The notes under the pieces are model-generated. The model saw only the letters and a list, made by a program, of their open reading frames with translations, searched no databases and had not been told where the DNA came from. 64,000 nucleotides of DNA from Lysobacter sp. (lineage in GTDB: Bacteria > Pseudomonadota > Gammaproteobacteria > Xanthomonadales > Xanthomonadaceae), in contig DAHUXS010000013.1 of NCBI GenBank assembly GCA_027306995.1, positions 372,001-436,000 of the forward strand. The letters run 5' to 3'. Shown here one piece after another: positions 1-64,000 of the stretch. Every line of letters begins with the position of its first letter. The first letter of the stretch is position 1. Made by a program: the position numbers and the translations under genes.

Positions 1-44
1 CAGCGAGGGATCGCAAAGGAGAGACCCGTTATTATAGGAGTCTT

Positions 45-815
45 ATGTCGAAGTTCTTCCCAATCCGGCTGCTCGAACGTCGGCAGATCGCCGCCTCCGT
101 CCTCCATCTCGCCTTCGTCCGCGACGACGGCGAAGCGCTGGACTACACCCCCGGGCAGTTCATCCAGATCCATTTCCCGCTGGCCGATGGCAGCACCGCG
201 CGCCGCAGCTATTCCTGCGCCACCCGCCACGACCATCGCATCGCCTGCGGCGAGGCGGTGGAGTTCGTCGCCAGCATCGTGCCTGGCGGCGCCGCCACCG
301 CGCTGTTCCAGGGCATGGACATCGGCGACCACCTGCAGGCCAGCGGCCCGCTCGGCCTGTTCACCCTCAAGCCGGACGACGCCAACCGCCGCTACCTGCT
401 GATCGCCACCGGCACCGGCGTCGCCAGCTATCGCTCGATGCTGCCGCAGCTCGACGCATTGATCCGCGAACGCGGGATCGAAGTCGTGCTGGTCCACGGC
501 GCCCGCGTGCCCTCGGAACTGCTGTTCGCCGACGAATTCCTGGCGATGGTCGACAAGCATCCGGGCAAGTTCCGCTACCTGCCCTGCCTGTCGCGGGAAG
601 CGTTGAGTGGCGATGATGTCGCCGCCTTCGCCCATGCCGAACCCGCGCACGGCTACGTGCAGAATCGCCTGGCCGAACTCGCGCCGACCGCCGGGGACGA
701 CATCGCCTACATGTGTGGCAATCCCAACATGGTCGATGCGGTGGTCGCCGCGCTGAAGGAACACGGCCTGCCGATGAAGGACATCCGCCGCGAGAAGTAC
801 ATCAGCCTGAAGTGA
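45..815 (+). CDS. fpr: ferredoxin--NADP+ reductase (FNR family)
   Basis: A 256-residue FAD/NAD(P)H oxidoreductase that should move electrons between NADP(H) and ferredoxin or flavodoxin in the cytosol. The N-terminal FAD barrel carries an RRSYS segment (about residues 53-57), the usual FAD-binding RxYS motif. The NAD(P) half has GTGVASYRSML (about residues 126-136) and YMCGNPNMV near the C-terminus, both typical of this family. The length matches bacterial Fpr (about 250-260). The ATG follows a clear AGGAG ribosome site at 36-40. The gene converges on the MocR regulator gene, whose stop lies 7 bases beyond. A related flavin reductase with another electron partner is possible, but the family is clear. 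Confidence 0.88.
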   Translation: MSKFFPIRLLERRQIAASVLHLAFVRDDGEALDYTPGQFIQIHFPLADGSTARRSYSCATRHDHRIACGEAVEFVASIVPGGAATALFQGMDIGDHLQASGPLGLFTLKPDDANRRYLLIATGTGVASYRSMLPQLDALIRERGIEVVLVHGARVPSELLFADEFLAMVDKHPGKFRYLPCLSREALSGDDVAAFAHAEPAHGYVQNRLAELAPTAGDDIAYMCGNPNMVDAVVAALKEHGLPMKDIRREKYISLK

Positions 816-821
816 CCGGCC

Positions 822-2327
822 CTATTTGACGAGCCGCTTCAACGGAACCACGTTCGCGGAATTCGCCCCGTTGTGTTCCGCCTGCTGCAGCAATGGCGAC
901 AGGACGCGCTCGAGAACGGCCATGCCTTCGCGGATATCGGACACGGTCATCGACGAGAAGCCGAGGATCAGGCCCAATGCTTCCGGCGGCTGCACATAGC
1001 AGGGATCGACCGTATAGAGCGCGAGTCCTTCCTGATGGCCGCGCCTGACCAGCATCGCGCCCGCATCCGCTCCGAGGCTCTTGAACGTCGCCAGCAGGTG
1101 CATCCCCGATCTGGGCAGGGCGAAACTCGCGGTCGTGCCGAAACGTGCCATCAGTTCGGACGCGAGCGCGGTGCGTCGGCTCAGCAACTCTTCCGACACC
1201 CAGCGCAGATGCCGGGCGTAGGCGCCGCTCTGGATCAATCCGGCCAAGGCCATTTGCTCGAGCGTGGGCGAGCCGAAATCGAGCGTCCATTTCGCTGCCA
1301 GAAGATCCTGCTGCAATGCCGGCGGCGCCACGATGTAGCCCAGGCGAATTCCGGCGGAGAACGATTTCGACAGCGTGCCGACATAGATCGTGCGTCCGTT
1401 GCGATCGGACGCATGCAACGAGAGCAGCGCCGGGCCGTTGATCCTGAATTCGCCGTCGTAATCGTCTTCGATCACCCAGGCACCGCTGCGTTGCGCATAG
1501 TCCAGCAGCGCCGTTCGCCGAGCTTCCGACAACACCGCGCCGGTCGGGAACTGGTGCGACGGCGTGGTGTAGACCAGTTGCACGCCCGGTGGAATCTCGT
1601 CCACCACCATGCCGTCGCGATCGACCGGCACCGGAACGATTTTGGCGCCCGCGATCTGGAACAGCTTGCGCGCGCTGAAGTATCCCGGTTCCTCGAACGC
1701 CACGGTATCACCGGCATTCAACAGCGCCTGGATGCAGACCTGGATCGCCTGCTGAACGCCCGCCACGATCAGGATGTCGTCGGCATCGCAGACGATGCCG
1801 CGGCTGCGCTCGATATGGTGCGCCAGCGCGCTCCGGAGCTCCGGGTTCCCCTGCACCCGCGGGTAGCGGTTGGCCGCGCGCGGGATCGCCTTGCGGATCT
1901 CCTTCGCCCACAGCGCGTCCATGTTCTTGTTGCGGATGGGTTGCCCGTACTCGAATGCATGCCGGATTCCATCCGGCCGGCGCCCCGGCATGTTCTTGAG
2001 ATCGAAGACGCCACGCGCGATCCGGCTGCGCTCGTTCTGCGGCGGAATCGCCGATTGCAGGTGGCTGCCGCGATCCTTGGCGAACCGGCTCTTCGCGACA
2101 AAACTGCCGGACCCGGTGACGGTATTGGTGTAACCCTCCGCCCTCAGGAGTTCATAGGCCGCGACCACCGTGGTCCTGGAGATGCCGAGTTGGCGGCACA
2201 GGTCGCGTGACGGCGGCAATCGTTCGCCTTCCGCCAACCGCCCGCTCGCGATGGCGTTCTTCAGGCCGCGCACCAGTTGCTGGTAGATCGCGCCTTCGCC
2301 ATCCAGAAAGATGTCCATGCCTTGCAT
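822..2327 (-). CDS. MocR/PdxR-family transcriptional regulator (GntR HTH + aminotransferase-like domain)
   Basis: A fusion of an N-terminal GntR-type winged helix (about residues 10-75; the ISRTTVVAAYELL recognition helix is clear) and a C-terminal fold-type I aminotransferase-like domain. The PLP-binding lysine is visible in GTLSKSFSAGIRLGY, and EPGYF, YTTPSHQFPTG and DDYDGEFR are typical of MocR proteins. Such proteins sense PLP or amino-compound metabolites and usually control a nearby gene; here the targets are unknown. The reading frame extends upstream to 2408, but the added residues look non-coding. I chose the ATG at 2327; 2318, three codons in, is an equal alternative. The gene lies downstream of the winged-helix gene with a 96-base gap that contains repeats. 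Confidence 0.85.
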   Translation of the reverse strand: MQGMDIFLDGEGAIYQQLVRGLKNAIASGRLAEGERLPPSRDLCRQLGISRTTVVAAYELLRAEGYTNTVTGSGSFVAKSRFAKDRGSHLQSAIPPQNERSRIARGVFDLKNMPGRRPDGIRHAFEYGQPIRNKNMDALWAKEIRKAIPRAANRYPRVQGNPELRSALAHHIERSRGIVCDADDILIVAGVQQAIQVCIQALLNAGDTVAFEEPGYFSARKLFQIAGAKIVPVPVDRDGMVVDEIPPGVQLVYTTPSHQFPTGAVLSEARRTALLDYAQRSGAWVIEDDYDGEFRINGPALLSLHASDRNGRTIYVGTLSKSFSAGIRLGYIVAPPALQQDLLAAKWTLDFGSPTLEQMALAGLIQSGAYARHLRWVSEELLSRRTALASELMARFGTTASFALPRSGMHLLATFKSLGADAGAMLVRRGHQEGLALYTVDPCYVQPPEALGLILGFSSMTVSDIREGMAVLERVLSPLLQQAEHNGANSANVVPLKRLVK

Positions 2328-2390
2328 CCACTCGAACGGGTTCGCACCGTTGGTCCGGAGTATGCGACCAAAGCAGGCATGGCGAGCTGG

Positions 2391-2422
2391 TCCAATTGCG
2401 GCGGGCAACCGCGAAAATTGGA
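2391..2422. promoter_or_regulatory. inverted repeat between two regulator genes (possible operator or terminator)
   Basis: TCCAATT (2391-2397) is matched by AATTGGA (2416-2422), with GCGG and CCGC arms inside, giving a broken 32-base dyad. It sits directly after the stop of the winged-helix gene and 64-95 bases before the MocR start. A TGGTCC hexamer occurs twice (2351-2356 and 2388-2393). It could be the MocR operator or a weak terminator; there is no U-tract. Confidence 0.35.
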
Positions 2423-2423
2423 C

Positions 2424-2825
2424 TTATGCCGCCGGCATCTTCAGGGCCTGCCACTGGCGGAAGTTCAGGATCATCGCCGGATCCCGGCGACGCCCCTTGG
2501 GGAAAACACTGCCCTGCGCCCGCGCGATCGTGCGCAAGCTCGTCAGCAACAGATGGACCTCGAGATTGCTGCAGACATAGCCGCGCGCATGTCCGCGCCT
2601 GACCGGCTTGATCCAGCCACCCGCGATCAATCGCTTCAGGTGCTGGTAGGCATGCGGCTTGCTGACCTGGATGGCCTCGGCGATATCCGTCGCCGTGATT
2701 CCGTTCCCGGTCGCGATCATGAACAGGATCATCGTGCGTTCGATGTTGCCGAAAATCTGGAAGACGCGAACGAGCGAACGCGCCTCGAGCAGCAACCCCG
2801 TCTCTTCCGTCGTGGCTGTTCTCAT
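2424..2825 (-). CDS. winged-helix transcriptional regulator (ArsR-like)
   Basis: A 133-residue protein with one winged helix at about residues 25-90: RTMILFMIATGNGITATDI, then AIQVSKPHAYQHLKRLIAGG as the recognition helix, then a basic wing (RRGHARGY). I see no metal-binding cysteines, so it is not a classical metal-sensing ArsR. The start at 2825 follows a GGTGG site and lies 10 bases past the stop of the upstream hydrolase gene; the longer in-frame form would overlap that gene and looks spurious. It is the last gene of a receptor-hydrolase-regulator unit and may feed back on it. The effector is unknown. Confidence 0.7.
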   Translation of the reverse strand: MRTATTEETGLLLEARSLVRVFQIFGNIERTMILFMIATGNGITATDIAEAIQVSKPHAYQHLKRLIAGGWIKPVRRGHARGYVCSNLEVHLLLTSLRTIARAQGSVFPKGRRRDPAMILNFRQWQALKMPAA

Positions 2826-2835
2826 GTCCACCGGG

Positions 2836-3705
2836 TTAGCGCAACGCCTGCAGCCATTCGAGCAACGCCGTCGCGAGCGCGATCCGCGAATCCGACCACG
2901 AATGATCCGTTGCCCGATGCCGGGTGGTGACCCGCGCATTGCCTTCGGCCTTGAGCTTTGCCGCCAGGCCATCGCCGAACATCGCGAATCCGTCGTCGGA
3001 GGTCAGGACCAGCATCGGCATCCTTGCCAGCCGCGGCGCCGCGGCATCGAAATTCCAGCGCGCGGACCCGACGGCGAGTTCATCCGCCATGCGTTCCGGC
3101 GTGGTGCCCGCCAGCGATTCCATGCCGTCGCGCATGCCTGCGACGACCTGCTCTCGCGGCATCGTGCCGATGCGCCCCATGTCGGCGGCGGAGATCAGCG
3201 CCGCCCCGGTCAACTCCGGATGATGCGATGCCGCCTGCGCGGCGACCCATCCGCCCATGCTGTGCCCGACGACAACCAGGCGCTTCGCATTGATGCCGTA
3301 TTTGCGCGCATTGACGGAATCCTCGACGAACGCGAGTACGGCATCGGCGTCTTCCAGATTGCCTGCAAAACTGAACTTCCCGGGGCTGCCCCAGGAACCG
3401 CGATAGCTGAACACCACCGCATTCCAGCCCGCCCGCCGCACGGCCTGCGCAAGATCCTGGTTCTTCTCGTTGCCGGGCAGGCCGTGGAAGAACACCACGG
3501 TCGGATGCGTCCCGCTTCCGGCCGCGAGATAGGCGATGCCATTGATGATGTTCCCGTGCGTCGGAATGTGCAGCACTTCCATGCGCGCGGGATGAGTGCT
3601 GTCCCGCGGCGGATCCGTCGCGATCGCCTGCGCAACGGAAGATTGCGCAGGCAATGACGAGGTTGCAGACAGCAGGATCGCGGTAGCGACGACATGCAGG
3701 CGCAT
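2836..3705 (-). CDS. exported alpha/beta hydrolase
   Basis: A 289-residue serine hydrolase with an N-terminal signal peptide (about residues 1-22, cleaved near LPAQS), so probably periplasmic. The oxyanion segment HGLPGNE is at 74-80, the nucleophile elbow GHSMGG puts the catalytic serine at about 149, the acid is in TSDDG (about 237-238) and the histidine in TDHSWSD (about 268). The fold resembles peptidase S9 and dienelactone hydrolase relatives; the substrate is unknown. It starts 12 bases after the TonB-dependent receptor's stop and is followed 10 bases later by the regulator, so the three are probably co-transcribed. That context suggests it processes a compound taken up by the receptor. 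Confidence 0.8.
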   Translation of the reverse strand: MRLHVVATAILLSATSSLPAQSSVAQAIATDPPRDSTHPARMEVLHIPTHGNIINGIAYLAAGSGTHPTVVFFHGLPGNEKNQDLAQAVRRAGWNAVVFSYRGSWGSPGKFSFAGNLEDADAVLAFVEDSVNARKYGINAKRLVVVGHSMGGWVAAQAASHHPELTGAALISAADMGRIGTMPREQVVAGMRDGMESLAGTTPERMADELAVGSARWNFDAAAPRLARMPMLVLTSDDGFAMFGDGLAAKLKAEGNARVTTRHRATDHSWSDSRIALATALLEWLQALR

Positions 3706-3717
3706 TCGGGAATCCCG

Positions 3718-6700
3718 TCAGTAGTCGTAGCTCACGCTCAATTGCACGTAACGCGGCGACTGGAAGAACAGCGGAAGGCCGTAACTGGACAACACCGTAC
3801 CATCCCCCGGCGATCCCGACGCACTGGTTTCCAGTCGTGCGTTGTACTGGAGCGGCTTGCGTTCGTTGGTGACGTTGAACACGTTCGCCGCAACCGTCAG
3901 CTTCTTGTCGAAGTACTTCGGACGATAGACGATGCCCAGGTCCAGCTGCTTCGTCCACGGACCGTGTTCCTTGCCCGGCGCCGAGTCCTTGTTGAAGCAG
4001 GTGTGGTAGGACGAGCCATAACCGATCGGATCGGAGTCGTTGAAGAAGAAGCCCAGGCAGTTGCGCGGCACGCCCGACTGCACCAGCAGCTTGCCGGTCA
4101 ACAGCCATTCCGGAGCGAACTGGTACATGCCGCGCATGCGCAGGGCGTGGCGACGGTCATTGGCCATCATGCCGTAGGCGTTGTACATCAGTCCGGCGGA
4201 ATCCCAGTCCTGGGTCTTGGAAATGTCACCCTGGCCGATATCCGATTTGACCTGGCCTTCGGTGTTGCCCGGGTTGCGGCTCCATGTGTAGTCGATGCGT
4301 GCCTGCCACTTGCCGTCGAACTGGTGTTCCAGATACAGGTCCAGCGCCATGTACTTGCGAATCGGTTTCAGGTTGCCGAAGCCGAGCTCCTCATTGGTCA
4401 TCGTCACGTCGGTATAGCCGGAACCGTTGGCCTTGGCGACATGGAACACGTTGGTGCGACCGGGATTGATGATGTAGCAGCCGGGGATGGTGTAGTTGGC
4501 CGAGCCGAAACCCGAAGCATCGAGTTTGTTGGCGATGAAGCTGGTATCGCACCAATCATCGATCACGGTGCCGAGCTTGCGATAGGTGCCCTTGACGCCG
4601 GCGACCCAGTTCTTGCGGAACTGCCAGTCGAACCCGAGGATGGCTTCATCCTGGTATTGCGGCTTCAGGTTCTTCGACGCGATCGAGGCCGGATCGACCG
4701 GCTGGCCGAACTCGCCGTTCGCCGAGAAGGGCGCGCCGCAATTGCTCAAACCAAGCGGCTGGCCATTGATGTCGACACTCGCGTAGTTGCACGAAATCCG
4801 ATAGTTGGTGGACGGCGATGCACCGCGGATGGCGACTTCATTCGGCAACGCCAGGTAGTAACGGCCCAGGTTGCCGTACAGCTTCATCGTCGAATCGCCA
4901 TGGAGATCCCAGGCGAAGCCGACGCGCGGCGCGATCTGGTGCTTTTCATGCACGTAGCTCTGGCCGGCGTTGTTCTTGTTGTTGAAGTCGTCGCTGCGCA
5001 GGCCGGCCTTCAGCATGAAGCGGTCGGTGACCTGCCAGACATCCTCGAGATACATCGCCTTCTGCACCACCGACATCGATGCCAGCGAGTTGAAATAGAG
5101 CTTGCGCACCACGTTGCCGCCGGCGCGGTACTGCCAGAAATAGCCGGGGCCGCTGGTCGTTCCGCCCTGGTCGAACGCCTTGTACGTCATGTTGTCGATG
5201 CCGCCGGTCAATTGGTGGGATCCGATCTTGTATTCGACGTCGAAGCGAACACCCGTCGCCGTCAGCCTGGCGCCCGGCGTCGCGCCGACGTTCGACAGCT
5301 GCGGCAGCACCAGCTGGCTCGGATTGGTCACGCCCGCGGGTAACTTTGCCGCCGGGATGAGGTCCGTGCGCGCAATGAAGGGCAATCCGCTTTCGGCGGC
5401 CACCATTGCCGGATTGCGCACCGTGTCCTTGCCGTAGGTCACCGAGAAGTTCAGGTTGTCGGTCAGGTAGTTGGTGTACTTGGCGATATAGACCGTCGTG
5501 TTGAGTTTGCTCGGCGTCGAGGGCGACAGGAACTTCCCCTGGCTGAACGTGGAATAGTCGTATGCGTACGTCGAACCATGGGTGTTGTCGTTTTCCTTGA
5601 TCCCGGTCAGCTCGAGGATGTTGGAATCGTTGATGTTCCAATCGATCTTGCCGTAGATCTTCCTCGATTCGTTGTCGTTGTGCGCACGGGTGACCGTGCC
5701 GGCCTTGCTGCTGGTCGCGATCAGGGAATCCTTCGATTTCTCCGCCGACAGGAAGAAGTACAACCTGTCGGGAACCAGCGGACCACCGACGTAGGCCGAG
5801 TAGATCGTGTTCCACAGCTTGTCGTCGCTGCGCTTCTGCAACAGCGTGCCCGGATTGTTCGGGTTGTCGTAGTGCCACGCGCTGACAAGAACGCCATCCG
5901 GCTTGACCGTGCCGATCGCGCTCGCCGGATCCCCGGTATTGGTGCCTCCCGGGAGGCTCATCGCCTTCGGATAATAGACATCCTTCGGCGCCGAAGCCAA
6001 CGCCTTCGGACGCATGGAAATCTGTCCGCCGAAATGCCATTCCTTGGTGCCGCGCTTGCCGACCTGGTTGATCACGCCGCCATCGGAACGACCGTACATG
6101 GCGCTGTAACCGCCGGTATAGGTTTCCTGCTGGGCGATCGATCCGTAAGGCAGGCTGAGGCCGCCGATGTTCGCCAGCGGGTCGGACACGTTGAAACCAT
6201 TGATGTAGTACGCGTTCTCGGTCACGCTCGAGCCGCCGAACGACACCGCGCTGCCGAAGAAACCGCTGCCTTGAACCGTACCTGGCGCAAGCAGCGCGAT
6301 GGCTTCGGCGCTACGCGCAATCGGCAGCACGGCGAGATCCTTCGCGGTGATCACCGTGCGCGAATCGACCTGCGTCACGTCGATGCCGGCACCCGTTGCG
6401 GTCACGGTGATCGTGCCGAGTTCGTTGCCCGCCGTCGCCTGCGCACCGGCGAACGATGCTTCCGTGCCCGAGCTCACTTTCACCAACACCTGCTTGGTGC
6501 CGACGACTTGGTCGCCTTTCTTCGCGGTGACGGTGTAGTTGCCGATCGGCAGGTTGCCCGCGTTGTAGCGTCCCGTGCTGTCCGCGGTGACCGTGCGTGC
6601 GAAGCCGGTTTCACTGACCAGGGTGATGGTTTCTCCGGGCGCTGCGTTGCCGAAGACCGTGCCGGTGGTTGATTGCGCGTGGACGTTTCCTGCAAAGCAG

Positions 6701-6768
6701 ATGCCGAGGGCAATCACCAGCGCGCTGCGCTTGAAACCGGTTTTGTCTGAAATCGAATCGAATGCCAT
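3718..6768 (-). CDS. TonB-dependent outer-membrane receptor, Oar-like, with carboxypeptidase-regulatory-like N-terminal domain
   Basis: A 1016-residue outer-membrane receptor. In order: signal peptide (about 1-32, cleaved after VHAQS), a carboxypeptidase-regulatory-like beta-sandwich (about 33-110, containing TADSTGRYNAGNLPIGNYTV), a plug domain (about 125-255, with ENAYYINGFNVSDP and AMYGRSDGGVINQV), and a large beta-barrel ending in the aromatic strand QLSVSYDY. Oar-type receptors are abundant in Xanthomonadaceae and import peptides, glycans or other bulky ligands using TonB energy; the ligand here cannot be read from sequence. The ATG at 6768 begins a plausible signal peptide. The hydrolase and winged-helix genes follow in the same direction at 12- and 10-base gaps. 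The 164-base region upstream should hold the promoter, but I found no convincing boxes. Confidence 0.9.
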   Translation of the reverse strand: MAFDSISDKTGFKRSALVIALGICFAGNVHAQSTTGTVFGNAAPGETITLVSETGFARTVTADSTGRYNAGNLPIGNYTVTAKKGDQVVGTKQVLVKVSSGTEASFAGAQATAGNELGTITVTATGAGIDVTQVDSRTVITAKDLAVLPIARSAEAIALLAPGTVQGSGFFGSAVSFGGSSVTENAYYINGFNVSDPLANIGGLSLPYGSIAQQETYTGGYSAMYGRSDGGVINQVGKRGTKEWHFGGQISMRPKALASAPKDVYYPKAMSLPGGTNTGDPASAIGTVKPDGVLVSAWHYDNPNNPGTLLQKRSDDKLWNTIYSAYVGGPLVPDRLYFFLSAEKSKDSLIATSSKAGTVTRAHNDNESRKIYGKIDWNINDSNILELTGIKENDNTHGSTYAYDYSTFSQGKFLSPSTPSKLNTTVYIAKYTNYLTDNLNFSVTYGKDTVRNPAMVAAESGLPFIARTDLIPAAKLPAGVTNPSQLVLPQLSNVGATPGARLTATGVRFDVEYKIGSHQLTGGIDNMTYKAFDQGGTTSGPGYFWQYRAGGNVVRKLYFNSLASMSVVQKAMYLEDVWQVTDRFMLKAGLRSDDFNNKNNAGQSYVHEKHQIAPRVGFAWDLHGDSTMKLYGNLGRYYLALPNEVAIRGASPSTNYRISCNYASVDINGQPLGLSNCGAPFSANGEFGQPVDPASIASKNLKPQYQDEAILGFDWQFRKNWVAGVKGTYRKLGTVIDDWCDTSFIANKLDASGFGSANYTIPGCYIINPGRTNVFHVAKANGSGYTDVTMTNEELGFGNLKPIRKYMALDLYLEHQFDGKWQARIDYTWSRNPGNTEGQVKSDIGQGDISKTQDWDSAGLMYNAYGMMANDRRHALRMRGMYQFAPEWLLTGKLLVQSGVPRNCLGFFFNDSDPIGYGSSYHTCFNKDSAPGKEHGPWTKQLDLGIVYRPKYFDKKLTVAANVFNVTNERKPLQYNARLETSASGSPGDGTVLSSYGLPLFFQSPRYVQLSVSYDY

Positions 6769-6932
6769 TGCAGTGGACTCTCGTGGATGACGTTTCGACT
6801 ATGTGTCGGAAAAATTCATCGAACAAGACGTTTACAACCCATTTATGGATTGGCATCGCCGCGCGGTTTCGAATTGGATGTGCACATCTTGTCGCCGATG
6901 CGAAATGATGGATGCGTGCGAAGTCGTGCGTG

Positions 6933-7433
6933 TTATCGCCGCGAGAGATAACGCGATCCGCACCAGGCGCACCACACCCCGAACAGCAGGTGCATGAACA
7001 CGCTCGCTTCGATCCATTCCGGATTGGCGAACTTGGGCCAACCGACCGGCGTCATCGGCAGCAACACGAAATTCATGAAGAGATAGAGCAGCAATCCGTA
7101 CAACACGCCCCACAAAATCCAGCGCCTGTTGAATGCCGGCTTGCATGAAACGAACACGACCCAGGCGCCGACCATGCAGCTGGCGATGAAGAAATGGCAG
7201 AACGCGCCGACGGCGATGCTGGTGCTTCCGAGCGATGCCGCCTGTTTGCCGTAGATGCCGCGCGCAATCGACTGGAACACGCCCGCAATCGTCAGGCCCT
7301 GGTCGCGCCAGAACAGCCAGGCAAAAAGAATGTCAACGCATCCCAGAACGATGCCGCCGATGATGGCGTAGCGAACGATGCGTCCGATGCGCGGGTACTG
7401 CAGGTGTTTTTGCGCTGTCGCAAGCACTGACAT
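6933..7433 (-). CDS. conserved four-helix membrane protein, function unknown
   Basis: A 166-residue protein with four likely membrane helices at about residues 22-42, 71-95, 104-126 and 141-160, and short loops rich in Gly, Trp and Cys. I do not recognise a named family with confidence; it resembles small inner-membrane proteins of unknown function found as single genes. It lies between prpF (90 bases upstream) and the TonB-dependent receptor gene (164 bases downstream), all on the same strand, but the gaps suggest its own transcript. No signal peptide beyond the first helix and no catalytic motif are visible. Confidence 0.65.
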   Translation of the reverse strand: MSVLATAQKHLQYPRIGRIVRYAIIGGIVLGCVDILFAWLFWRDQGLTIAGVFQSIARGIYGKQAASLGSTSIAVGAFCHFFIASCMVGAWVVFVSCKPAFNRRWILWGVLYGLLLYLFMNFVLLPMTPVGWPKFANPEWIEASVFMHLLFGVWCAWCGSRYLSRR

Positions 7434-7522
7434 GTGATGTTCCGGGAGAAGTCCCGTGAACTATCGTGCCTGCGCCTTGGCGAGGCCAAGCCAATTCCGC
7501 ATCCCGGATCTGGACCAATCCG

Positions 7523-8704
7523 TCAAACCGTTACGTGCACCTGGCCGCTCATCAGCACGCGGGCACTGCGCGACATCACCGCCTTGGTCGCGACCCACTG
7601 GCCATTCATCTGTTTTACCTCGGCGCCCACGCGCAGGGTTCCGGACGGATGACCGAAACGCACGACATCGCGCGTTCCACCGCCTGCCGCGGCATTGACC
7701 ACCGTGCCCGGCACCGCCGCGGCCGTCGCGATCGCGACCGAGGCTGTGCCCATCATCGCGTGATGCAACTTGCCCATGGAGATCGCCCGCGCCAGCAGTG
7801 CGATGTCGGCGGCATGCACGTGCTTGCCGCTGGACGAGACGTAATCCTTCGGCGGCGCGACGAATGCGACCTTCGGCGTGAGTGGTCGCCGCGCGGCTTC
7901 GCTCACGTCGTGGATCAGGCCCATGCGCACCGCGCCGGCGGCACGGATCGCCTCCAGCTTCGCCAGCAGCGCTGCGTTCTCGTTGATCGCCGATTGCAGT
8001 TCGGTACCGTCGAGACCCAGCGCAGACGCCTCGACAAAAACCACCGGTACGCCGGCATTGATCATCGTCGCCTTGAATATCCCGGCGCCGGGCACATCGA
8101 GTTCGTCGACCAGGTTGCCGGTCGGGAACATGCTGCCTCCGTCTTCACCTTCATCGGCGGGGTCGAGGAATTCCAGCGCGACCTCGGCAGCGGGAAACGT
8201 CACGCCATCCAGTTCGAAGTCACCGGTTTCCTGTACTTCGCCGTTCGTGACGGGCACGTGGGCGACAATGGTCTTGCCGATGTTGGCCTGCCAGATGCGC
8301 ACCGTGCAGACGCCATCGCTCGGCACCCGCGCGGGATCAAGGAATCCGTTGGCGATCGCAAACGGACCGACTGCCGAGGATAGATTGCCGCAATTGCCGC
8401 TCCAGTCGATGAAGTCGGCATCAAGGGGGACCTGGCCATACAGGTAATCGACGTCGTGGTTGTGCACCGACGATGGCGAGATGATCACCACCTTGCTGGT
8501 GCTTGACGTCGCGCCGCCCATGCCGTCGATCTGCTTGCCGTATGGGTCGGGCGAACCCATGACCCGTTGCAGCAATGCATCGCGCGCGTTGCCCGGCGTC
8601 CGCGCGAATTCCGGCAAATCCTGGAGGCGGAAAAACACGCCCTTCGACGTACCGCCGCGCATGTAGGTAGCGGGAATCTTGGTCTGTTTCATCGTCGTCA
8701 TCAT
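7523..8704 (-). CDS. prpF: 2-methylaconitate cis-trans isomerase PrpF
   Basis: A 393-residue member of the PrpF/DUF453 family. It isomerises 2-methylaconitate so that the AcnD route of the 2-methylcitrate cycle (propionate degradation) can proceed. The residues linked to catalysis in characterised PrpF are present: Lys71 in STSKVVI and Cys105 in SGNCGNLSSAVG. Other family signatures are MRGGTSKGVFF near the N-terminus and GKLHHAMMGT near the C-terminus. The ATG overlaps the acnD stop as ATGA (8701-8704), so translation is coupled. The protein begins MMTTMKQTKIP, so the start could be one or four codons later. PrpB and PrpC genes are not beside it. Confidence 0.93.
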   Translation of the reverse strand: MMTTMKQTKIPATYMRGGTSKGVFFRLQDLPEFARTPGNARDALLQRVMGSPDPYGKQIDGMGGATSSTSKVVIISPSSVHNHDVDYLYGQVPLDADFIDWSGNCGNLSSAVGPFAIANGFLDPARVPSDGVCTVRIWQANIGKTIVAHVPVTNGEVQETGDFELDGVTFPAAEVALEFLDPADEGEDGGSMFPTGNLVDELDVPGAGIFKATMINAGVPVVFVEASALGLDGTELQSAINENAALLAKLEAIRAAGAVRMGLIHDVSEAARRPLTPKVAFVAPPKDYVSSSGKHVHAADIALLARAISMGKLHHAMMGTASVAIATAAAVPGTVVNAAAGGGTRDVVRFGHPSGTLRVGAEVKQMNGQWVATKAVMSRSARVLMSGQVHVTV

Positions 8705-11313
8705 GCGGCGCGGTGTTCGAGGAAATCCTGGGCAAAGCGCTGCAGCACCCCACCCGCTTCGTAGATCGACACTTCCTCGTCGGAATCGAGGCGGCAGAGC
8801 ATCGGCACGTCCACACGCTCGCCGTTCCTGCGATGGATCACCAGTGTCAACGTCGCGCGCGGCGTGCGTTCGCCGATCACATCGTAGGTTTCAGTGCCGT
8901 CGATCTCCAACGTCTTGCGGTTGGTGCCCGGCAGGAATTCCAGCGGCAGCACGCCCATGCCGATCAGGTTGGTGCGATGGATGCGTTCGAAGCCTTCGGC
9001 GGCGATCACTTCGACGCCAGCCAGGCGCACGCCCTTGGCCGCCCAGTCGCGAGAACTGCCTTGGCCGTAATCGGCACCGGCGATGATGATCAGCGGTTGG
9101 CCACGATCCATGTAGGTCTCGATCGCTTCCCACATCCGCATCACCTTGCCGTCGGGTTCGACCCGCGCCAGCGATCCCTGCTTCACCGCGCCGTCGACCA
9201 CCGCCATTTCGTTGATCGTTTTCGGATTGGCGAAGGTCGCGCGTTGCGCGGTGAGGTGGTCGCCGCGATGCGTGGCATAGGAATTGAAGTCTTCTTCCGG
9301 CAAGCCCATCTTGGCGAGATATTCACCGGCGGCGCTGCTGGCGAGGATCGCGTTCGACGGCGACAGGTGGTCGGTGGTGATGTTGTCACCGAGCACCGCC
9401 AGCGGACGCATTCCGCTCAGCGTGCGGACACCGGCCAATGCGCCTTCCCAGTACGGCGGACGACGGATGTAGGTGGATTGCGGGCGCCATTCGTACAGCG
9501 GAGTGACCTGCACGCCGTCATCGCCGTGGCGACGGAACATCGGCTCGTAGACCGCGTTGAATTGCTCCGGCTTCACCGCCGACTTCACGATCGCGTCGAT
9601 CTCGGCGTCATCCGGCCAGATGTCCTTGAGATAGACCGGCGTGCCGTCGGCGCGATGGCCGAGCGCGTCCTTCTCGATGTCGAAACGCACGGTGCCGGCG
9701 ATCGCGTAGGCGACGACCAGCGGCGGCGACGCGAGGAAGGCCTGCTTGGCATAGGGATGGATGCGGCCGTCGAAGTTGCGGTTGCCCGACAACACCGCCA
9801 CCGCGTACAAATCGCGATCGATCACTTCCTGCTGGATCTTCGGATCGAGCGCGCCGCTCATGCCGTTGCAGGTGGTGCAGGCGAAGGCGACGATGCCGAA
9901 GCCGAGCTTTTCCAGCTCCGACTTCAATCCGGCTTCTTCCAGATACAGCGCCACCGCCTTCGATCCCGGCGCCAGCGACGACTTCACCCACGGCTTGCGG
10001 AGGAGTCCGGCACGATTGGCATTGCGCGCGATCAGGCCCGCCGCGATCACGTTGCGCGGATTCGAGGTGTTGGTGCAGCTGGTGATCGCGGCGATGATGA
10101 CTGCGCCATCTGGCATCAGACCTTGCGCTTCCTCGCCGCGCCCGGCTTCCAGTTTTGCTTCATCGGCGATGCCTCGCGACTGCAGTTCGTTCACCGGCAG
10201 GTGTGCATGCGGATTGGACGGCCCGGCCAGCGAGCGCACCACGCTCGACAAGTCAAACGCCAGCGTGCGTTCGTACTGCGCGTCCGCCAGCGTATCGGCC
10301 CACAGGCCCGCGGTCCTGGCATAGGTTTCGACCAAGGCCACTTGCTTGTCGCCACGCCCGGTCAGGCGCAGGTAGTCGAGCGTGTTCTGGTCGATGAAGA
10401 ACATCGCCGCGGTCGCGCCGTATTCCGGCGCCATGTTGGAGATCGTCGCGCGATCGCCGAGCGTGAGCGCGGCCGCGCCTTCGCCGCGGAACTCGAGGAA
10501 CGCACCGACCACCTTCTGCTTGCGCAGGAATTCGGTGAGTGCGAGCACGATGTCCGTCGCAGTGATGCCCGGCTGCGGCTTGCCGGTCAGTTCGACGCCG
10601 ATGATGTCGGGCAGGCGCATCCACGACGCGCGGCCGAGCATCACGTTCTCGGCTTCCAGTCCACCGACGCCGACCGCGATCACGCCCAGCGCATCGACAT
10701 GCGGCGTATGCGAATCGGTGCCGACGCAGGTATCGGGATAGGCGACGCCATCGCTGACGCCCACCACCGGCGACATCCGTTCCAGATTGATCTGGTGCAT
10801 GATCCCGTTGCCCGGCGGGATCACGTCGACGTTGCGGAACGCGTGTTTCGTCCAGTCGATGAAGTGGAAGCGATCGTCGTTGCGGCGATCCTCCACCGCG
10901 CGATTCTTGGCGAACGCGTTGGGGTCGTTGCCGTCGAATTCGACCGCCAGCGAGTGGTCGACGATCAGCTGCACCGGCACCACCGGGTTCACCTGCGCCG
11001 GATCGCCGCCCTGGTCAGCGATGGCATCGCGCAAGCCGGCAAGATCGACCAGGGCGGTCTGGCCGAGGATGTCGTGGCAGACCACACGCGCCGGGAACCA
11101 CGGGAAATCGAGGTCGCGGTGGCGACCGACCAGCTGGCCGAGATAGTCGGCGATCCTCGCCGGTTCGGCGCGGCGGACGATGTTTTCGGCGAACACCCGC
11201 GAGGTATATGGCAGTCCGGCCCAGGCGCCGGGCTGGATTGCCTCGACCGCCGCGGACGCGTCGAAATAGGCCAGATCGGTGCCCGGCAACGGCTTTTTGT
11301 GGGTGCTGTTCAT
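8701..11313 (-). CDS. acnD: Fe/S-dependent 2-methylisocitrate dehydratase AcnD
   Basis: An 870-residue aconitase-family enzyme converting 2-methylcitrate to 2-methylaconitate; with PrpF it replaces PrpD in propionate catabolism. The [4Fe-4S] cysteines are visible in TSCTNTSNP (about residue 411) and ACTTCNGMSG (about 476-479). The C-terminal swivel domain has GDNITTDHLSPS and DYGQGSSRDWAAKG. The AcnA/AcnD subfamily is indicated by length and by the adjacent prpF; a housekeeping aconitase is less likely. Residues upstream of the ATG at 11313 look non-coding, and the MNSTHKKPLPGT start matches the family. The gene diverges from a six-gene operon across a 122-base region with two strong inverted repeats. 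Confidence 0.93.
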   Translation of the reverse strand: MNSTHKKPLPGTDLAYFDASAAVEAIQPGAWAGLPYTSRVFAENIVRRAEPARIADYLGQLVGRHRDLDFPWFPARVVCHDILGQTALVDLAGLRDAIADQGGDPAQVNPVVPVQLIVDHSLAVEFDGNDPNAFAKNRAVEDRRNDDRFHFIDWTKHAFRNVDVIPPGNGIMHQINLERMSPVVGVSDGVAYPDTCVGTDSHTPHVDALGVIAVGVGGLEAENVMLGRASWMRLPDIIGVELTGKPQPGITATDIVLALTEFLRKQKVVGAFLEFRGEGAAALTLGDRATISNMAPEYGATAAMFFIDQNTLDYLRLTGRGDKQVALVETYARTAGLWADTLADAQYERTLAFDLSSVVRSLAGPSNPHAHLPVNELQSRGIADEAKLEAGRGEEAQGLMPDGAVIIAAITSCTNTSNPRNVIAAGLIARNANRAGLLRKPWVKSSLAPGSKAVALYLEEAGLKSELEKLGFGIVAFACTTCNGMSGALDPKIQQEVIDRDLYAVAVLSGNRNFDGRIHPYAKQAFLASPPLVVAYAIAGTVRFDIEKDALGHRADGTPVYLKDIWPDDAEIDAIVKSAVKPEQFNAVYEPMFRRHGDDGVQVTPLYEWRPQSTYIRRPPYWEGALAGVRTLSGMRPLAVLGDNITTDHLSPSNAILASSAAGEYLAKMGLPEEDFNSYATHRGDHLTAQRATFANPKTINEMAVVDGAVKQGSLARVEPDGKVMRMWEAIETYMDRGQPLIIIAGADYGQGSSRDWAAKGVRLAGVEVIAAEGFERIHRTNLIGMGVLPLEFLPGTNRKTLEIDGTETYDVIGERTPRATLTLVIHRRNGERVDVPMLCRLDSDEEVSIYEAGGVLQRFAQDFLEHRAA

Positions 11314-11365
11314 GGCGCAATATGGTACTCCAGCCCCCCTGTCCGCTTCGAGCCGAAACGCCAGA

Positions 11366-11385
11366 TTGTCAAGGACGCTTGACAA
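11366..11385. promoter_or_regulatory. operator-like perfect inverted repeat 1
   Basis: TTGTCAAG (11366-11373) and CTTGACAA (11378-11385) form a perfect 8-base dyad around a 4-base spacer. The right arm contains TTGACA, a consensus -35 box for the plus-strand operon. A near copy lies 44 bases on (centre to centre), about four helical turns. It is probably bound by a dimeric HTH protein; the XRE protein encoded in the downstream operon is the obvious candidate (inference). Confidence 0.7.
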
Positions 11386-11408
11386 CCCGGATTTGCCGGG
11401 CTTAGTGT
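11379..11408 (+). promoter_or_regulatory. probable sigma70 promoter of the six-gene operon
   Basis: TTGACA at 11379-11384 matches the -35 consensus exactly. TAGTGT at 11403-11408, 18 bases on, keeps the key first, second and last bases of a -10 box. Transcription would start near 11415, inside the second inverted repeat. Both repeats therefore overlap sites where a bound protein would block RNA polymerase. Confidence 0.5.
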
Positions 11409-11409
11409 G

Positions 11410-11429
11410 TTGTCAAGGTCACTTGACAT
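11410..11429. promoter_or_regulatory. operator-like inverted repeat 2
   Basis: TTGTCAAG (11410-11417), GTCA spacer, CTTGACAT (11422-11429): the same dyad as at 11366-11385, with 7 of 8 arm positions symmetric. It ends 6 bases before the first ATG of the plus-strand operon, so it would also cover the leader. Confidence 0.65.
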
Positions 11430-11435
11430 ACCGCC

Positions 11436-11609
11436 ATGAACGACAAGCCCCGCTCCACCCGCAGCCCCGGCCTCGTGTTCCTGATCGTCGGGATCGTTTT
11501 CCTCACCGCTGGCCTCGCGACCCGCAACGCCGGCCTGTGGGCGCCCGGACCAGCCTTCATCGCCCTCGGCGTCGCCCTGATGGCCAGCGCGCGGAGGAAG
11601 CCGCAATGA
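11436..11609 (+). CDS. small two-helix membrane protein (57 aa)
   Basis: A 57-residue protein beginning MNDKPRSTRSPG, followed by a hydrophobic helix (about residues 12-27), a short turn with TRNAGLW, a second helix (about 35-51) and a basic tail ARRKPQ. It is the first gene of a plus-strand operon; its stop overlaps the next start as ATGA (11606-11609), which supports real translation. Helical-hairpin proteins of this size often sit beside XRE regulators and multi-pass membrane proteins. No function can be assigned. Confidence 0.6.
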   Translation: MNDKPRSTRSPGLVFLIVGIVFLTAGLATRNAGLWAPGPAFIALGVALMASARRKPQ

Positions 11610-12208
11610 TGTCCATGAGCTTCCGCAAGCGCCTGTGGCTGGGGTATGTCGGCATCGTGGTGACGTTGGGCCTGGCGCTCTACGGCAACCGTGCCGGCTG
11701 GTCGGACACCCGCGTCGGCTTCCTCACCGGAATGGGCACGGGCCTGCTCGTCCTCGTCGCGATCATGCATTTCCTGCCGCGCTGGTGGCGCGATCATTGC
11801 GAGGAAGAATATTCCAGCCGCGCCAGCCGCGATTACCGCCGCCGCATGTGGCCGGCGATGCTGCTGTACGTCGCGATCGTGTTCGCATCGACCTGGCTGC
11901 TGAAGCATTACCAGATGGCGATGCCGCTGCGCGCGGTGATCGCCATCGCCCCGGCGCTGCCGATTTCCTTCGTCATGTTCGCCTTCCTGCGCTACCTGCG
12001 CACGGTCGACGAGATGCAACGCCGCATCGAGATGGAAGCCGTCGGCGTCGCCGCGCTGGTCGTCTCGCAGGTCTATCTCGCCGGCGGTTTCCTCCAGCTC
12101 GGCAAGATCATCGACGTTCCATCCGGCGCCGCCATGATCTGGGTCTTCCCGTTGATGTGCTTCACCTACGCCATCGGCAAGTTCCTCGCGACCCGGCGCT
12201 ACCGCTGA
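11606..12208 (+). CDS. multi-pass membrane protein beside XRE regulator
   Basis: A 200-residue inner-membrane protein with about five or six helices: about residues 10-26, 35-56, 84-102, 109-130, 146-166 and 173-192. A basic/acidic loop between helices 2 and 3 contains CEEEYSSRASRDYRRR. I do not recognise a named family; similar proteins are commonly coupled to a short YozG-like XRE regulator, as here. The start at 11606 has GGAGG at 11593-11597 and overlaps the previous stop; later in-frame ATGs at 11609 and 11615 are possible. Its stop overlaps the XRE start by one base (TGATG). Confidence 0.65.
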   Translation: MMSMSFRKRLWLGYVGIVVTLGLALYGNRAGWSDTRVGFLTGMGTGLLVLVAIMHFLPRWWRDHCEEEYSSRASRDYRRRMWPAMLLYVAIVFASTWLLKHYQMAMPLRAVIAIAPALPISFVMFAFLRYLRTVDEMQRRIEMEAVGVAALVVSQVYLAGGFLQLGKIIDVPSGAAMIWVFPLMCFTYAIGKFLATRRYR

Positions 12209-12405
12209 TGGACAACCGCCTGCGCGAATTGCGCGAACAGATGGGCTGGTCGCAGGCCGCGCTGGCCGAGCGCCTCGAGGTTTCGCGCCAGACCATCAAC
12301 GCGCTGGAAACCGGCAAATACGATCCGTCGCTGCCGCTGGCGTTCCGCATCGCGAAGTTGTTCGACGAACCTATCGAATCCGTTTTCATCTACCAGGAAC
12401 TTTGA
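12208..12405 (+). CDS. short XRE/Cro-type transcriptional regulator (YozG-like)
   Basis: A 65-residue protein that is almost entirely one Cro/C1-type helix-turn-helix: LRELREQMGWSQAALAERL, EVSRQTINALETGKYDPSL and a C-terminal FDEPIESVFIYQEL. This is the compact YozG-like class, usually encoded beside membrane proteins and often autoregulatory. Its start overlaps the previous stop by one base, and the next gene's ribosome site (GAGGAGG) overlaps its stop, so it is embedded in the operon. I infer it binds the two TTGTCAAG-N4-CTTGACAA dyads ahead of the operon. This is not shown by the sequence. Confidence 0.85.
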   Translation: MDNRLRELREQMGWSQAALAERLEVSRQTINALETGKYDPSLPLAFRIAKLFDEPIESVFIYQEL

Positions 12406-12416
12406 GGAGGGGGCAC

Positions 12417-13964
12417 ATGTCCAGAAAGATCCGCATCATTCTTGCGGTGCTGGCAGCCGTTGCACTGTTCGGCTACCAGTCATGGCGCAAGCACCAACCG
12501 GCTGCGCAACCAGCCAATTCCAACGCATCCGCGCAACCCGCGCATGTCGAGCCCGCGCAGTTGCGCAAGCTCGGGCAGCTAAGCTTCAAGCCCTGCACCT
12601 TGCCGGGTGCGGCGGGGCGCGAAGGCCTGCCCGCGCAGTGCACGACGCTGTCGGTGCCGGAGAATCGTTCCGAACCGAACGGCCGCAAGATCGACCTGCG
12701 CATCGCCTGGGTGCCGGTCGCCGAAGACGCCGAGCAGCATGACGATCCGGTGTTCCTGATCGCGGGCGGCCCCGGCCAGTCGGCGGTCGACAGTTACGCC
12801 ATGCTCGCACCGGTGTTCCAGGGCGTGCTCAACCAGCGCGACGTGATCCTGGTCGACCAGCGCGGCACCGGCGGTTCCAACAAGCTCGCCTGCGATGTCG
12901 GCGACGAAAGCGCATCGGCGCCGAACGCCGCCGCCATGTTGCACCTCACCACGAGCTGCATCGATACGCTGTCGAAGCGCGCCGACCTGCGCCAGTACGG
13001 CACCACCGAAGCGATCGCCGACCTCGACGTCGTGCGCACCGCCATCGGCGCCAAGCAGATCAACCTGTACGGCGTGAGCTACGGCACCCGCGTGGCGCAG
13101 CAGTACGCAATGCGCCATCCGCAACAGACCCGCAGCATCGTGCTCGATTCCGTCGTGCCCAACACCTTGCATCTGTCCAACATTTGGGCGCGCAACCTCG
13201 ACGACGCGCTGGCGCTGCAATTCGGCGTCTGCACCAAGGACGCGCAGTGCAAGGCGAAGTTCGGCGATCCGCGCGCCGAGCTCGGCAGCCTGCTGGCGAC
13301 GTTGCGCAACGCGCCGCCGCAGGTCAGTTATCGCGATCCCCTGTCCGGCGAGCAGAAGACCGAAGTGTTGACCGCCGATGAAGTGGCCGGCCTCGTGCGC
13401 ATGTTCGCCTACATGCCGGCGATCGCCTCGATCCTGCCGTTGCAGATCCACGAAGCCGCGCAAGGTCGCTACGCCGGGTTGAAGGCGTTGACGTCGATGC
13501 TGCACACGCAGATGAAGGACCAGATGGCGCTGGGCATGCAGCTGTCGGTGGTGTGCAGCGAGGACGCTGACCAAGCGCCCGCGACCGCGCAGGACGACAG
13601 CGGCACGGTGCTCGGCAACGACATGGCCCGCTTCATGACGCAGGCCTGCACGCAGTGGCCGAAGGGCAAGGTGCCAGCCGATTTCCACACCGCATTGACG
13701 ACGCCAGTGCCAGCGCTGGTGCTGGAAGGCCAGTTCGATCCGGTGACGCCACCGCGCTACGGCGAGGAAGTGGCGAAGTCGCTGCCCAACGGCCGCCTGC
13801 TGGTGCTCAACGGCCAGGGCCACAACGTGATCGCCGCCGGCTGCATGCCGCGCCTGTTCGCGAAGTTCATCGAAACCGCCGACGCCAAGTCGCTCGACGC
13901 CAAGTGCCTCGACGCGCTGAGCCCGACGCCTTCCTTCATCGACTACAACGGATGGACGCCATGA
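12417..13964 (+). CDS. exported alpha/beta hydrolase, TAP-like (tripeptidyl aminopeptidase-type, S33)
   Basis: A 515-residue serine hydrolase with an N-terminal signal or anchor helix (about residues 5-22), so probably periplasmic. The core has DQRGTGGSNKLAC, the nucleophile elbow YGVSYGTR (about residue 222) and a C-terminal TAP-like cap with LEGQFDPVTPPRYG (acid) and GQGHNV (histidine). Several cysteines (Cys59, GLPAQC, KLAC, VCSE) could form disulphides. Homologues release N-terminal peptides or act on prolyl peptides; the substrate here is unknown. GAGGAGGGGG precedes the ATG at 12417; an in-frame TTG at 12402 is a poor alternative. The stop overlaps the ABC ATPase start as ATGA. The context suggests work with the exporter. 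Confidence 0.82.
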   Translation: MSRKIRIILAVLAAVALFGYQSWRKHQPAAQPANSNASAQPAHVEPAQLRKLGQLSFKPCTLPGAAGREGLPAQCTTLSVPENRSEPNGRKIDLRIAWVPVAEDAEQHDDPVFLIAGGPGQSAVDSYAMLAPVFQGVLNQRDVILVDQRGTGGSNKLACDVGDESASAPNAAAMLHLTTSCIDTLSKRADLRQYGTTEAIADLDVVRTAIGAKQINLYGVSYGTRVAQQYAMRHPQQTRSIVLDSVVPNTLHLSNIWARNLDDALALQFGVCTKDAQCKAKFGDPRAELGSLLATLRNAPPQVSYRDPLSGEQKTEVLTADEVAGLVRMFAYMPAIASILPLQIHEAAQGRYAGLKALTSMLHTQMKDQMALGMQLSVVCSEDADQAPATAQDDSGTVLGNDMARFMTQACTQWPKGKVPADFHTALTTPVPALVLEGQFDPVTPPRYGEEVAKSLPNGRLLVLNGQGHNVIAAGCMPRLFAKFIETADAKSLDAKCLDALSPTPSFIDYNGWTP

Positions 13965-14716
13965 TCGTCGCCGAACATCTCCGCAAGACGTTTCCCGGCA
14001 AGGGCAAGAACGACGCCCCCGTGGTCGCCGTCGACGACGTCAGCTTCACCGCACGCGACGGCCAGATCACCGGCCTGCTCGGTCCCAACGGCGCCGGCAA
14101 GACCACCACCATGCGCATGCTCTACACGCTGATGACGCCGGAAAGCGGCAGCGTCACCGTCGACGGCATCGATACTCGCGTCGATGCGAATGCCGTGCGT
14201 CGCGCGCTCGGCGTGTTGCCGGATGCACGCGGCGTCTACAAGCGCCTGACCGCGCGCGAGAACATCCGCTACTTCGGCGAACTGCACGGACTGTCGCCGC
14301 AGCAATCGGACCAGCGGATCGCATCGCTGGCAGCGGCGCTGCAGATGGAGGATTTCCTCGATCGCCGGACGGAAGGTTTCTCGCAGGGCCAACGCACCAA
14401 GACCGCGATCGCGCGCGCACTGATCCATTCGCCGCGCAACGTCATCCTCGACGAACCGACCAACGGCCTCGACGTGATGACCACCCGCGGCCTGCGCAGC
14501 TTCCTCAAGCACCTGCGCGACGAAGGCCATTGCGTGGTGTTCTCCAGCCACATCATGCAGGAGGTCGCCGCGCTCTGCGATCGCATCGTCATCATCGCCC
14601 ACGGCCGCGTCATGGCCGAAGGCAGTCCCGACGAGCTGCGCGAACAAGCCCATGAATCCAACCTCGAAGACGCTTTCGTCCGCCTGATCGGCAGCGAAGA
14701 AGGACTGCACGCATGA
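13961..14716 (+). CDS. ABC transporter ATP-binding protein (NatA-like)
   Basis: A 251-residue ATPase subunit. Walker A is GPNGAGKTTT (about residues 41-50), the signature is FSQGQRTKTAIARAL (about 140-154), Walker B is VILDEPTNGLD (about 163-173), and the switch histidine is in VFSSHIMQEV. The pattern matches NatA of NatAB sodium exporters and related ABC-2 exporters. It starts inside the hydrolase stop (ATGA) and its own stop overlaps the permease start, so ATPase and permease are made together. The transported substrate is not evident; sodium export is only a family-level suggestion. Confidence 0.9.
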   Translation: MIVAEHLRKTFPGKGKNDAPVVAVDDVSFTARDGQITGLLGPNGAGKTTTMRMLYTLMTPESGSVTVDGIDTRVDANAVRRALGVLPDARGVYKRLTARENIRYFGELHGLSPQQSDQRIASLAAALQMEDFLDRRTEGFSQGQRTKTAIARALIHSPRNVILDEPTNGLDVMTTRGLRSFLKHLRDEGHCVVFSSHIMQEVAALCDRIVIIAHGRVMAEGSPDELREQAHESNLEDAFVRLIGSEEGLHA

Positions 14717-15879
14717 ACGCCCTGAAAGCCATCGTCGGCAAGGAACTGCTCGACTTCTCCCGTGATCGCAAGACCATGCTGCTGACGTTGTTGATGACGC
14801 CAGCGCTGATGTTGCTGCTGATCTTCGGGCTCGGCACCTTCATGCAGCACAAGATGAAGGAACTCAACGACAAGCCGCTGGAAATCGCCATCGTCGGCGC
14901 GCAGCACGCGCCCAACCTGGTGAAATGGCTGGCCGGGCACGGCGTCACCGCGAAGAACGTTGCTGATCCCGATGCCGCCATCCGCAGCCAGAGCGAGGAC
15001 GTCTACATCCGCATCGGCGACACGTTCGAGGAACAGTGGCGCAAGGGCGAACCCGCGCTGGTCGAAGTGGTCAACGACTCCACCCGCCAGGACGCGCGCA
15101 TTCCCACCGAACGCGTGACGACGCTGCTCAACATCTATACCCAGCAGATGGGTGCGCTGCGCCTGCTCGCCCGCGGCATGAATCCGCAGGTCGCGGCGCC
15201 GGTCATGGTGGCGAACAAGGACCTGTCGACGCCGGAAGCGCGCCGTGGCCGGGTGATGTCGTTCCTGCCCTATCTGCTGATCCTCGGCGGATTCCTCGGC
15301 GGCGCGGCATTGGTGATCGACATGACCGCCGGCGAACGCGAGCGCCAGTCGCTGGAACCGCTGCTCACCAATCCGGTCGCGCGCAGCACCATGGTCAGCG
15401 GCAAGGTGATCGCGGCCGTGTCGATCGGCATCGTCTCCGTCACCCTCACCTGCCTGTCGTTCAAGCTCGGCGCGCAACTCACGCCCGGCATCGGCAAGGC
15501 GATGGACATCAGCACGCCCGCGGTGTTGAAGATGCTGCTGATCCTGTTGCCGCTGGTGGCGCTCGGCTGCAGCCTGCTGACGCTGATCGCCTCGGGCGCG
15601 AAGTCGGTGAAGGAAGCGCAGAGCTTCATGTCGATCCTGATGCTGCTGCCGATGATCCCGACCATCTTCCTGATGGTGAATCCGGTGAAGAACGCGTTGT
15701 GGCAATTCGCGATTCCGTTCCTCGCGCAGAACCAGATCATCCTCAAGGTGCTGCGCAGCGAAGCCATCCAGCCGCTGGAGTGGCTGGTGTATTTCGCCTC
15801 CGCGATCGGCGTGACCGCCTTGCTGTGGTGGATGGCGGTGCGCCGCTACGGCCAGGAAAAACTCGCGGTCGCCTCCTGA
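14713..15879 (+). CDS. ABC-2 type transporter permease (NatB-like)
   Basis: A 388-residue permease with one helix near the N-terminus (about residues 20-38), a large extracytoplasmic domain (about 40-180) and about five C-terminal helices (about 190-380). ERERQSLEPLLTNPV (about 211-225) is a hallmark of the NatB/ABC-2 family. It pairs with the preceding ATPase and closes the operon; a strong terminator lies 21 bases after the stop. A large periplasmic loop next to a periplasmic peptidase-like hydrolase would fit export or clearance of a peptide-like or amphipathic compound, but this is inference. Confidence 0.88.
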   Translation: MNALKAIVGKELLDFSRDRKTMLLTLLMTPALMLLLIFGLGTFMQHKMKELNDKPLEIAIVGAQHAPNLVKWLAGHGVTAKNVADPDAAIRSQSEDVYIRIGDTFEEQWRKGEPALVEVVNDSTRQDARIPTERVTTLLNIYTQQMGALRLLARGMNPQVAAPVMVANKDLSTPEARRGRVMSFLPYLLILGGFLGGAALVIDMTAGERERQSLEPLLTNPVARSTMVSGKVIAAVSIGIVSVTLTCLSFKLGAQLTPGIGKAMDISTPAVLKMLLILLPLVALGCSLLTLIASGAKSVKEAQSFMSILMLLPMIPTIFLMVNPVKNALWQFAIPFLAQNQIILKVLRSEAIQPLEWLVYFASAIGVTALLWWMAVRRYGQEKLAVAS

Positions 15880-15900
15880 TCGACACGGATGACAGGCAAC

Positions 15901-15930
15901 AAAAAAGCCCGGCGCAAGCCGGGCTTTTTC
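15901..15930. terminator. bidirectional intrinsic terminator
   Basis: GCCCGGC (15907-15913), GCAA loop, GCCGGGC (15918-15924), flanked by A6 before and T5 after. The stem plus U-tract works in both directions, ending the plus-strand ABC operon and the minus-strand TonB-domain gene. Confidence 0.92.
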
Positions 15931-15946
15931 TTGTGCATCGAAACGA

Positions 15947-17035
15947 TCATTCGCTCGGCTTGAACTGCATCGTGCGGCGCGTGGTCACCGGCGAACCGAC
16001 CGGTTCGAAGCGCCACTTGCGGACCGCGTTCAGCGCTTCGCGATCGAACACGCGCGGCGGATTGGCATCGACCACGCGCGCCGCGCCGACCGAACCATCC
16101 TGCGACACGGTGAACTCCACGGTCACGCTGCCGCTCTGGCCGCTGCGCAATGCCTCGACCGGGAAACGCGGGCTCGGCGTACTGATCGCACGCAATTCGC
16201 TGCTTGCGCTGCGCGCCGGCGCGGCGGCCGCACGTTGCTGCTGTTCGGCGGCGCGATCGGCGGCGGCCTTGCGGTCCGCTTCCGCCTTGCGATCGGCTTC
16301 GGCCTTGCGGTCCGCTTCGGCCTTGCGATCGGCATCCGCCTTCGCGGCGGCGTCCTGCTGCTGCTTCTGGGCCGTCTGCGTGGCCTTGTCCTGCGCCTGC
16401 TTGGCCGCCAGTTCCTTCGCCGCCTGTTCCTGCAACTTCTTCTGGTCTTCCAGGCGCTTCTTCTCAAGCTCGGCCTGTTTGGCCTGTTCCTGCGGCGTCA
16501 GCACCGGCGTGGTGCCGGAAGCCGCTGCCGCGGCGGCGGCCTTCTCGCCATCGGCGATCGCGTTCTTCAGGCGCGGCAGTGCCGGCGCCGCGGAATCGGC
16601 CTTCTCCAGCAATGCATAGAGACGGTCGGCTTCGCTGAAGTCCTTGCGGGCGATGGCCTGCTCGGTGGCGATGGTGGCGTAGGGCTGGAGATCGGTCAGC
16701 GCGCTGGCGACCGAAGGATCGCTCGCCGACTTGTCGCGCAGCGCGAGGTAGTACTCCATGGCGTTGTTGCCGGCGGGCGCGTACAGGCGCTGTTCGCTCA
16801 GGGCTTTGGCAGCGGCATCACGCAGCTGGTCGGCGCCCATCGCGGCAACCGCCGATGACACCGCCTGTGCGGGTGCAGCGGCCGGCGTCGCAGCCGGGGT
16901 GCCGGCAGCGGGCGCTGCGGTTTCGTCCTTCTTGCAGGCGGTCATGCCCAGCGCAAGCACGATGGCGACGCCACCGGCGAGCAGCGAGCGGGACAGGAGA
17001 GTGGGCGCGGGCCTTGCGGCGGCGGTCGATTGCAT
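15947..17035 (-). CDS. TonB C-terminal-domain protein with lipoprotein-like N-terminus and charged repeats
   Basis: A 362-residue envelope protein. The N-terminus has a hydrophobic helix (about 18-33) ending in GMTACKK, a lipobox-like but non-canonical site (Met at -3, Cys34). A helical, possibly TPR-like region (about 65-160) follows, then a long Lys/Gln/Ala/Glu coiled coil (about 175-275) with five tandem hexads of the type ADRKAE, and a TonB/TolA-like C-terminal domain (about 280-358: SPRFPVEALRSGQSGSV and ALNAVRKWRFEP). It could bridge the periplasm as an energy transducer or as a TolA-like structural protein. Neither ExbB nor ExbD genes lie next to it; a tonB-exbBD set is 13 kb away. It lies 104 bases downstream of mnmE. 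Confidence 0.75.
   Translation of the reverse strand: MQSTAAARPAPTLLSRSLLAGGVAIVLALGMTACKKDETAAPAAGTPAATPAAAPAQAVSSAVAAMGADQLRDAAAKALSEQRLYAPAGNNAMEYYLALRDKSASDPSVASALTDLQPYATIATEQAIARKDFSEADRLYALLEKADSAAPALPRLKNAIADGEKAAAAAAASGTTPVLTPQEQAKQAELEKKRLEDQKKLQEQAAKELAAKQAQDKATQTAQKQQQDAAAKADADRKAEADRKAEADRKAEADRKAAADRAAEQQQRAAAAPARSASSELRAISTPSPRFPVEALRSGQSGSVTVEFTVSQDGSVGAARVVDANPPRVFDREALNAVRKWRFEPVGSPVTTRRTMQFKPSE
16252..16343. repeat. 18-bp tandem repeat (36-bp higher-order unit) inside the TonB-domain gene
   Basis: About five copies of an 18-base unit of the form CTTGCG-RTC-SGCTTCSGC. Alternate copies differ at the same positions, so the effective unit is 36 bases. It encodes the ADRKAE hexads. 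Copies can be gained or lost without a frameshift, so spacer length may vary between strains. Confidence 0.8.
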
Positions 17036-17139
17036 GTGGATTTCCCCGGGGAGGCGTAACCGAACGAATACAAGCCACGGGTAGGCACCTTGTCAACACC
17101 CCGATGTCCGGATATGTCGGGCGCGTCACAGCGCAGGCG

Positions 17140-18477
17140 CTATTTGCCGATGCAGAAGCTCGTGAAGATGTGCCCGAGAAGGTCATCGGCCAGCACGCGA
17201 CCGGTGATTTCACCAAGGGCATCGTGGCCCAGGCGGAGGTCCTCGGCGGCCAGTTCCAGTTGGCCATGCTCGAAGGCTGAACCGGCTGCCGACAGATGTT
17301 CGCGCGCACGCTGCAAGGCTTCGACGTGGCGCGCGCGCGCGCTGAATGCGCCCTCGCCCGTCTGATGGCCGGCCATGCCCGCGAGTCGTTCACGCAGGCT
17401 GGCGAGTCCTTCCCCGGTGCGCGCGGAAACGACGATGGCGTCGTCGCCGACCGCTATCGGTGCGAACAGGTCGCCCTTGTTGTGGATCCACAGCACCTGC
17501 GGAACGCCGGCCAGCAACGGCTGCAACTGTTCGCGCTGGTTGTCGGCATCGCGCCCATCCAGCACCGCGATCGCAAGATCGGCGCGCTCGAGTTCGGCGC
17601 GTGCGCGGCGCATGCCTTCGCGTTCGATCGCATCGCCATCGTCGCGTTGCCCCGCGGTATCCACCAATGTCAGTTCGACGCCATCGACGCGAATGGTTTC
17701 GTGCAAGAGGTCGCGCGTCGTGCCGGGCACGTCGGTGACGATGGCGCGATCGCTGCCGGCCAATGCATTGAGCAAGGAACTCTTGCCGGCGTTGGGCAGG
17801 CCGACCAGCACCGCATGCAGGCCATCGCGCAGGCGACGCCCCTGCTCCGCCGCGGTCAACAACACGTCGAGTTCACGCGATGCCGCGGCGATGCCGCCCT
17901 GCAAGGCGTCACCGCCCAGCGTCTCGATCGGCTCGTCGGCGAAATCGATCGCGGCTTCCATGTGCACGCGCAGGTGCAGTAGTTTCGCCGCCAAGGCATC
18001 GACGCGGGTGGAGAACGCGCCATCCAGCGAACGTCGCGCCGCCCGCGCGGCCTGCACGTCGCGCGCGGCGATCAGGTCGGCGATCGCTTCGGCCTGCGCG
18101 AGATCGAGCTTGCCGTTATGGAAAGCCCGCTCGCTGAATTCGCCGGGACGCGCACGTCGTGCCCCCAGTTGCACCGCCGCCTGCAGCACCTGTTCCAGCA
18201 GCACCGGGCTGCCGTGCAACTGCAGTTCCACCACGTCTTCGCCGGTGAAACTCGCCGGCGCGACAAAGTGCAACGCAATGCCATCGTCGATGAGGTCGCC
18301 GTCATCGGCGGCGCGCACCTGCACGCGGATCGCCTGTCGCGGAACCAGTGTTTTCCCACACAAGGTCGCGGCGATGTCGTGCGCGCTTGGACCCGACAGC
18401 CGCACGATGCCAACGCCGCCCTGTCCGGGGGCACTGGCGATGGCGACGATCGTTGTCGTGCTGGCGGACGTGCTCAT
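17140..18477 (-). CDS. mnmE: tRNA uridine-5-carboxymethylaminomethyl modification GTPase MnmE
   Basis: A 445-residue GTPase that with MnmG installs the cmnm5 group at U34 of certain tRNAs. The N-terminal folate-binding region begins [21 protein letters not shown]. The G domain has GLPNAGKSS (G1), DVPGTTRD (G2), DTAGQRDD (G3) and HNKGD (G4). The C-terminus is FCIGK, with the conserved catalytic cysteine. I chose the ATG at 18477; an in-frame GTG at 18483 would add two residues. It starts 24 bases after yidC's stop on the same strand, the classical rpmH-rnpA-yidC-mnmE order. Confidence 0.96.
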
Positions 18478-18501
18478 GCGCACATCATGCCGCCATGCCG
18501 A

Positions 18502-20208
18502 TTACTTTTTCTTCGCTTCGTGCGTGCCGGGCGATGGCTTGTCGGCGTACTTGCGCAGCATGTAGGTCTGCTGGATCAAACCCAGCGCACCGTTCGCCAC
18601 CTGGTACAGCACCAGGCCGGCCGGCAGGAAGGCGAGAATGACGCCGAAGATCACTGGCATCGCCTTCATCATCTTCTGCTGCGTCGGGTCCATGCCCGGC
18701 GCGGGCGGCGTCAGGTGCTGGGTGAAGAACATGATCGCGGCGTTGAGGATCGGCAGCACGAAATAGGGATCGCGCGCGGTGAGGTCATGGATCCAGCCCA
18801 TCCACGGCGCGTGGCGCAGTTCCACCGATTCCGACAGCACCCAGTACAGCGTCATGAAAATGATGGTCTGCGGAATGATCGGCAGGCAGCCGCCGATCGG
18901 ATTGATCTTCTCGGTCTTGTACAGCTCCATCATCGCCATCTGGAGCTTCTGCTTGTCGTCGCCGTAGCGTTCCTGCAGCGCCTTCATCCGCGGCTGCACG
19001 CGACGCATCTGCGCGGTCGACTTGTACTGCGCGTTCGACAGCGGGAACAGCGCGAGTTTCAGCAGGAACACCAGCCCGATGATCGACCAGCCCCAGTTGC
19101 CGAACAGCGCGTGGATCTTCGAGAGCAGCCAGAACAGGCCCGTCCCGAGATAGGCAAGCCAGTCCCAGCGGCTGTAGTCGATGACGCGATCGAGGCCGGG
19201 CACGCCGAGCGCTTCCAGCGCCTTGACGTCCTTCGGTCCCACCCACAGGCGGGCATTGGTCGTCACCGTTTGACCGGCCTGCACGGTGAACCCCGGACCC
19301 ATCGCGGCGATGCTGTCGGCCGGGCCGTTCTGGCTCAGCGAGAACTTCGCCTGCTGGTCGGCTTCGGGAATCCACACGCTCAGGAAGTGGTGCTGCGGCA
19401 TCGCCAGCCAACCGCCCTGGATGGTCTGGTCGACGCTGCCGCCATCCATGTAGTCCTTGAACGGGCGGCGCTCGTAATGCTTGCCATCCGACCAGGTCGC
19501 ACCGACGAAGCTGTACGACTCCGGATGCATCATCCCGGTCTGCAAGGTCGGCGGCACGCGCACCAGCTGGCGATAAATGTAGCCCTGCCACGGCGTGCCA
19601 CCGCCGTTGGTCACGCTGTCGCGCACGTCCACGGCGTAGCTGCCGCGGGTAAAGCGCACCACGCGATGGATCACGACGCCATTGGCGCCGGTCCAGGTGA
19701 ACGGCACGTCCAGCGTTGCGGCACCGGCGGCGAGCTTGAATTGCGTCGCGCCGCCATCGGCAACGAAACCGGCGTGGTTCGGCGCCTGCGAACCGCCCTG
19801 CCCGTTCCAGCCACTCTGCGCCATGTAGTAGTCGGCGTTGTCGGCCGAGAACAGGCGCACCGGATCATTGCCGCCGAGGGTCTTGGGGTACTGCAACAGA
19901 TCGACCTGGCGGAAGCTGCCGCCATCGAGCTGCACGCGCAGCACGTCGGTCTCGACCTGCACCGACACAGGCGCGGCGCTGGCCTGCGCGTTCGCCGGGG
20001 CCGCGGTGGCTGCAGCAGCCGGCGTCGCGGCACTGGTGGGCGCTACTGCCGGCAATGCGCCCGGCACCACTTGCGGAACCACCTGTGCGGCCGGTGTCAC
20101 CGGCGGCGGCGCCAGCTTGGCGGCTCGCTCCTTGCCCCACTCCATCCACAACAGGACGGCCACCATCAGCCAGGCGAACAAAAGGAAGAGGCGGGTCTGC
20201 TGGTTCAT
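18502..20208 (-). CDS. yidC: membrane protein insertase YidC
   Basis: A 568-residue Oxa1/YidC insertase of the Gram-negative type. It has an N-terminal anchor (about residues 5-22), a large periplasmic beta-domain (about 60-340), then the conserved five-helix core with NWGWSIIGLVFLLKL, PLSNAQYKS, QPRMKALQERYGDD, NPIGGCLP and a basic tail ending AKKK. It inserts inner-membrane proteins alone or with SecYEG. The start at 20208 (MNQQTRLFLLFAWLMV) lies 4 bases after the rnpA stop; upstream in-frame sequence overlaps rnpA and is not coding. No yidD gene lies between rnpA and yidC. Confidence 0.97.
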   Translation of the reverse strand: MNQQTRLFLLFAWLMVAVLLWMEWGKERAAKLAPPPVTPAAQVVPQVVPGALPAVAPTSAATPAAAATAAPANAQASAAPVSVQVETDVLRVQLDGGSFRQVDLLQYPKTLGGNDPVRLFSADNADYYMAQSGWNGQGGSQAPNHAGFVADGGATQFKLAAGAATLDVPFTWTGANGVVIHRVVRFTRGSYAVDVRDSVTNGGGTPWQGYIYRQLVRVPPTLQTGMMHPESYSFVGATWSDGKHYERRPFKDYMDGGSVDQTIQGGWLAMPQHHFLSVWIPEADQQAKFSLSQNGPADSIAAMGPGFTVQAGQTVTTNARLWVGPKDVKALEALGVPGLDRVIDYSRWDWLAYLGTGLFWLLSKIHALFGNWGWSIIGLVFLLKLALFPLSNAQYKSTAQMRRVQPRMKALQERYGDDKQKLQMAMMELYKTEKINPIGGCLPIIPQTIIFMTLYWVLSESVELRHAPWMGWIHDLTARDPYFVLPILNAAIMFFTQHLTPPAPGMDPTQQKMMKAMPVIFGVILAFLPAGLVLYQVANGALGLIQQTYMLRKYADKPSPGTHEAKKK

Positions 20209-20212
20209 GCGA

Positions 20213-20668
20213 TCAGTCGGAATGGGACACCGGCGATGCGGCGTCGGGAAAAGAGGGGGTGGATGAAGCGTCGCGCGGCATTGTGCCGATGGCAGGATGT
20301 CCCGGCAATCTGGCGGCGCGCGCCAGCAATTCAAGCAAGGCCGTGCGCAGCGCCGGATTATCCGCCTGCGCCGCGGCAGGCTTGGCGACCGCGACATAGG
20401 TGCCGGCGGGGAGATCCACGCGCTGGTGGCGGAAGGTTTCGCGCCAGACGCGCTTGATGCGGTTGCGGCCAACCGCGTTGCCATCGACCTTGCGCGAGAC
20501 CGCGATGCCCAGGCGTGCGCCGGTCTCCGCCGCGACTTCGCGCTTCACCGCGAGTTGCAGCAACGGCCCGTGCAGGCGTTTCGCACCATCGAACGCGCAC
20601 GAATAATCGGCCCGCGTTCGCACGCGAGCCGATTTGGAAAATTTCCGGGTATCCGCAAGGGACGGCAT
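20213..20668 (-). CDS. rnpA: ribonuclease P protein component RnpA
   Basis: A 151-residue basic protein, the protein subunit of RNase P, which removes 5' leaders from tRNA precursors. The signature RNxxKRxxRE appears as RNRIKRVWRETFRHQ (about residues 68-82), preceded by GIAVSRKVDGNAVG. The start MPSLADTRKFSKSARV fits the family; the upstream in-frame extension overlaps rpmH in another frame and is rejected. The protein is about 30 residues longer than the E. coli protein because of a Pro/Ser/Asp-rich C-terminal tail. It lies 25 bases downstream of rpmH. Confidence 0.95.
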   Translation of the reverse strand: MPSLADTRKFSKSARVRTRADYSCAFDGAKRLHGPLLQLAVKREVAAETGARLGIAVSRKVDGNAVGRNRIKRVWRETFRHQRVDLPAGTYVAVAKPAAAQADNPALRTALLELLARAARLPGHPAIGTMPRDASSTPSFPDAASPVSHSD

Positions 20669-20693
20669 CAGTCCGTCCCGGTCAAAGCGCCGA

Positions 20694-20834
20694 TCAGGCG
20701 CAGAGACGCTTGCGACCCTTGGCGCGGCGGCGAGCCAGCACCTTGCGGCCATCGGCCGTCTTCATGCGGGCACGGAAACCGTGATCGCGCTTGCGCTTGA
20801 GGTTGCTGGGTTGGTAGGTGCGCTTGGTGGCCAT
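20694..20834 (-). CDS. rpmH: 50S ribosomal protein L34
   Basis: Forty-six residues beginning [19 protein letters not shown] and continuing [21 protein letters not shown], the full L34 signature. The C-terminus ends KRLCA, with a cysteine where many species have Ser, Thr or other residues. It is the first gene of the rpmH-rnpA-yidC-mnmE unit and is divergent from dnaA. A strong minus-strand promoter lies just upstream. Confidence 0.98.
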
Positions 20835-20870
20835 GGTGTCGGCGCCATCGATATAAACGTGGAACCGGAA

Positions 20871-20900
20871 ATTCTAGCGGGGGTCCCGGGCGCCTGTCAA
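20871..20900 (-). promoter_or_regulatory. sigma70 promoter for rpmH-rnpA-yidC-mnmE
   Basis: On the minus strand, TTGACA (20900-20895) is followed after 18 bases by TAGAAT (20876-20871): a perfect -35 and a 5-of-6 -10. Transcription would start near 20864, about 30 bases before the rpmH ATG. The rest of the 176-base rpmH-dnaA gap is G/C-rich and should hold the dnaA promoter, for which I see no convincing boxes. Confidence 0.75.
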
Positions 20901-21010
20901 ATGCGGGCGGACGTGCCGATGGCGGCCCCCGCCCCCCGATGATAGTCTGGACGTTCCCTCCTCCAGTCCGGATTCCCGCACGTCGGGCCGAACGCACGTC
21001 CACGAGCCCG

Positions 21011-22366
21011 ATGAGCCTGTTGCCTCCGACCGCCACCCTGGAAGCCTGGCCCCGCTGCCTGGCCCAGCTCGAGCACGAATTCCCGAGCGAGGACATCCAT
21101 ACCTGGTTGCGCCCGTTGCAGGCCGATGCCCGCGAACGCGCGCTGGTGCTGTACGCGCCCAACCAGTTCGTGGTCGATACGGTGCGTGACCGCTTCCTGC
21201 CGCGCATCCGCGAACTGCTCGACCACTACGCCGGCAGCCGCGACGTCGCGATCGAAGTCGGTGCGCTCAAGCGCACCGTGGCGCCCTCGGCGACGCCGTC
21301 TTCGTCCATGCCCGCGCGCGTTGCCGAACCGGCATTCCACGGCAATCTCGACAACCAGTACATCTTCGACAATTTCGTCGAAGGACGCAGCAACCAGCTG
21401 GCGCGCGCCGCGGCCTGGCAGGCCTCGCAATCGCCGGGCGATCGTGCCCACAACCCGTTGCTGCTGTACGGCGGCACAGGGCTCGGCAAGACCCATCTGA
21501 TGTTCGCCGCCGGCAACGAATTGCTGGCGAAAAATCCGGCCGCCAAAGTGTTGTACCTGCGTTCCAAGGACTTCATGGACGGCTTCACCAAGGCGCTGTA
21601 CGACCCCGCCGCCACCGGCGGCATGGACGCTTTCCGCAAGCAGTTCCAGGGGCTCGACGCGCTGCTGATCGACGACATCCAGTTCTTCGCCGGCAAGGAT
21701 CGCACCCAGGAAGAGTTCTTCCACACCTTCAACGCGCTGTTTGATGGCCGCCAGCAGATCATCATGACCTGCGACCGCTACCCGCGCGAAGTCGATGGGC
21801 TCGAACCGCGCTTGAAATCGCGACTGGGTTGGGGCCTGCCGGTGGCGATCGATCCACCCGATTACGAAACGCGCGCGCAGATCGTGCTGTCGAAAGCGCG
21901 CGAACGCGGCGTGCCGATTCCGGACGACGTCGCCAGCCTGCTCGCCAAGAAGATGCGCTCCTCGGTGCGCGACCTCGAAGGCGCGCTCAACACGCTGATC
22001 GCGCGCGCCAATTTCACCGGCCGCCCGATCACCCTCGAATTCGCCCAGGAAACCCTGCGCGATGTCCTGCGCGACCATTCGGTCGGTATCAGCCAGATCC
22101 AGAAGGTCGTCACCGACTACTTCGGCCTGCAGGTCAAGGATCTGATCGGGCCCAAGCGGACGCGTTCGTTGGCGCGCCCACGCCAGATCGCGATGGCCCT
22201 GGCCAAGGAACTCACCGACCACAGCCTGCCGGAAATCGGCGATGCCTTTGGTGGCCGCGACCACACCACCGTATTGCACGCCTGCCGCCAGATCCGGACA
22301 TTGCTCGAGACCGATGGCAAACTCCACGAGGATTGGGAGAAACTGTTGCGCAAACTCAGTGAATGA
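21011..22366 (+). CDS. dnaA: chromosomal replication initiator DnaA
   Basis: A 451-residue AAA+ initiator that binds DnaA boxes and melts oriC. Domain I is at about 1-80 and a linker at about 80-115. The AAA+ domain has [14 protein letters not shown] (Walker A), [14 protein letters not shown] (Walker B) and [17 protein letters not shown]. Domain IV has [21 protein letters not shown] and the DnaA signature [15 protein letters not shown]. The ATG at 21011 ([13 protein letters not shown]) fits the family; earlier in-frame codons read through the intergenic region. It diverges from rpmH and is followed by the probable oriC and dnaN. Confidence 0.98.
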
Positions 22367-22600
22367 GCACCGGGGAATCCTGTGGACAACTTCGGGACAA
22401 TTTGGCGAGGCCAAGTTGTCCACAACTTGCCCCAGAGGTTCACGGCCACTTGTCCACGGCCTGTTTTGAACGAAATACCGTTTTAAATCAATACGTTGAA
22501 CTGCTTTTCCACAGCCTGACGCGACACAACAACCACCATCGTTTTTGATTTATCCACTCCTTAAAAGCAGTGGATGGATCCCGAACCCGGAACTGCATCC
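22367..22600. other. oriC: probable chromosomal replication origin (oriC), dnaA-dnaN intergenic region
   Basis: This 234-base region between dnaA and dnaN carries at least five DnaA-box-like 9-mers: TGTGGACAA (22381-22389, inverted), TTGTCCACA (22416-22424), TTGTCCACG (22450-22458), TTTTCCACA (22505-22513) and TTATCCACT (22550-22558). Each differs from TTATCCACA at one or two positions. An A/T-rich stretch at about 22462-22508 is unusual in this G/C-rich window and could be the unwinding element. dnaA-dnaN gaps serve as origins in Pseudomonas and Xanthomonas relatives. The dnaN promoter must also lie here. Confidence 0.82.
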
Positions 22601-23704
22601 ATGCGCTTGACCCTGCAACGCGAAGCCCTGCTGAAACCCCTGGCGCAAGTGGTGAACGTGGTTGAACGTCGCCAGACCCTGCCCGTGCTCGCCAACCTGC
22701 TGGTCCAGGTCAAGCAAGGCGGTCTGTCCCTGACCGGTACCGATCTCGAAGTCGAGATGGTGTCGCGCTCGGCGCTGGACGAAGGCGCCGAGGATGGCGA
22801 GATCACCATTCCCGCCCGCAAGTGGTTCGACATCGTCCGCGCCCTGCCCGATGGCAGCAAGGTGACGATGACCCAGTCCGGCGACAAGATGACCGTGCAG
22901 GCCGGCCGCAGCCGCTTCAGCCTTGCCACCTTGCCGGCAAACGACTTCCCCTCGATCGACGAGGTCGATGCCACCGAACGCGTCGAGATCAGCGAATCCG
23001 CACTCAAGGAACTGATCGACCGCACCGCCTTCGCGATGGCCCAGCAGGACGTCCGTTACTACCTCAACGGCCTGCTGTTCGATCTTCGCGACGGCCTGCT
23101 GCGCTGCGTCGCCACCGACGGCCACCGCCTCGCCCTGTGCGAAGCGCAGCTCAATGGCGAGAGCCGCTCCAAGCGCCAGATCATCGTGCCCCGTAAGGGC
23201 GTGCATGAGCTGCAGCGCCTGCTGGAAGGCGGCGATCGCGTGCTGGAACTGGAGCTCGGCCGCAACCACCTGCGGGTCAAGCGCGACGATGTCACCTTCA
23301 CCAGCAAGCTGATCGATGGCAAGTTCCCGGATTACGAAGCGGTGATCCCGATCGGCGCCGACAAGCTGGTGACGATGGATCGCGAGGAATTGCGCGCCGC
23401 CCTGCAGCGCGTGGCCATCCTTTCGAACGAGAAGTACCGTGGCGTGCGCCTGGAAGTGACCCCGGGCCAGCTGCATATCAGCTCGCACAACCCGGAACAG
23501 GAAGAAGCCCAGGAAGAAGTCGAAGCCGATACCCGCGTCGAAGGCGTGACCATCGGGTTCAACGTCACCTACCTGCTGGAAGCCCTGTCCTCCCTGCGCG
23601 ACGAGAAGGTCGTGCTGGCCCTGCGCGATGCCAATTCCTCGGCACTGGTGCGCGAAGCCAGCAACGAGCGTTGCCGTCACGTGGTGATGCCGTTGCGCCT
23701 GTGA
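22601..23704 (+). CDS. dnaN: DNA polymerase III beta sliding clamp DnaN
   Basis: A 367-residue clamp (E. coli 366) that tethers DNA polymerase III and other partners to DNA. It starts MRLTLQREALLKPLAQV and contains RQTLPVLANLLVQV, the KFPDYEAVIP segment and the C-terminus RHVVMPLRL, all conserved in clamps. The ATG at 22601 gives the family length; an in-frame ATG at 22574 would add nine residues with no conserved match. A parS site lies 8 bases after the stop, and recF follows. Confidence 0.98.
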   Translation: MRLTLQREALLKPLAQVVNVVERRQTLPVLANLLVQVKQGGLSLTGTDLEVEMVSRSALDEGAEDGEITIPARKWFDIVRALPDGSKVTMTQSGDKMTVQAGRSRFSLATLPANDFPSIDEVDATERVEISESALKELIDRTAFAMAQQDVRYYLNGLLFDLRDGLLRCVATDGHRLALCEAQLNGESRSKRQIIVPRKGVHELQRLLEGGDRVLELELGRNHLRVKRDDVTFTSKLIDGKFPDYEAVIPIGADKLVTMDREELRAALQRVAILSNEKYRGVRLEVTPGQLHISSHNPEQEEAQEEVEADTRVEGVTIGFNVTYLLEALSSLRDEKVVLALRDANSSALVREASNERCRHVVMPLRL

Positions 23705-23712
23705 CAGGATCA

Positions 23713-23728
23713 GGTTCCACGTGGAACA
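23713..23728. promoter_or_regulatory. parS: parS site 1 (ParB binding)
   Basis: GGTTCCACGTGGAACA contains the perfect 14-base palindrome GTTCCACGTGGAAC (23714-23727), the proteobacterial parS core bound by ParB. It lies in the dnaN-recF gap. Confidence 0.88.
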
Positions 23729-23777
23729 CCCGCAACGCCCGGCTTGTCCGGGCGTTGTTGCTTGCGGAGCGTGCCGC

Positions 23778-24863
23778 GTGAGGCTGGAACAGCTCGACAT
23801 CGCGGACGTCCGCAGCATCCGGGAGGTCCGGTTGGCGCCGGGGCCGGGGCTGAATCTGTTGATCGGTAGCAATGGCGCCGGAAAGACCAGCGTGCTGGAG
23901 GCCCTGCATTTGTTGGCCTATGGCCGCAGTTTCCGTGGCCGGGTGCGCGATGGCCTGATCCGCACGGGAGCGCCTGCCCTGCAACTCTTTGCCCGCTGGT
24001 CGGAACAGGAAGGAACTCGGCGGCACCAGGTCGGCCTTCGCCATGCCGGTAGCGAATGGCAGGGTCGGCTGGATGGTGCGGATGTCGCCCAGCTCAGCGA
24101 GCTCTGCACGGCGCTTGCTGCCGTGACCTTTGAACCCGGGAGCCATGCTCTGCTCTCCGGTGGTGGCGAGCCGCGGCGGCGATTGCTGGATTGGGGTTTG
24201 TTCCACGTGGAACCTGAGTTCCTGCCAGTCTGGCGTCGCCATGCCCGAGCCCTCAAGCAGCGCAATGCCCTGCTCAAGGCCGGAGGCGCCAATGCCGCAC
24301 TGGATGTGTGGGACTTCGAGTTGGCGCAGGCCGGGGAATCGCTGGATCGCCATCGCCGCAGCTATGTCGAGGCGTTGGAGCCCAAGGTCGAGCAATGGGC
24401 GCATGAGTTGATCCCCGAACTGGGCGCGGCGCAACACGGTTATTTACCGGGCTGGCGACGCGAGGAGCTGACCTTGGCGGATGCCCTGCTCGTCAATCGT
24501 GAGCGCGACCGCCAATTGGGCCACACCACGGCCGGCCCCCATCGCGCCGACCTGCTGCTGGGATTTGCCGCCCGCCCTGCCCGCGAGCCGTTGTCGCGTG
24601 GCCAGAGCAAACTGGCGGCCCTCGCTTTGCTCCTCGCCCAGGCCGAGGATTTTCGCGCCCGCCGTGGCGAGTGGCCACTGATCCTGCTGGATGACCTCGC
24701 CTCCGAGCTTGATCGTGGGCATCGCCATGCCCTGCTAACGGCCCTGGTCGCCAGTGGTGCCCAGGTGTTCATCACCGGAACCGAGCTGGACGCATTGGAG
24801 CTGGATCCGGCTTGGCGGGCGACCGTGTTCCACGTGGAACATGGGGCGATTCGGCCGGCCTGA
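23778..24863 (+). CDS. recF: DNA replication and repair protein RecF
   Basis: A 361-residue SMC-like ATPase (E. coli 357) that helps load RecA at gaps with RecO and RecR. Walker A is IGSNGAGKTS (about residues 29-38), the signature region is LSRGQSKLAALALLLAQ (about 273-289) and Walker B is PLILLDDLASELD (about 301-313). The start is a GTG at 23778 preceded by GGAG at 23766-23769; a GTG at 23721 is in frame but overlaps the parS site. Two further parS palindromes lie inside the gene and encode FHVE in both places (about residues 142-145 and 351-354). Confidence 0.95.
   Translation: MRLEQLDIADVRSIREVRLAPGPGLNLLIGSNGAGKTSVLEALHLLAYGRSFRGRVRDGLIRTGAPALQLFARWSEQEGTRRHQVGLRHAGSEWQGRLDGADVAQLSELCTALAAVTFEPGSHALLSGGGEPRRRLLDWGLFHVEPEFLPVWRRHARALKQRNALLKAGGANAALDVWDFELAQAGESLDRHRRSYVEALEPKVEQWAHELIPELGAAQHGYLPGWRREELTLADALLVNRERDRQLGHTTAGPHRADLLLGFAARPAREPLSRGQSKLAALALLLAQAEDFRARRGEWPLILLDDLASELDRGHRHALLTALVASGAQVFITGTELDALELDPAWRATVFHVEHGAIRPA
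24199..24214. promoter_or_regulatory. parS: parS site 2, inside recF
   Basis: TGTTCCACGTGGAACC; the 14-base core palindrome at 24200-24213 is identical to site 1. It is read in recF as Leu-Phe-His-Val-Glu-Pro. Confidence 0.88.
24826..24841. promoter_or_regulatory. parS: parS site 3, at the 3' end of recF
   Basis: TGTTCCACGTGGAACA, a perfect 16-base palindrome and the best of the three sites. It lies in the last codons of recF, read as Val-Phe-His-Val-Glu-His. Confidence 0.9.
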
Positions 24864-24955
24864 AAGACGCGGTTCCCGGTGCCTGAATCGGGTCTGCGAA
24901 ATAGGCGCAAACCACAGCAAAACAAGCCCTTCCGCTCGATCCCGGACCCCTTGGG

Positions 24956-27471
<2,516 letters not shown>

Positions 27472-27538
27472 CGTCGTTGACATGGCCTTCAGCCGTCGTC
27501 GCCTAAAAGCAGAACCATCCATTGCAGGGACGCCCCCC

Positions 27539-28351
27539 ATGCACAAGCCGAACCTCCGTGTTGTCGCACTCGCTGCCGCCTTCGGACTGTTGAGCGGTTG
27601 CGCCACCACCACGACGTCGCCCACCGGGCGCCAGCAGATGGTGGGTGGCGTGTCGCAGCAGGAACTGGACCAGATGGGCGCGCAGGAGTTCGCCAAGCTC
27701 AAGGCGCAGAAACCGCAGACACAGAACCCGCGCGAACGTGCCTACGTCAATTGCGTGGTCGGCGACTTGGTGCAGCAGTTGCCACCGCAGTGGCAGCGCT
27801 ACAACTGGGAAACCGCGGTCTTCGTCGATCCCGAGCCCAATGCGTTCGCGTTGCCCGGGGCGAAAGTCGGCGTGAATACCGGCATCTTCAAGGTCGCGCG
27901 CGACCAGGACGAACTCGCGACCGTGATCGCCCATGAAATCGGCCACGTCATCTCCAACCATCACAACGAGCGCATCACCCGCACGCAGACCGCGCAAGGC
28001 GGATTGATGGTGGCGCAGGTGCTGGCTGCGATGGCCGGAATCAATCCCGACACCGTCGGCCAGTTGGGCGGGACCGCGGCGCAGCTGGTGCTGTTGCGCT
28101 TCAGTCGCGAACAGGAAAGCGAAGCGGATGTCGTCGGCCAGCAACTGATGGCGCGCGCCGGCTTCGATCCGCGCAAGGCGGTCAATCTCTGGCAGAACAT
28201 GATCGCCGCGGGGTCCGCGCGCCCGCCGCAATGGCTGTCCACCCACCCGGATCCGCAGGCGCGCCTGGGGGAATTGGGCAAGCGGGCAGGGGGGTTGATG
28301 CCGACCTATGAACAGGCCCGCGCTGCAGGCCGCAGGCCAAAATGCGGTTAA
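27539..28351 (+). CDS. M48-family metalloprotease lipoprotein
   Basis: A 270-residue zinc protease, probably an outer-membrane lipoprotein. The signal peptide ends in LLSGCAT (about residues 16-22), a good lipobox. The zinc motif is AHEIGHVISNHHNER (HExxH at about 133-137) and the third ligand is in EQESEADVVGQQL. A Pro-rich WLSTHPDPQARLGEL follows near the C-terminus, as in LoiP/YcaL and BepA relatives that act in envelope quality control. The start at 27539 follows an AGGGA site. It lies 67 bases downstream of gyrB and is conserved in this position in Xanthomonadaceae. Confidence 0.88.
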   Translation: MHKPNLRVVALAAAFGLLSGCATTTTSPTGRQQMVGGVSQQELDQMGAQEFAKLKAQKPQTQNPRERAYVNCVVGDLVQQLPPQWQRYNWETAVFVDPEPNAFALPGAKVGVNTGIFKVARDQDELATVIAHEIGHVISNHHNERITRTQTAQGGLMVAQVLAAMAGINPDTVGQLGGTAAQLVLLRFSREQESEADVVGQQLMARAGFDPRKAVNLWQNMIAAGSARPPQWLSTHPDPQARLGELGKRAGGLMPTYEQARAAGRRPKCG

Positions 28352-28470
28352 GCTAGGCACCCTCAAGATTGAACCGCCGCCGCACCGGGGAAACGAAAGT
28401 GGTTCGCTGTAACTCGCCGGGGCATCGCGCCTTGGCGGCAACCTTTCGTCATTCAGTCAGGAGTCGTTTC

Positions 28471-29547
28471 ATGCGTTACGCAGCCAGTCTGTTGTCGTTG
28501 TCCATCGCCGCGGTTTTGGCCTGCTCCGCAGTCGCATTGCCAGCATCCGCCCAGGACAGTTCCTCGCGCTCCAGCCAAGACAAGAAAGATGTGAAGGAAG
28601 CGCCGCGCTATCCGAATGCGACGCGCAAGGAGCCGAAGCCGAAGGTTTCGGATGAAAACGGAAAGGCGCTCACCGAAATCAGCAAGGCCTACAGCGCCCA
28701 GGATTTCGCCAAGGTGCGTAGCTTGACCGACGACTTCCTGCCCAAGGCGGGCACGCCTTACGAAAAAGCGCTGGCCTATGAAATCGCCGGCAGCGCCGCC
28801 TTCGCGCAGAAGGATTACCCGTCCGCCGCGACCGATTTCCAGGAAGTCATCACGGCAAATGGCCTCGACAACAATGGCCATTACGACTCGATGAGCAATC
28901 TGGTCGCCAGTCTCAGCAACGCCGGCAAGTACCCGGAAGCGCTGAAGGTGCTTGACCAGTTCCTTGCTGAGACTAGAACCACCGATCCGCAGTACGCCAA
29001 CATGCGCCTGTCGCTGTTGTCACATACCGGGAAGGCCGGTGACGCCGAAGCTGCGTTCAAGGAACGATTGGCCAAGGATCCCAACGACCATACCGCGTTC
29101 CAGAATCTGTTGGCGACCTATCAGCAGGAAAACAAGAGTGCCGAGATGCTGGCCCTACTGCGAGGTCGCTACAAGCAGGGCTTGCTGACCACTGGCGATG
29201 ATCTCCGTGCCTACTACGTGACCTTGCTGCAGAATCCCGGTCCCAACTGGAAGGAAGCGCAGGAAGTGCTCGACAGCAGCGTGGCCAAGGGCACGCTCCC
29301 GAAGAACGACCAGACCGCGACCGCCTACAGCGTGGTCGCGCAGACCGCGTTCGGCCAGGACCAGTGGAATATCGCGTTGTCCAACTACGCCAAGGCGGCA
29401 GGAATGTCCGCGAGCGGCGAAGCCGATTTGAACCGGGCACGCATCCTATCCGGGCAGGGCAAGAAGGCCGAAGCCAAAGCTGCCGCGTTGGAAGCTCAGA
29501 AGAAAGGCGTGAAGGATCCGGCTGCACTTCAGAAGTTTCTGAAGTAA
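28471..29547 (+). CDS. periplasmic TPR-repeat protein
   Basis: A 358-residue exported protein. The signal peptide (about residues 1-27) ends in LPASAQD, followed by a charged low-complexity stretch (about 28-60) and helical TPR-type repeats over the rest (for example YSAQDFAKVRSLTDDFLPKA, FAQKDYPSAATDFQEV, LSNAGKYPEALKVLDQFL). No catalytic motif is visible; it probably binds a partner in the periplasm. CAGGAG lies 10 bases before the ATG. It sits between the M48 protease and tonB, an arrangement also seen at Xanthomonas origins. A link to TonB function is only positional. Confidence 0.75.
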   Translation: MRYAASLLSLSIAAVLACSAVALPASAQDSSSRSSQDKKDVKEAPRYPNATRKEPKPKVSDENGKALTEISKAYSAQDFAKVRSLTDDFLPKAGTPYEKALAYEIAGSAAFAQKDYPSAATDFQEVITANGLDNNGHYDSMSNLVASLSNAGKYPEALKVLDQFLAETRTTDPQYANMRLSLLSHTGKAGDAEAAFKERLAKDPNDHTAFQNLLATYQQENKSAEMLALLRGRYKQGLLTTGDDLRAYYVTLLQNPGPNWKEAQEVLDSSVAKGTLPKNDQTATAYSVVAQTAFGQDQWNIALSNYAKAAGMSASGEADLNRARILSGQGKKAEAKAAALEAQKKGVKDPAALQKFLK

Positions 29548-29609
29548 CAAATTCTTAGCACCTACAATCGATTTCCGCTTGCAGGACATATGGAATGCAG
29601 ACCCGGAGT

Positions 29610-29618
29610 TGGTATAAG
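29610..29618 (+). promoter_or_regulatory. possible extended -10 promoter of tonB
   Basis: TGG-TATAAG (29610-29618) lies 81 bases before the tonB ATG in the 151-base gap after the TPR gene. No clear -35 or Fur-type dyad is visible, so iron control is not supported by sequence here. Confidence 0.4.
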
Positions 29619-29698
29619 CTTCGGGGTCCCCGTCGCCCGATGGATGGCGGGGAAACGCAATATCCAGTCAGTGTCGTGCCCCCTCCCAGAGTTCTCGA

Positions 29699-30406
<708 letters not shown>

Positions 30407-30459
30407 GCCGCGAGCGCTCCATCATCCATTCCCACTTTTCGTCGACAAAGGTAAGCGCA

Positions 30460-31197
30460 ATGCTCCTTCAACAAGCCGCTCCCGCCGCCGCTGGCGGTAA
30501 CAACGCCGCTGCTCTGCAGCAGATGGGCTTCGCCCAGCTGATCCATGGTTTCGATGCCGTGGGTTGGATCGTCTTCCTCACCCTGATGATCTTCTCGTTG
30601 CTGTCGATCTACTGGATCGTCATGAACTTCATCAAGAACGCCCGTATCCGTGGCAGCGCCGATCGCGTCGTCAACACGTTCTGGGAAACCCCGAACGCTC
30701 AGGACGCCGTCCGCTACATGGAAGAGCAGCCGCGCAACGAGCCGTTCTCCAAGATCGCGCTCGACGCCGCCCAGGCTGCTGCCCACCACCAGCGCAGCGA
30801 AGGCTCGCGTCTGGCCGAGTCGCTGAACCGTTCCGAGTTCGTGGACCGCGCCCTGCGTCAGGCCGTGACCCGCGAATCGATGGTTCTCGAGTCCGGCCTG
30901 ACCGTGCTCGCCACTGTCGGCGCGACCGCTCCGTTCGTCGGTCTGCTCGGTACGGTGTGGGGTATCTACCACGCCCTGATCCGCATCGGTGCCAGCGGCG
31001 ACGCCTCGATCTCGGCCGTGGCCGGTCCGGTGGGTGAAGCCCTGATCATGACCGCCATCGGTCTGTTCGTGGCGATCCCGGCAGTGTTGGCGTACAACTT
31101 CTTCAGCCGCCTGAACCGCACCACGAACGCGAAGTTCGATTCGTTCGCGCACGACCTGCACGACTTCTTCGCGACCGGTTCGCGCGTCGGCGGCTAA
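30460..31197 (+). CDS. exbB: biopolymer transport protein ExbB (MotA/TolQ/ExbB proton channel)
   Basis: A 245-residue inner-membrane protein with three helices: about residues 30-52, 143-168 and 180-206. The conserved region LTVLATVGATAPFVGLLGTVWGIYHAL and the following AVAGPVGEALIMTAIGLFVAIPAVLAYN segment mark the TolQ/ExbB family. It forms the pentameric stator that powers TonB. It lies between tonB and exbD with short gaps (53 and 48 bases) and is part of one operon. Confidence 0.96.
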   Translation: MLLQQAAPAAAGGNNAAALQQMGFAQLIHGFDAVGWIVFLTLMIFSLLSIYWIVMNFIKNARIRGSADRVVNTFWETPNAQDAVRYMEEQPRNEPFSKIALDAAQAAAHHQRSEGSRLAESLNRSEFVDRALRQAVTRESMVLESGLTVLATVGATAPFVGLLGTVWGIYHALIRIGASGDASISAVAGPVGEALIMTAIGLFVAIPAVLAYNFFSRLNRTTNAKFDSFAHDLHDFFATGSRVGG

Positions 31198-31245
31198 TCC
31201 CCGCCCACGCACGACAGAAGCATCGATCCACGAGGACGCCCGAAA

Positions 31246-31683
31246 ATGGCATTCAGTACCGGCAACAGCAGCAGTGGACCCATGGCGGAAATCAACGTCA
31301 CGCCCCTCGTGGACGTGATGTTGGTGCTGTTGATCATCTTCATGATCACCACGCCGCTGATGAACCACAAAACCAAGGTCGAATTGCCGCGGGTGCTCCT
31401 CGCGCCGACGCACAAGCCTGCGGAAGAGAAGACCGCACCGGTGACGCTGTTCGTGCGTGAAAACGGCGCCCTGCTCCTCGATGATCAGCCGATCACCGAG
31501 GGCGGGCTCCAGGATCGCTTGGCCGTGATTGCCCAGAAGAAGCCGCAGCCGGTGCTCAACATCCGCGCCGATCGCGACACCAAGATGCAGATTCTCAAGA
31601 AGATGACCGCCATCGCGACCCAGTCCGGCATGCTCAACGTCGGTTACGTCACTGTCCGGCCGAAGCCGGGCGAGCAGCAGTAA
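31246..31683 (+). CDS. exbD1: biopolymer transport protein ExbD (first copy)
   Basis: A 145-residue ExbD/TolR-family protein with a short cytoplasmic start, the motif EINVTPLVDVMLVLLIIFM (about residues 13-31) and a periplasmic domain. The membrane aspartate in PLVDVMLV is the proton-carrying residue. It works with ExbB to energise TonB. A second ExbD gene begins 12 bases downstream; the two proteins share the N-terminal layout but diverge in the periplasmic half. Confidence 0.95.
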   Translation: MAFSTGNSSSGPMAEINVTPLVDVMLVLLIIFMITTPLMNHKTKVELPRVLLAPTHKPAEEKTAPVTLFVRENGALLLDDQPITEGGLQDRLAVIAQKKPQPVLNIRADRDTKMQILKKMTAIATQSGMLNVGYVTVRPKPGEQQ

Positions 31684-31695
31684 GGAGGCCGACAC

Positions 31696-32103
31696 ATGGC
31701 ATTTGCATCCAATTCCGGTGGCGGCGCGATGTCCGACATCAACGTCACGCCCCTGGTGGACGTGCTGTTGGTGTTGCTGATCATCTTCATGGTGACCATG
31801 CCGACCCAGACCTACCCGATCAAGCTCGACCTGCCGCAGGCAACAACCACGCCGCCGCCGCCGCCGAAGAAGGCGCCGATCAAGCTCAGCATTGATGCGG
31901 CCGGTACGGTGACGTGGAACGGGACGATCGTCGACATGAAGGGTCTGGAAGCCCAGATGAAGGACACCGTGGCGGAAGACCCGACCGACACGCCGCTGCT
32001 GCAGATCGAATCCGCCAACGACACGCCTTACGATGTGTTCGCCAAGGTGCTGGCGGCTGCAAAGAACGCCGACATGGAAAAGATCGGCTTCGTGCAGAAC
32101 TGA
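31696..32103 (+). CDS. exbD2: biopolymer transport protein ExbD (second copy)
   Basis: A 135-residue ExbD-family protein with DINVTPLVDVLLVLLIIFMVT (membrane aspartate retained), a short proline run after the helix and a distinct periplasmic domain. In Xanthomonas campestris the tonB-exbB-exbD1-exbD2 cluster also has two exbD genes, and the second is not needed for iron uptake, so it may serve other receptors. It has an AAGGAGG-type ribosome site after the exbD1 stop and is followed by two hairpins that should end the transcript. Confidence 0.93.
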   Translation: MAFASNSGGGAMSDINVTPLVDVLLVLLIIFMVTMPTQTYPIKLDLPQATTTPPPPPKKAPIKLSIDAAGTVTWNGTIVDMKGLEAQMKDTVAEDPTDTPLLQIESANDTPYDVFAKVLAAAKNADMEKIGFVQN

Positions 32104-32109
32104 AATTCA

Positions 32110-32130
32110 GGCGAAGACGCTGTCTTCGCC
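32110..32130. terminator. perfect hairpin after exbD2
   Basis: GGCGAAGAC (32110-32118), GCT loop, GTCTTCGCC (32122-32130): a perfect 9-base stem 6 bases after the exbD2 stop. No U-tract follows, so it may protect the mRNA 3' end or pause polymerase ahead of the next hairpin. Confidence 0.55.
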
Positions 32131-32140
32131 CTTGTCGACG

Positions 32141-32177
32141 ATGCCGCCTTCTTGTTGATCAAGGGGCGGCATTTTTT
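32141..32177 (+). terminator. intrinsic terminator for the tonB-exbBD operon, inside the 3' end of pdxJ
   Basis: ATGCCGCC (32141-32148) pairs with GGCGGCAT (32165-32172), followed by six T residues (32172-32177) on the plus strand. The right arm and T-tract lie within the convergent pdxJ coding sequence, whose stop is in the loop. On the minus strand there is no U-tract, so it should act one way only. Confidence 0.72.
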
Positions 32178-32923
32178 ATGCAGTCGAGATAGGCGCGGAT
32201 GGTGCGATCCAGTCCTGCATACAGCGCTTCCGAGATCAGCGCATGGCCGATCGAGACTTCCTGCACGCCGGGAACACCGCGCAGGAAATCCGCCAGATTG
32301 GCTTGCGAGAGATCGTGACCGGCGTTGATGCCCATGTCGACCGAGCGCGCGATCCGCGCCGACTGCGCGCATGCATCGAGCACGGCTGAAGCATCGCCGG
32401 CAGCATGTGCTTCGGCGAATGGGCCGGTATAGAGTTCGATGCGATCGGCGCCGCAATCTCGCGCACGCGCGGTGCCTGGATGTCCGGCATCGGCGAACAG
32501 GCTGACGCGGCATCCGATCGCCTTGAGTTGCGCGACCAGTGGCGCGAGTGCGTCGATATCGCGATCGAAATCGAAGCCGTGGTCGGAGGTGAGCTGGCCG
32601 TCGCTGTCCGGGACCAGCGTCGCCTGTGCGGGACGCACCGCTTCGCACAGGGCGATGAAGCCCGGATAGCCGGGACGCGGTGGTGCAAACGGATTGCCTT
32701 CGAGGTTGTACTCGACGCGGTAGTCGGCGCAGACGCGGGCGAGGGCGTGGACATCGGCTTCGCGGATGTGGCGGGCATCGGGCCGCGGGTGCACGGTGAT
32801 GCCATGCGCGCCGGCGTCGAGGCAGGTGCGTGCGGCGCGGACGACATCGGGTTCGCCCCCACCGCGCGAATTGCGCAGGACCGCGATCTTGTTGACGTTG
32901 ACGCTGAGTGCCGTTGCGGTCAT
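32159..32923 (-). CDS. pdxJ: pyridoxine 5'-phosphate synthase PdxJ
   Basis: A 254-residue TIM barrel that condenses 1-deoxyxylulose 5-phosphate with 3-amino-2-oxopropyl phosphate to make pyridoxine phosphate. It starts [26 protein letters not shown], with [30 protein letters not shown] and GINAGHDLS matching the family. The ATG at 32923 overlaps the upstream gene's stop (ATGA), so translation is coupled to the coiled-coil membrane protein. It converges on exbD2. Confidence 0.96.
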
Positions 32924-33603
32924 GTCGGATCGGGTTCGTCGCGCAGGGGCGTCAGCATCGGAATGTCGAGGCCGGCAGCCTTGGGGTCGATCGGCCGTTT
33001 CGCCGGCACATGCACTTCGCCGGCATAGGGATTCCAACCTTCGTCACGCAGATTGGGCTGCGGCCTCGGCGGCAACGCCGGCGGCGTGACCGCGGCGGGC
33101 GCAGCTTCGACCGCTGTCGGTGCATGGTTCGCGACAGCCTGTTGAACGGGTGCGGGTTGTCCTTCGCGCTGTTGAAGATCGGCGAGGCGCTGCGCCATGT
33201 CGGCCGCGCGCTGTTCGGCTTCGGCGGCGCGACGTTCCATCTCGGCAATCCGGCGTTGTGCTTCTTCCTGTTGTTGCAACAGGGCGTCGCGTTCGGCCAC
33301 ACGCTCGCCGGCCGCACGCAGCTGGCCGATATCCGGATTCGAGGCCGCAGGCAACGGTGTCGGCGCGAGAGGCGCGGCGGCGGCGAGTTGTGCTTCGCGC
33401 ATGCGGCGCACGTCTTCCGCCGTCAGCGGCGTATCGGCGATGGCGACGGTCCGCTCGGGAAACAGGAGCTTGTAGCGCAGCCAGGCGAATCCGACCAATG
33501 CCGCCAGCGCCGCCAGCATGCAGAGCACCATCAGCATCGGCGAGTGGACGCTCCAGGCGACACAGAAGATGGCCAGCGACAGTGCGAGCAACAACCAGGA
33601 CAT
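32920..33603 (-). CDS. membrane-anchored coiled-coil protein, function unknown
   Basis: A 227-residue protein with two hydrophobic N-terminal helices (about residues 3-18 and 24-45), a coiled coil rich in Arg/Glu/Ala/Gln (about 92-147, for example [17 protein letters not shown]), and a Pro/Ala-rich tail ending in a charged region. No enzyme motif is visible. It lies 56 bases after cls and overlaps pdxJ, so it is in a cls-unknown-pdxJ operon. A structural or scaffold role is possible. Confidence 0.62.
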
Positions 33604-33659
33604 GGGAACCTCCGTGGGCCGTATTCGTCGATCTTGGGGCGGAGTGTATCGGGCCGCGA

Positions 33660-35114
33660 TCAGAGGAGTGGCGAGAACAGACGAGCAAGCGCTTCCGGCA
33701 GACGTTCGGTCAGGAAGGCCTGCGGGCGTGGCGCGCGGACGCGCGGGGCATGGGCGAATTCGCCCTCGATCTGGCGCGCCAGTTCGGCTGCGACGCCGGC
33801 GTCTTCGAACAGGACCGACACTTCGAAGTTGAGGCGGAAGCTGCGGTTGTCGAAATTGGCGCTGCCGATGATGGCGACGTCGTCGTCCTTCAGCAGCGCT
33901 TTGGTGTGGAGCATGCGCGGACCGTATTCGTAGATCTTGACGCCGGCATCCAGCAAACGGTCATAGTAGGAACGCGCAGCGAGGGTGACCCAGCGGCTGT
34001 CGCTCATCTTCGGCACCATCAGGCGTACGTCGAGGCCTGACAACGCGGCGGACGAAAGCGCCATCAATGCTGCTTCGCCCGGCACGAAGTAGGGCGTGAC
34101 CAGCCACGCGCGCTGGCGCGCGGCATGGATGGCACTGACATGCAGGCGATGGATCGCCTCCCAGTTGGAGTCGGGACCGGAACTCAGCACCTGCGCGCAG
34201 ATCGGGCCGGGTTCGAGTGGCGGCAGGTCGCGCGCGATCTCGGAAATGAAATCGTGCTGGCCGGTAGCGTAGATCCAGTCCTCGACAAAGACCTGCTGCA
34301 ATTCCAGCACCACGTCGCCGGTCAGGCGCAGGTGCAGGTCGCGATAGGCGTCGGTGCGCAGGGCATCGTTTTCCTCATCGGTGATGTTGATGCCGCCGGT
34401 GTAGCCGACGCGGCTGTCGATCACCACGATCTTGCGGTGGGTGCGCAGGTTGAGCGGCGGTCGCTTCCAGAATTTCCACACGCGGCGGAAGCGGATCGGA
34501 TGGAACCAGGAAATCTCGCCGCCGGCCTCGATGAGGTCACTGAAAAAATGCGTCGGCGTGCGCGAGGAACCGACGGCATCCATCAGCAAGCGGACCTTGA
34601 TGCCGGCACGCGCGCGCTCGAGCAGGGCGTCGCGTAGGGCGGTGCCGCTGCGATCCGACTGGTAGATGTAGTACTCGAGATGGATATGCGACCGCGCCTT
34701 GCGGATGTCGTCGATCAGGGCGGCATAGGTCGCGCTGCCATCGACCAGCATGCGGACGTCGCGCGCGGTGACGGCGCGGAACCCGGTCACCGCCTTGGCC
34801 AGGACATGCAGCAGGGCGTCCTGGGCATTGCCGTTGGAGTCGGCGGCATCCGGATAGACCCGGTGCGAGCGCGGACGTCGCAGCCGTTGGCGGCTGATCT
34901 TCTGCGGCCCGAACAGGTAATAGATGGCGAAGCCGAGATAGGGCAGCAGGGCGAGGCTGAACAGCCAGCTCAGGGTGGCGGCAGGCTCGCGCTTCTGCAG
35001 GATGATGTAGATGCCCAGCGCGATGACGTAGCCGACCCAGAAGATGGCGAGCCAGATCCCGATATTGGGAATGGCCGTCAGCACGTTCCATGCCTGGTGA
35101 ATGGGATGCCACAT
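33660..35114 (-). CDS. cls: cardiolipin synthase (phospholipase D family)
   Basis: A 484-residue enzyme making cardiolipin from phosphatidylglycerol at the inner membrane. Two N-terminal helices (about residues 18-36 and 46-66) precede two HKD motifs: RTHRKIVVIDSRVGYTGG (about 225-242) and MLHTKALLKDDDVAIIGS (about 397-414). Length and layout match ClsA-type synthases. The initiating ATG is at 35114. It is divergent from the radical SAM gene (61-base gap). Confidence 0.93.
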   Translation of the reverse strand: MWHPIHQAWNVLTAIPNIGIWLAIFWVGYVIALGIYIILQKREPAATLSWLFSLALLPYLGFAIYYLFGPQKISRQRLRRPRSHRVYPDAADSNGNAQDALLHVLAKAVTGFRAVTARDVRMLVDGSATYAALIDDIRKARSHIHLEYYIYQSDRSGTALRDALLERARAGIKVRLLMDAVGSSRTPTHFFSDLIEAGGEISWFHPIRFRRVWKFWKRPPLNLRTHRKIVVIDSRVGYTGGINITDEENDALRTDAYRDLHLRLTGDVVLELQQVFVEDWIYATGQHDFISEIARDLPPLEPGPICAQVLSSGPDSNWEAIHRLHVSAIHAARQRAWLVTPYFVPGEAALMALSSAALSGLDVRLMVPKMSDSRWVTLAARSYYDRLLDAGVKIYEYGPRMLHTKALLKDDDVAIIGSANFDNRSFRLNFEVSVLFEDAGVAAELARQIEGEFAHAPRVRAPRPQAFLTERLPEALARLFSPLL

Positions 35115-35175
35115 CGTGTCCGTCCCGCCGTTCCCGTTCGCGTCCGGTGCGACGCCCGGGGACTAGGCTAGCGTG

Positions 35176-36282
35176 ATGGACAGTCATCGCAAAGTGAGGT
35201 TTGAGCAGAACGCCGCGATCAAGGGACGTGGCGCGGCGTCGCGGGTGCCGGGGCGCTTCGAGAAACGTGCGGCGGTCGCCGAGGATGATGGCTGGGACTC
35301 GCTGGCCAACGAACAGGCCGCCGATCTCGAATCGCGTCCACTAACGACGGTCACCGCGGAACGTGCGCGCACCATCATCAGTCGCAACGACTCGCCGGAC
35401 ATCGCCTTCGGGCAATCACTGAATCCGTATCGCGGTTGCGAACACGGTTGTGTTTATTGCTTCGCACGGCCGAGCCACGCCTATCTCGATCTCTCGCCCG
35501 GGCTGGACTTCGAGACACGGCTGTACGCCAAGCGCAACGCCGCCGAATTACTGCGCAAGGAACTGGCGAAACCCGGCCACGTGCCATCCCCGATCGCACT
35601 CGGCATCAATACCGATGGCTGGCAACCGATCGAGCGCGACGAGGGCATCAGCCGCGCTTGCCTGGAAGTGCTGCTGGAAACGCGTCACCCGGTCGGGATC
35701 GTCACCAAGGGCTCGGCGATCCTGCGCGATCTCGACCTGCTGGCCGAGCTGGCGAAATTGCGCCTCGTCCACGTCATGGTCTCGGTGACGTCGCTCGACA
35801 ACCAGTTGTCGTCGAAACTGGAACCGCGCGCGGCAGCGCCCCACACGCGCATCAAGATGATCGCCAAACTGCGTGAGGCGGGTGTTCCCGCCGGCGTGCT
35901 GGTGGCGCCGGTGATCCCGATGATCACCGACATGGAGCTGGAACACATTCTCGAAGCCGCGCGCGAGGCCGATGCCTTGTCGGCGGGCTATGTGCTGTTG
36001 CGCCTGCCGCACGAATTGAAGGAGGTGTGGCGCGAATGGCTGCAGCTGCACTATCCGCAACGCGCCGCGCATGTGATGAGCCTGATCCGGCAGATGTATG
36101 GCGACAAGGATTACGACAGTCGCTACGGCGTGCGCGGACGCGGCGAAGGGCCGTTCGCCGATTTGCTGGCGACGCGCTTCCGCAAGGCGAAGCAACGCAT
36201 CGGGTTCCCCGGGATGCCGCCGGTCGACACGCGCCTGTTCACGCCGCCGCGCGAGGACTCGCCCCAGGGCACGCTGTTCTGA
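35176..36282 (+). CDS. radical SAM protein, PA0069/SplB-like family
   Basis: A 368-residue radical SAM enzyme of the PA0069 family, related by fold to spore photoproduct lyase. The [4Fe-4S] cysteines are in GCEHGCVYCFARPSH (about residues 89-103; CxxxCxxC), preceded by NPYRG. GINTDGWQPIERDEGISRA and TKGSAILRDLDLL follow. Substrates are not known for the family; repair of DNA or nucleic-acid modification has been suggested. The start is ATG at 35176; a GTG directly before it at 35173 is equally possible. It is convergent with the XRE gene, 4 bases away. Confidence 0.82.
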   Translation: MDSHRKVRFEQNAAIKGRGAASRVPGRFEKRAAVAEDDGWDSLANEQAADLESRPLTTVTAERARTIISRNDSPDIAFGQSLNPYRGCEHGCVYCFARPSHAYLDLSPGLDFETRLYAKRNAAELLRKELAKPGHVPSPIALGINTDGWQPIERDEGISRACLEVLLETRHPVGIVTKGSAILRDLDLLAELAKLRLVHVMVSVTSLDNQLSSKLEPRAAAPHTRIKMIAKLREAGVPAGVLVAPVIPMITDMELEHILEAAREADALSAGYVLLRLPHELKEVWREWLQLHYPQRAAHVMSLIRQMYGDKDYDSRYGVRGRGEGPFADLLATRFRKAKQRIGFPGMPPVDTRLFTPPREDSPQGTLF

Positions 36283-36286
36283 TCCT

Positions 36287-37165
36287 TCAGTTCGCGGAGC
36301 CAGGCGCGGCCAGATGTTCCAGGGCGATGGTGGCGGAAGCATCCACCGGCAGATAGACCACCAGGCGCGTACCGTTGCGTGGCGCCGACCACCAGTTGGT
36401 CTGGCGCACACGGATCTTCCCGAAGGAGGGGTGATCGAAGGTCTTCTCGTGATTTTCCGGGCTGCGTACTTGATAGCGCTCCCAGGCATCGCGGAAAGCC
36501 GACGAATGCTGCAGGAAATATTCCAGCCGCGACGACCATGCATGATCGCCACCATGTTGGGTGGATGCGGCGCGGAACATCGCCACCATGCGCGGAATGG
36601 CCTGCGGTTCGAGCTGCAGGCGTCGTTGCCAGCGCGGATCGAACAGGCTGAGATACAGGCAATTGCGCTGCAGATCGCTCAATTCGTCGAACGAAAATCC
36701 CATCAGGCGTTCGTACGCGACATTGCAGGCCATCAGGTCGAGTGCGTTGTTTTGCAGCAGGGCCGGATAGGGCAGCAATTTCTCCAGCAGGATCGAATGA
36801 CCCTGCGGAAATGGACACAGCGCATCGGGTGGCGCAGGCAGTCGTGTCTCGTTTTCGAGCCCCGCCAGCGTCAGCAGATATTGCAGTTCATCGTCATTGC
36901 ATTGCAGGGCGTTGGCGATGGCTTCCATCGTTTGGCGCGATGGCCGCACATCCCGTCCCTGCTCCAGTTTCGTGTACCAGGTGACGCCGATTCCGGCCAG
37001 CTGCGCCACCTCTTCCCGACGCAATCCGGGGGTCCGTACCCGGCCGCTGCGCGCCAGGCCCATCGCCGCCGCAGCCAGGGTTTCCCGGCGGGTGCGCAGG
37101 AACTGTCCCAGTTCCGAGGATCGTTCCGGGGAGGTTGTTGCCGGAAGGGAGGTGGCGGCTGGCAT
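36287..37165 (-). CDS. XRE-family regulator with MmyB-like ligand-binding domain
   Basis: A 292-residue regulator. The N-terminal helix-turn-helix (about residues 17-85) includes TPGLRREEVAQLAGIGVTWYTKLEQGRD, which is the MmyB-subfamily HTH. The C-terminal domain (about 105-285) is the MmyB-like sensor with a conserved Trp-rich pattern (DPRWQRR, RVRQTNWWSAP). Members bind fatty acids or related molecules and usually control a divergent gene. Here the divergent gene is the MFS transporter, across a 122-base region with a 10-base palindrome, so it is the likely regulator of that transporter. Confidence 0.86.
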   Translation of the reverse strand: MPAATSLPATTSPERSSELGQFLRTRRETLAAAAMGLARSGRVRTPGLRREEVAQLAGIGVTWYTKLEQGRDVRPSRQTMEAIANALQCNDDELQYLLTLAGLENETRLPAPPDALCPFPQGHSILLEKLLPYPALLQNNALDLMACNVAYERLMGFSFDELSDLQRNCLYLSLFDPRWQRRLQLEPQAIPRMVAMFRAASTQHGGDHAWSSRLEYFLQHSSAFRDAWERYQVRSPENHEKTFDHPSFGKIRVRQTNWWSAPRNGTRLVVYLPVDASATIALEHLAAPGSAN

Positions 37166-37202
37166 GGCAAGGTCCGGACGGGGTGCCGCGCCATTGTAAC
37201 CC

Positions 37203-37256
37203 TTCCAAGCCTAGGCTAACTGGAATCTTGTACCAGTCTAAATCGGGACGCATAGT
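37203..37256 (+). promoter_or_regulatory. divergent promoter/operator between XRE gene and MFS gene
   Basis: The perfect palindrome AGCCTAGGCT (37208-37217) is flanked by TTCCA (37203-37207) and TGGAA (37221-37225). On the plus strand, TTGTAC (37228-37233), 17 bases, then CATAGT (37251-37256) forms a reasonable promoter ending 32 bases before the MFS ATG. The palindrome is placed to control both directions. Confidence 0.5.
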
Positions 37257-37287
37257 GCGGGTCCGCGACCTGTCATCGGAACGTGCG

Positions 37288-38496
37288 ATGCGAAGAATCA
37301 CAGCCGACAACGCCCGCTTTGGCGTGTTCCTGGCCTTTCTGCTGATCCCGCTTTCGGGGATCGGGACCGACATCTACCTACCGTCGATGCCGTCGATGGC
37401 GGGTAGCCTGGCGACCACGGCCGCGCGCATCCAGCTCACGTTGACGATGTTCGTCGCCGGCTACGGCCTCGGCCAATTGGTGATCGGCGTGTTCCTGGAC
37501 CGTTTCGGGCGCTGGCGGCCAACCCTGATCGCCCTGGCGTTGTTCGCGCTGTCCAGCGTCGCGATCGCGATGAGCGACAACATCGTCTGGATCTGCCTGC
37601 TGCGCCTGTTGCAGGGGGTGCTGGGCGCCGTGGCGGTGGTCGCCAAGCGGACCTTCTTCGTCGATGTTTTCAGCGGCCCCGCACTTCGGCGTTATCTCAC
37701 CTGGCTCACCGTGGTGTGGTCCCTGGGCCCGATCTGTGCGCCGTTCCTTGGCGGTTTCATCCAGGTCCATTGGGGTTGGCGCGCCAGCTTCCTGGTGTTG
37801 GCCCTGTTCTCGGTCCTGGCATTGGTGCTGGAGCTGATTGGCGGGGGAGAAACGCTGGCGCAGCCGCAAGCGCTGGATGTGCGCGAGGTGATCGCGCGAG
37901 CGCGGCAGATTCTCGGTCATCGCGCCTACCAGCGCGGGGTGCTGTGCATCAGTGCCGCCTATGCAATGGTGATGGCCTGGAACATGGCGGCGCCTTTTAT
38001 CGTGGAAGACGTGTTCCATCATTCGCCGACCACCACCGGTTCGCTGGCATTGCTGATGGGGTTGGCATGGATGTGCGGCGGTCTGATCGCGCGCGCCTTG
38101 ATCGCGCAACCCGCATGGCGCAAGCACCAGGGCGGGGTGGTGATGATGGTGGTCTTCATCGTGTTGCTGGCATTGCTGCCCGCGCATTGGCAATCGCTTG
38201 CGGCCTTGGCGGTCGCGGCTTTTGCCATCCACATGGCGGCGGGACTGGTGTTCAACATCCACTTCGCCGACGTGCTGTCGATGTTCCCGCAAAGCGCCGC
38301 TCTTGCAGGCGGGATCGCGGGAGGAATAGCTTTCCTCGCCACCTCGGTCCTGTCTTCGCTGTCGGTGAACGTGGTGCATCCGCATTCCACCGCAAGCATG
38401 TCGCTGGTCTACGGATTGCTGGCGTTGATCCTGTTGCCGGCGGCAGTGACGCTGGGCAGGACGCGTGTCGAGCAACAGGCCCGGCAGCCGACGTAA
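37288..38496 (+). CDS. MFS transporter, Bcr/CflA-like multidrug efflux family
   Basis: A 402-residue major facilitator with 12 predicted helices. The loop after helix 2 reads GVFLDRFGRWRP (about residues 66-77), matching the MFS A motif, and DIYLPSMPSMA near the start of helix 1 is typical of Bcr/CflA drug:proton antiporters. Helix 4 has RLLQGVLGAVAVVAKR. The substrate is unknown; efflux of a toxic compound under the divergent MmyB-type regulator is likely. The start at 37288 is chosen because the in-frame extension crosses the promoter region. Confidence 0.86.
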   Translation: MRRITADNARFGVFLAFLLIPLSGIGTDIYLPSMPSMAGSLATTAARIQLTLTMFVAGYGLGQLVIGVFLDRFGRWRPTLIALALFALSSVAIAMSDNIVWICLLRLLQGVLGAVAVVAKRTFFVDVFSGPALRRYLTWLTVVWSLGPICAPFLGGFIQVHWGWRASFLVLALFSVLALVLELIGGGETLAQPQALDVREVIARARQILGHRAYQRGVLCISAAYAMVMAWNMAAPFIVEDVFHHSPTTTGSLALLMGLAWMCGGLIARALIAQPAWRKHQGGVVMMVVFIVLLALLPAHWQSLAALAVAAFAIHMAAGLVFNIHFADVLSMFPQSAALAGGIAGGIAFLATSVLSSLSVNVVHPHSTASMSLVYGLLALILLPAAVTLGRTRVEQQARQPT

Positions 38497-38506
38497 TGGG
38501 ATGTGG

Positions 38507-40312
38507 TTAGTGCGATAGCGGCAACAAGGGGCCGCCCAGCCACAACCAGCGCGCCATCCATGCGCAGACGAAGGCGACCATGATGGTCAGTGGCAATCCA
38601 ATACGCAGGAAGTCCGAGAATTTGTATTGCCCGGGCCCAAGGATGAGCAGGCTGCCGTGGTGTCCAATCGGGGTGATGAAGGCGACGACCGCACCCAATG
38701 CCGTACAGACCACGAAGGGCGTTGGTGGCAGATGCAGGGCATGTGCGAGTGACAATGCGATCGGGCCGAGCAGTGCGGTGGACGCGGCATCCGACATCGG
38801 CTGCGTGAGTAACGCGCCGGCGGCGAACAGCATCACCAGGATGGCGAGCGGCGACCAGTCATGGACCAGATGCATCAGGCCGCCGGCGAGCAGGGCCGCG
38901 GTGCCGGTCTTTTCCATGGCGATGCCGAGCGGAATCACGCCGGCGATCATCACGAAGATGCGCACGTCGATCTCGCGGTAGGCGCGCTTGAGGTCGACGC
39001 AGCGCGTGACCACCATCAGCACCGCGCCCATCAGGAAGGCCAGCGGCGGATCCACCCATTCGGTCGCCGCGCAGACGATCGTCACCAGCATGATCAGCAA
39101 TGCTAATGGCGCGCGCAGCCGGCGCATGCCCTCGCCGCGGAACGGCACCAGCATCAGGAAACCGTGGTGCGCGGCGAGTTCGCTGAAGCGTGCGGGCCGA
39201 CCCCACAACACCAACACGTCGCCCTCTTGCAGGCGGGTATCGATCAGTCGTGCTGCCGCCGAGCCGCTGCGTCGCCACAGGCCGGCGATCACCGCGCGGA
39301 ATTGCCGCGAGAAATCGAGATCACGCACCGATCGGCCGATGAATTCGGAACCGGGCGCAACCACCGCCTGCACCAGCTGCGGCTCACCCTCGGCTTCGCC
39401 GTTGGCCTTGGCGCCGAAGCGGGCGATCGGATAGAGATCGAGGCCGGGATCGTCGTGCAGCGATTTCAGTTCGTCGGCGCCGGCTTCGATCAGCAGGATG
39501 TCGCCGCCGAGCAACGGACTGGCATCGCCGAGATCGTTGCGCGCCTCATGATCGCGCAGCCAGCCGATCACGTGCACTTCCGGACCGATCGCGCGCTTGA
39601 GTTCCGCCAGCGTGCGCGTGGCCCAGCGACCGCCGGAAATCACCAGCAATTCGGTGCGATAGCGGTCGATGCGCAGGTAATCACCTTCGCCATGTTCGCC
39701 ACTGCGTCGCGGCAGCAGCCAACGCATCAACTGGATGTAGACCATCGAGAACAGCACCAGCTCGATGCCGATCGGCGTGATCGAAAAGATGCCGAGCCCC
39801 TCGCCGCCGGCGCGTTGCAGCATGTTGTCGGCGAGCAGGAAGGCCGGCGCGCTGACCAGTGTCAGCGTGGTGCCCATCGATGCCGCCAGCGCCATCGGCA
39901 TCAGCAGGCGCGAGGCCGGCATGGCGTTCTGGCGCGCGTGGCGCAGCAGGATCGGCATCAGCATCGCCGTCACCATCACGTGGTGGGTGAAGGCGGCGAG
40001 CACTGCGACCGTCGGCATCACCACAGCGATCGTGCGCCACTCGTTGCCGCCGGACATGCGACCGATCCATTGGCCGATGCGTTCGGTGATGCCGGTGGCT
40101 GCAAGGCCGGCGGAAATCACGAACACCGCGGCGATGATGATCGCCGGTTCGCTGGAGAATCCGGAAAGCGCCTGCTTCGGCCCGATCACCCGCGTCAGCA
40201 CCAGCGCCAGCAGGATCAGCATCGCGGTGACGTCAACCCGCAGCCGCTCGCTCACGAACAGATACAGGCCGCCGGCAAGGATCAGCAGGAACAGGATCTG
40301 CGACATGGCCAT
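38507..40312 (-). CDS. SLC13/DASS-like anion transporter with TrkA-C domains
   Basis: A 601-residue membrane protein with about 11-12 helices, interrupted at about residues 200-390 by two soluble TrkA-C (RCK_C) domains (for example SGGRWATRTLAELKRAIGP and AVVAPGSEFIGRSVRDLDF). The N-terminal half contains HHVMVTAMLMPILL and ASMGTTLTLVSAPAF; the C-terminal half has LTQPMSDAASTALLGP and TPIGHHGSLLILGPGQY. These match SLC13-family permeases used for sulfate, dicarboxylates or similar anions. The ATG at 40312 or 40306 begins the first helix. It is convergent with the MFS gene, 10 bases apart. Confidence 0.85.
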   Translation of the reverse strand: MAMSQILFLLILAGGLYLFVSERLRVDVTAMLILLALVLTRVIGPKQALSGFSSEPAIIIAAVFVISAGLAATGITERIGQWIGRMSGGNEWRTIAVVMPTVAVLAAFTHHVMVTAMLMPILLRHARQNAMPASRLLMPMALAASMGTTLTLVSAPAFLLADNMLQRAGGEGLGIFSITPIGIELVLFSMVYIQLMRWLLPRRSGEHGEGDYLRIDRYRTELLVISGGRWATRTLAELKRAIGPEVHVIGWLRDHEARNDLGDASPLLGGDILLIEAGADELKSLHDDPGLDLYPIARFGAKANGEAEGEPQLVQAVVAPGSEFIGRSVRDLDFSRQFRAVIAGLWRRSGSAAARLIDTRLQEGDVLVLWGRPARFSELAAHHGFLMLVPFRGEGMRRLRAPLALLIMLVTIVCAATEWVDPPLAFLMGAVLMVVTRCVDLKRAYREIDVRIFVMIAGVIPLGIAMEKTGTAALLAGGLMHLVHDWSPLAILVMLFAAGALLTQPMSDAASTALLGPIALSLAHALHLPPTPFVVCTALGAVVAFITPIGHHGSLLILGPGQYKFSDFLRIGLPLTIMVAFVCAWMARWLWLGGPLLPLSH

Positions 40313-40404
40313 GGTGACATTGTGCCGTGGTCGAAGTGGTGGCGCCTCCACGCAGGCATCGCGCGTGCCATTTACACTCCAGGATTGGTTATCGTGGTTC
40401 CGGC

Positions 40405-41076
40405 ATGGACGACAGCAATCACCGCGACGGCAAGGACACGCAAGCGCTGCGCGCAAATCTCGCGCGCGTCGTCTCCCACGACTTGCGTGCGCAGGTGCGA
40501 GCGATCAAGGGCTTCGGAAAATTGCTCAACAAGAGCGATGGCCTGGACATTGGCGATTGCGAGCATCTGTCGCGCATCCGTGATGCGGCGGACCGCCTCG
40601 ACACCATGATGGTCGACCTGGTCGACTGGCTGCGGGTGGACGCGGCCGAGGCGAAACGCGCGCCGGTCGACCTCAGCCTGCTTGCGGACTGGGCGATCAT
40701 GGATCTGCTCGATACTCATCCCGGTCGCGATGCGCAGGTCGACGTGCAACCGGAAATGCAGGCGATCGGCGATGAACACCTGCTGCGGCAGATGATGCAG
40801 CGGTTGATCGGCGCGGCATGGCAGCGCGCGGCAGCGGACGCGCCAATCCGGATCACGGTCAGCGCCAGCGATGATGCCGGGGCCACGCTGTTGCGTATCC
40901 ACGATGCAGGGCGCGGTGCGGTCGAGTCGGCGAGCGAATTCGCGGCGTTGCGCGATCCGCACGATGCCGACATCGGCATGACGATCGCGCGACTGGCCGT
41001 CGAGCGCCACGGCGGCGAACTGCAATCGCACTCCGATGCCGATGGAACGACGGTGCGGGTGCGACTGCCCGATTGA
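40405..41076 (+). CDS. soluble histidine-kinase-like protein with degenerate ATP-binding N box
   Basis: A 223-residue protein with no membrane helix. The dimerisation helix has an H box, VVSHDLRAQVRAIKGF (about residues 22-37), with the phospho-accepting histidine in place. The ATPase domain keeps a G1-like box (IHDAGRGA) and a G2-like box (DIGMTIARLAVERHGG). In the N box, where kinases have NLL-NA, the protein reads RLIGAAWQRA, so the Mg-ATP asparagine is missing. No sensor or receiver domain and no response regulator gene are adjacent. It may be a phosphotransfer or regulatory protein rather than an active kinase. Confidence 0.7.
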   Translation: MDDSNHRDGKDTQALRANLARVVSHDLRAQVRAIKGFGKLLNKSDGLDIGDCEHLSRIRDAADRLDTMMVDLVDWLRVDAAEAKRAPVDLSLLADWAIMDLLDTHPGRDAQVDVQPEMQAIGDEHLLRQMMQRLIGAAWQRAAADAPIRITVSASDDAGATLLRIHDAGRGAVESASEFAALRDPHDADIGMTIARLAVERHGGELQSHSDADGTTVRVRLPD

Positions 41077-41089
41077 GTGAGGCGCGCGA

Positions 41090-42112
41090 TCAGCCGCGAT
41101 CGTGATCGAGGTGGTAGCGCGTTGCCTCCTCGACTTCCTTCTTCGATCCCAGGAACACCGGCACGCGCTGGTGCAAGCCATCGGGCGTGATGTCCATGAT
41201 CCGCTTGCGTCCATCGGTCGCGGTGCCGCCAGCCTGCTCCACCAGGAAGCTCATCGGATTCGCTTCGTACATCAGGCGCAGCTTGCCGGCCTTGCCCGGA
41301 TCCTTGCGATCCCACGGGTAGATGAAGATGCCGCCGCGGGTCAGGATGCGATGCACGTCGGCGACCATGCTGGCGATCCAGCGCATGTTGAAATCCTTGC
41401 CGCGGGGACCCTCCTTGCCGACCAACAGGTCGTTGACGTACTGCTGCATCGGCACGTCCCAGTGACGCTGGTTCGACATGTTGATGGCGAACTCCTTCGT
41501 CTCTTCCGGCACGCGCATCCCGCGCTGGGTCATCACGAAACTGCCGTGTTCGCGATCCAGCGTGAAGGCATGGGTGCCGTGGCCGACCGTCAGCACCATC
41601 ATCGTCGACGGCCCGTAGATGCAGTAACCGGCGGCGACCTGTTCGGTGCCGGCCTGCAGGTAGTGCTGGTCCTGCGCGGTGGTGACGCCATCCGGGCAGC
41701 GCAGCACCGAGAAGATCGTGCCCACCGAGACGTTGACGTCGATGTTGGAGGAACCGTCGAGGGGATCGAACAGCAGCAGGTAGTTGCCGCGCGGATACAT
41801 GTCCGGGATCGGCTGGCTGTGTTCCATTTCCTCCGACGCGAGGCCGGCGAGATGCCCGCCCCAGGCATTGGCTTCCAGCAACACGTCGTTGGCGATGACG
41901 TCGAGTTTCTTCTGCGCCTCGCCCTGGATGTTTCCGGTGCCGGCATCGCCGAGCACGCCACCCAGTGCGCCCTTGCCCACCGCGACCGAGATGGTCTTGC
42001 AGGCGCGCGCGACGACTTCGATCAACAGGCGCAGGTCGGCGTTGACGTGGCCGGCGCGCTGTTCGTCGATTAGATAGTGTGTGAGGGAAATGGGCTTTGG
42101 ATCAGGCGACAT
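41090..42112 (-). CDS. fbp: fructose-1,6-bisphosphatase, class I
   Basis: A 340-residue enzyme hydrolysing fructose 1,6-bisphosphate in gluconeogenesis. The metal-binding motif is [20 protein letters not shown] (about residues 113-132), with SEEME earlier and [15 protein letters not shown] plus [14 protein letters not shown] near the C-terminus. The length fits the class I family. It lies 72 bases downstream of phhA on the same strand and is convergent with the kinase-like gene. Co-transcription with phhA is possible but not shown. Confidence 0.97.
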
Positions 42113-42184
42113 GGCGCGGCTTCCGCTGGCGAAGCCGGCATTGTCCCACGCGCGGGCCGCAGGCCGCGCGCGTAGCGGCGCGCG

Positions 42185-43075
42185 TCAGACGTCGCCGTCG
42201 GTGGACCAGCCCTCGCCGGTGCCGCGATGGATCGCCGCATCGCTGTCCAACACGGTGCCGGCCGGGATCGAATCGAGCGACGACAGGCGTGCATAGATCG
42301 GGGTGAAGTCCGGGCGCGTCGCCTCGATCAGCTGTTCGTAACTGTCGATCACGAAGTAGGTCTTCTGGTAGGTGTCGATGCGGTAGCGCGTGCGCATGAT
42401 CCGCTCGAGGTCGAAAGCAATCCGGTTGGGCGCATCGCTTTCCAGGCAATGGATCGATTCGCCCTTCGACGAAACGATGCCGCTGCCGTAGATGCGCAGG
42501 CCGTCCTTCTGCCGGATCAACCCGAATTCCACCGTGTACCAGTACAGGCGCGTCAGCATCTGCAAGGCGTCCGGACCGATGCCGTGGGCCTTCACCCCGC
42601 CGCGGCCATAGGCCTGCATGTAATCGGCGAACACTGGCAACATCAGCAGCGGCACGTGGCCGAACAGATCGTGGAAGAGATCCGGCTCCTCGATGTAGTC
42701 GATCTGGCCGGGACGACGGATCCACCAGCTCACCGGGAAGCGGCGGTTGGCGAGGTGATCGAAGAAATCGAGTTCCGGCAGCAGGCCCTCGACGCCGATC
42801 AGGGTCCAGCCGCTGGTCGCTTCGAGGATCTTGTTGAGATCGGAAAATTTCGGGATGGCGTCCGGCGTCATCCCCATCGCGTCCTGCGCCCGCAGGAATT
42901 CGTCGCTGGCGCGGCCGGCCAGCACTTCGCGCTGGCGCTGGTAGAGCTGGCGCCAGACATCGTGATCGGCGGCGGTGTAATCGTCCCACGGCTGTTCGAC
43001 GATGCCGGTCGCATAGACCGGGACCTTGCCCTTGTCGGTGACGATGTTTTCCAGGCGCTGCGGTTTCGCGTTCAT
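42185..43075 (-). CDS. phhA: phenylalanine 4-monooxygenase PhhA
   Basis: A 296-residue iron- and pterin-dependent hydroxylase converting phenylalanine to tyrosine. The catalytic domain contains EPDLFHDLFGHVPLL (two iron-ligand histidines in HDLFGH) and LYWYTVEFGLI with the glutamate ligand. GYG-type residues appear as RIYGSGIVSSKGE. The start at 43075 (MNAKPQRLENIVTDKGKVPVYATG) follows a terminator, and the in-frame extension to 43159 crosses that terminator and is rejected. No PCD (phhB) gene is adjacent. Confidence 0.95.
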   Translation of the reverse strand: MNAKPQRLENIVTDKGKVPVYATGIVEQPWDDYTAADHDVWRQLYQRQREVLAGRASDEFLRAQDAMGMTPDAIPKFSDLNKILEATSGWTLIGVEGLLPELDFFDHLANRRFPVSWWIRRPGQIDYIEEPDLFHDLFGHVPLLMLPVFADYMQAYGRGGVKAHGIGPDALQMLTRLYWYTVEFGLIRQKDGLRIYGSGIVSSKGESIHCLESDAPNRIAFDLERIMRTRYRIDTYQKTYFVIDSYEQLIEATRPDFTPIYARLSSLDSIPAGTVLDSDAAIHRGTGEGWSTDGDV

Positions 43076-43120
43076 GTTGCGGATTTTACGCCCGTGTAGT
43101 GACGGCGGTTGATCGGAAAC

Positions 43121-43147
43121 AAAAAACGGCCACCCGAAGGTGGCCGT
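43121..43147 (-). terminator. intrinsic terminator after the outer-membrane barrel gene
   Basis: CGGCCACC (43127-43134), a 4-base loop, GGTGGCCG (43139-43146); on the minus strand it is followed by six T residues (43126-43121). It ends the barrel gene's transcript before phhA. Confidence 0.88.
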
Positions 43148-43189
43148 TGGTCTCCACAACCAAAGTTGTGTCGGATCAGACCGCAGCGA

Positions 43190-43810
43190 TCAGAAGCGGT
43201 ATTCGAAATCCGCACCCAGGGTCTGGGCGTTGTAGCTGACCTTGTTACCGGTGGTCGGCACGCGCACGCGGCCATGGAAGTAGTCGTAGTTCAGACCGAC
43301 GCCCATGTTGCGGTTGAAGTCGTAGCCGACGCCCACGCCGTAGTACGGCTGGTTGCTGTTGCTCGACACCGAGTAGTTGGTGGTGATGCCGCCGGTGGTG
43401 TTGGTGGCGCTCGCCTTGTAGTTGGCGTGCATCAGACCGACGCGGCCGCTGCCGTAGAAGCCGGTATCGAGGTCCTGCTCGCCGAAGCGCACCTTGCCGA
43501 CCACGCCGGCGCCGTAACCGTCGAGCTTGGTGTTCTGGTCGAAACCGAGGTTGTGGCTGTTCTTGTCGTAGTAACGGCCGTAGAAGCCTTCAACACCGAA
43601 GTTGCGGTTGAACATGTAACCGCCACGGATGTTGTAGGAGGTGTCCTTGACGTTGTCGGAGCTGCTGGTGTCCTTCAGCTTGGTCTTGCCCAACTCTCCA
43701 CGCACGAAGCCCTGGCCGACGGTGTCAGTCGAGGACTGGGCGAACGCGGCCGGGGCGGCCAGAGCGGCAGCCAGCGCGGTCAGGGCGAGGGTGGTCTGGA
43801 ACTTCTTCAT
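43190..43810 (-). CDS. small outer-membrane beta-barrel protein (OmpW/opacity-like)
   Basis: A 206-residue protein with a signal peptide (about residues 1-24, cleaved after AAFAQ) and alternating hydrophobic strands typical of an eight-stranded barrel: GFVRGELGKTK, YNIRGGYMFNRNFGVEGFYGRY, YYGVGVGYDFNRNMGVGLNYDY. It ends in the terminal-phenylalanine strand LGADFEYRF, the recognition signal for the BAM complex. Loops are rich in Asn, Ser and Thr. Role unknown. It is monocistronic, with its own terminator and a 246-base upstream region. Confidence 0.82.
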   Translation of the reverse strand: MKKFQTTLALTALAAALAAPAAFAQSSTDTVGQGFVRGELGKTKLKDTSSSDNVKDTSYNIRGGYMFNRNFGVEGFYGRYYDKNSHNLGFDQNTKLDGYGAGVVGKVRFGEQDLDTGFYGSGRVGLMHANYKASATNTTGGITTNYSVSSNSNQPYYGVGVGYDFNRNMGVGLNYDYFHGRVRVPTTGNKVSYNAQTLGADFEYRF

Positions 43811-44056
43811 GGTCTTTCCTTTTTCACATTGAAACGCTCGTTGGAGCGCGGTGAGGCCATGCTGCGTTGCAAGGCCCGGAAAGGGAAGAGTTGTGAAGTT
43901 TTTATAAATCAGAGAGTTAAATAGGTTTCTGGAACCTGTACAGGAAATCGAAGTTCCCTGGGGGCGACAGATTTCATTCAGATTTAACGTGAGCGGAGAT
44001 GGCGAAGTTTTCGCCAAACCCCATTCAGATTGAATGATTCGAATTGCGCCCGGTGT
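43811..44056. promoter_or_regulatory. upstream region of the barrel gene with a palindrome and short direct repeats
   Basis: This 246-base gap is A/T-richer than its surroundings. It holds a TATAAA on the minus strand near 43899-43904 that could be a -10 box, the palindrome CCTGTACAGG (43935-43944), two CATTCAGATT repeats (about 43974-43983 and 44022-44031), and a GGCGAA/TTCGCC hairpin (44001-44015). I see no open reading frame worth calling. It presumably controls the barrel gene. Confidence 0.4.
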
Positions 44057-44746
44057 TTATTCCCCCTGCCCGGAGGGAGGCGGATCGGAATCCGCGCCTT
44101 CCTCCTCTTCCAGTTCGTAGCTGTAGACGCGGCGCGGTGGCGCCAGATCCGCGTGCCGGAACAGGAATGCCGAGATCACGCCGGCGATCGCGCCACCGAG
44201 ATGCGACTGCCAGGACACCCCTTCCTGCAATGGCAGCACCGCCATCACCATGCCGCCGTATAGAAGGAACACGATCATCGCGGCGGCGACCGCGGAACGC
44301 TCCTTGCGCAGGATGCCGAGTGTCAGCGTGAGATACATCAGTCCGTGGGTGACGCCACTGGCACCGAGGTGGTGTTCGCCAGCATGGCCGAGCAACCACG
44401 CGCCGATCCCCGAACCCAGCCACAGCAGTGGCAGCGCACGCAAGCTGGCGCGCGGATAGACGCTGCCGGCGAGGGTGCCAAGAATGAGGATGGCGATCGC
44501 ATTGGACAGCACGTGGTCCCACGAACCGTGCAGCAGTGGCGCGGTCAGGATGCCGACCAGTCCGCTGGCCGTATGCGGCTGGACCGCGAATGGCGCCACA
44601 GCATCGCTGCTGCCGACCACGGCGTGGATGCCCAACAACAGGAGGATGACGGCGAGGCTGCAGGTCAGCGCCCGGCGCAGGCGACCGGCATCGAGCCGGC
44701 GCTGACGGCGTGGATCACTGGGGGCGGTGATGTCCTGGAGTTCCAT
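44057..44746 (-). CDS. rhomboid family intramembrane serine protease
   Basis: A 229-residue inner-membrane protease with about six helices. The catalytic serine lies in HHLGASGVTHG (GxSG motif, about residues 125-135), the histidine in SWQSHLGGAIAGV (about 182), and LLHGSWDHVLSNAIAI forms the conserved helix-2 HxxxN region. The C-terminal tail is highly acidic (LEEEEGAD). Substrates are unknown. It is divergent from the RlmI-like methyltransferase gene (70-base gap). Confidence 0.9.
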   Translation of the reverse strand: MELQDITAPSDPRRQRRLDAGRLRRALTCSLAVILLLLGIHAVVGSSDAVAPFAVQPHTASGLVGILTAPLLHGSWDHVLSNAIAILILGTLAGSVYPRASLRALPLLWLGSGIGAWLLGHAGEHHLGASGVTHGLMYLTLTLGILRKERSAVAAAMIVFLLYGGMVMAVLPLQEGVSWQSHLGGAIAGVISAFLFRHADLAPPRRVYSYELEEEEGADSDPPPSGQGE

Positions 44747-44816
44747 CCCCCCGACATGGCGACGCGGGCGGCTTTGCGCAAGCCGGCGCGGGCGCTTCGC
44801 CCGCTAAAATAGGGGG

Positions 44817-45986
44817 ATGAACGAAGCCTTGCCCGTGGTACGCCTGAAGAACGCGTGGAATTCCTCGCATCCGTGGATTTTCCAGCGCCTGGTCGAAAAG
44901 CCGGCCCAGCGCCCGAAGCCGGGTTCGATCGTCGATGTGCTGAGCGTGGATGGCGAATGGATCGGCCGCGGGTTCTACAACGGACATTCGCGGATCGCGG
45001 TGCGCATCCTCGAGCGCGATCCCGCCGTCACTGTCGACCAGGCGTGGTTCGAGGCCAAGATCGGCGAGGCGATCCGCCTGCGTCGCGAGATCCTCAAGCT
45101 CGATGACATCAGCAATGCCTGGCGCGTGGTCCACAGCGAAGGCGACGGCATTTCCGGACTGGTGGTCGATCGCTACGACGACCTGATCGTCGTCGAATTC
45201 TTCAGCGCCGGTGCGTGGCGCCACCGAGAGATCATCTTCAACGCGCTGCGCAGCCATTTCCCCGGTTGCCGCTTCCACAGTTTTGCCGACGAGCGCGTGC
45301 AGAAGCAGGAGAGTTTCGATTACCGCGATACCCTCGGCACCGAAGCGGCGATCGTCACCGAATACGGCGTGAAGTTCCGCGCCGATCCCGCGGGCGCGCA
45401 CAAGACCGGCTTTTTCGCCGACCAGCGCGAGAATCGTCAATGGCTGTCGCAGCTGTGCGCGGGCCAGCGCGTGCTCGATCTCTGCTGCAATACCGGCGGT
45501 TTCGGCGTGTACGCGGCGGTGCATGGTGCGGCGGAAGTGGTCGGGATCGACATCGACCCGGCGGTGCTCGACATCGCGCGCGCCAATGGCAAGCTCAATG
45601 GCGTGAAGCCGCGTTTCGTGCAGGCCGATATTTTCCCGTGGTTGCGCGATGCCGCCGCCAATGGCGAACAGTTCGACGTGGTGATCCTCGATCCCGCCAA
45701 GATGACCCGCGATCGCGAGCAGGTGATTCCGGCGCTGAAGAAATACCTCGACATGAACAAGCTGGCGCTGGGCGTGGTCAAGCCGGGCGGCCTGTTCGCG
45801 ACCTTCAGCTGCACTGGTCTGGTGAGCGAGGAACAATTCACCGACATGCTGCGGCGCGCAGCCTTCTACGCCGGCCGCACGGTGCAGGTGCTGAAGGTCG
45901 CTGGCGCCGGCCCCGATCATCCATGGCTGGCGCAGGTGCAGGAATCGCGTTACCTGAAGGCGGTGTTCTGCCGCGTCCTGGACTGA
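44817..45986 (+). CDS. rlmI: 23S rRNA (cytosine) methyltransferase, RlmI/YccW-like
   Basis: A 389-residue class I SAM methyltransferase with an N-terminal PUA domain (about residues 7-75, containing HPWIFQRLVEK) and a catalytic domain with VLDLCCNTGGFGVYAA (motif I, about 221-236), VVILDPAKMTRDREQ (motif IV) and TFSCTGLVSEEQF (motif VI with cysteine). RlmI methylates C1962 of 23S rRNA in E. coli. Motif IV reads DPAK rather than DPPK, a mild variation. The family is clear; exact target specificity is inferred. Confidence 0.85.
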   Translation: MNEALPVVRLKNAWNSSHPWIFQRLVEKPAQRPKPGSIVDVLSVDGEWIGRGFYNGHSRIAVRILERDPAVTVDQAWFEAKIGEAIRLRREILKLDDISNAWRVVHSEGDGISGLVVDRYDDLIVVEFFSAGAWRHREIIFNALRSHFPGCRFHSFADERVQKQESFDYRDTLGTEAAIVTEYGVKFRADPAGAHKTGFFADQRENRQWLSQLCAGQRVLDLCCNTGGFGVYAAVHGAAEVVGIDIDPAVLDIARANGKLNGVKPRFVQADIFPWLRDAAANGEQFDVVILDPAKMTRDREQVIPALKKYLDMNKLALGVVKPGGLFATFSCTGLVSEEQFTDMLRRAAFYAGRTVQVLKVAGAGPDHPWLAQVQESRYLKAVFCRVLD

Positions 45987-46004
45987 CGCGACTGCGTAAC
46001 AGGC

Positions 46005-46499
46005 TTATTCGGCGATGACATAGCCGTCGGCATTGGCGCGCTTCGGCTTGTCGCCGACGCGCACGCAGACCTGGTCGCCGCACATGGTGATCGCACCGCT
46101 GCGGGTTGCTTCGAGGATGCCTTGGGCGAATTCCGCGCGTTTCAATTCCTGCTGGCTGCGCCAGACCATCCACGCGCTGCCAACGGCTGCGATCGCGGCA
46201 GCGACGACCAGCGCCAGCGATGCGATGGTCGCGAAGCGGCGTTGCGCGGAGCGCGAAGCAGCGATGTCGGCATGCAACGCCTGCATCGCGCTGCGGGTTT
46301 CATCGCGGATAGCGCTGATCGAGGAGGCCGAGAGATCGCGTCCCTGCTCGGTGAGCGTGACCGCAGCCGATTCCACGGCATGCGCATTCGCTTCGGTGAT
46401 GTCGGCGACGCGATCGGCGCGTTGTTCCAGGAGGTCGGTGAAAGCGGCCAATCGCAGAGCGAGTTCCTGCAAGTCGTTGCTGTCCATGTGCGCGTTCAT
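46005..46499 (-). CDS. single-pass membrane protein of an effector-immunity operon
   Basis: A 164-residue protein. Residues 1-88 are a long amphipathic, probably coiled-coil helix (LEQRADRVADITEANAHAV, SISAIRDETRSAMQALHADI), residues about 91-113 form one membrane helix, and the C-terminal domain (about 114-164) has a CGDQVC pair that could form a disulphide. I do not recognise a named family. The start overlaps the lipase stop (ATGA at 46496-46499), so it is translated with it. It may help secretion, act as a second immunity factor, or be a chaperone; none is proven. An alternative start is Met5. Confidence 0.6.
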   Translation of the reverse strand: MNAHMDSNDLQELALRLAAFTDLLEQRADRVADITEANAHAVESAAVTLTEQGRDLSASSISAIRDETRSAMQALHADIAASRSAQRRFATIASLALVVAAAIAAVGSAWMVWRSQQELKRAEFAQGILEATRSGAITMCGDQVCVRVGDKPKRANADGYVIAE

Positions 46500-47902
46500 C
46501 GATGCAGCACCGGTGCGGCTTGCTGTTGCGCCTGTTGCGATTGCTGTTGCGCCAATTGCGCGGTCAGTTCCGATTCGCGCTGTTGCGTGTTGTAGTCGCG
46601 ACCCTGTTGCAACCAATCCTGTGCAGCGTTGCCATTGAGCCATGCCGAACTTGCGGCGCGCATGTCCGACGCATCGCCACGCAGTGCGGCATCGCTCATC
46701 GATCGGAAGATGTCGTTGTTGGATGTCGCCTGTGACTTCACTTGATCGGGCATCGTTGGCGGCGCCTGCTGCTCCGACATCCGGATCGGCCGGTAGTCGA
46801 CTTGCCTGGCCAATTCGGGATCGACCGGCGCCTTGTGCGTGCAGTCGGATAGCGGCTGCGCGACCCGGCATTGCGAATCGCCGCCGAGCTGGTCGGTTTC
46901 GCCCCGCTGGTGGTGCTGGTCGTAGTAGCGCGTGGTGTAGAGCACCATGTGCTCTTCGGAATGATAGATCTGGTATTTCGCGGGATCCTGCGGCACGGCC
47001 TGCGGTTTCAGGAAGTCGCGATCCGACAGACTGTTGAGGAAGTCCACGCCCATGTTGGCGTTGAGTACGCCGAGGCCGTTCTGGGTATAGGTATCGCCGA
47101 TATTGCTGTGCGCGCCAGGCACCGTGATGCTGAGGAAGCGACTGTCCTCGGACAATCCGTGTGGCAGCAGCTGATCGCCCTTGAACTGGTCGCGATGATC
47201 GGTGGAGAGGATCTGGAACGCACCCACCGTGGATGGCGCAAGGCGGCGGTCGAACTCGGTGTTGTTGGTCGAGACCGGATCGAACAGCATCGCGGCTTGC
47301 AGTGTTTTGCCGGGGGGGACCAGTTGTTCTCCGGAGTATTTGATCGAGGTGATGATGCCGTATTTGTCCTGATGGACAATGGCACCGACTGGATCGCGGA
47401 TACCGCGTTCTTCGACCATCCGATCCAACGCGGCTACTTCTTCCGCACCACGACTGAAACCGACACCGGCGACGCGGATTCGGGCTTCGGGGTCCTGATC
47501 AATCCAGATTTTGGCTTGTTTGCACAGCTTGAAATAGGCAGTCTCGACACGCTCGTCGAAGCTGTAGGCGCGCCAACCATCGACAGCGCGCGGAAGAAAG
47601 CCGTCCTGAGTTCCGATGCCCTCTTCGTATCCGCTGACGATGCGCTGATTTTTTGCCTTGACGACCTGATCATGGATCTTGGCGACGGCGCTCCAATGTT
47701 CGGGGGCATCCTTGCGCATGCTGTTGCCGGTGCCATCGAGCGAGGCGATGTACAGGCGCTCATGCGGATTGTCGGCGTGCAGCAGGACCGGCACCTGCAA
47801 TTCAGTCAGTTGATTGCGCGCTGCTTCGTACTGTTGTAGGTCAGCCGTGGTGGCCTGGTCCTTGTGGACCTGGGCGTCATTTTTGCCAAACACACTCCCC
47901 AT
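46496..47902 (-). CDS. DUF2235/Tle1-like phospholipase, putative antibacterial secreted effector
   Basis: A 468-residue alpha/beta hydrolase of the DUF2235 family. SLDGTGNSMRKD (about residues 54-65) is the family's opening motif; the nucleophile elbow is GVGFSRG with Ser150; LFDPV (about 207-211) probably holds the acid; VPGAHSNIGD (about 261-270) holds His265. The same fold is used by Tle1-type phospholipase effectors. There is no signal peptide. A C-terminal region (about 385-468) is helical and ends in a glutamine-rich tail (QLAQQQSQQAQQQ) then PVLHR, resembling tails of Xanthomonadales type IV-secreted killing proteins. The exported upstream protein and the membrane protein downstream fit an effector-immunity operon. 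GAGGGGGG precedes the start. Confidence 0.8.
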   Translation of the reverse strand: MGSVFGKNDAQVHKDQATTADLQQYEAARNQLTELQVPVLLHADNPHERLYIASLDGTGNSMRKDAPEHWSAVAKIHDQVVKAKNQRIVSGYEEGIGTQDGFLPRAVDGWRAYSFDERVETAYFKLCKQAKIWIDQDPEARIRVAGVGFSRGAEEVAALDRMVEERGIRDPVGAIVHQDKYGIITSIKYSGEQLVPPGKTLQAAMLFDPVSTNNTEFDRRLAPSTVGAFQILSTDHRDQFKGDQLLPHGLSEDSRFLSITVPGAHSNIGDTYTQNGLGVLNANMGVDFLNSLSDRDFLKPQAVPQDPAKYQIYHSEEHMVLYTTRYYDQHHQRGETDQLGGDSQCRVAQPLSDCTHKAPVDPELARQVDYRPIRMSEQQAPPTMPDQVKSQATSNNDIFRSMSDAALRGDASDMRAASSAWLNGNAAQDWLQQGRDYNTQQRESELTAQLAQQQSQQAQQQAAPVLHR

Positions 47903-47921
47903 CTCGTCCCCCCTCAGGAAC

Positions 47922-48563
47922 TCAATACGTCTTGCTGTAGACCTTGATCAGATCGTTGCGGAAATTGCTGTTCTTGTTGTTCGGATTTCGCAAGTGTTTG
48001 GTTGGGACGAAGGCCAGCATGTAGACATTGACAGTGCGGTCATCGACCTCAAGCGCGATCGTGGGATTGCCGATGCTCACGCCCTCCGCCACTTCTTCCC
48101 GCGGCACGTTGTGGCGGATCAGCCGGTCCTTGAAGATCTCGGCCATGTCGACGGTGGCGTGATGCGAACTTCCATCCTTCGCTATCCAGTCCAGCACTGC
48201 CGGTGGCGGGAAATTGGCGATCGACAATTCTGCGGACTGAAAAAAATTGGCATGGTCGTAGCCATAGGACTGCCATGATCGCTGCGGTTCGTCCCAGTGG
48301 TGCGGAAAACCCGAATAGACGATCTTGCAGTCGCGGGTGTTGAAGCACTGCGCAGAAAAGTCATGCCGCAAAAACCGGAGCGGCCAATCCTTGACGGTAT
48401 TGGTGAAATCCCCCGACGGCGATGCCGCGCCGGAAGAGGTGTGGTCGTTTGGTGCGGTCATGGCGGAAGAACACCCCTGTGTGGCCAGCAGGAACGCGGC
48501 GATGGCGGACAGACTGCCCCGGCGGCCTGAATGCGATATGTGACGGCTGTCGCGATTCCCCAT
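47922..48563 (-). CDS. small exported, probable lipoprotein; putative immunity protein for the lipase
   Basis: A 213-residue protein with a basic N-terminus and hydrophobic segment (about residues 17-29) ending LLATQGCSS, a lipobox-like site with Thr at -3 (weak). The mature part has two cysteines in QCFNTRDC that may pair, and strongly patterned motifs (NFPPPAVLDWIAKDGS, VDMAEIFKDRLI, IALEVDDRTVNVYM, ending VYSKTY). I do not know a named family. It ends 19 bases before the lipase start and is first in the operon. A periplasmic lipoprotein beside a DUF2235 lipase is the usual place for an immunity protein; that role is inferred. Start at 48563 is chosen because the longer frame runs into the divergent VIT gene. 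Confidence 0.66.
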   Translation of the reverse strand: MGNRDSRHISHSGRRGSLSAIAAFLLATQGCSSAMTAPNDHTSSGAASPSGDFTNTVKDWPLRFLRHDFSAQCFNTRDCKIVYSGFPHHWDEPQRSWQSYGYDHANFFQSAELSIANFPPPAVLDWIAKDGSSHHATVDMAEIFKDRLIRHNVPREEVAEGVSIGNPTIALEVDDRTVNVYMLAFVPTKHLRNPNNKNSNFRNDLIKVYSKTY

Positions 48564-48654
48564 GCCGGAAAACTCGCATGGCCGGAGAAGCCTGTCAATC
48601 GGGATCCCCCGATGGCAGGGCACAATGGCGCGTCCCGATCTCGCAACTCCAAGC

Positions 48655-49365
48655 ATGGCAAAACTCTCCCGCCCCCACCATGAAGGCCATCGCAGCGACA
48701 GCATTGGCTGGTTGCGGGCAACGGTACTCGGCGCCAATGACGGCCTGATTTCCACCAGTTCGCTGCTGATCGGTGTGGCCGCGGCCGGGGCGTCGCCGCG
48801 CGCGCTGGTGATGACCGGAGTGGCTGGGCTGGTGGCGGGGGCGTTGTCGATGGCGGCGGGCGAGTACGTCTCGGTAAGTTCACAGGCCGATACCGAGCGC
48901 GCCGATACCGAGAAGGAGCGGCGCGAGCTGGAGGAGATGCCGGCCGCCGAGCTCAAGGAACTCACCCATATCTACATGCAGCGTGGCCTGTCGCGCGAGT
49001 TGGCGATGCAGGTCGCCGAAGAGATGACTGCGCACGATGCGTTGGGCACCCATTTGCGCGACGAGCTTGGCATCGTCGGGCACCTGTCGGCGAACCCGGT
49101 ACAGGCGGCGCTGGCTTCGGCGGCTGCATTCTCGGTTGGTGCGTTGTTGCCGATCGTGGTGGCGTGGTTGTTCGCCGGACAAGCCAGCTTTGGCTGGATC
49201 CTTATCCCCGCGACATTGGTGTTGCTTGCCGTGCTCGGCGCGATGGCTGGCTGGCTCGGCGGTGCATCGAAATGGAAGGGCGCCGTGCGCGTGCTGTTCT
49301 GGGGCGCGGCGGCGATGGCGGCGACTGCTGGCATTGGCCACTTGTTTGGTGTGGCAGCCGGCTGA
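48655..49365 (+). CDS. VIT1/CCC1-family Fe2+/Mn2+ transporter
   Basis: A 236-residue membrane protein. The first helix region reads LRATVLGANDGLISTSSLLIGVAAAG (described in two parts: LRATVLGANDG and LISTSSLLIGV), followed by MAAGEYVSVSSQADTE, both hallmarks of VIT proteins. A charged helical domain (about residues 75-145) with many glutamates precedes three C-terminal helices. The glutamates bind metal in homologues. It probably moves ferrous iron or manganese out of the cytoplasm. The ATG at 48655 matches the usual VIT start; an in-frame ATG at 48625 would add ten residues. Confidence 0.87.
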   Translation: MAKLSRPHHEGHRSDSIGWLRATVLGANDGLISTSSLLIGVAAAGASPRALVMTGVAGLVAGALSMAAGEYVSVSSQADTERADTEKERRELEEMPAAELKELTHIYMQRGLSRELAMQVAEEMTAHDALGTHLRDELGIVGHLSANPVQAALASAAAFSVGALLPIVVAWLFAGQASFGWILIPATLVLLAVLGAMAGWLGGASKWKGAVRVLFWGAAAMAATAGIGHLFGVAAG

Positions 49366-49402
49366 TCTCTGCGTCTGAGACGGCGCCGACTACACTGCAT
49401 CC

Positions 49403-50776
49403 ATGCCCGAAGTCTCCACGCTCGTTCTCATCCTCCTGGTCGCGGTGGCGGTCGCGATCGTTTTGTTGGTCGTGTTGCTGTTGCGCAAGCCCGACGCCGG
49501 CATCGCCAATCTCCGCGACGATCTCGAGCGCGCGCTGCGCGACGAACAGCGGGAGGGCCGCGGCGAGTTGCGCGATTCGTTGGAGAAACAGACGACGGCG
49601 CAGTCGCATCACCAGCAGGCGTTGTCGCAAAACATCGGCGACCTGACCGAACGTACCGATCGCCGCCTCGACGAATTCCGCATCGCCATCGCCGAGGACG
49701 GGCGCAAGAGTCGCGAGGAACAGCGCGGCCAGCAGCAGCAATTCTCGCAGGCGTTGTCGGACCGGCTGCGCGATCTTTCCGAACGCAACACCCAGGTATT
49801 GGGCGAGTTGCGCGCGACGCTGGAAACCCAACTCAAGGCCTTGCAGGACGACAGCGCCAAGAAGCTGGAGCAAATGCGCGCGACGGTCGACGAGAAATTG
49901 CAGAGTACGCTGGAGACCCGTCTCGGCGAATCGTTCCGATTGGTGTCGGAACGATTGGAAGCCGTGCAGCGTGGGCTTGGCGAGATGCAGCAACTGGCGA
50001 CCGGTGTCGGTGATCTCAAGCGCGTGCTCACCAACGTCAAGACGCGCGGCACCTTCGGCGAAGTGCAGCTGGGCGCGCTGCTGGAACAGGTGCTAACGCT
50101 GGAGCAATACGCCGGCAACGTGGTGACGCGACCAGGCAGCAGCGAGTGCGTCGAATACGCGGTGCGCCTGCCGGGTGGGCAGGAAGGTGGAACGGTGTGG
50201 CTGCCGATCGACGCCAAGTTCCCGCACGAGGATTACGAGCGCCTGCTCGATGCCCAGGAACGTGCTGATCTCGGCGCGGCGAACGATGCCGGCAACGCGC
50301 TGGAGCGGCGCATCCGCGACGAGGCGAAGAAGATCCGCGACAAATACGTCGAGCCGCCGCACACCACCGATTTCGCCCTGCTGTTCCTGCCTACCGAGGG
50401 CCTGTACGCGGAAGTGTTGCGTCGTCCCGGGCTGTTCGACCTGCTGCAACGCGAAATGCGCGTCACGCCGGTCGGACCGACCACGCTGCTGGCGGTGCTC
50501 AATAGCCTGCAGATGGGCTTCCGCACCCTGGCGATCGAGAAGCGTTCGAGCGAGGTGTGGCAGACGCTGGGCGCAGTCAAGAACGAGTTCGGCAAGTTCG
50601 GCGCGTCACTCGATGCGGTGAAGAAGAAGCTCGCCGAAGCCAGCAACAAGATCGAGGAAACCGGTGTGCGCAGCCGCGCGATCGAACGCAAATTGCGTGG
50701 CGTCGAAACCTTGCCGCAGGACGACAGCGATCAGCCGCTGCTCGGCCTGGATGACGTTGACCCAGATCGCGAATGA
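49403..50776 (+). CDS. rmuC: DNA recombination protein RmuC
   Basis: A 457-residue protein: N-terminal membrane helix (about residues 6-27), a long coiled coil (about 35-190), then the conserved RmuC/DUF195 nuclease-like domain (about 205-400) with KTRGTFGEVQLGALLEQVL, LPIDAKFPHEDYERLLDA and VTPVGPTTLLAVLNSLQMGF. RmuC limits inversion at short repeats in E. coli. It lies 37 bases after the VIT gene on the same strand and converges on mlaA. Confidence 0.93.
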   Translation: MPEVSTLVLILLVAVAVAIVLLVVLLLRKPDAGIANLRDDLERALRDEQREGRGELRDSLEKQTTAQSHHQQALSQNIGDLTERTDRRLDEFRIAIAEDGRKSREEQRGQQQQFSQALSDRLRDLSERNTQVLGELRATLETQLKALQDDSAKKLEQMRATVDEKLQSTLETRLGESFRLVSERLEAVQRGLGEMQQLATGVGDLKRVLTNVKTRGTFGEVQLGALLEQVLTLEQYAGNVVTRPGSSECVEYAVRLPGGQEGGTVWLPIDAKFPHEDYERLLDAQERADLGAANDAGNALERRIRDEAKKIRDKYVEPPHTTDFALLFLPTEGLYAEVLRRPGLFDLLQREMRVTPVGPTTLLAVLNSLQMGFRTLAIEKRSSEVWQTLGAVKNEFGKFGASLDAVKKKLAEASNKIEETGVRSRAIERKLRGVETLPQDDSDQPLLGLDDVDPDRE

Positions 50777-50800
50777 TTTCGCGGGATCGATGAAGCCAGA

Positions 50801-51811
50801 TCAGTCCGGCTTGGCCGGTGCCGGTGTGGTCTGCAGGTAATCGGGTAACTGCGACGCAGCATCCGGGTTGTTCTCGCCCCAGATCTGGTAATTGCGGCGC
50901 TGCCACCAGGCATCCCGCAGCAGACGGTAATCGTCGACCGCGCCTTCGCGCAGCGCATCGGTGGACAGCAGTTGTGCACGGATATTGACCACGTTGATGG
51001 TGCGCAACGCAACCTGTCCGACCACGCTGCGGCTGGCGGGCAGCGGCGTCAGCGGGATGTCGCCGACCATGCCGGCGGCATCGCGCACGGTGCGCGGGCC
51101 GAACACTGGCAATTCCAGGTAGCGCGAATTCTTCCAGCCCCAGGTCGCGAACGTCTTGCCGAAGTCGTTGCTCTTGTCCGGGATGTGGATCTTGGTGGCG
51201 ACGTCGAACAGGCCGCCGATGCCGAAGGTGCTGTTGACGAGGAAACGGAACAGCGAGTTGCCGGCCTGCGAAGGCCTGCCCTGCAGCAGCGAGTTGACGA
51301 TGTTGCTGGGGCCGGTGATGTTGTGGAAGAAGTTGCTGACGCCGGTGCGCAGCGGGCGCGGAACGACGTGCACATAGGTCACCGCGACCGGATGGATCAT
51401 CGCGTGATCGACCGTGCTGTTGATCGCGTGCATCTTGCGGTTGAACTTCTCCCACGGATCCCAGGGCTGCAATGCGCCCTGCGCGACCGCACCGGCATTG
51501 ACGCCCGCAGCATCGCCATAGAGCGCCTGGAAATCGGCATCGGCGCTGTTGGCGGGCGCGGCATTTCCGGCCGCGGCGTTTTGCGTTGGCGCTGCCGCGG
51601 GCTCCGCAACGGCAGTCGTGGATGCGGCAGGCGACGTGGCATCTGCGGCAGTGGGTGTCGCCGTCGGCGCAGCCGGGTTGTCCGCCTGCGCCGGAACCAC
51701 GGTGCCGGTGGATGCGGCATCGGGGCGGGTGCCGCCCTGTTGCGCGCAGGCCGACAACGCCAGTGCGAACACGGCGGCAAGAACTTGGGGCAGGGCGCGG
51801 GCGTGGATCAT
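50801..51811 (-). CDS. mlaA: outer-membrane lipid asymmetry lipoprotein MlaA (VacJ)
   Basis: A 336-residue lipoprotein. The signal peptide ends in LALSACAQ (Cys about 22). A long Ala/Pro/Thr-rich linker (about 25-85) precedes the MlaA domain with DPWEKFNRKMHAINSTVD, FFHNITGPSNIVNSLLQG, LVNSTFGIGGLFDVATK and LELPVFGPRTVRDAAG. It removes misplaced phospholipids from the outer membrane and passes them to MlaC. Here it is the last gene of the mlaFEDCB operon, 22 bases after mlaB, unlike E. coli where it is separate. The extended linker is unusual. Confidence 0.94.
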   Translation of the reverse strand: MIHARALPQVLAAVFALALSACAQQGGTRPDAASTGTVVPAQADNPAAPTATPTAADATSPAASTTAVAEPAAAPTQNAAAGNAAPANSADADFQALYGDAAGVNAGAVAQGALQPWDPWEKFNRKMHAINSTVDHAMIHPVAVTYVHVVPRPLRTGVSNFFHNITGPSNIVNSLLQGRPSQAGNSLFRFLVNSTFGIGGLFDVATKIHIPDKSNDFGKTFATWGWKNSRYLELPVFGPRTVRDAAGMVGDIPLTPLPASRSVVGQVALRTINVVNIRAQLLSTDALREGAVDDYRLLRDAWWQRRNYQIWGENNPDAASQLPDYLQTTPAPAKPD

Positions 51812-51833
51812 GGCGATACGAAGCAGTTGGGGG

Positions 51834-52118
51834 TCAGCGCTCGAAACGCAAGTGGTCGTCGAGGCGATAAGCGATTCGCAACTCCTCGTAGCCTGCTGGC
51901 GTTCCGGTGAGCGCGGCCTGCGGATGATTATCCGCCAGCCAGCCGATCAGGGCGATGCCGGCGCTGTCGATGCGCGGGACGCGGGTCAGGTCGATCGTGG
52001 AGATCGACCCGGCCTTGGCCAGTCGCGGCCACAACGCTGCCAGTGCCGGACGCAGCAACGCCCCGTCGAAGACGAGGCGTCCATCCTGCAACTCGACACT
52101 GGCGGTCGAGTCGGTCAT
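51834..52118 (-). CDS. mlaB: STAS-domain protein MlaB
   Basis: A 94-residue STAS protein starting MTDSTASVELQDGRLVFDG, with VPRIDSAGIALIGWLAD holding the serine at the switch position. It binds MlaF and activates the MlaFEDB complex. The ATG at 52118 overlaps the mlaC stop as ATGA. It is the fifth gene of the operon. Confidence 0.9.
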   Translation of the reverse strand: MTDSTASVELQDGRLVFDGALLRPALAALWPRLAKAGSISTIDLTRVPRIDSAGIALIGWLADNHPQAALTGTPAGYEELRIAYRLDDHLRFER

Positions 52119-52774
52119 TTCGACTTGGTACTGGCCTGCATCTGGCCGTTGGCGAGATCCGCCGCCACCGCCTTGATGCCCTTCTGCGCCAGCGGGGCGT
52201 CGAACTGGTTGCGGAAGGTCTGCACGAAGGACACGCCTTCGACCATCACGTCGAAGACCTTCCATTGGCCGCCAACCTGGTGCATCAGATAGGTCACCGG
52301 CACCGGATCGCCGCCGCCGCGCACCAGCTCGCTGTTGACGCGCACGCCCAGTCCGTTCGGCAGCGGCGCTTCCGACTTCACGCGCGGCGTCAGCTTGGTG
52401 TTGAAGTCGAGCAGCGAGGAGCCGTAGCGCTGCATCAGGTTGTCGCCGAGCGCGGTCGAGAACGCGCTGATATCCGCCTGCGAGGCGCCGCGGGCGTGTC
52501 GGCCCAGCACCAGTTTCGCGGCGTAGTCGCGATCGAACATCTGGTTGAATTCGCTGTTGACGTAGGCACGCAACGCGGCGCGGTTCTTGGTGAATTCCGG
52601 GCGGCGCTTTTCCAGCGTCGAGATGACGCGCTGGCTGTTGGACAGCACCATCTGGCTCGGCACGCCGAGGAGCTGCGCGCTGGCAGCGGCGGCGGGCTGG
52701 GCGGCCGTGGCGATCATGGGAGTACCGATGGCCAGCGTCGCGGCGATGGCGGCAGCAAGGACATTGCGGATCAT
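52115..52774 (-). CDS. mlaC: phospholipid-binding protein MlaC
   Basis: A 219-residue periplasmic shuttle with a signal peptide (about residues 1-25, cleaved near TAAQPA). The Tol-Ttg2D domain contains FTKNRAALRAYVNSEFNQMFD, YAAKLVLGRH and VFDVMVEGVSFVQTFRNQF. It carries phospholipid between MlaA and MlaD. It overlaps both neighbours by 4 bases, so translation is coupled. Confidence 0.94.
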   Translation of the reverse strand: MIRNVLAAAIAATLAIGTPMIATAAQPAAAASAQLLGVPSQMVLSNSQRVISTLEKRRPEFTKNRAALRAYVNSEFNQMFDRDYAAKLVLGRHARGASQADISAFSTALGDNLMQRYGSSLLDFNTKLTPRVKSEAPLPNGLGVRVNSELVRGGGDPVPVTYLMHQVGGQWKVFDVMVEGVSFVQTFRNQFDAPLAQKGIKAVAADLANGQMQASTKSK

Positions 52775-53301
52775 GGCTTGGATTCCTGTGTGGATTTGGC
52801 GTCGGTGGACGCAGCCGGCGCATCATTGCCCGGCTTGGCACCACCGCCGCTGAACATGTATTTGCCGACCAGCTGGAGCAGGTCGACCGCCGGCTGGGTG
52901 AAGGCGATCTCGCCACCCGGCTTCAGTACGTTGGGGTCGCCGCCCGGGGTCAGGCCGATGTAGGACTCGCCCAGCAGGCCGCTGGTGAAGACGCCGGCAG
53001 TGGTGTCGGCCGGCAGGTCCTTGTACTTCGACTGCATGGCGAGGGTGACCACGGCGTCGTACTTCTGCGGATCGAGCTGGATGTCCGAAACCGCGCCGAC
53101 GGTGACGCCACCGATCTTCACCGGCGCCTGCGGACGCAGCTGGCCGATGGCCGAGAAGTGCGCCTTCAGCGGATAGGTGCCGTTGCCGTCGATGCCGAAC
53201 TTGCCGTTGGTGGAGGCGAATGCCAACACCAGCAAGGTGCCGAGTGCGAGCAGCAGGAAGGCGCCGACGGCGAATTCGAGGCGCGGGCCGCGAATGCTCA
53301 T
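52771..53301 (-). CDS. mlaD: MCE-domain substrate-binding protein MlaD
   Basis: A 176-residue inner-membrane-anchored MCE protein. The helix is at about residues 8-28; the MCE domain (about 38-120) has LRPQAPVKIGGVTVGAVSDI and the C-terminal part GLLGESYIGLTPGG. MlaD hexamers bind lipid for MlaE/MlaF. Its stop overlaps the mlaC start (ATGA). Confidence 0.94.
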   Translation of the reverse strand: MSIRGPRLEFAVGAFLLLALGTLLVLAFASTNGKFGIDGNGTYPLKAHFSAIGQLRPQAPVKIGGVTVGAVSDIQLDPQKYDAVVTLAMQSKYKDLPADTTAGVFTSGLLGESYIGLTPGGDPNVLKPGGEIAFTQPAVDLLQLVGKYMFSGGGAKPGNDAPAASTDAKSTQESKP

Positions 53302-53329
53302 GGCTGGATCTCCATAGTGAAGTGAGTGT

Positions 53330-54085
53330 TCATCGGAACATCAGCGCCGAGAGCACGAAGTTGAACATCAGCACCAGCAGCGAGGCATTGACCACCGCGC
53401 GGGTGGTCGCCACCGAGGTGCCTTCGATGGTGGGTTCGGCGTGGAAGCCGACGTGGGCCGAGACCAGCGCGGCGGTCGCGCCGAATACCGCGGCCTTGAG
53501 GAAGGCCGGCAGGAAATCGTGGCGGACGTCGACGGCATCCTTCATCACCTGCCAGAAGGTGCCGCCATCGAGGCCGATCACGTGCACCGATTCGAACCAG
53601 CCGGCGGCAATCGCGGCCGAGCAGAAGAACGCGACCAGCAACGGCACCGCCAGCACTGCTGCCCAGAAGCGCGGCACCACGACCTTCGCCACCGGATCGA
53701 TCGCCATCAGGCCGAGTGCGGTGATCTGGTCGGTGGCGCGCATCAGCCCGAGTTCGGCCGCGATCGACGAACCGGCACGACCGATGAACAGCAGCGCGGT
53801 CAGCACCGGTGCCAGTTCGCGATACAGGCCGAGGCCGAGCATCGCGCTGACCTGGTTGCTGGCGCCGTAGGTATCGAGGGCGCGATAGCCGAGCAGCGTC
53901 ACCGACAGGCCGACGAAGGCGCCGCCAACCAGGATGATCGGCAACGAGCGCGCACCGATCTTGTAGATCTCGCGGACGAACTCCGCGAACATGTCGCGGG
54001 TCGGCGGGAACGTCGCGCGCAGCACGCTGGCGGCGAAGAGACCCGCCTGCCCGAGCGAACGCAGGATGTCGGTCACCGGCGTCAT
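53330..54085 (-). CDS. mlaE: lipid ABC transporter permease MlaE
   Basis: A 251-residue permease with about five helices. The family signature LFIGRAGSSIAAELGLMRAT (about residues 99-118) and QITALGLMAIDPVAKVVVPRF follow, plus GATTRAV-type TSVATTRAVVNASLLVL near the end. The ATG at 54085 overlaps the mlaF stop (ATGA). It pairs with MlaF in the inner membrane. Confidence 0.94.
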   Translation of the reverse strand: MTPVTDILRSLGQAGLFAASVLRATFPPTRDMFAEFVREIYKIGARSLPIILVGGAFVGLSVTLLGYRALDTYGASNQVSAMLGLGLYRELAPVLTALLFIGRAGSSIAAELGLMRATDQITALGLMAIDPVAKVVVPRFWAAVLAVPLLVAFFCSAAIAAGWFESVHVIGLDGGTFWQVMKDAVDVRHDFLPAFLKAAVFGATAALVSAHVGFHAEPTIEGTSVATTRAVVNASLLVLMFNFVLSALMFR

Positions 54086-54870
54086 GCTGCCACCGGCCGC
54101 GCCGCGGCATCGAAGGGAATCGGACCGTCCGGCGCGCCGTCGAGGAACTGGCGGACGAAGGGATCGGCGCTGGCCTGCAGTTCCGCCGGCGTGCCGGTGA
54201 AGACGATGCGGCCATCGGCGATCACCACCGCCTGGTCGGTGATCGGCAGGGTTTCGTGCACGTGGTGGCTGACGATGATGCTGGTGAGTCCGAGTGTGGC
54301 GTTGAGTCGCGCGATCAGGCTCATGATCACGCCCGACGCGATCGGGTCGAGGCCGGTCAGCGGTTCGTCGTAGATCATCAGCGGCGGATCGAGCGCGATC
54401 GCACGCGCGAGTGCGACGCGACGGGCCATGCCGCCCGAGAGTTCGCGCGGAAAGAGCGAGGCGGCGTGGCGCAGGCCGACCGCGTGAAGCTTCATCGCCA
54501 CCAGTCGATCGATGACCGGCACCGGCAGATCGGTATGCGCCTGCAGCGGCAGCGCAACGTTGTCGGCCGCGGTGAGGTCGGTGAGCAGGCCGTTGCCCTG
54601 CAACAGCACGCCGACCTGCTTGCGTAACTCCAGCAATGCGCGGCGATCCTGTGGCACAGGGGTGCCGAACAGTTCGACCGTGCCCGCGCTGGGCGCGAGT
54701 TCGCCAGTGAGCGCGGCCAGCATCGTCGACTTGCCGCTGCCGGACGGACCCAGCACGGCGGTGACACTGCCGCGCGCCACGACCAGGTTGATGTCGTCCA
54801 GCACCACGCGGCCGCCGCGCATCAGGCGCAGGTCGGTCAGCTGGACGGCAGGGGCTGCAGAGTCGCGCAC
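54082..54870 (-). CDS. mlaF: lipid ABC transporter ATP-binding protein MlaF
   Basis: A 262-residue ATPase with Walker A GPSGSGKST (about residues 41-49), the signature ELSGGMARRVALARA (about 143-157), Walker B LMIYDEPLTGLDP and switch VSHHVHE. It powers the Mla system. The first codon is GTG at 54870, the only start upstream of the fold; no ATG fits. It is the first gene of the mla operon and is divergent from recC across 145 bases. Confidence 0.93.
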   Translation of the reverse strand: MRDSAAPAVQLTDLRLMRGGRVVLDDINLVVARGSVTAVLGPSGSGKSTMLAALTGELAPSAGTVELFGTPVPQDRRALLELRKQVGVLLQGNGLLTDLTAADNVALPLQAHTDLPVPVIDRLVAMKLHAVGLRHAASLFPRELSGGMARRVALARAIALDPPLMIYDEPLTGLDPIASGVIMSLIARLNATLGLTSIIVSHHVHETLPITDQAVVIADGRIVFTGTPAELQASADPFVRQFLDGAPDGPIPFDAAARPVAA

Positions 54871-55015
54871 GCGTATATAGATGGAATTCCCCGAAGCGTA
54901 CAGAGTGCGTCGGGCAAGCTGAATGGAACCCCGCCGATCCGTGCATCAAGGATCGATGCGCACGCCCGACAGGTCTCAATCGCCGCGATTTGGCTCCGGC
55001 ACAATGTCGTCATCG

Positions 55016-58000
55016 ATGAGCTACGCCGCCGCGCCCGACTTCCGCCTCTACCACTCGAACGCGCTCGACGTGCTGGCGGGATTGCTCGCGGACGCACTGC
55101 GGACGCCGGCGGAAGGGCAGTCGCTACTGGCGCCGGACACCATCCTGATTCCGCAAGCCGCGATGCGCCGCTGGCTGCAGGCGACGCTGGCGCGGCGCCA
55201 CGGCGTCGCCGCCAATCTGGAATTCCTCACCCCGGGCGAATTCGTCGCGCGCGCACTCGAAGCCAACCTCGGTCCGATCGACGATGATCTCGACGCGACG
55301 ACCCTGCGCTGGCGCCTGTACGCGGTGTTGCGCGATTCGGCATTGATGGCGCGACCGGCGCTGGTGCAGCTTGCCGGGTATCTGGCCGATGGCGACGTGG
55401 TGAAGCCGTGGGCGCTGGCCGGCGAACTCGCCAACGTGTTCGAGAAATACCAGGCGTGGCGCCGCGACTGGCTGTTGCGCTGGGAGGGCGGCGCCGATCC
55501 CGAGGATCCACAAGCGATCCTGTGGCGGGCGGTGGCCGACGGGCATTCGCACCGCGCGCGGCGCATCCAGGACTATCTCGCCCGTTACGCGAATGGCGAT
55601 GCCTTGCCGTCCGGTTTGCCCTCGCGATTGTTCGTCTTCGCCACGCTCAACGTCTCGCCGGACGTGTTGCGGGTCATCGCGACACAGGCCCGGATCGGCA
55701 CATTGCATTTCTACCTGCCGACGCCCAGCGCGGAATACTGGGGAGACCTGCAATCGCTGGGCGCGCGCCTGCGTGCGGGCGAGGACCCCTTCGCCGACGC
55801 CAACGAGAATCCCCTGCTGCGCGATTGGGGCGCGGCTGGCCGCGATTTCATGGCCTTGCTGGGCAGCGGCGAAGTGGTGCACCCCTCCGGCGAGATCACC
55901 GCCTATGCCGATCCCGCGCAGGGCGGCGGCAACCTGCACGACAGCTTGCTGCGACGCATGCAGGGCGATCTTTTCCATAGGCGTGCCGCACAGGCCGGTG
56001 GCGAACGCATCGCCGACGATCCCAGCCTGCAGTTCCATGCCTGCCACACCCGCCTGCGCGAATTGCAGGTCTTGCACGATCGCCTGCGTGCGCTGCAGGA
56101 CGACAAACGGTTCGACCCGCCGCTGCAGCCGCGCGAAATCGCGGTGATGGCGCCCAACATCGATCCCTACCTGCCCTATCTCGATGCGGTGTTCGGCGGC
56201 CAGCGCCAAGGCGATGCGATCCCCTATGCCGTCGCCGATGCCAGCCCATTGGCGGAGGAGGCACTGGCTGAAGTGTTCTTGCGTCTGCTGGCATTGCCGA
56301 CCTCGCGTTTCGGGCTGGAGGAAATTCTCGACCTGTTGGCGAGTGCGCCCCTGGCCGAAGCGGCGCAACTCGATGCCGGCGACTTCGAACGCCTGCATGC
56401 GTGGTTGCAGGATGCCGGCGCGCGCTGGGGCATCGATGCCGCGCATCGCGCGCGTAATGGTGCGCCGGCCGATGACGCCTACACTTGGCAATTCGCGCTG
56501 GACCGCATGTTGCTCGGCCACGCCAGCGGCAGCGACGCCGAGATCTCCGGCGTCGCGCCGTGGGCGGCGCTGGAAGGCAGCGCGCTGGATGCGCTCGATA
56601 TCGTGTTGCGGTTGCTGCGCGTGCTCGCGCGCCATGAACGCCTGTTCGGTGAGGCGATGGCGCCGGCGCAGTGGCGCGAACACCTGCTGGCGTTGCTCGA
56701 GGCCTTGTTGCCGCGACCGCCTGCGACTGCGCAAGGACAGCGCGCGTTGGATCGCCTGCGCACGACGATCAATGCGTTTGCGGAACAGGCCGGGCGCGCC
56801 GGGTATGTCGACGCGATTCCCGGTGAAGTCGTGCGCGCGCATTTCACCGCCGAGCTGGGCGAATCCGATACGCGTGCACCGCTGCTCACCGGTGGCGTCA
56901 GCTTCGCGCGGATGGTGCCGATGCGCCTGCTGCCGTTCCGGGTGATCTGCCTGCTCGGGATGAACGATGGCGATTTTCCGCGTCGCGATCCCGCGGCCGG
57001 ACTCAACCGCCTCACCGCCGAGCTCGGCAGCGACAGGCGTCGGCGTGGCGATCGTTCCACCCGCGATGACGACCGTTTCCTCTTCCTGCAATTGTTCGCG
57101 TCCGCGCAGGACGTGTTCTACCTGAGCTGGCTCGGCGCCGATCCGCGCGATGGCAGCGCGCGCGAACCATCGGTATTGGTGACGGAACTGCTGGCGATGG
57201 CAGAGGCATACGGCGAGCAGTCCGCGGAGCGACTGGTCCTGCATCATCCGTTGCAGCCGTTCTCGCCGACGGCGTTCGGTGCCGGCGACGATCGCTTCTT
57301 CAGTTATCGCGACGATTGGCGAGCGGCAGCCACGAATCTCTCCGCGGCACGGACGCGGTTGGCGCCGTGGATGGACGCCACGACCGCGTTCGCACCTGTC
57401 GCGGAGAAGGAAAGCGAGCTGTCGCTGGACGCATTGCGGCGCTTCCTGCTGGATCCGGCCAGGACCTTCCTGGAGCAGCGGTTACAGGTGCGCCTGCCCG
57501 AGATCGAGGAGATGGGCGAGGACATCGAACCGTTGCAGGCGCCAGCGGACGGATTGCAGCGTCATCGCCTGCAGCGCGCGGTGTTCGATGGCGTACTCGC
57601 AGGAACGAGCGTTTCGGCATTGCAGAAGTCACTGCGTGCACAGGGCCTGCTGCCATCGGGCGCACCGGGACGTCGCGTGCTGGACGAGCTGGTGGCGGAA
57701 ATCGACCCGTATGCGCGCGCGTTCAAGGATTGGCGAGGCGATGCCGCGGCGAAGCCTTTGATGGCTGAAGTCGATATCGATGGCACCCGCTTGCATGGAC
57801 GCATCGCCGATGCATACCCGCAAGGCATCGCGCGGGTTCGCCTTGGCGCACCTAACGGGCCGTCTTCGATCCGCAACGGCCTCGACTGGTTGTTGGCCGC
57901 TGCTGCGGGCATCGACCTTCCGTTCATGGAATTGCACGACGACGAGGACGCGGGCATCGGCCTGCATCCGCGCGCGCCAATCGATCGTGTCGCCGCCATT

Positions 58001-58354
58001 GACGCCTTGCGCGCCCTGTTGGCGATTCGCGAAGAGGGCCTGCACCGACCGCTGCCGTTCGCGCCCTACAGCGGTTGGGAACTGTTCCGGGACGAAGACC
58101 GGCAACGTGGCGTGCGTGCCGCCGCATCCAGATGGAACGGCAACAGCAGTGGCCGTGGCTGGGCCGAAGGCGACAGCGAAGTCTTGCGACTGGCGTTGCG
58201 CGGACGCGATCCCTTTGCCGATGCCGTGGTCCTGGGCGATTTCGTGCGCCTGGTTGGCACGATTTACGGGGCGGTGACCACGGCGGCGCCGGTATCGATC
58301 GACATCGACGGCATCGCGTTGCCGGAACGCGACGATGCGGAGGATGCGGCATGA
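55016..58354 (+). CDS. recC: exodeoxyribonuclease V subunit gamma (RecC)
   Basis: A 1112-residue RecC (E. coli 1122). It starts SYAAAPDFRLYHSNALDVLAG, continues with LIPQAAMRRWLQATLAR (about residues 41-57), and contains LPFRVICLLGMNDGDFPRRDP (about 637-657), the RecC hallmark. It holds the inactive helicase fold that recognises Chi and splits the strands. The ATG at 55016 is chosen; 55004 is possible. Its stop overlaps the recB start (ATGA at 58351-58354). It is divergent from mlaF. Confidence 0.95.
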   Translation: MSYAAAPDFRLYHSNALDVLAGLLADALRTPAEGQSLLAPDTILIPQAAMRRWLQATLARRHGVAANLEFLTPGEFVARALEANLGPIDDDLDATTLRWRLYAVLRDSALMARPALVQLAGYLADGDVVKPWALAGELANVFEKYQAWRRDWLLRWEGGADPEDPQAILWRAVADGHSHRARRIQDYLARYANGDALPSGLPSRLFVFATLNVSPDVLRVIATQARIGTLHFYLPTPSAEYWGDLQSLGARLRAGEDPFADANENPLLRDWGAAGRDFMALLGSGEVVHPSGEITAYADPAQGGGNLHDSLLRRMQGDLFHRRAAQAGGERIADDPSLQFHACHTRLRELQVLHDRLRALQDDKRFDPPLQPREIAVMAPNIDPYLPYLDAVFGGQRQGDAIPYAVADASPLAEEALAEVFLRLLALPTSRFGLEEILDLLASAPLAEAAQLDAGDFERLHAWLQDAGARWGIDAAHRARNGAPADDAYTWQFALDRMLLGHASGSDAEISGVAPWAALEGSALDALDIVLRLLRVLARHERLFGEAMAPAQWREHLLALLEALLPRPPATAQGQRALDRLRTTINAFAEQAGRAGYVDAIPGEVVRAHFTAELGESDTRAPLLTGGVSFARMVPMRLLPFRVICLLGMNDGDFPRRDPAAGLNRLTAELGSDRRRRGDRSTRDDDRFLFLQLFASAQDVFYLSWLGADPRDGSAREPSVLVTELLAMAEAYGEQSAERLVLHHPLQPFSPTAFGAGDDRFFSYRDDWRAAATNLSAARTRLAPWMDATTAFAPVAEKESELSLDALRRFLLDPARTFLEQRLQVRLPEIEEMGEDIEPLQAPADGLQRHRLQRAVFDGVLAGTSVSALQKSLRAQGLLPSGAPGRRVLDELVAEIDPYARAFKDWRGDAAAKPLMAEVDIDGTRLHGRIADAYPQGIARVRLGAPNGPSSIRNGLDWLLAAAAGIDLPFMELHDDEDAGIGLHPRAPIDRVAAIDALRALLAIREEGLHRPLPFAPYSGWELFRDEDRQRGVRAAASRWNGNSSGRGWAEGDSEVLRLALRGRDPFADAVVLGDFVRLVGTIYGAVTTAAPVSIDIDGIALPERDDAEDAA

Positions 58355-61300
58355 GCATCGAGGCAACGCGCGATCCCTGGCTGGCGTTGCCGCTTGATGG
58401 CGTACGCCTGATCGAGGCCAGCGCCGGCACCGGCAAGACCTACACCCTGGCGACGCTGGTGACGCGGCTGGTGGTCGAGCGCAGCCTGCGCATCGGCGAG
58501 ATCCTGGCGGTGACCTACACCGAAGCGGCGACGCAGGAATTGCGCAAGCGCATCCGCGAGCGATTGCAACTCGCACTCGATGTGCTGGACGCATCGCCGA
58601 CAGGTGCTGAAACGCCGGACGCTGCGTTGACGCGCGCGATTCTCGACGGGCATCTCGCGCAAAGCATGGAAAGCCGCGCTGCGCTGCGCCTGCGTTTGCG
58701 CCAGGCCGTGCTCGAGACCGATCTTGCCGCCATCTTCACCATCCACGGGTTCTGCCTGCGTGTATTGCGCGAACACGCGCTGGAGGCAGGGCACGCGTTC
58801 GATGCCCCGGAGCTGCTGGCCAATGATCGCGACCTGCGCGCGGAAGTCGCCGCCGATCTCTGGCGCGCGCATGCTGTCGATGATGACGCGATGAATGATC
58901 TTGCCGCGTTGTGGGGCCAGGGCCATGCCGCGCTGGCGGAGGATCTGCCGGTGTTGTTGCGCGAGCCGATCCTGTTGCCGCCGGAACACGCCTTGCCGGA
59001 GGATCCTGCGCCTGCATTGCGCGATGCCGCGACGGCATTGTCGGAAGCGTTCCGTCTGCATGGCGAAGAGTTCCGCACCGCGTTGCTCGCGGCGCTCGCC
59101 GACAAGATCCTCAATGGCCAGAGTTACAAGGCGGACTGGATCAACGCGCTGTTCGATGCGGCGATGCGGTGGGCCGGCTCCGGGGATGTCGGCATCGCGT
59201 TTGAATACGACAAGCTCGTCAACCTGACGCGTGAAGCGTTGCTGGCGAAGACCAACAAGGCGCAACTCGGCAAGACACCGGATTCGCCGTTGTGCGCGGT
59301 GATTCCGCCTTATCTGGACGCCTTGCAGGCGCAGGGCGAATACATCGTCCGGCGCCGCGCCATGTTGCTGCATCGCATTCGTGGCGATGGCCGCCTGCGC
59401 ATGGCTGCACTCAAGCGCCTACGCCGCGTGCAAACCTACGACGACCTGATCGACGGCGTCGCCAATGCGCTCTCCGGCCCGAATGGCGCGTTGCTGGCGA
59501 CACGGCTGCGTGCGCAATACAAGGTCGCGCTGGTGGACGAGTTCCAGGACACCGATGCACGGCAATGGGCGATATTCGATCGTGTCTTCGGTAGCGGGGG
59601 TGTCGAGCCGGCATTGTTTTTGATCGGCGACCCCAAGCAGGCGATCTACGGCTTCCGTGGCGGCGATGTCCACGCCTACCTTGCTGCACGCGCACGCGCG
59701 AAGGAGGCGCCGGCGTTGTCGCACAACTTCCGCTCGCGGCCGTCGGTGCTGGCTGCGATCGATGCGATGTATATGCAGGCGGGCGACGAGGCCTTCATCG
59801 ACGAACGCATTGGGTTTCATCCGGTCGAGCCGGGCGGTTCGATCCATGATGACGATTTCCTTCGCAACGACAAAATCGCGCCGGCATTGACCTTGTGGCA
59901 GGCGCCGTCGTTGCCCATGGACGCCAAGGGCAGGCAGAAACCGTGGAGTGCAGGCCAGTCGCGCGATCTCGCCACCCGCGCCTGCGTCGCCGCGATCCAC
60001 GGCGTGCTGTCCGATGCGCGCAGCAACAAGGCCTTGCTGAAGGATGGCGATGGCATGCGCGCAGTCCAGCCCGGCGATATCGCCGTGCTGGTGCGTTCGC
60101 ATTTCGAGGCGACGATGGTCCGGCAGGCGCTGGCCGAAGTCGGCATCCCCGCCGTCGCCGCCGGCAAGCTGAGCCTGTTCGCGACGACCGAAGCGCGCGA
60201 ATTGCATGCGTTGTTGCTGGCGCTGTTGCACATCGGCGATGATCGCCGCCTGCGTGCCGCGCTGTCGACGATCCTGGTCGGTGCAGACGCCGCCGCGATC
60301 GAACGACTGGACCACGATGCTGTTGCCAGTCATGCGCGACAACAGGATGCGCAGGCATGGCGCGAACGCCGGGATCGTGCCGGCACGCTCGCGCTGGTTG
60401 GCGATCTCTCGGCAAATGCAGCCGAGCGTCTGCTCGGCCTGTTCGACGGCGAACGCCGGCTCAGCAACTACCTGCAATTGGCCGAACTGTTGCAGGAGGC
60501 TGAGCAGAATGCGCTCGGCCTGCATGGACTGGTCGACTGGCTCGAGCATCGCATCGCCGATGCCGACCACAACGACGAAACGCAGCTGTTGCGCCTGGAG
60601 TCCGATGCGCGACGGGTGCAGATCGTCACCCTGCACAAGAGCAAGGGTCTGGAATATCCGTTGGTGTTCCTGCCGTTTGCCGGGATCGGCCGCAAGGAAT
60701 CGTCGCCGGGGCGGCATTGCGTGGTGCACAACGAGAACGATGGCCGGCGCCTGCATTGGAAACTCGATCTGGCCGAGGCGCAGTGGGACCAGGCGAAACA
60801 GCAGTGGCAGGAGGATCAGCGCGCCGAAGACGCACGCCTGTTGTATGTCGGCTTGACCCGTACCGAACACGCGCTGTGGATCGCCACCGGTGCGTTCTAC
60901 AACCACGACAGGACTGCGTTGGCGAAGATGCTGCGCCATGTCGAGACGCTTGCCGACGTCGACGGCATCGTGATCGATGACGAGTTGTCGCACGACGATC
61001 TGCCACGCCTGCCGCCGGAGAGTGACGCCGACGTACCGGCCGCGCGCAAGGCCACGCGCCATCTCGCCAACGACTGGTGGGTCTACAGTTTCAGTCAGTT
61101 GGCGAAAGCCGATGTCGGCGACGCCAGCGCTTCATCGACATTGCCCGCCAGTGGCGGCAACGACGAGCCGGACACGGCGGAAGACGTGGTCGATGAAGGA
61201 TACGATCCGCGTTTTGTAGGCAACCGTTACGGCGTCGCCCTGCACGCTGCATTCGAGCATGCCGATTTTGCCGCGTGGCGCGATTGGCATGCGGGAGAGA

Positions 61301-61956
61301 TCGCGCCGATGCACGAAGCCGACGTCATCGCCAAGGCCCTGCGCGATGAAGGTTACGGCGCCGACATGCTGGATGAAGGCATCGCGCTGACGACGCGACT
61401 GGTCGGCCAGACGTTGACGGTCGGATTGCCGGAAGGCGTGCGCCTGTGCGATGTCCCGGCAGGCCAGCGCCGCCCGGAAATCGAGTTCCAGTTCGCGTTG
61501 CAACCAGTGCGCGTCGACGCGATGCTGGAATTGCTGCACGCCCATGGCGTGGTCCGCGATCGCCACGGTTTTGGTCTGCGCCAACGGTTGGAAGGCCTGA
61601 TGACCGGCCTCATCGATTTGACCTATTGCGTCGACGGCAAGTGGTACGTGCTGGATTACAAATCCAACCGCCTGCCCGGGTACGACGGCGCGTCGCTGCA
61701 GCGCGCGATGGCGCACAGCGAGTACGACCTGCAGGCATTGATCTATACCCTGGCCCTGCATCGCTGGCTGCGCTTCCGCCTCGGCGTGGCTTACGACTAC
61801 GACCGCGATTTCGGCGGCATCCGCTATCTGTTCTGTCGCGGGCTCGATGCCACGCGCAGCGATTCCCCGGGCATCTTTGCCCAGCGTTTCGCGCCGGAAC
61901 TGCTGCATGCGCTCGATGCCTTGTTCGGCCACGTCGCCGCGTGGGCCGCGGCATGA
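58351..61956 (+). CDS. recB: exodeoxyribonuclease V subunit beta (RecB)
   Basis: A 1201-residue helicase-nuclease. Walker A is EASAGTGKTYTLAT (about residues 23-36), motif II has VALVDEFQDTDARQWAIFD, motif III GDPKQAIYGFRGGD, motif V VTLHKSKGLEYPLVFLP, and the nuclease core WYVLDYKSNRL (about 1095-1105). With RecC and RecD it forms RecBCD for double-strand-break repair. Both ends overlap neighbours by 4 bases, so the order is recC-recB-recD. Confidence 0.97.
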   Translation: MSIEATRDPWLALPLDGVRLIEASAGTGKTYTLATLVTRLVVERSLRIGEILAVTYTEAATQELRKRIRERLQLALDVLDASPTGAETPDAALTRAILDGHLAQSMESRAALRLRLRQAVLETDLAAIFTIHGFCLRVLREHALEAGHAFDAPELLANDRDLRAEVAADLWRAHAVDDDAMNDLAALWGQGHAALAEDLPVLLREPILLPPEHALPEDPAPALRDAATALSEAFRLHGEEFRTALLAALADKILNGQSYKADWINALFDAAMRWAGSGDVGIAFEYDKLVNLTREALLAKTNKAQLGKTPDSPLCAVIPPYLDALQAQGEYIVRRRAMLLHRIRGDGRLRMAALKRLRRVQTYDDLIDGVANALSGPNGALLATRLRAQYKVALVDEFQDTDARQWAIFDRVFGSGGVEPALFLIGDPKQAIYGFRGGDVHAYLAARARAKEAPALSHNFRSRPSVLAAIDAMYMQAGDEAFIDERIGFHPVEPGGSIHDDDFLRNDKIAPALTLWQAPSLPMDAKGRQKPWSAGQSRDLATRACVAAIHGVLSDARSNKALLKDGDGMRAVQPGDIAVLVRSHFEATMVRQALAEVGIPAVAAGKLSLFATTEARELHALLLALLHIGDDRRLRAALSTILVGADAAAIERLDHDAVASHARQQDAQAWRERRDRAGTLALVGDLSANAAERLLGLFDGERRLSNYLQLAELLQEAEQNALGLHGLVDWLEHRIADADHNDETQLLRLESDARRVQIVTLHKSKGLEYPLVFLPFAGIGRKESSPGRHCVVHNENDGRRLHWKLDLAEAQWDQAKQQWQEDQRAEDARLLYVGLTRTEHALWIATGAFYNHDRTALAKMLRHVETLADVDGIVIDDELSHDDLPRLPPESDADVPAARKATRHLANDWWVYSFSQLAKADVGDASASSTLPASGGNDEPDTAEDVVDEGYDPRFVGNRYGVALHAAFEHADFAAWRDWHAGEIAPMHEADVIAKALRDEGYGADMLDEGIALTTRLVGQTLTVGLPEGVRLCDVPAGQRRPEIEFQFALQPVRVDAMLELLHAHGVVRDRHGFGLRQRLEGLMTGLIDLTYCVDGKWYVLDYKSNRLPGYDGASLQRAMAHSEYDLQALIYTLALHRWLRFRLGVAYDYDRDFGGIRYLFCRGLDATRSDSPGIFAQRFAPELLHALDALFGHVAAWAAA

Positions 61957-63704
61957 GCCTGTTGCGCGTATTGCGACAGAGCGGAGCATTGCGGACGCTG
62001 GACGACGCGCTGGCACAAAGCCTACGCCGCCTCGACCCATCGACGCCGGACGACGTGCTGGCCGCGGCATCGCTGGCATCGCTGGCAGTCGCCCAAGGCC
62101 ACGCCGCGTTCGATCCGACGCAACCGCGTCAATTCGTCGATGCCGACCTGCCATGGCCGGACGCCGGAGCATGGCTACAGGCGTTGCAGGCATCGGGCTT
62201 TGTTTCCACGCCGGGATTGCCGGAATCGGAATCGGTCGCCGCGCCGCTCGTGCTCGAAGGTGGTTTGCTCTACCTGCGTCGTTATCGCGAATACGAACGA
62301 CGCTTGGCGCTGGGATTGCAGCGCATCGCAGGGCAGTCGCTTGAAGGCGATGACGCGACCATCCAATCACTGTTCGCAGCACTTTTCCCCGACGCCGCAA
62401 ATGGCGATCTCCAGGCCCGCGCTGCCGAATTGGCCTTGCAGCGTGCGCTAGTGCTGATCACCGGCGGCCCCGGAACTGGCAAGACCACCACGATTGCTCG
62501 CTTGCTTGTCCTGCGCATCGCCCAGGCGATCGCCGCCGGCAAACCGGCCCCGCGCATCGCGCTCGCCGCGCCGACGGGCCGTGCCGCCGAACGCATGTCG
62601 GAAAGCCTGCATCGCGCCGCGCGTCAGCTGGAAGCATCGGGTGTCGATGGCGATCTGCTCGCGGCGTTGCCGTCCACCGCCAGTACGCTGCATCGACTGC
62701 TCGGCACCATCGCGGACACGGCGCGCTTCCGCCACGATGCCGACAATCCGCTACCTTGCGACATCGTGGTGGTGGACGAAGCCTCGATGGTCGATCTGCC
62801 GCTGATGTGCAAGCTGGTCGAAGCCGTCGCCGATGGCGCGCAATTGATCCTGCTCGGCGATGCCGATCAGTTGCCCTCGGTGGAAGCCGGCGACGTGCTG
62901 GCAGCGATCCTGAGCGCCGACACGCTGCGCGATCATCGCGTGCATCTGCGGCGCGGCTGGCGTCAGAGCGCGGCATTGCAGCTGGCGCCGCTGGCGGAAG
63001 CCGTGCGCGAGGGCGCGTCCGCGGAAGCGCTCGCGTTGCTGCGCGATGGCAGCCTGTCCAACGTGCATTTCCATGAAGGCGTCGACGATCCGCTGCAGGC
63101 ACGACCGCGGCTCCTCGAACATTGGCGTGCGCTCGCCACGCTGGATGATCCCGCCGAAGCGCTGAAGCAAGCCAACCACCTGCGCTTGCTCACGGCATTG
63201 CGCGAAGGCCCGCAGGGCGCACGCGGACTCAATGCGCGGATCGAGGCATCGCTGTCCGGTCGTCGTATCGGCACGCCGCCAGCCTGGTTCCCCGGACGTT
63301 TGCTGCTGATCACCCGCAACCATTACCAGCAACGCCTGTTCAATGGCGATGTCGGCATCTGCCTTCCGGATGAACACGGCGTGCCGCTGGCATGGTTCGC
63401 CGGCGAAGGCGGTGTGCGTGCCTTCCATCCGGCGGCATTGCCTGCGCATGAATCGGCGTTCGCGATGACCGTGCACAAGGCCCAAGGCAGCGAATTCGAC
63501 GAGGTCTGGCTGCAACTGCCGCGTGCCGACAGTCGCGTCCTCAGTCGCGAACTGCTCTATACCGCCATCACCCGCGCCCGCGAGGTGCTGCATGTCGCCG
63601 GCAGCGCCGAGGTGATCACCGCCGCGTTGTCGCGACACGCCAGCCGCGTGTCGGGATTGGGTCGTAGACTCTCCACATTTTCCACACACCAGGAACCACA
63701 ATGA
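61953..63704 (+). CDS. recD: exodeoxyribonuclease V subunit alpha (RecD)
   Basis: A 583-residue helicase subunit. Walker A is ITGGPGTGKTTTIARLL (about residues 169-185), Walker B-like VVVDEASMVDLPLMCKL, GDADQLPSVEAGDVLA and C-terminal FAMTVHKAQGSEFDEVWL and ELLYTAITRARE. It is the 5'-3' motor of RecBCD. Its start overlaps the recB stop, and its stop overlaps the next start (ATGA at 63701-63704). Confidence 0.96.
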   Translation: MSLLRVLRQSGALRTLDDALAQSLRRLDPSTPDDVLAAASLASLAVAQGHAAFDPTQPRQFVDADLPWPDAGAWLQALQASGFVSTPGLPESESVAAPLVLEGGLLYLRRYREYERRLALGLQRIAGQSLEGDDATIQSLFAALFPDAANGDLQARAAELALQRALVLITGGPGTGKTTTIARLLVLRIAQAIAAGKPAPRIALAAPTGRAAERMSESLHRAARQLEASGVDGDLLAALPSTASTLHRLLGTIADTARFRHDADNPLPCDIVVVDEASMVDLPLMCKLVEAVADGAQLILLGDADQLPSVEAGDVLAAILSADTLRDHRVHLRRGWRQSAALQLAPLAEAVREGASAEALALLRDGSLSNVHFHEGVDDPLQARPRLLEHWRALATLDDPAEALKQANHLRLLTALREGPQGARGLNARIEASLSGRRIGTPPAWFPGRLLLITRNHYQQRLFNGDVGICLPDEHGVPLAWFAGEGGVRAFHPAALPAHESAFAMTVHKAQGSEFDEVWLQLPRADSRVLSRELLYTAITRAREVLHVAGSAEVITAALSRHASRVSGLGRRLSTFSTHQEPQ

Positions 63705-64000
63705 GCCAGCGCAACGCAGACGACATCGATTTCCGCATCGTCGGCCACGACATGCAGTTCGTCGAAGTGGAGCTTGATCCCGGTGAAAGCGCGGTGGCCG
63801 AAGCCGGCGCGCTGATGTTCAAGGATTCCAGCGTGCAGATGGAAACCATCTTTGGCGATGGTTCGTCGGGCGGTGGCGGCCTGATGGACAAGCTGCTGTC
63901 GGCAGGCAAGCGCGTGGTCACCGGCGAAAGCCTGTTCACCACCGTCTATACCCATACCGGCAGCGGCAAGGCCAAGGTGGCGTTCGCGGCGCCCTATCCG
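63701..64000 (+). CDS. AIM24/TIGR00266-family protein, cut by window end
   Basis: The first 100 residues of an AIM24-like protein (MSQRNADDIDFRIVGHDMQF..., with AEAGALMFKDSSVQMET and the GSSGGGGLMDKLLSAGKR linker, then TTVYTHTGSGKAKVAFAAPYP). The family is a beta-rich fold (tryptophan RNA-binding attenuator-like) of unclear function. The gene overlaps the recD stop and runs off the window, so its end is not visible. Coupling to recBCD suggests shared transcription; a repair role is not implied by the family. Confidence 0.85.
   Translation, partial: MSQRNADDIDFRIVGHDMQFVEVELDPGESAVAEAGALMFKDSSVQMETIFGDGSSGGGGLMDKLLSAGKRVVTGESLFTTVYTHTGSGKAKVAFAAPYP

Follow-up and report, generated by a model that had tools for sequence, protein, structure and literature searches.

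The closest described counterparts of the locus analysed here are the X-Tfe/X-Tfi pairs of Xanthomonadales, in which the toxin gene lies downstream of a lipoprotein gene and the genome encodes a VirB-type T4SS. All X-Tfes contain an XVIPCD according to PMC10933484, and DUF2235 appears among the domains listed for X-Tfe in PMC6536674. According to PMC10432156, Oka et al. (2022) postulated an adaptor, still to be identified, that touches the C-terminal region of the effector outside the XVIPCD, and IcmS/IcmW of Dot/Icm and CagF/CagZ of Cag are described as T4SS substrate adaptors (PMC10432156; PMC12624023). The present locus resembles the X-Tfe/X-Tfi pairs in gene order and in the presence of a virB cluster in the genome, and 32 lipases of the same family, among the matches listed, carry an XVIPCD. 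However, its own lipase has no XVIPCD, and a further family of membrane proteins goes here with the C-terminal tail of the lipase and with virD4. The atypical effectors Le1637 and XAC2247 are likewise XVIPCD-less effector homologues with protective neighbours, though the excerpts of PMC10989847 used here mention neither a conserved tail in place of the XVIPCD nor a membrane partner for them.

The window, the whole 64,000-nucleotide stretch of Lysobacter sp. DNA that was analysed, carries on its minus strand, in this order, a lipoprotein-like gene (P0001, 213 aa, 47922..48563), a DUF2235 gene (P0002, 468 aa, 46496..47902) and a gene for a small single-pass membrane protein (P0003, 164 aa, 46005..46499), whose family is hereafter called P3. 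The first two genes are separated by 19 bases (47903-47921) and the last two overlap by 4 bases, with ATGA at 46496-46499, so that the three-gene operon lies exactly where the first-pass annotation had placed it, with the same strands, gap and overlap. That annotation could name no family for the exported and the membrane protein, and indeed neither P0001 nor P0003 matched a family at or above the curated cut-off in Pfam or NCBIfam, or gave a PADLOC match better than E 0.02.

P0002 matched PF09994 (T6SS_Tle1-like_cat; Pfam) with E 4e-13, and its predicted Tle1-like alpha/beta-hydrolase domain spans about residues 45-345 (46868..47770, minus strand). Across 41 aligned short-tail lipases, P0002 included, the predicted catalytic residues Ser150 (codon 47453..47455) and His265 (47108..47110) were invariant (41/41), as was Asp208 (47279..47281), taken from this invariance as the third triad residue; all three codons lie on the minus strand. 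P0002 thus has the Tle1-like catalytic domain with a Ser-Asp-His triad by which a Tle1 effector is recognised, and the earlier reading of the middle gene as a DUF2235 lipase with Ser150/His265 holds.

The Gly30-Cys31 codons of the P0001 lipobox (48471..48476, minus strand) were invariant in 45/45 aligned family sequences, all of which fit a permissive lipobox pattern, and a beta-rich domain is predicted from about residue 60 on. P0001 and 44 homologues gave no Pfam match at E up to 0.01 and hence lack DUF3304, the type of immunity partner seen in X. oryzae and S. maltophilia. As in X-Tfe loci, this lipobox-bearing protein, predicted to inhibit the toxin, is encoded immediately upstream of the lipase gene. 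A P0001-family lipoprotein was present in 116 of 124 lipase-positive genomes vs one of 271 lipase-negative genomes; a lipoprotein without a lipase, the case that the first-pass annotation had named as refuting its reading, was found in one of 117 lipoprotein-positive genomes (G064). Furthermore, 133 of the 136 loci with a lipase, irrespective of its tail, contained a lipoprotein homologue, and 23 of these 133 loci had 2 to 4 copies; the 136 loci were drawn from the matches listed, with some listed places left out (e.g. G226:C16 and G214:C1:1849055), and L240 and L246 are possibly one gene counted twice. The effector-immunity reading of lipase and lipoprotein, put forward before these comparisons, is well supported at the level of sequence.

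The short C-terminal tail of P0002 (residues 379-468; 46499..46768, minus strand), for which three helices are predicted and whose end is rich in Gln, is a candidate T4SS delivery signal and sits where the lipases of relatives carry an XVIPCD. Among the 136 loci from the matches listed, lipases of one family had the short tail at 84 and an XVIPCD at 32, at the same position. The XVIPCD that characterises X-Tfes was not detected in P0002, as PF20410 did not match it at E up to 1 and a profile derived from PF20410 match sites together with further XVIPCD segments gave E 8.5 on its tail. The short-tail profile A2 matched this genome (G000) with E 9e-25, the tail of P0002 itself being among the profile seeds. 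The core of the tail, which excludes its Gln-rich end, occurred close to the C-terminus in 21 ORFs at 20 loci, 20 of the 21 lacking the lipase catalytic part (best decoy hit on reversed ORFs, E 0.97); loci were fetched on tail-profile or P3-profile matches, and counts inside such loci are therefore biased. The N-terminal domains on tail-bearing ORFs include Lipase_3, M23/SLT/PG-binding and phage lysozyme. Judged from these sequences, the tail is a previously unrecognised module that caps unrelated toxin types.

P0003 has a predicted transmembrane segment at residues 87-114 (46158..46241, minus strand), followed by a Cys140...Cys145 pair (46065..46082, minus strand) that would be periplasmic; in the P3 family, Cys140 was invariant in 27 sequences and Cys145 was conserved in at least 90%. 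Among the 136 loci from the matches listed, P3 adjoined 42 of 84 short-tail lipases vs none of 52 others, six of the 42 neighbours having been assigned by hand as their ORF start had been extended upstream by script. Likewise, P3 was absent beside all 32 XVIPCD lipases among the matches listed, and in six of six genomes that encode lipases of both kinds, P3 adjoined the short-tail lipase rather than the one with an XVIPCD. P0003, overlapping the lipase gene, is the P3-family gene next to the effector that marks the proposed short-tail/P3 class, in which P3 adjoins either the effector or virD4. Across 80 genomes, among the matches listed, the tail and P3 profiles both matched in 56, the tail profile only in two, the P3 profile only in three and neither in 19. 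Because in relatives the lipoprotein stays with the lipase, and the membrane protein stays with lipases of one type, the operon is conserved beyond chance, with counts that come from related genomes and are not statistically independent.

P3 is also linked to virD4. Of the VirD4-encoding genomes, all 23 that lack an XVIPCD had P3 immediately upstream of virD4, vs 5 of the 47 that have one. The same arrangement was found in 28 of 34 genomes without a lipase-adjacent P3 (G141, of unassigned tail class, included) vs none in two comparison groups of 20 and 26 genomes, of which the former includes G130, whose P3 genes lie elsewhere than beside its short-tail lipase, and the latter includes G035, G066 and G195 without a classified lipase tail and several unassigned genomes. 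Seven of these 26 had P3 matches away from virD4, and 33 of 89 non-lipase tail matches, among the matches listed, adjoined neither P3 nor a P3-linked virD4; the P3-virD4 and non-lipase-tail counts leave out second fragments of split P3 matches, some weak matches and surplus VirD4 entries where a genome has several copies. The first-pass annotation regarded the membrane protein as an accessory part of a possibly new family; the family remains without a name, but its tracking of both the effector tail and VirD4 makes it more than accessory.

This genome carries a virB cluster next to a gene for an XVIPCD effector. In the cluster, VirB10 (PF03743), VirB8, VirB4 and VirB11 were identified by Pfam and VirB7 has 148 aa; the remaining genes are presumably the other VirB components, named from gene order. 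VirD4 (PF02534) was not found in this assembly, and thus the machine may be incomplete or the gene may lie in an assembly gap. Short-tail lipases are kept with neither VirD4 nor an XVIPCD in G178, G244 and G253.

Across the genomes compared, the operon is conserved, lipoprotein and lipase are paired, the tail is modular, and P3 goes together with both the tail and virD4. P3 accompanies the tail on toxins in many relatives and therefore probably helps to load toxins into the secretion machine. We propose that P0002 is the toxin, a phospholipase that would cut membrane lipids of the rival cell, and that P0001 is probably the immunity protein against it. The last 90 residues of the lipase would act as a modular delivery signal replacing the XVIPCD, and P3 would be a dedicated adaptor holding the tail at the inner membrane and handing it to VirD4. 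For this module we infer enzyme activity, its inhibition, physical binding, secretion and killing from sequence comparison. It is likely that the module combines a lipase toxin, an immunity lipoprotein and a tail-specific membrane adaptor feeding VirD4, loaded independently of an XVIPCD. It also appears fairly likely that a bacteria-killing T4SS has a second loading route, in which lipases, peptidoglycan hydrolases and lysozymes bear a mobile C-terminal tail of ~70 to 120 residues that is recognised by P3, a dedicated single-pass inner-membrane adaptor encoded with the cargo where an XVIPCD is used and beside virD4 in XVIPCD-free lineages. In this role P3 would resemble IcmS/IcmW and CagF/CagZ, as far as these are outlined in the sources cited above, as a small protein bringing substrates to a VirD4-type coupling protein, but it differs in that it spans the membrane once, belongs to no named family, goes with a single type of tail and has its gene next to that of the cargo or to virD4. 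It also differs from the adaptor proposed for the X-T4SS, as presented in PMC10432156, in being linked to the short tail and not to XVIPCD effectors.

P3 could instead be a second protective protein that binds the tails and keeps tailed toxins harmless at the donor's inner membrane, and its being a membrane protein encoded with the toxin, downstream and at times overlapping, agrees with this role. We consider this unlikely, because P3 tracks the tail and not the toxin domain, which the lipoprotein tracks, because P3 lies with virD4 in several genomes, with P3-less tailed toxins in the same T4SS locus or elsewhere, and because it is not evident why a purely protective protein should be encoded beside the coupling protein. 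It seems rather unlikely that the tail is a degenerate XVIPCD read directly by VirD4, with P3 unrelated, e.g. a VirD4 regulator. Although the two occupy the same position in the lipase and many members of either kind have a Gln-rich end, the lack of a PF20410 match in P0002, the separation of the two profiles (one double match, L235, in 116 assigned loci among the matches listed) and the absence of P3 beside the XVIPCD lipases argue against this.

A non-secreted role in defence, as proposed for Le1637, would make these lipases atypical effector homologues, which exist without an XVIPCD and may be both toxic and accompanied by a neighbour that protects, as reported in the excerpts of PMC10989847. 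This is improbable, as such a role leaves the tail on several toxin types and the virD4 linkage unexplained, and Le1638, the other neighbour tested, is given there as a gamma-glutamyltranspeptidase, not a P3-like protein. The classical T6SS Tle1 effector with a Tli lipoprotein, a setting implied by the first-pass annotation, is suggested by the DUF2235/Tle1 fold of P0002, and DUF2235 effectors of T6SS are reported to pair with immunity proteins (PMC12421835; PMC13055248, as excerpted). However, T6SS delivery is disfavoured and very improbable because the genome lacks VipB, which gave 0 matches in G000 and was matched in just 15 of 80 searched genomes, with E. coli matched as the control. Unlike in T6SS Tle1/TleB-Tli loci, DUF3304, VgrG and DUF4123 were absent from the three genes (Pfam), and the P0001 family has neither DUF3304 nor any other Pfam name. 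Moreover, lipases of the same family carry an XVIPCD, and the three genes of G358 come after a VirB cluster plus an XVIPCD effector. Delivery is probably via a bacteria-killing VirB/VirD4-type T4SS rather than a T6SS.

The replacement tail and its virD4-linked membrane partner provide a concrete candidate adaptor in a variant system. If the proposed loading route is true, it explains how the T4SS is armed in genomes without an XVIPCD, searches with the tail and P3 in place of the XVIPCD would find further effector-immunity pairs, and substrate choice by VirD4 becomes testable via removal of the tail or of P3. P0003 matches without a lipase match occurred in nine genomes. Among nine long-ORF lipase loci fetched later, outside the 136, two (L304 and L305) had P3 in frame or directly behind, with ends recognised by neither tail profile. 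In addition, weak P3-like genes lay beside weak XVIPCD ORFs in two cases (G387:C4 and G162:C15).

The operon is encoded on the minus strand and consists of a lipoprotein-like gene (48563–47922, 213 aa, ORF reading), a DUF2235 gene (47902–46496, 468 aa; PF09994, T6SS_Tle1-like_cat, E 4e-13) and a gene for a single-pass membrane protein (46499–46005, 164 aa, ORF reading). These coordinates bore out the layout claimed in the first-pass annotation, with a 19-base gap between the first two genes and an ATGA overlap between the last two. Its statement that the exported and membrane proteins belong to unnamed families also held, as Pfam and a second profile-collection scan gave neither protein a family at the curated cut-off, Pfam naming only the DUF2235 gene, and PADLOC yielded no match better than E 0.02. 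Whether the lipoprotein travels with the lipase, as that annotation had asked, was answered by 395 same-family genomes, in which the lipase was matched in 124 and the lipoprotein in 117: both occurred in 116, the lipase alone in eight and the lipoprotein alone in one (G064). Among 136 lipase loci, taken from the matches listed in the genome search, 133 contained a lipoprotein homologue irrespective of the type of lipase tail, the other three all encoding lipases with XVIPCD (PF20410), the known T4SS signal; two to four lipoprotein copies were present at 23 of the 133 (e.g. L182 of genome G317). The lipobox Gly-Cys was invariant in the alignment (n = 45), and neither Pfam nor a fold search named the family. 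Co-occurrence with the lipase, presence at the loci and the invariant lipobox together form the pattern expected for an immunity protein of the lipase, a putative inhibitor on these sequence grounds.

After the catalytic part, the lipases of the 136 loci had two main kinds of ending, XVIPCD at 32 and a short tail at 84, with 15 unassigned and five truncated; the XVIPCD profile used for sorting drew on PF20410 places together with other XVIPCD segments. The short tail (72–156 residues) combines a helical core that reads approximately RL..AA..GD..A.........S..GQAWLQ.G with an end that varies and is often rich in Gln. The window lipase showed no match to PF20410 up to E 1, and its tail was predicted to form three helices (395–407, 411–422 and 425–461; block-mean pLDDT 49–87). 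Both profiles matched at a single locus of the 136, L235 (G191:C12:300905–302257; XVIPCD profile E 8e-9, short-tail profile E 1e-10), whose lipase may bear both signals.

A profile built from 35 lipase tails matched in 58 of 80 genomes, and of the 150 matches listed, 61 fell on the lipase and 89 on other ORFs. In 20 loci fetched because of non-lipase matches, 1154 ORFs were scanned with a profile of the tail core only, leaving out the Gln-rich end, and 21 contained the core at E ≤0.03, always 14–47 residues from the C-terminus; reversed ORFs gave a best E of 0.97 with this profile and 0.13 with the full tail profile. One of the 21, at L291, was a DUF2235 lipase, and in the other 20 the lipase profile matched the tail alone or nothing. 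In Pfam, three of ten tailed proteins matched Lipase_3 (one of them below cut-off), two matched SLT/M23/peptidoglycan-binding families, one was a phage lysozyme with RTX repeats and one a DUF2235 protein; the other three matched no family. The short tail is thus a module shared across toxin types. The upstream lipoprotein-like gene differs according to the toxin, since no ORF of the window lipoprotein's family was found in the 20 tail-fetched loci.

The family of the membrane protein, here P3, had invariant Cys140 and Tyr160 in 27 aligned members, 25 of which had one transmembrane segment. Of the 84 short-tail lipases, 42 had a P3 gene as their immediate downstream neighbour, vs none of the 52 others; six of the 42 neighbours were assigned by hand because their ORF starts had been over-extended. 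In six genomes with both kinds of lipase (G106, G289, G143, G214, G229 and G347), P3 adjoined the short-tail and not the XVIPCD copy in every case, a within-genome comparison that controls for ancestry; G191, with its double-match tail and a short-tail lipase without P3, was left out. Speaking against the link, L304 and L305, two of nine long lipase ORFs added later, carry P3 in frame or directly behind, and their lipase ends were recognised by neither tail profile. With both profiles, tail and P3 occurred together in 56 of the 80 genomes and neither in 19, the tail alone in two (G178 and G244) and P3 alone in three (G279, G026 and G197); in the wider search of 395 genomes, the window membrane protein was matched in 64, 55 with the lipase and nine without. 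Among the 89 non-lipase tail matches listed, 29 had a P3 gene next downstream, 27 were ≤40 kb from a P3-linked virD4 and 33 were elsewhere.

The 80 genomes, picked by lipase type, were searched with profiles for P3, VirD4 (PF02534) and XVIPCD, the last in two sets jointly covering all of them. A same-strand P3 gene immediately preceded virD4, the two profile matches being 399–479 bases apart, in 28 of the 34 genomes without P3 beside the lipase (33 with short-tail lipases plus G141, tail unassigned), the exceptions being G253, G178, G244 and G135, which had no VirD4 match, and G123 and G031. This arrangement occurred in none of the 20 genomes grouped for having P3 next to the lipase (true of 19, the other being G130) and in none of the 26 for which no short-tail lipase was classified. 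VirD4 was matched in 70 genomes; of these, the P3–virD4 pair was present in 23/23 without XVIPCD vs 5/47 with it, and those five had just one to four XVIPCD matches. At L303 (G276), virD4, P3 and virB7 to virB6 were followed by two pairs of lipoprotein-like gene and toxin, the toxins being a tailed Lipase_3 and then a tailed M23/SLT protein; L301 and L302 (G352) follow the same scheme. In the VirD4 tree, nine P3-type proteins were separated from six of XVIPCD-using genomes by a branch with support 1.0. The two types differed most at residues 1–120 (membrane part), about 241–320 and the C-terminus, where partner contacts could be expected. Just upstream of virD4 at L319, L320 and L321, from three genomes with 18 to 25 XVIPCD matches, were genes for a stand-alone XVIPCD protein (165–181 aa) and a 92–96-aa protein; variant systems have P3 at that place.

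VipB, the T6SS marker, was absent from the window genome and present in 15 of the 80 genomes searched. The window genome has VirB10 in a virB cluster, where Pfam also supports VirB8, VirB4 and the VirB11 ATPase; the order, which we take to be virB7-B8-B9-B10-B11-B1-B2-B3-B4-B5-B6, otherwise rests on names presumed from gene order and appearance. Next after the cluster was an effector of 595 aa that combines M23 and peptidoglycan-binding domains with XVIPCD, and in G358 homologues of all three operon genes come after a VirB cluster and an XVIPCD effector. The absence of a VirD4 match in the 22 contigs of the window genome counts against a T4SS reading. Locus L109 (C1:58001–78000) of this genome holds virB7 to virB6 and the XVIPCD effector.

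X-T4SS effectors, DUF2235 being one of their domains, are paired with upstream inhibitors, mostly lipoproteins if the target is periplasmic (PMC6536674); X-Tfes are stated all to contain XVIPCD (PMC10933484), and toxic effector homologues without it are described (PMC10989847). The window operon resembles these pairs in its upstream lipoprotein-like gene and DUF2235 domain, whereas its lipase lacks XVIPCD; the T6SS DUF2235 effectors of PMC12421835 and PMC13055248 pair with DUF3304 proteins, unlike the window lipoprotein, which has no Pfam family. We file the module as a variant of the X-T4SS effector/immunity kind, outside the XVIPCD class. Neither such a tail nor such a membrane partner came up in the texts consulted on XVIPCD, X-T4SS/X-Tfe, T4SS adaptors and DUF2235, in mostly open-access coverage with few preprints, and an earlier description is possible; PMC10432156 cites a proposal (Oka et al. 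2022) of a yet unidentified adaptor.

The lipoprotein accompanies the toxin, and P3 accompanies the tail and the coupling protein; conservation, modularity and linkage are demonstrated by the comparisons. The simplest reading is that P3 may be an inner-membrane adaptor, which would bind the tail there and hand it over to VirD4 for toxin export; the lipase would then hydrolyse phospholipid in the target cell, and the lipoprotein would neutralise the lipase. The main rival is that P3 shields the producer from tailed toxins, a possible though less likely role, against which the P3 genes adjoining virD4 speak.

Fused and divergent arrangements were also observed. Lipase and P3 domain share one uninterrupted frame in L304 (1699–6909, G330), as do short tail and P3 domain in L297 (447–5141, G330). 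L305 and L298, which are related loci, have P3 in an ORF of its own. Weak P3-like genes adjoin weak XVIPCD ORFs at G387:C4:212844–213724 and G162:C15:108069–108921, possible hybrids of the two signal types. At L066 (G248:C139, 719–1995), apparently the same chromosomal site as the window's, judging from similar flanking genes, the lipase catalytic part and lipoprotein are substituted by a different short sequence, by toxin swap, deletion or MAG assembly artefact, and the tail and P3 are retained (82 and 86% identity).
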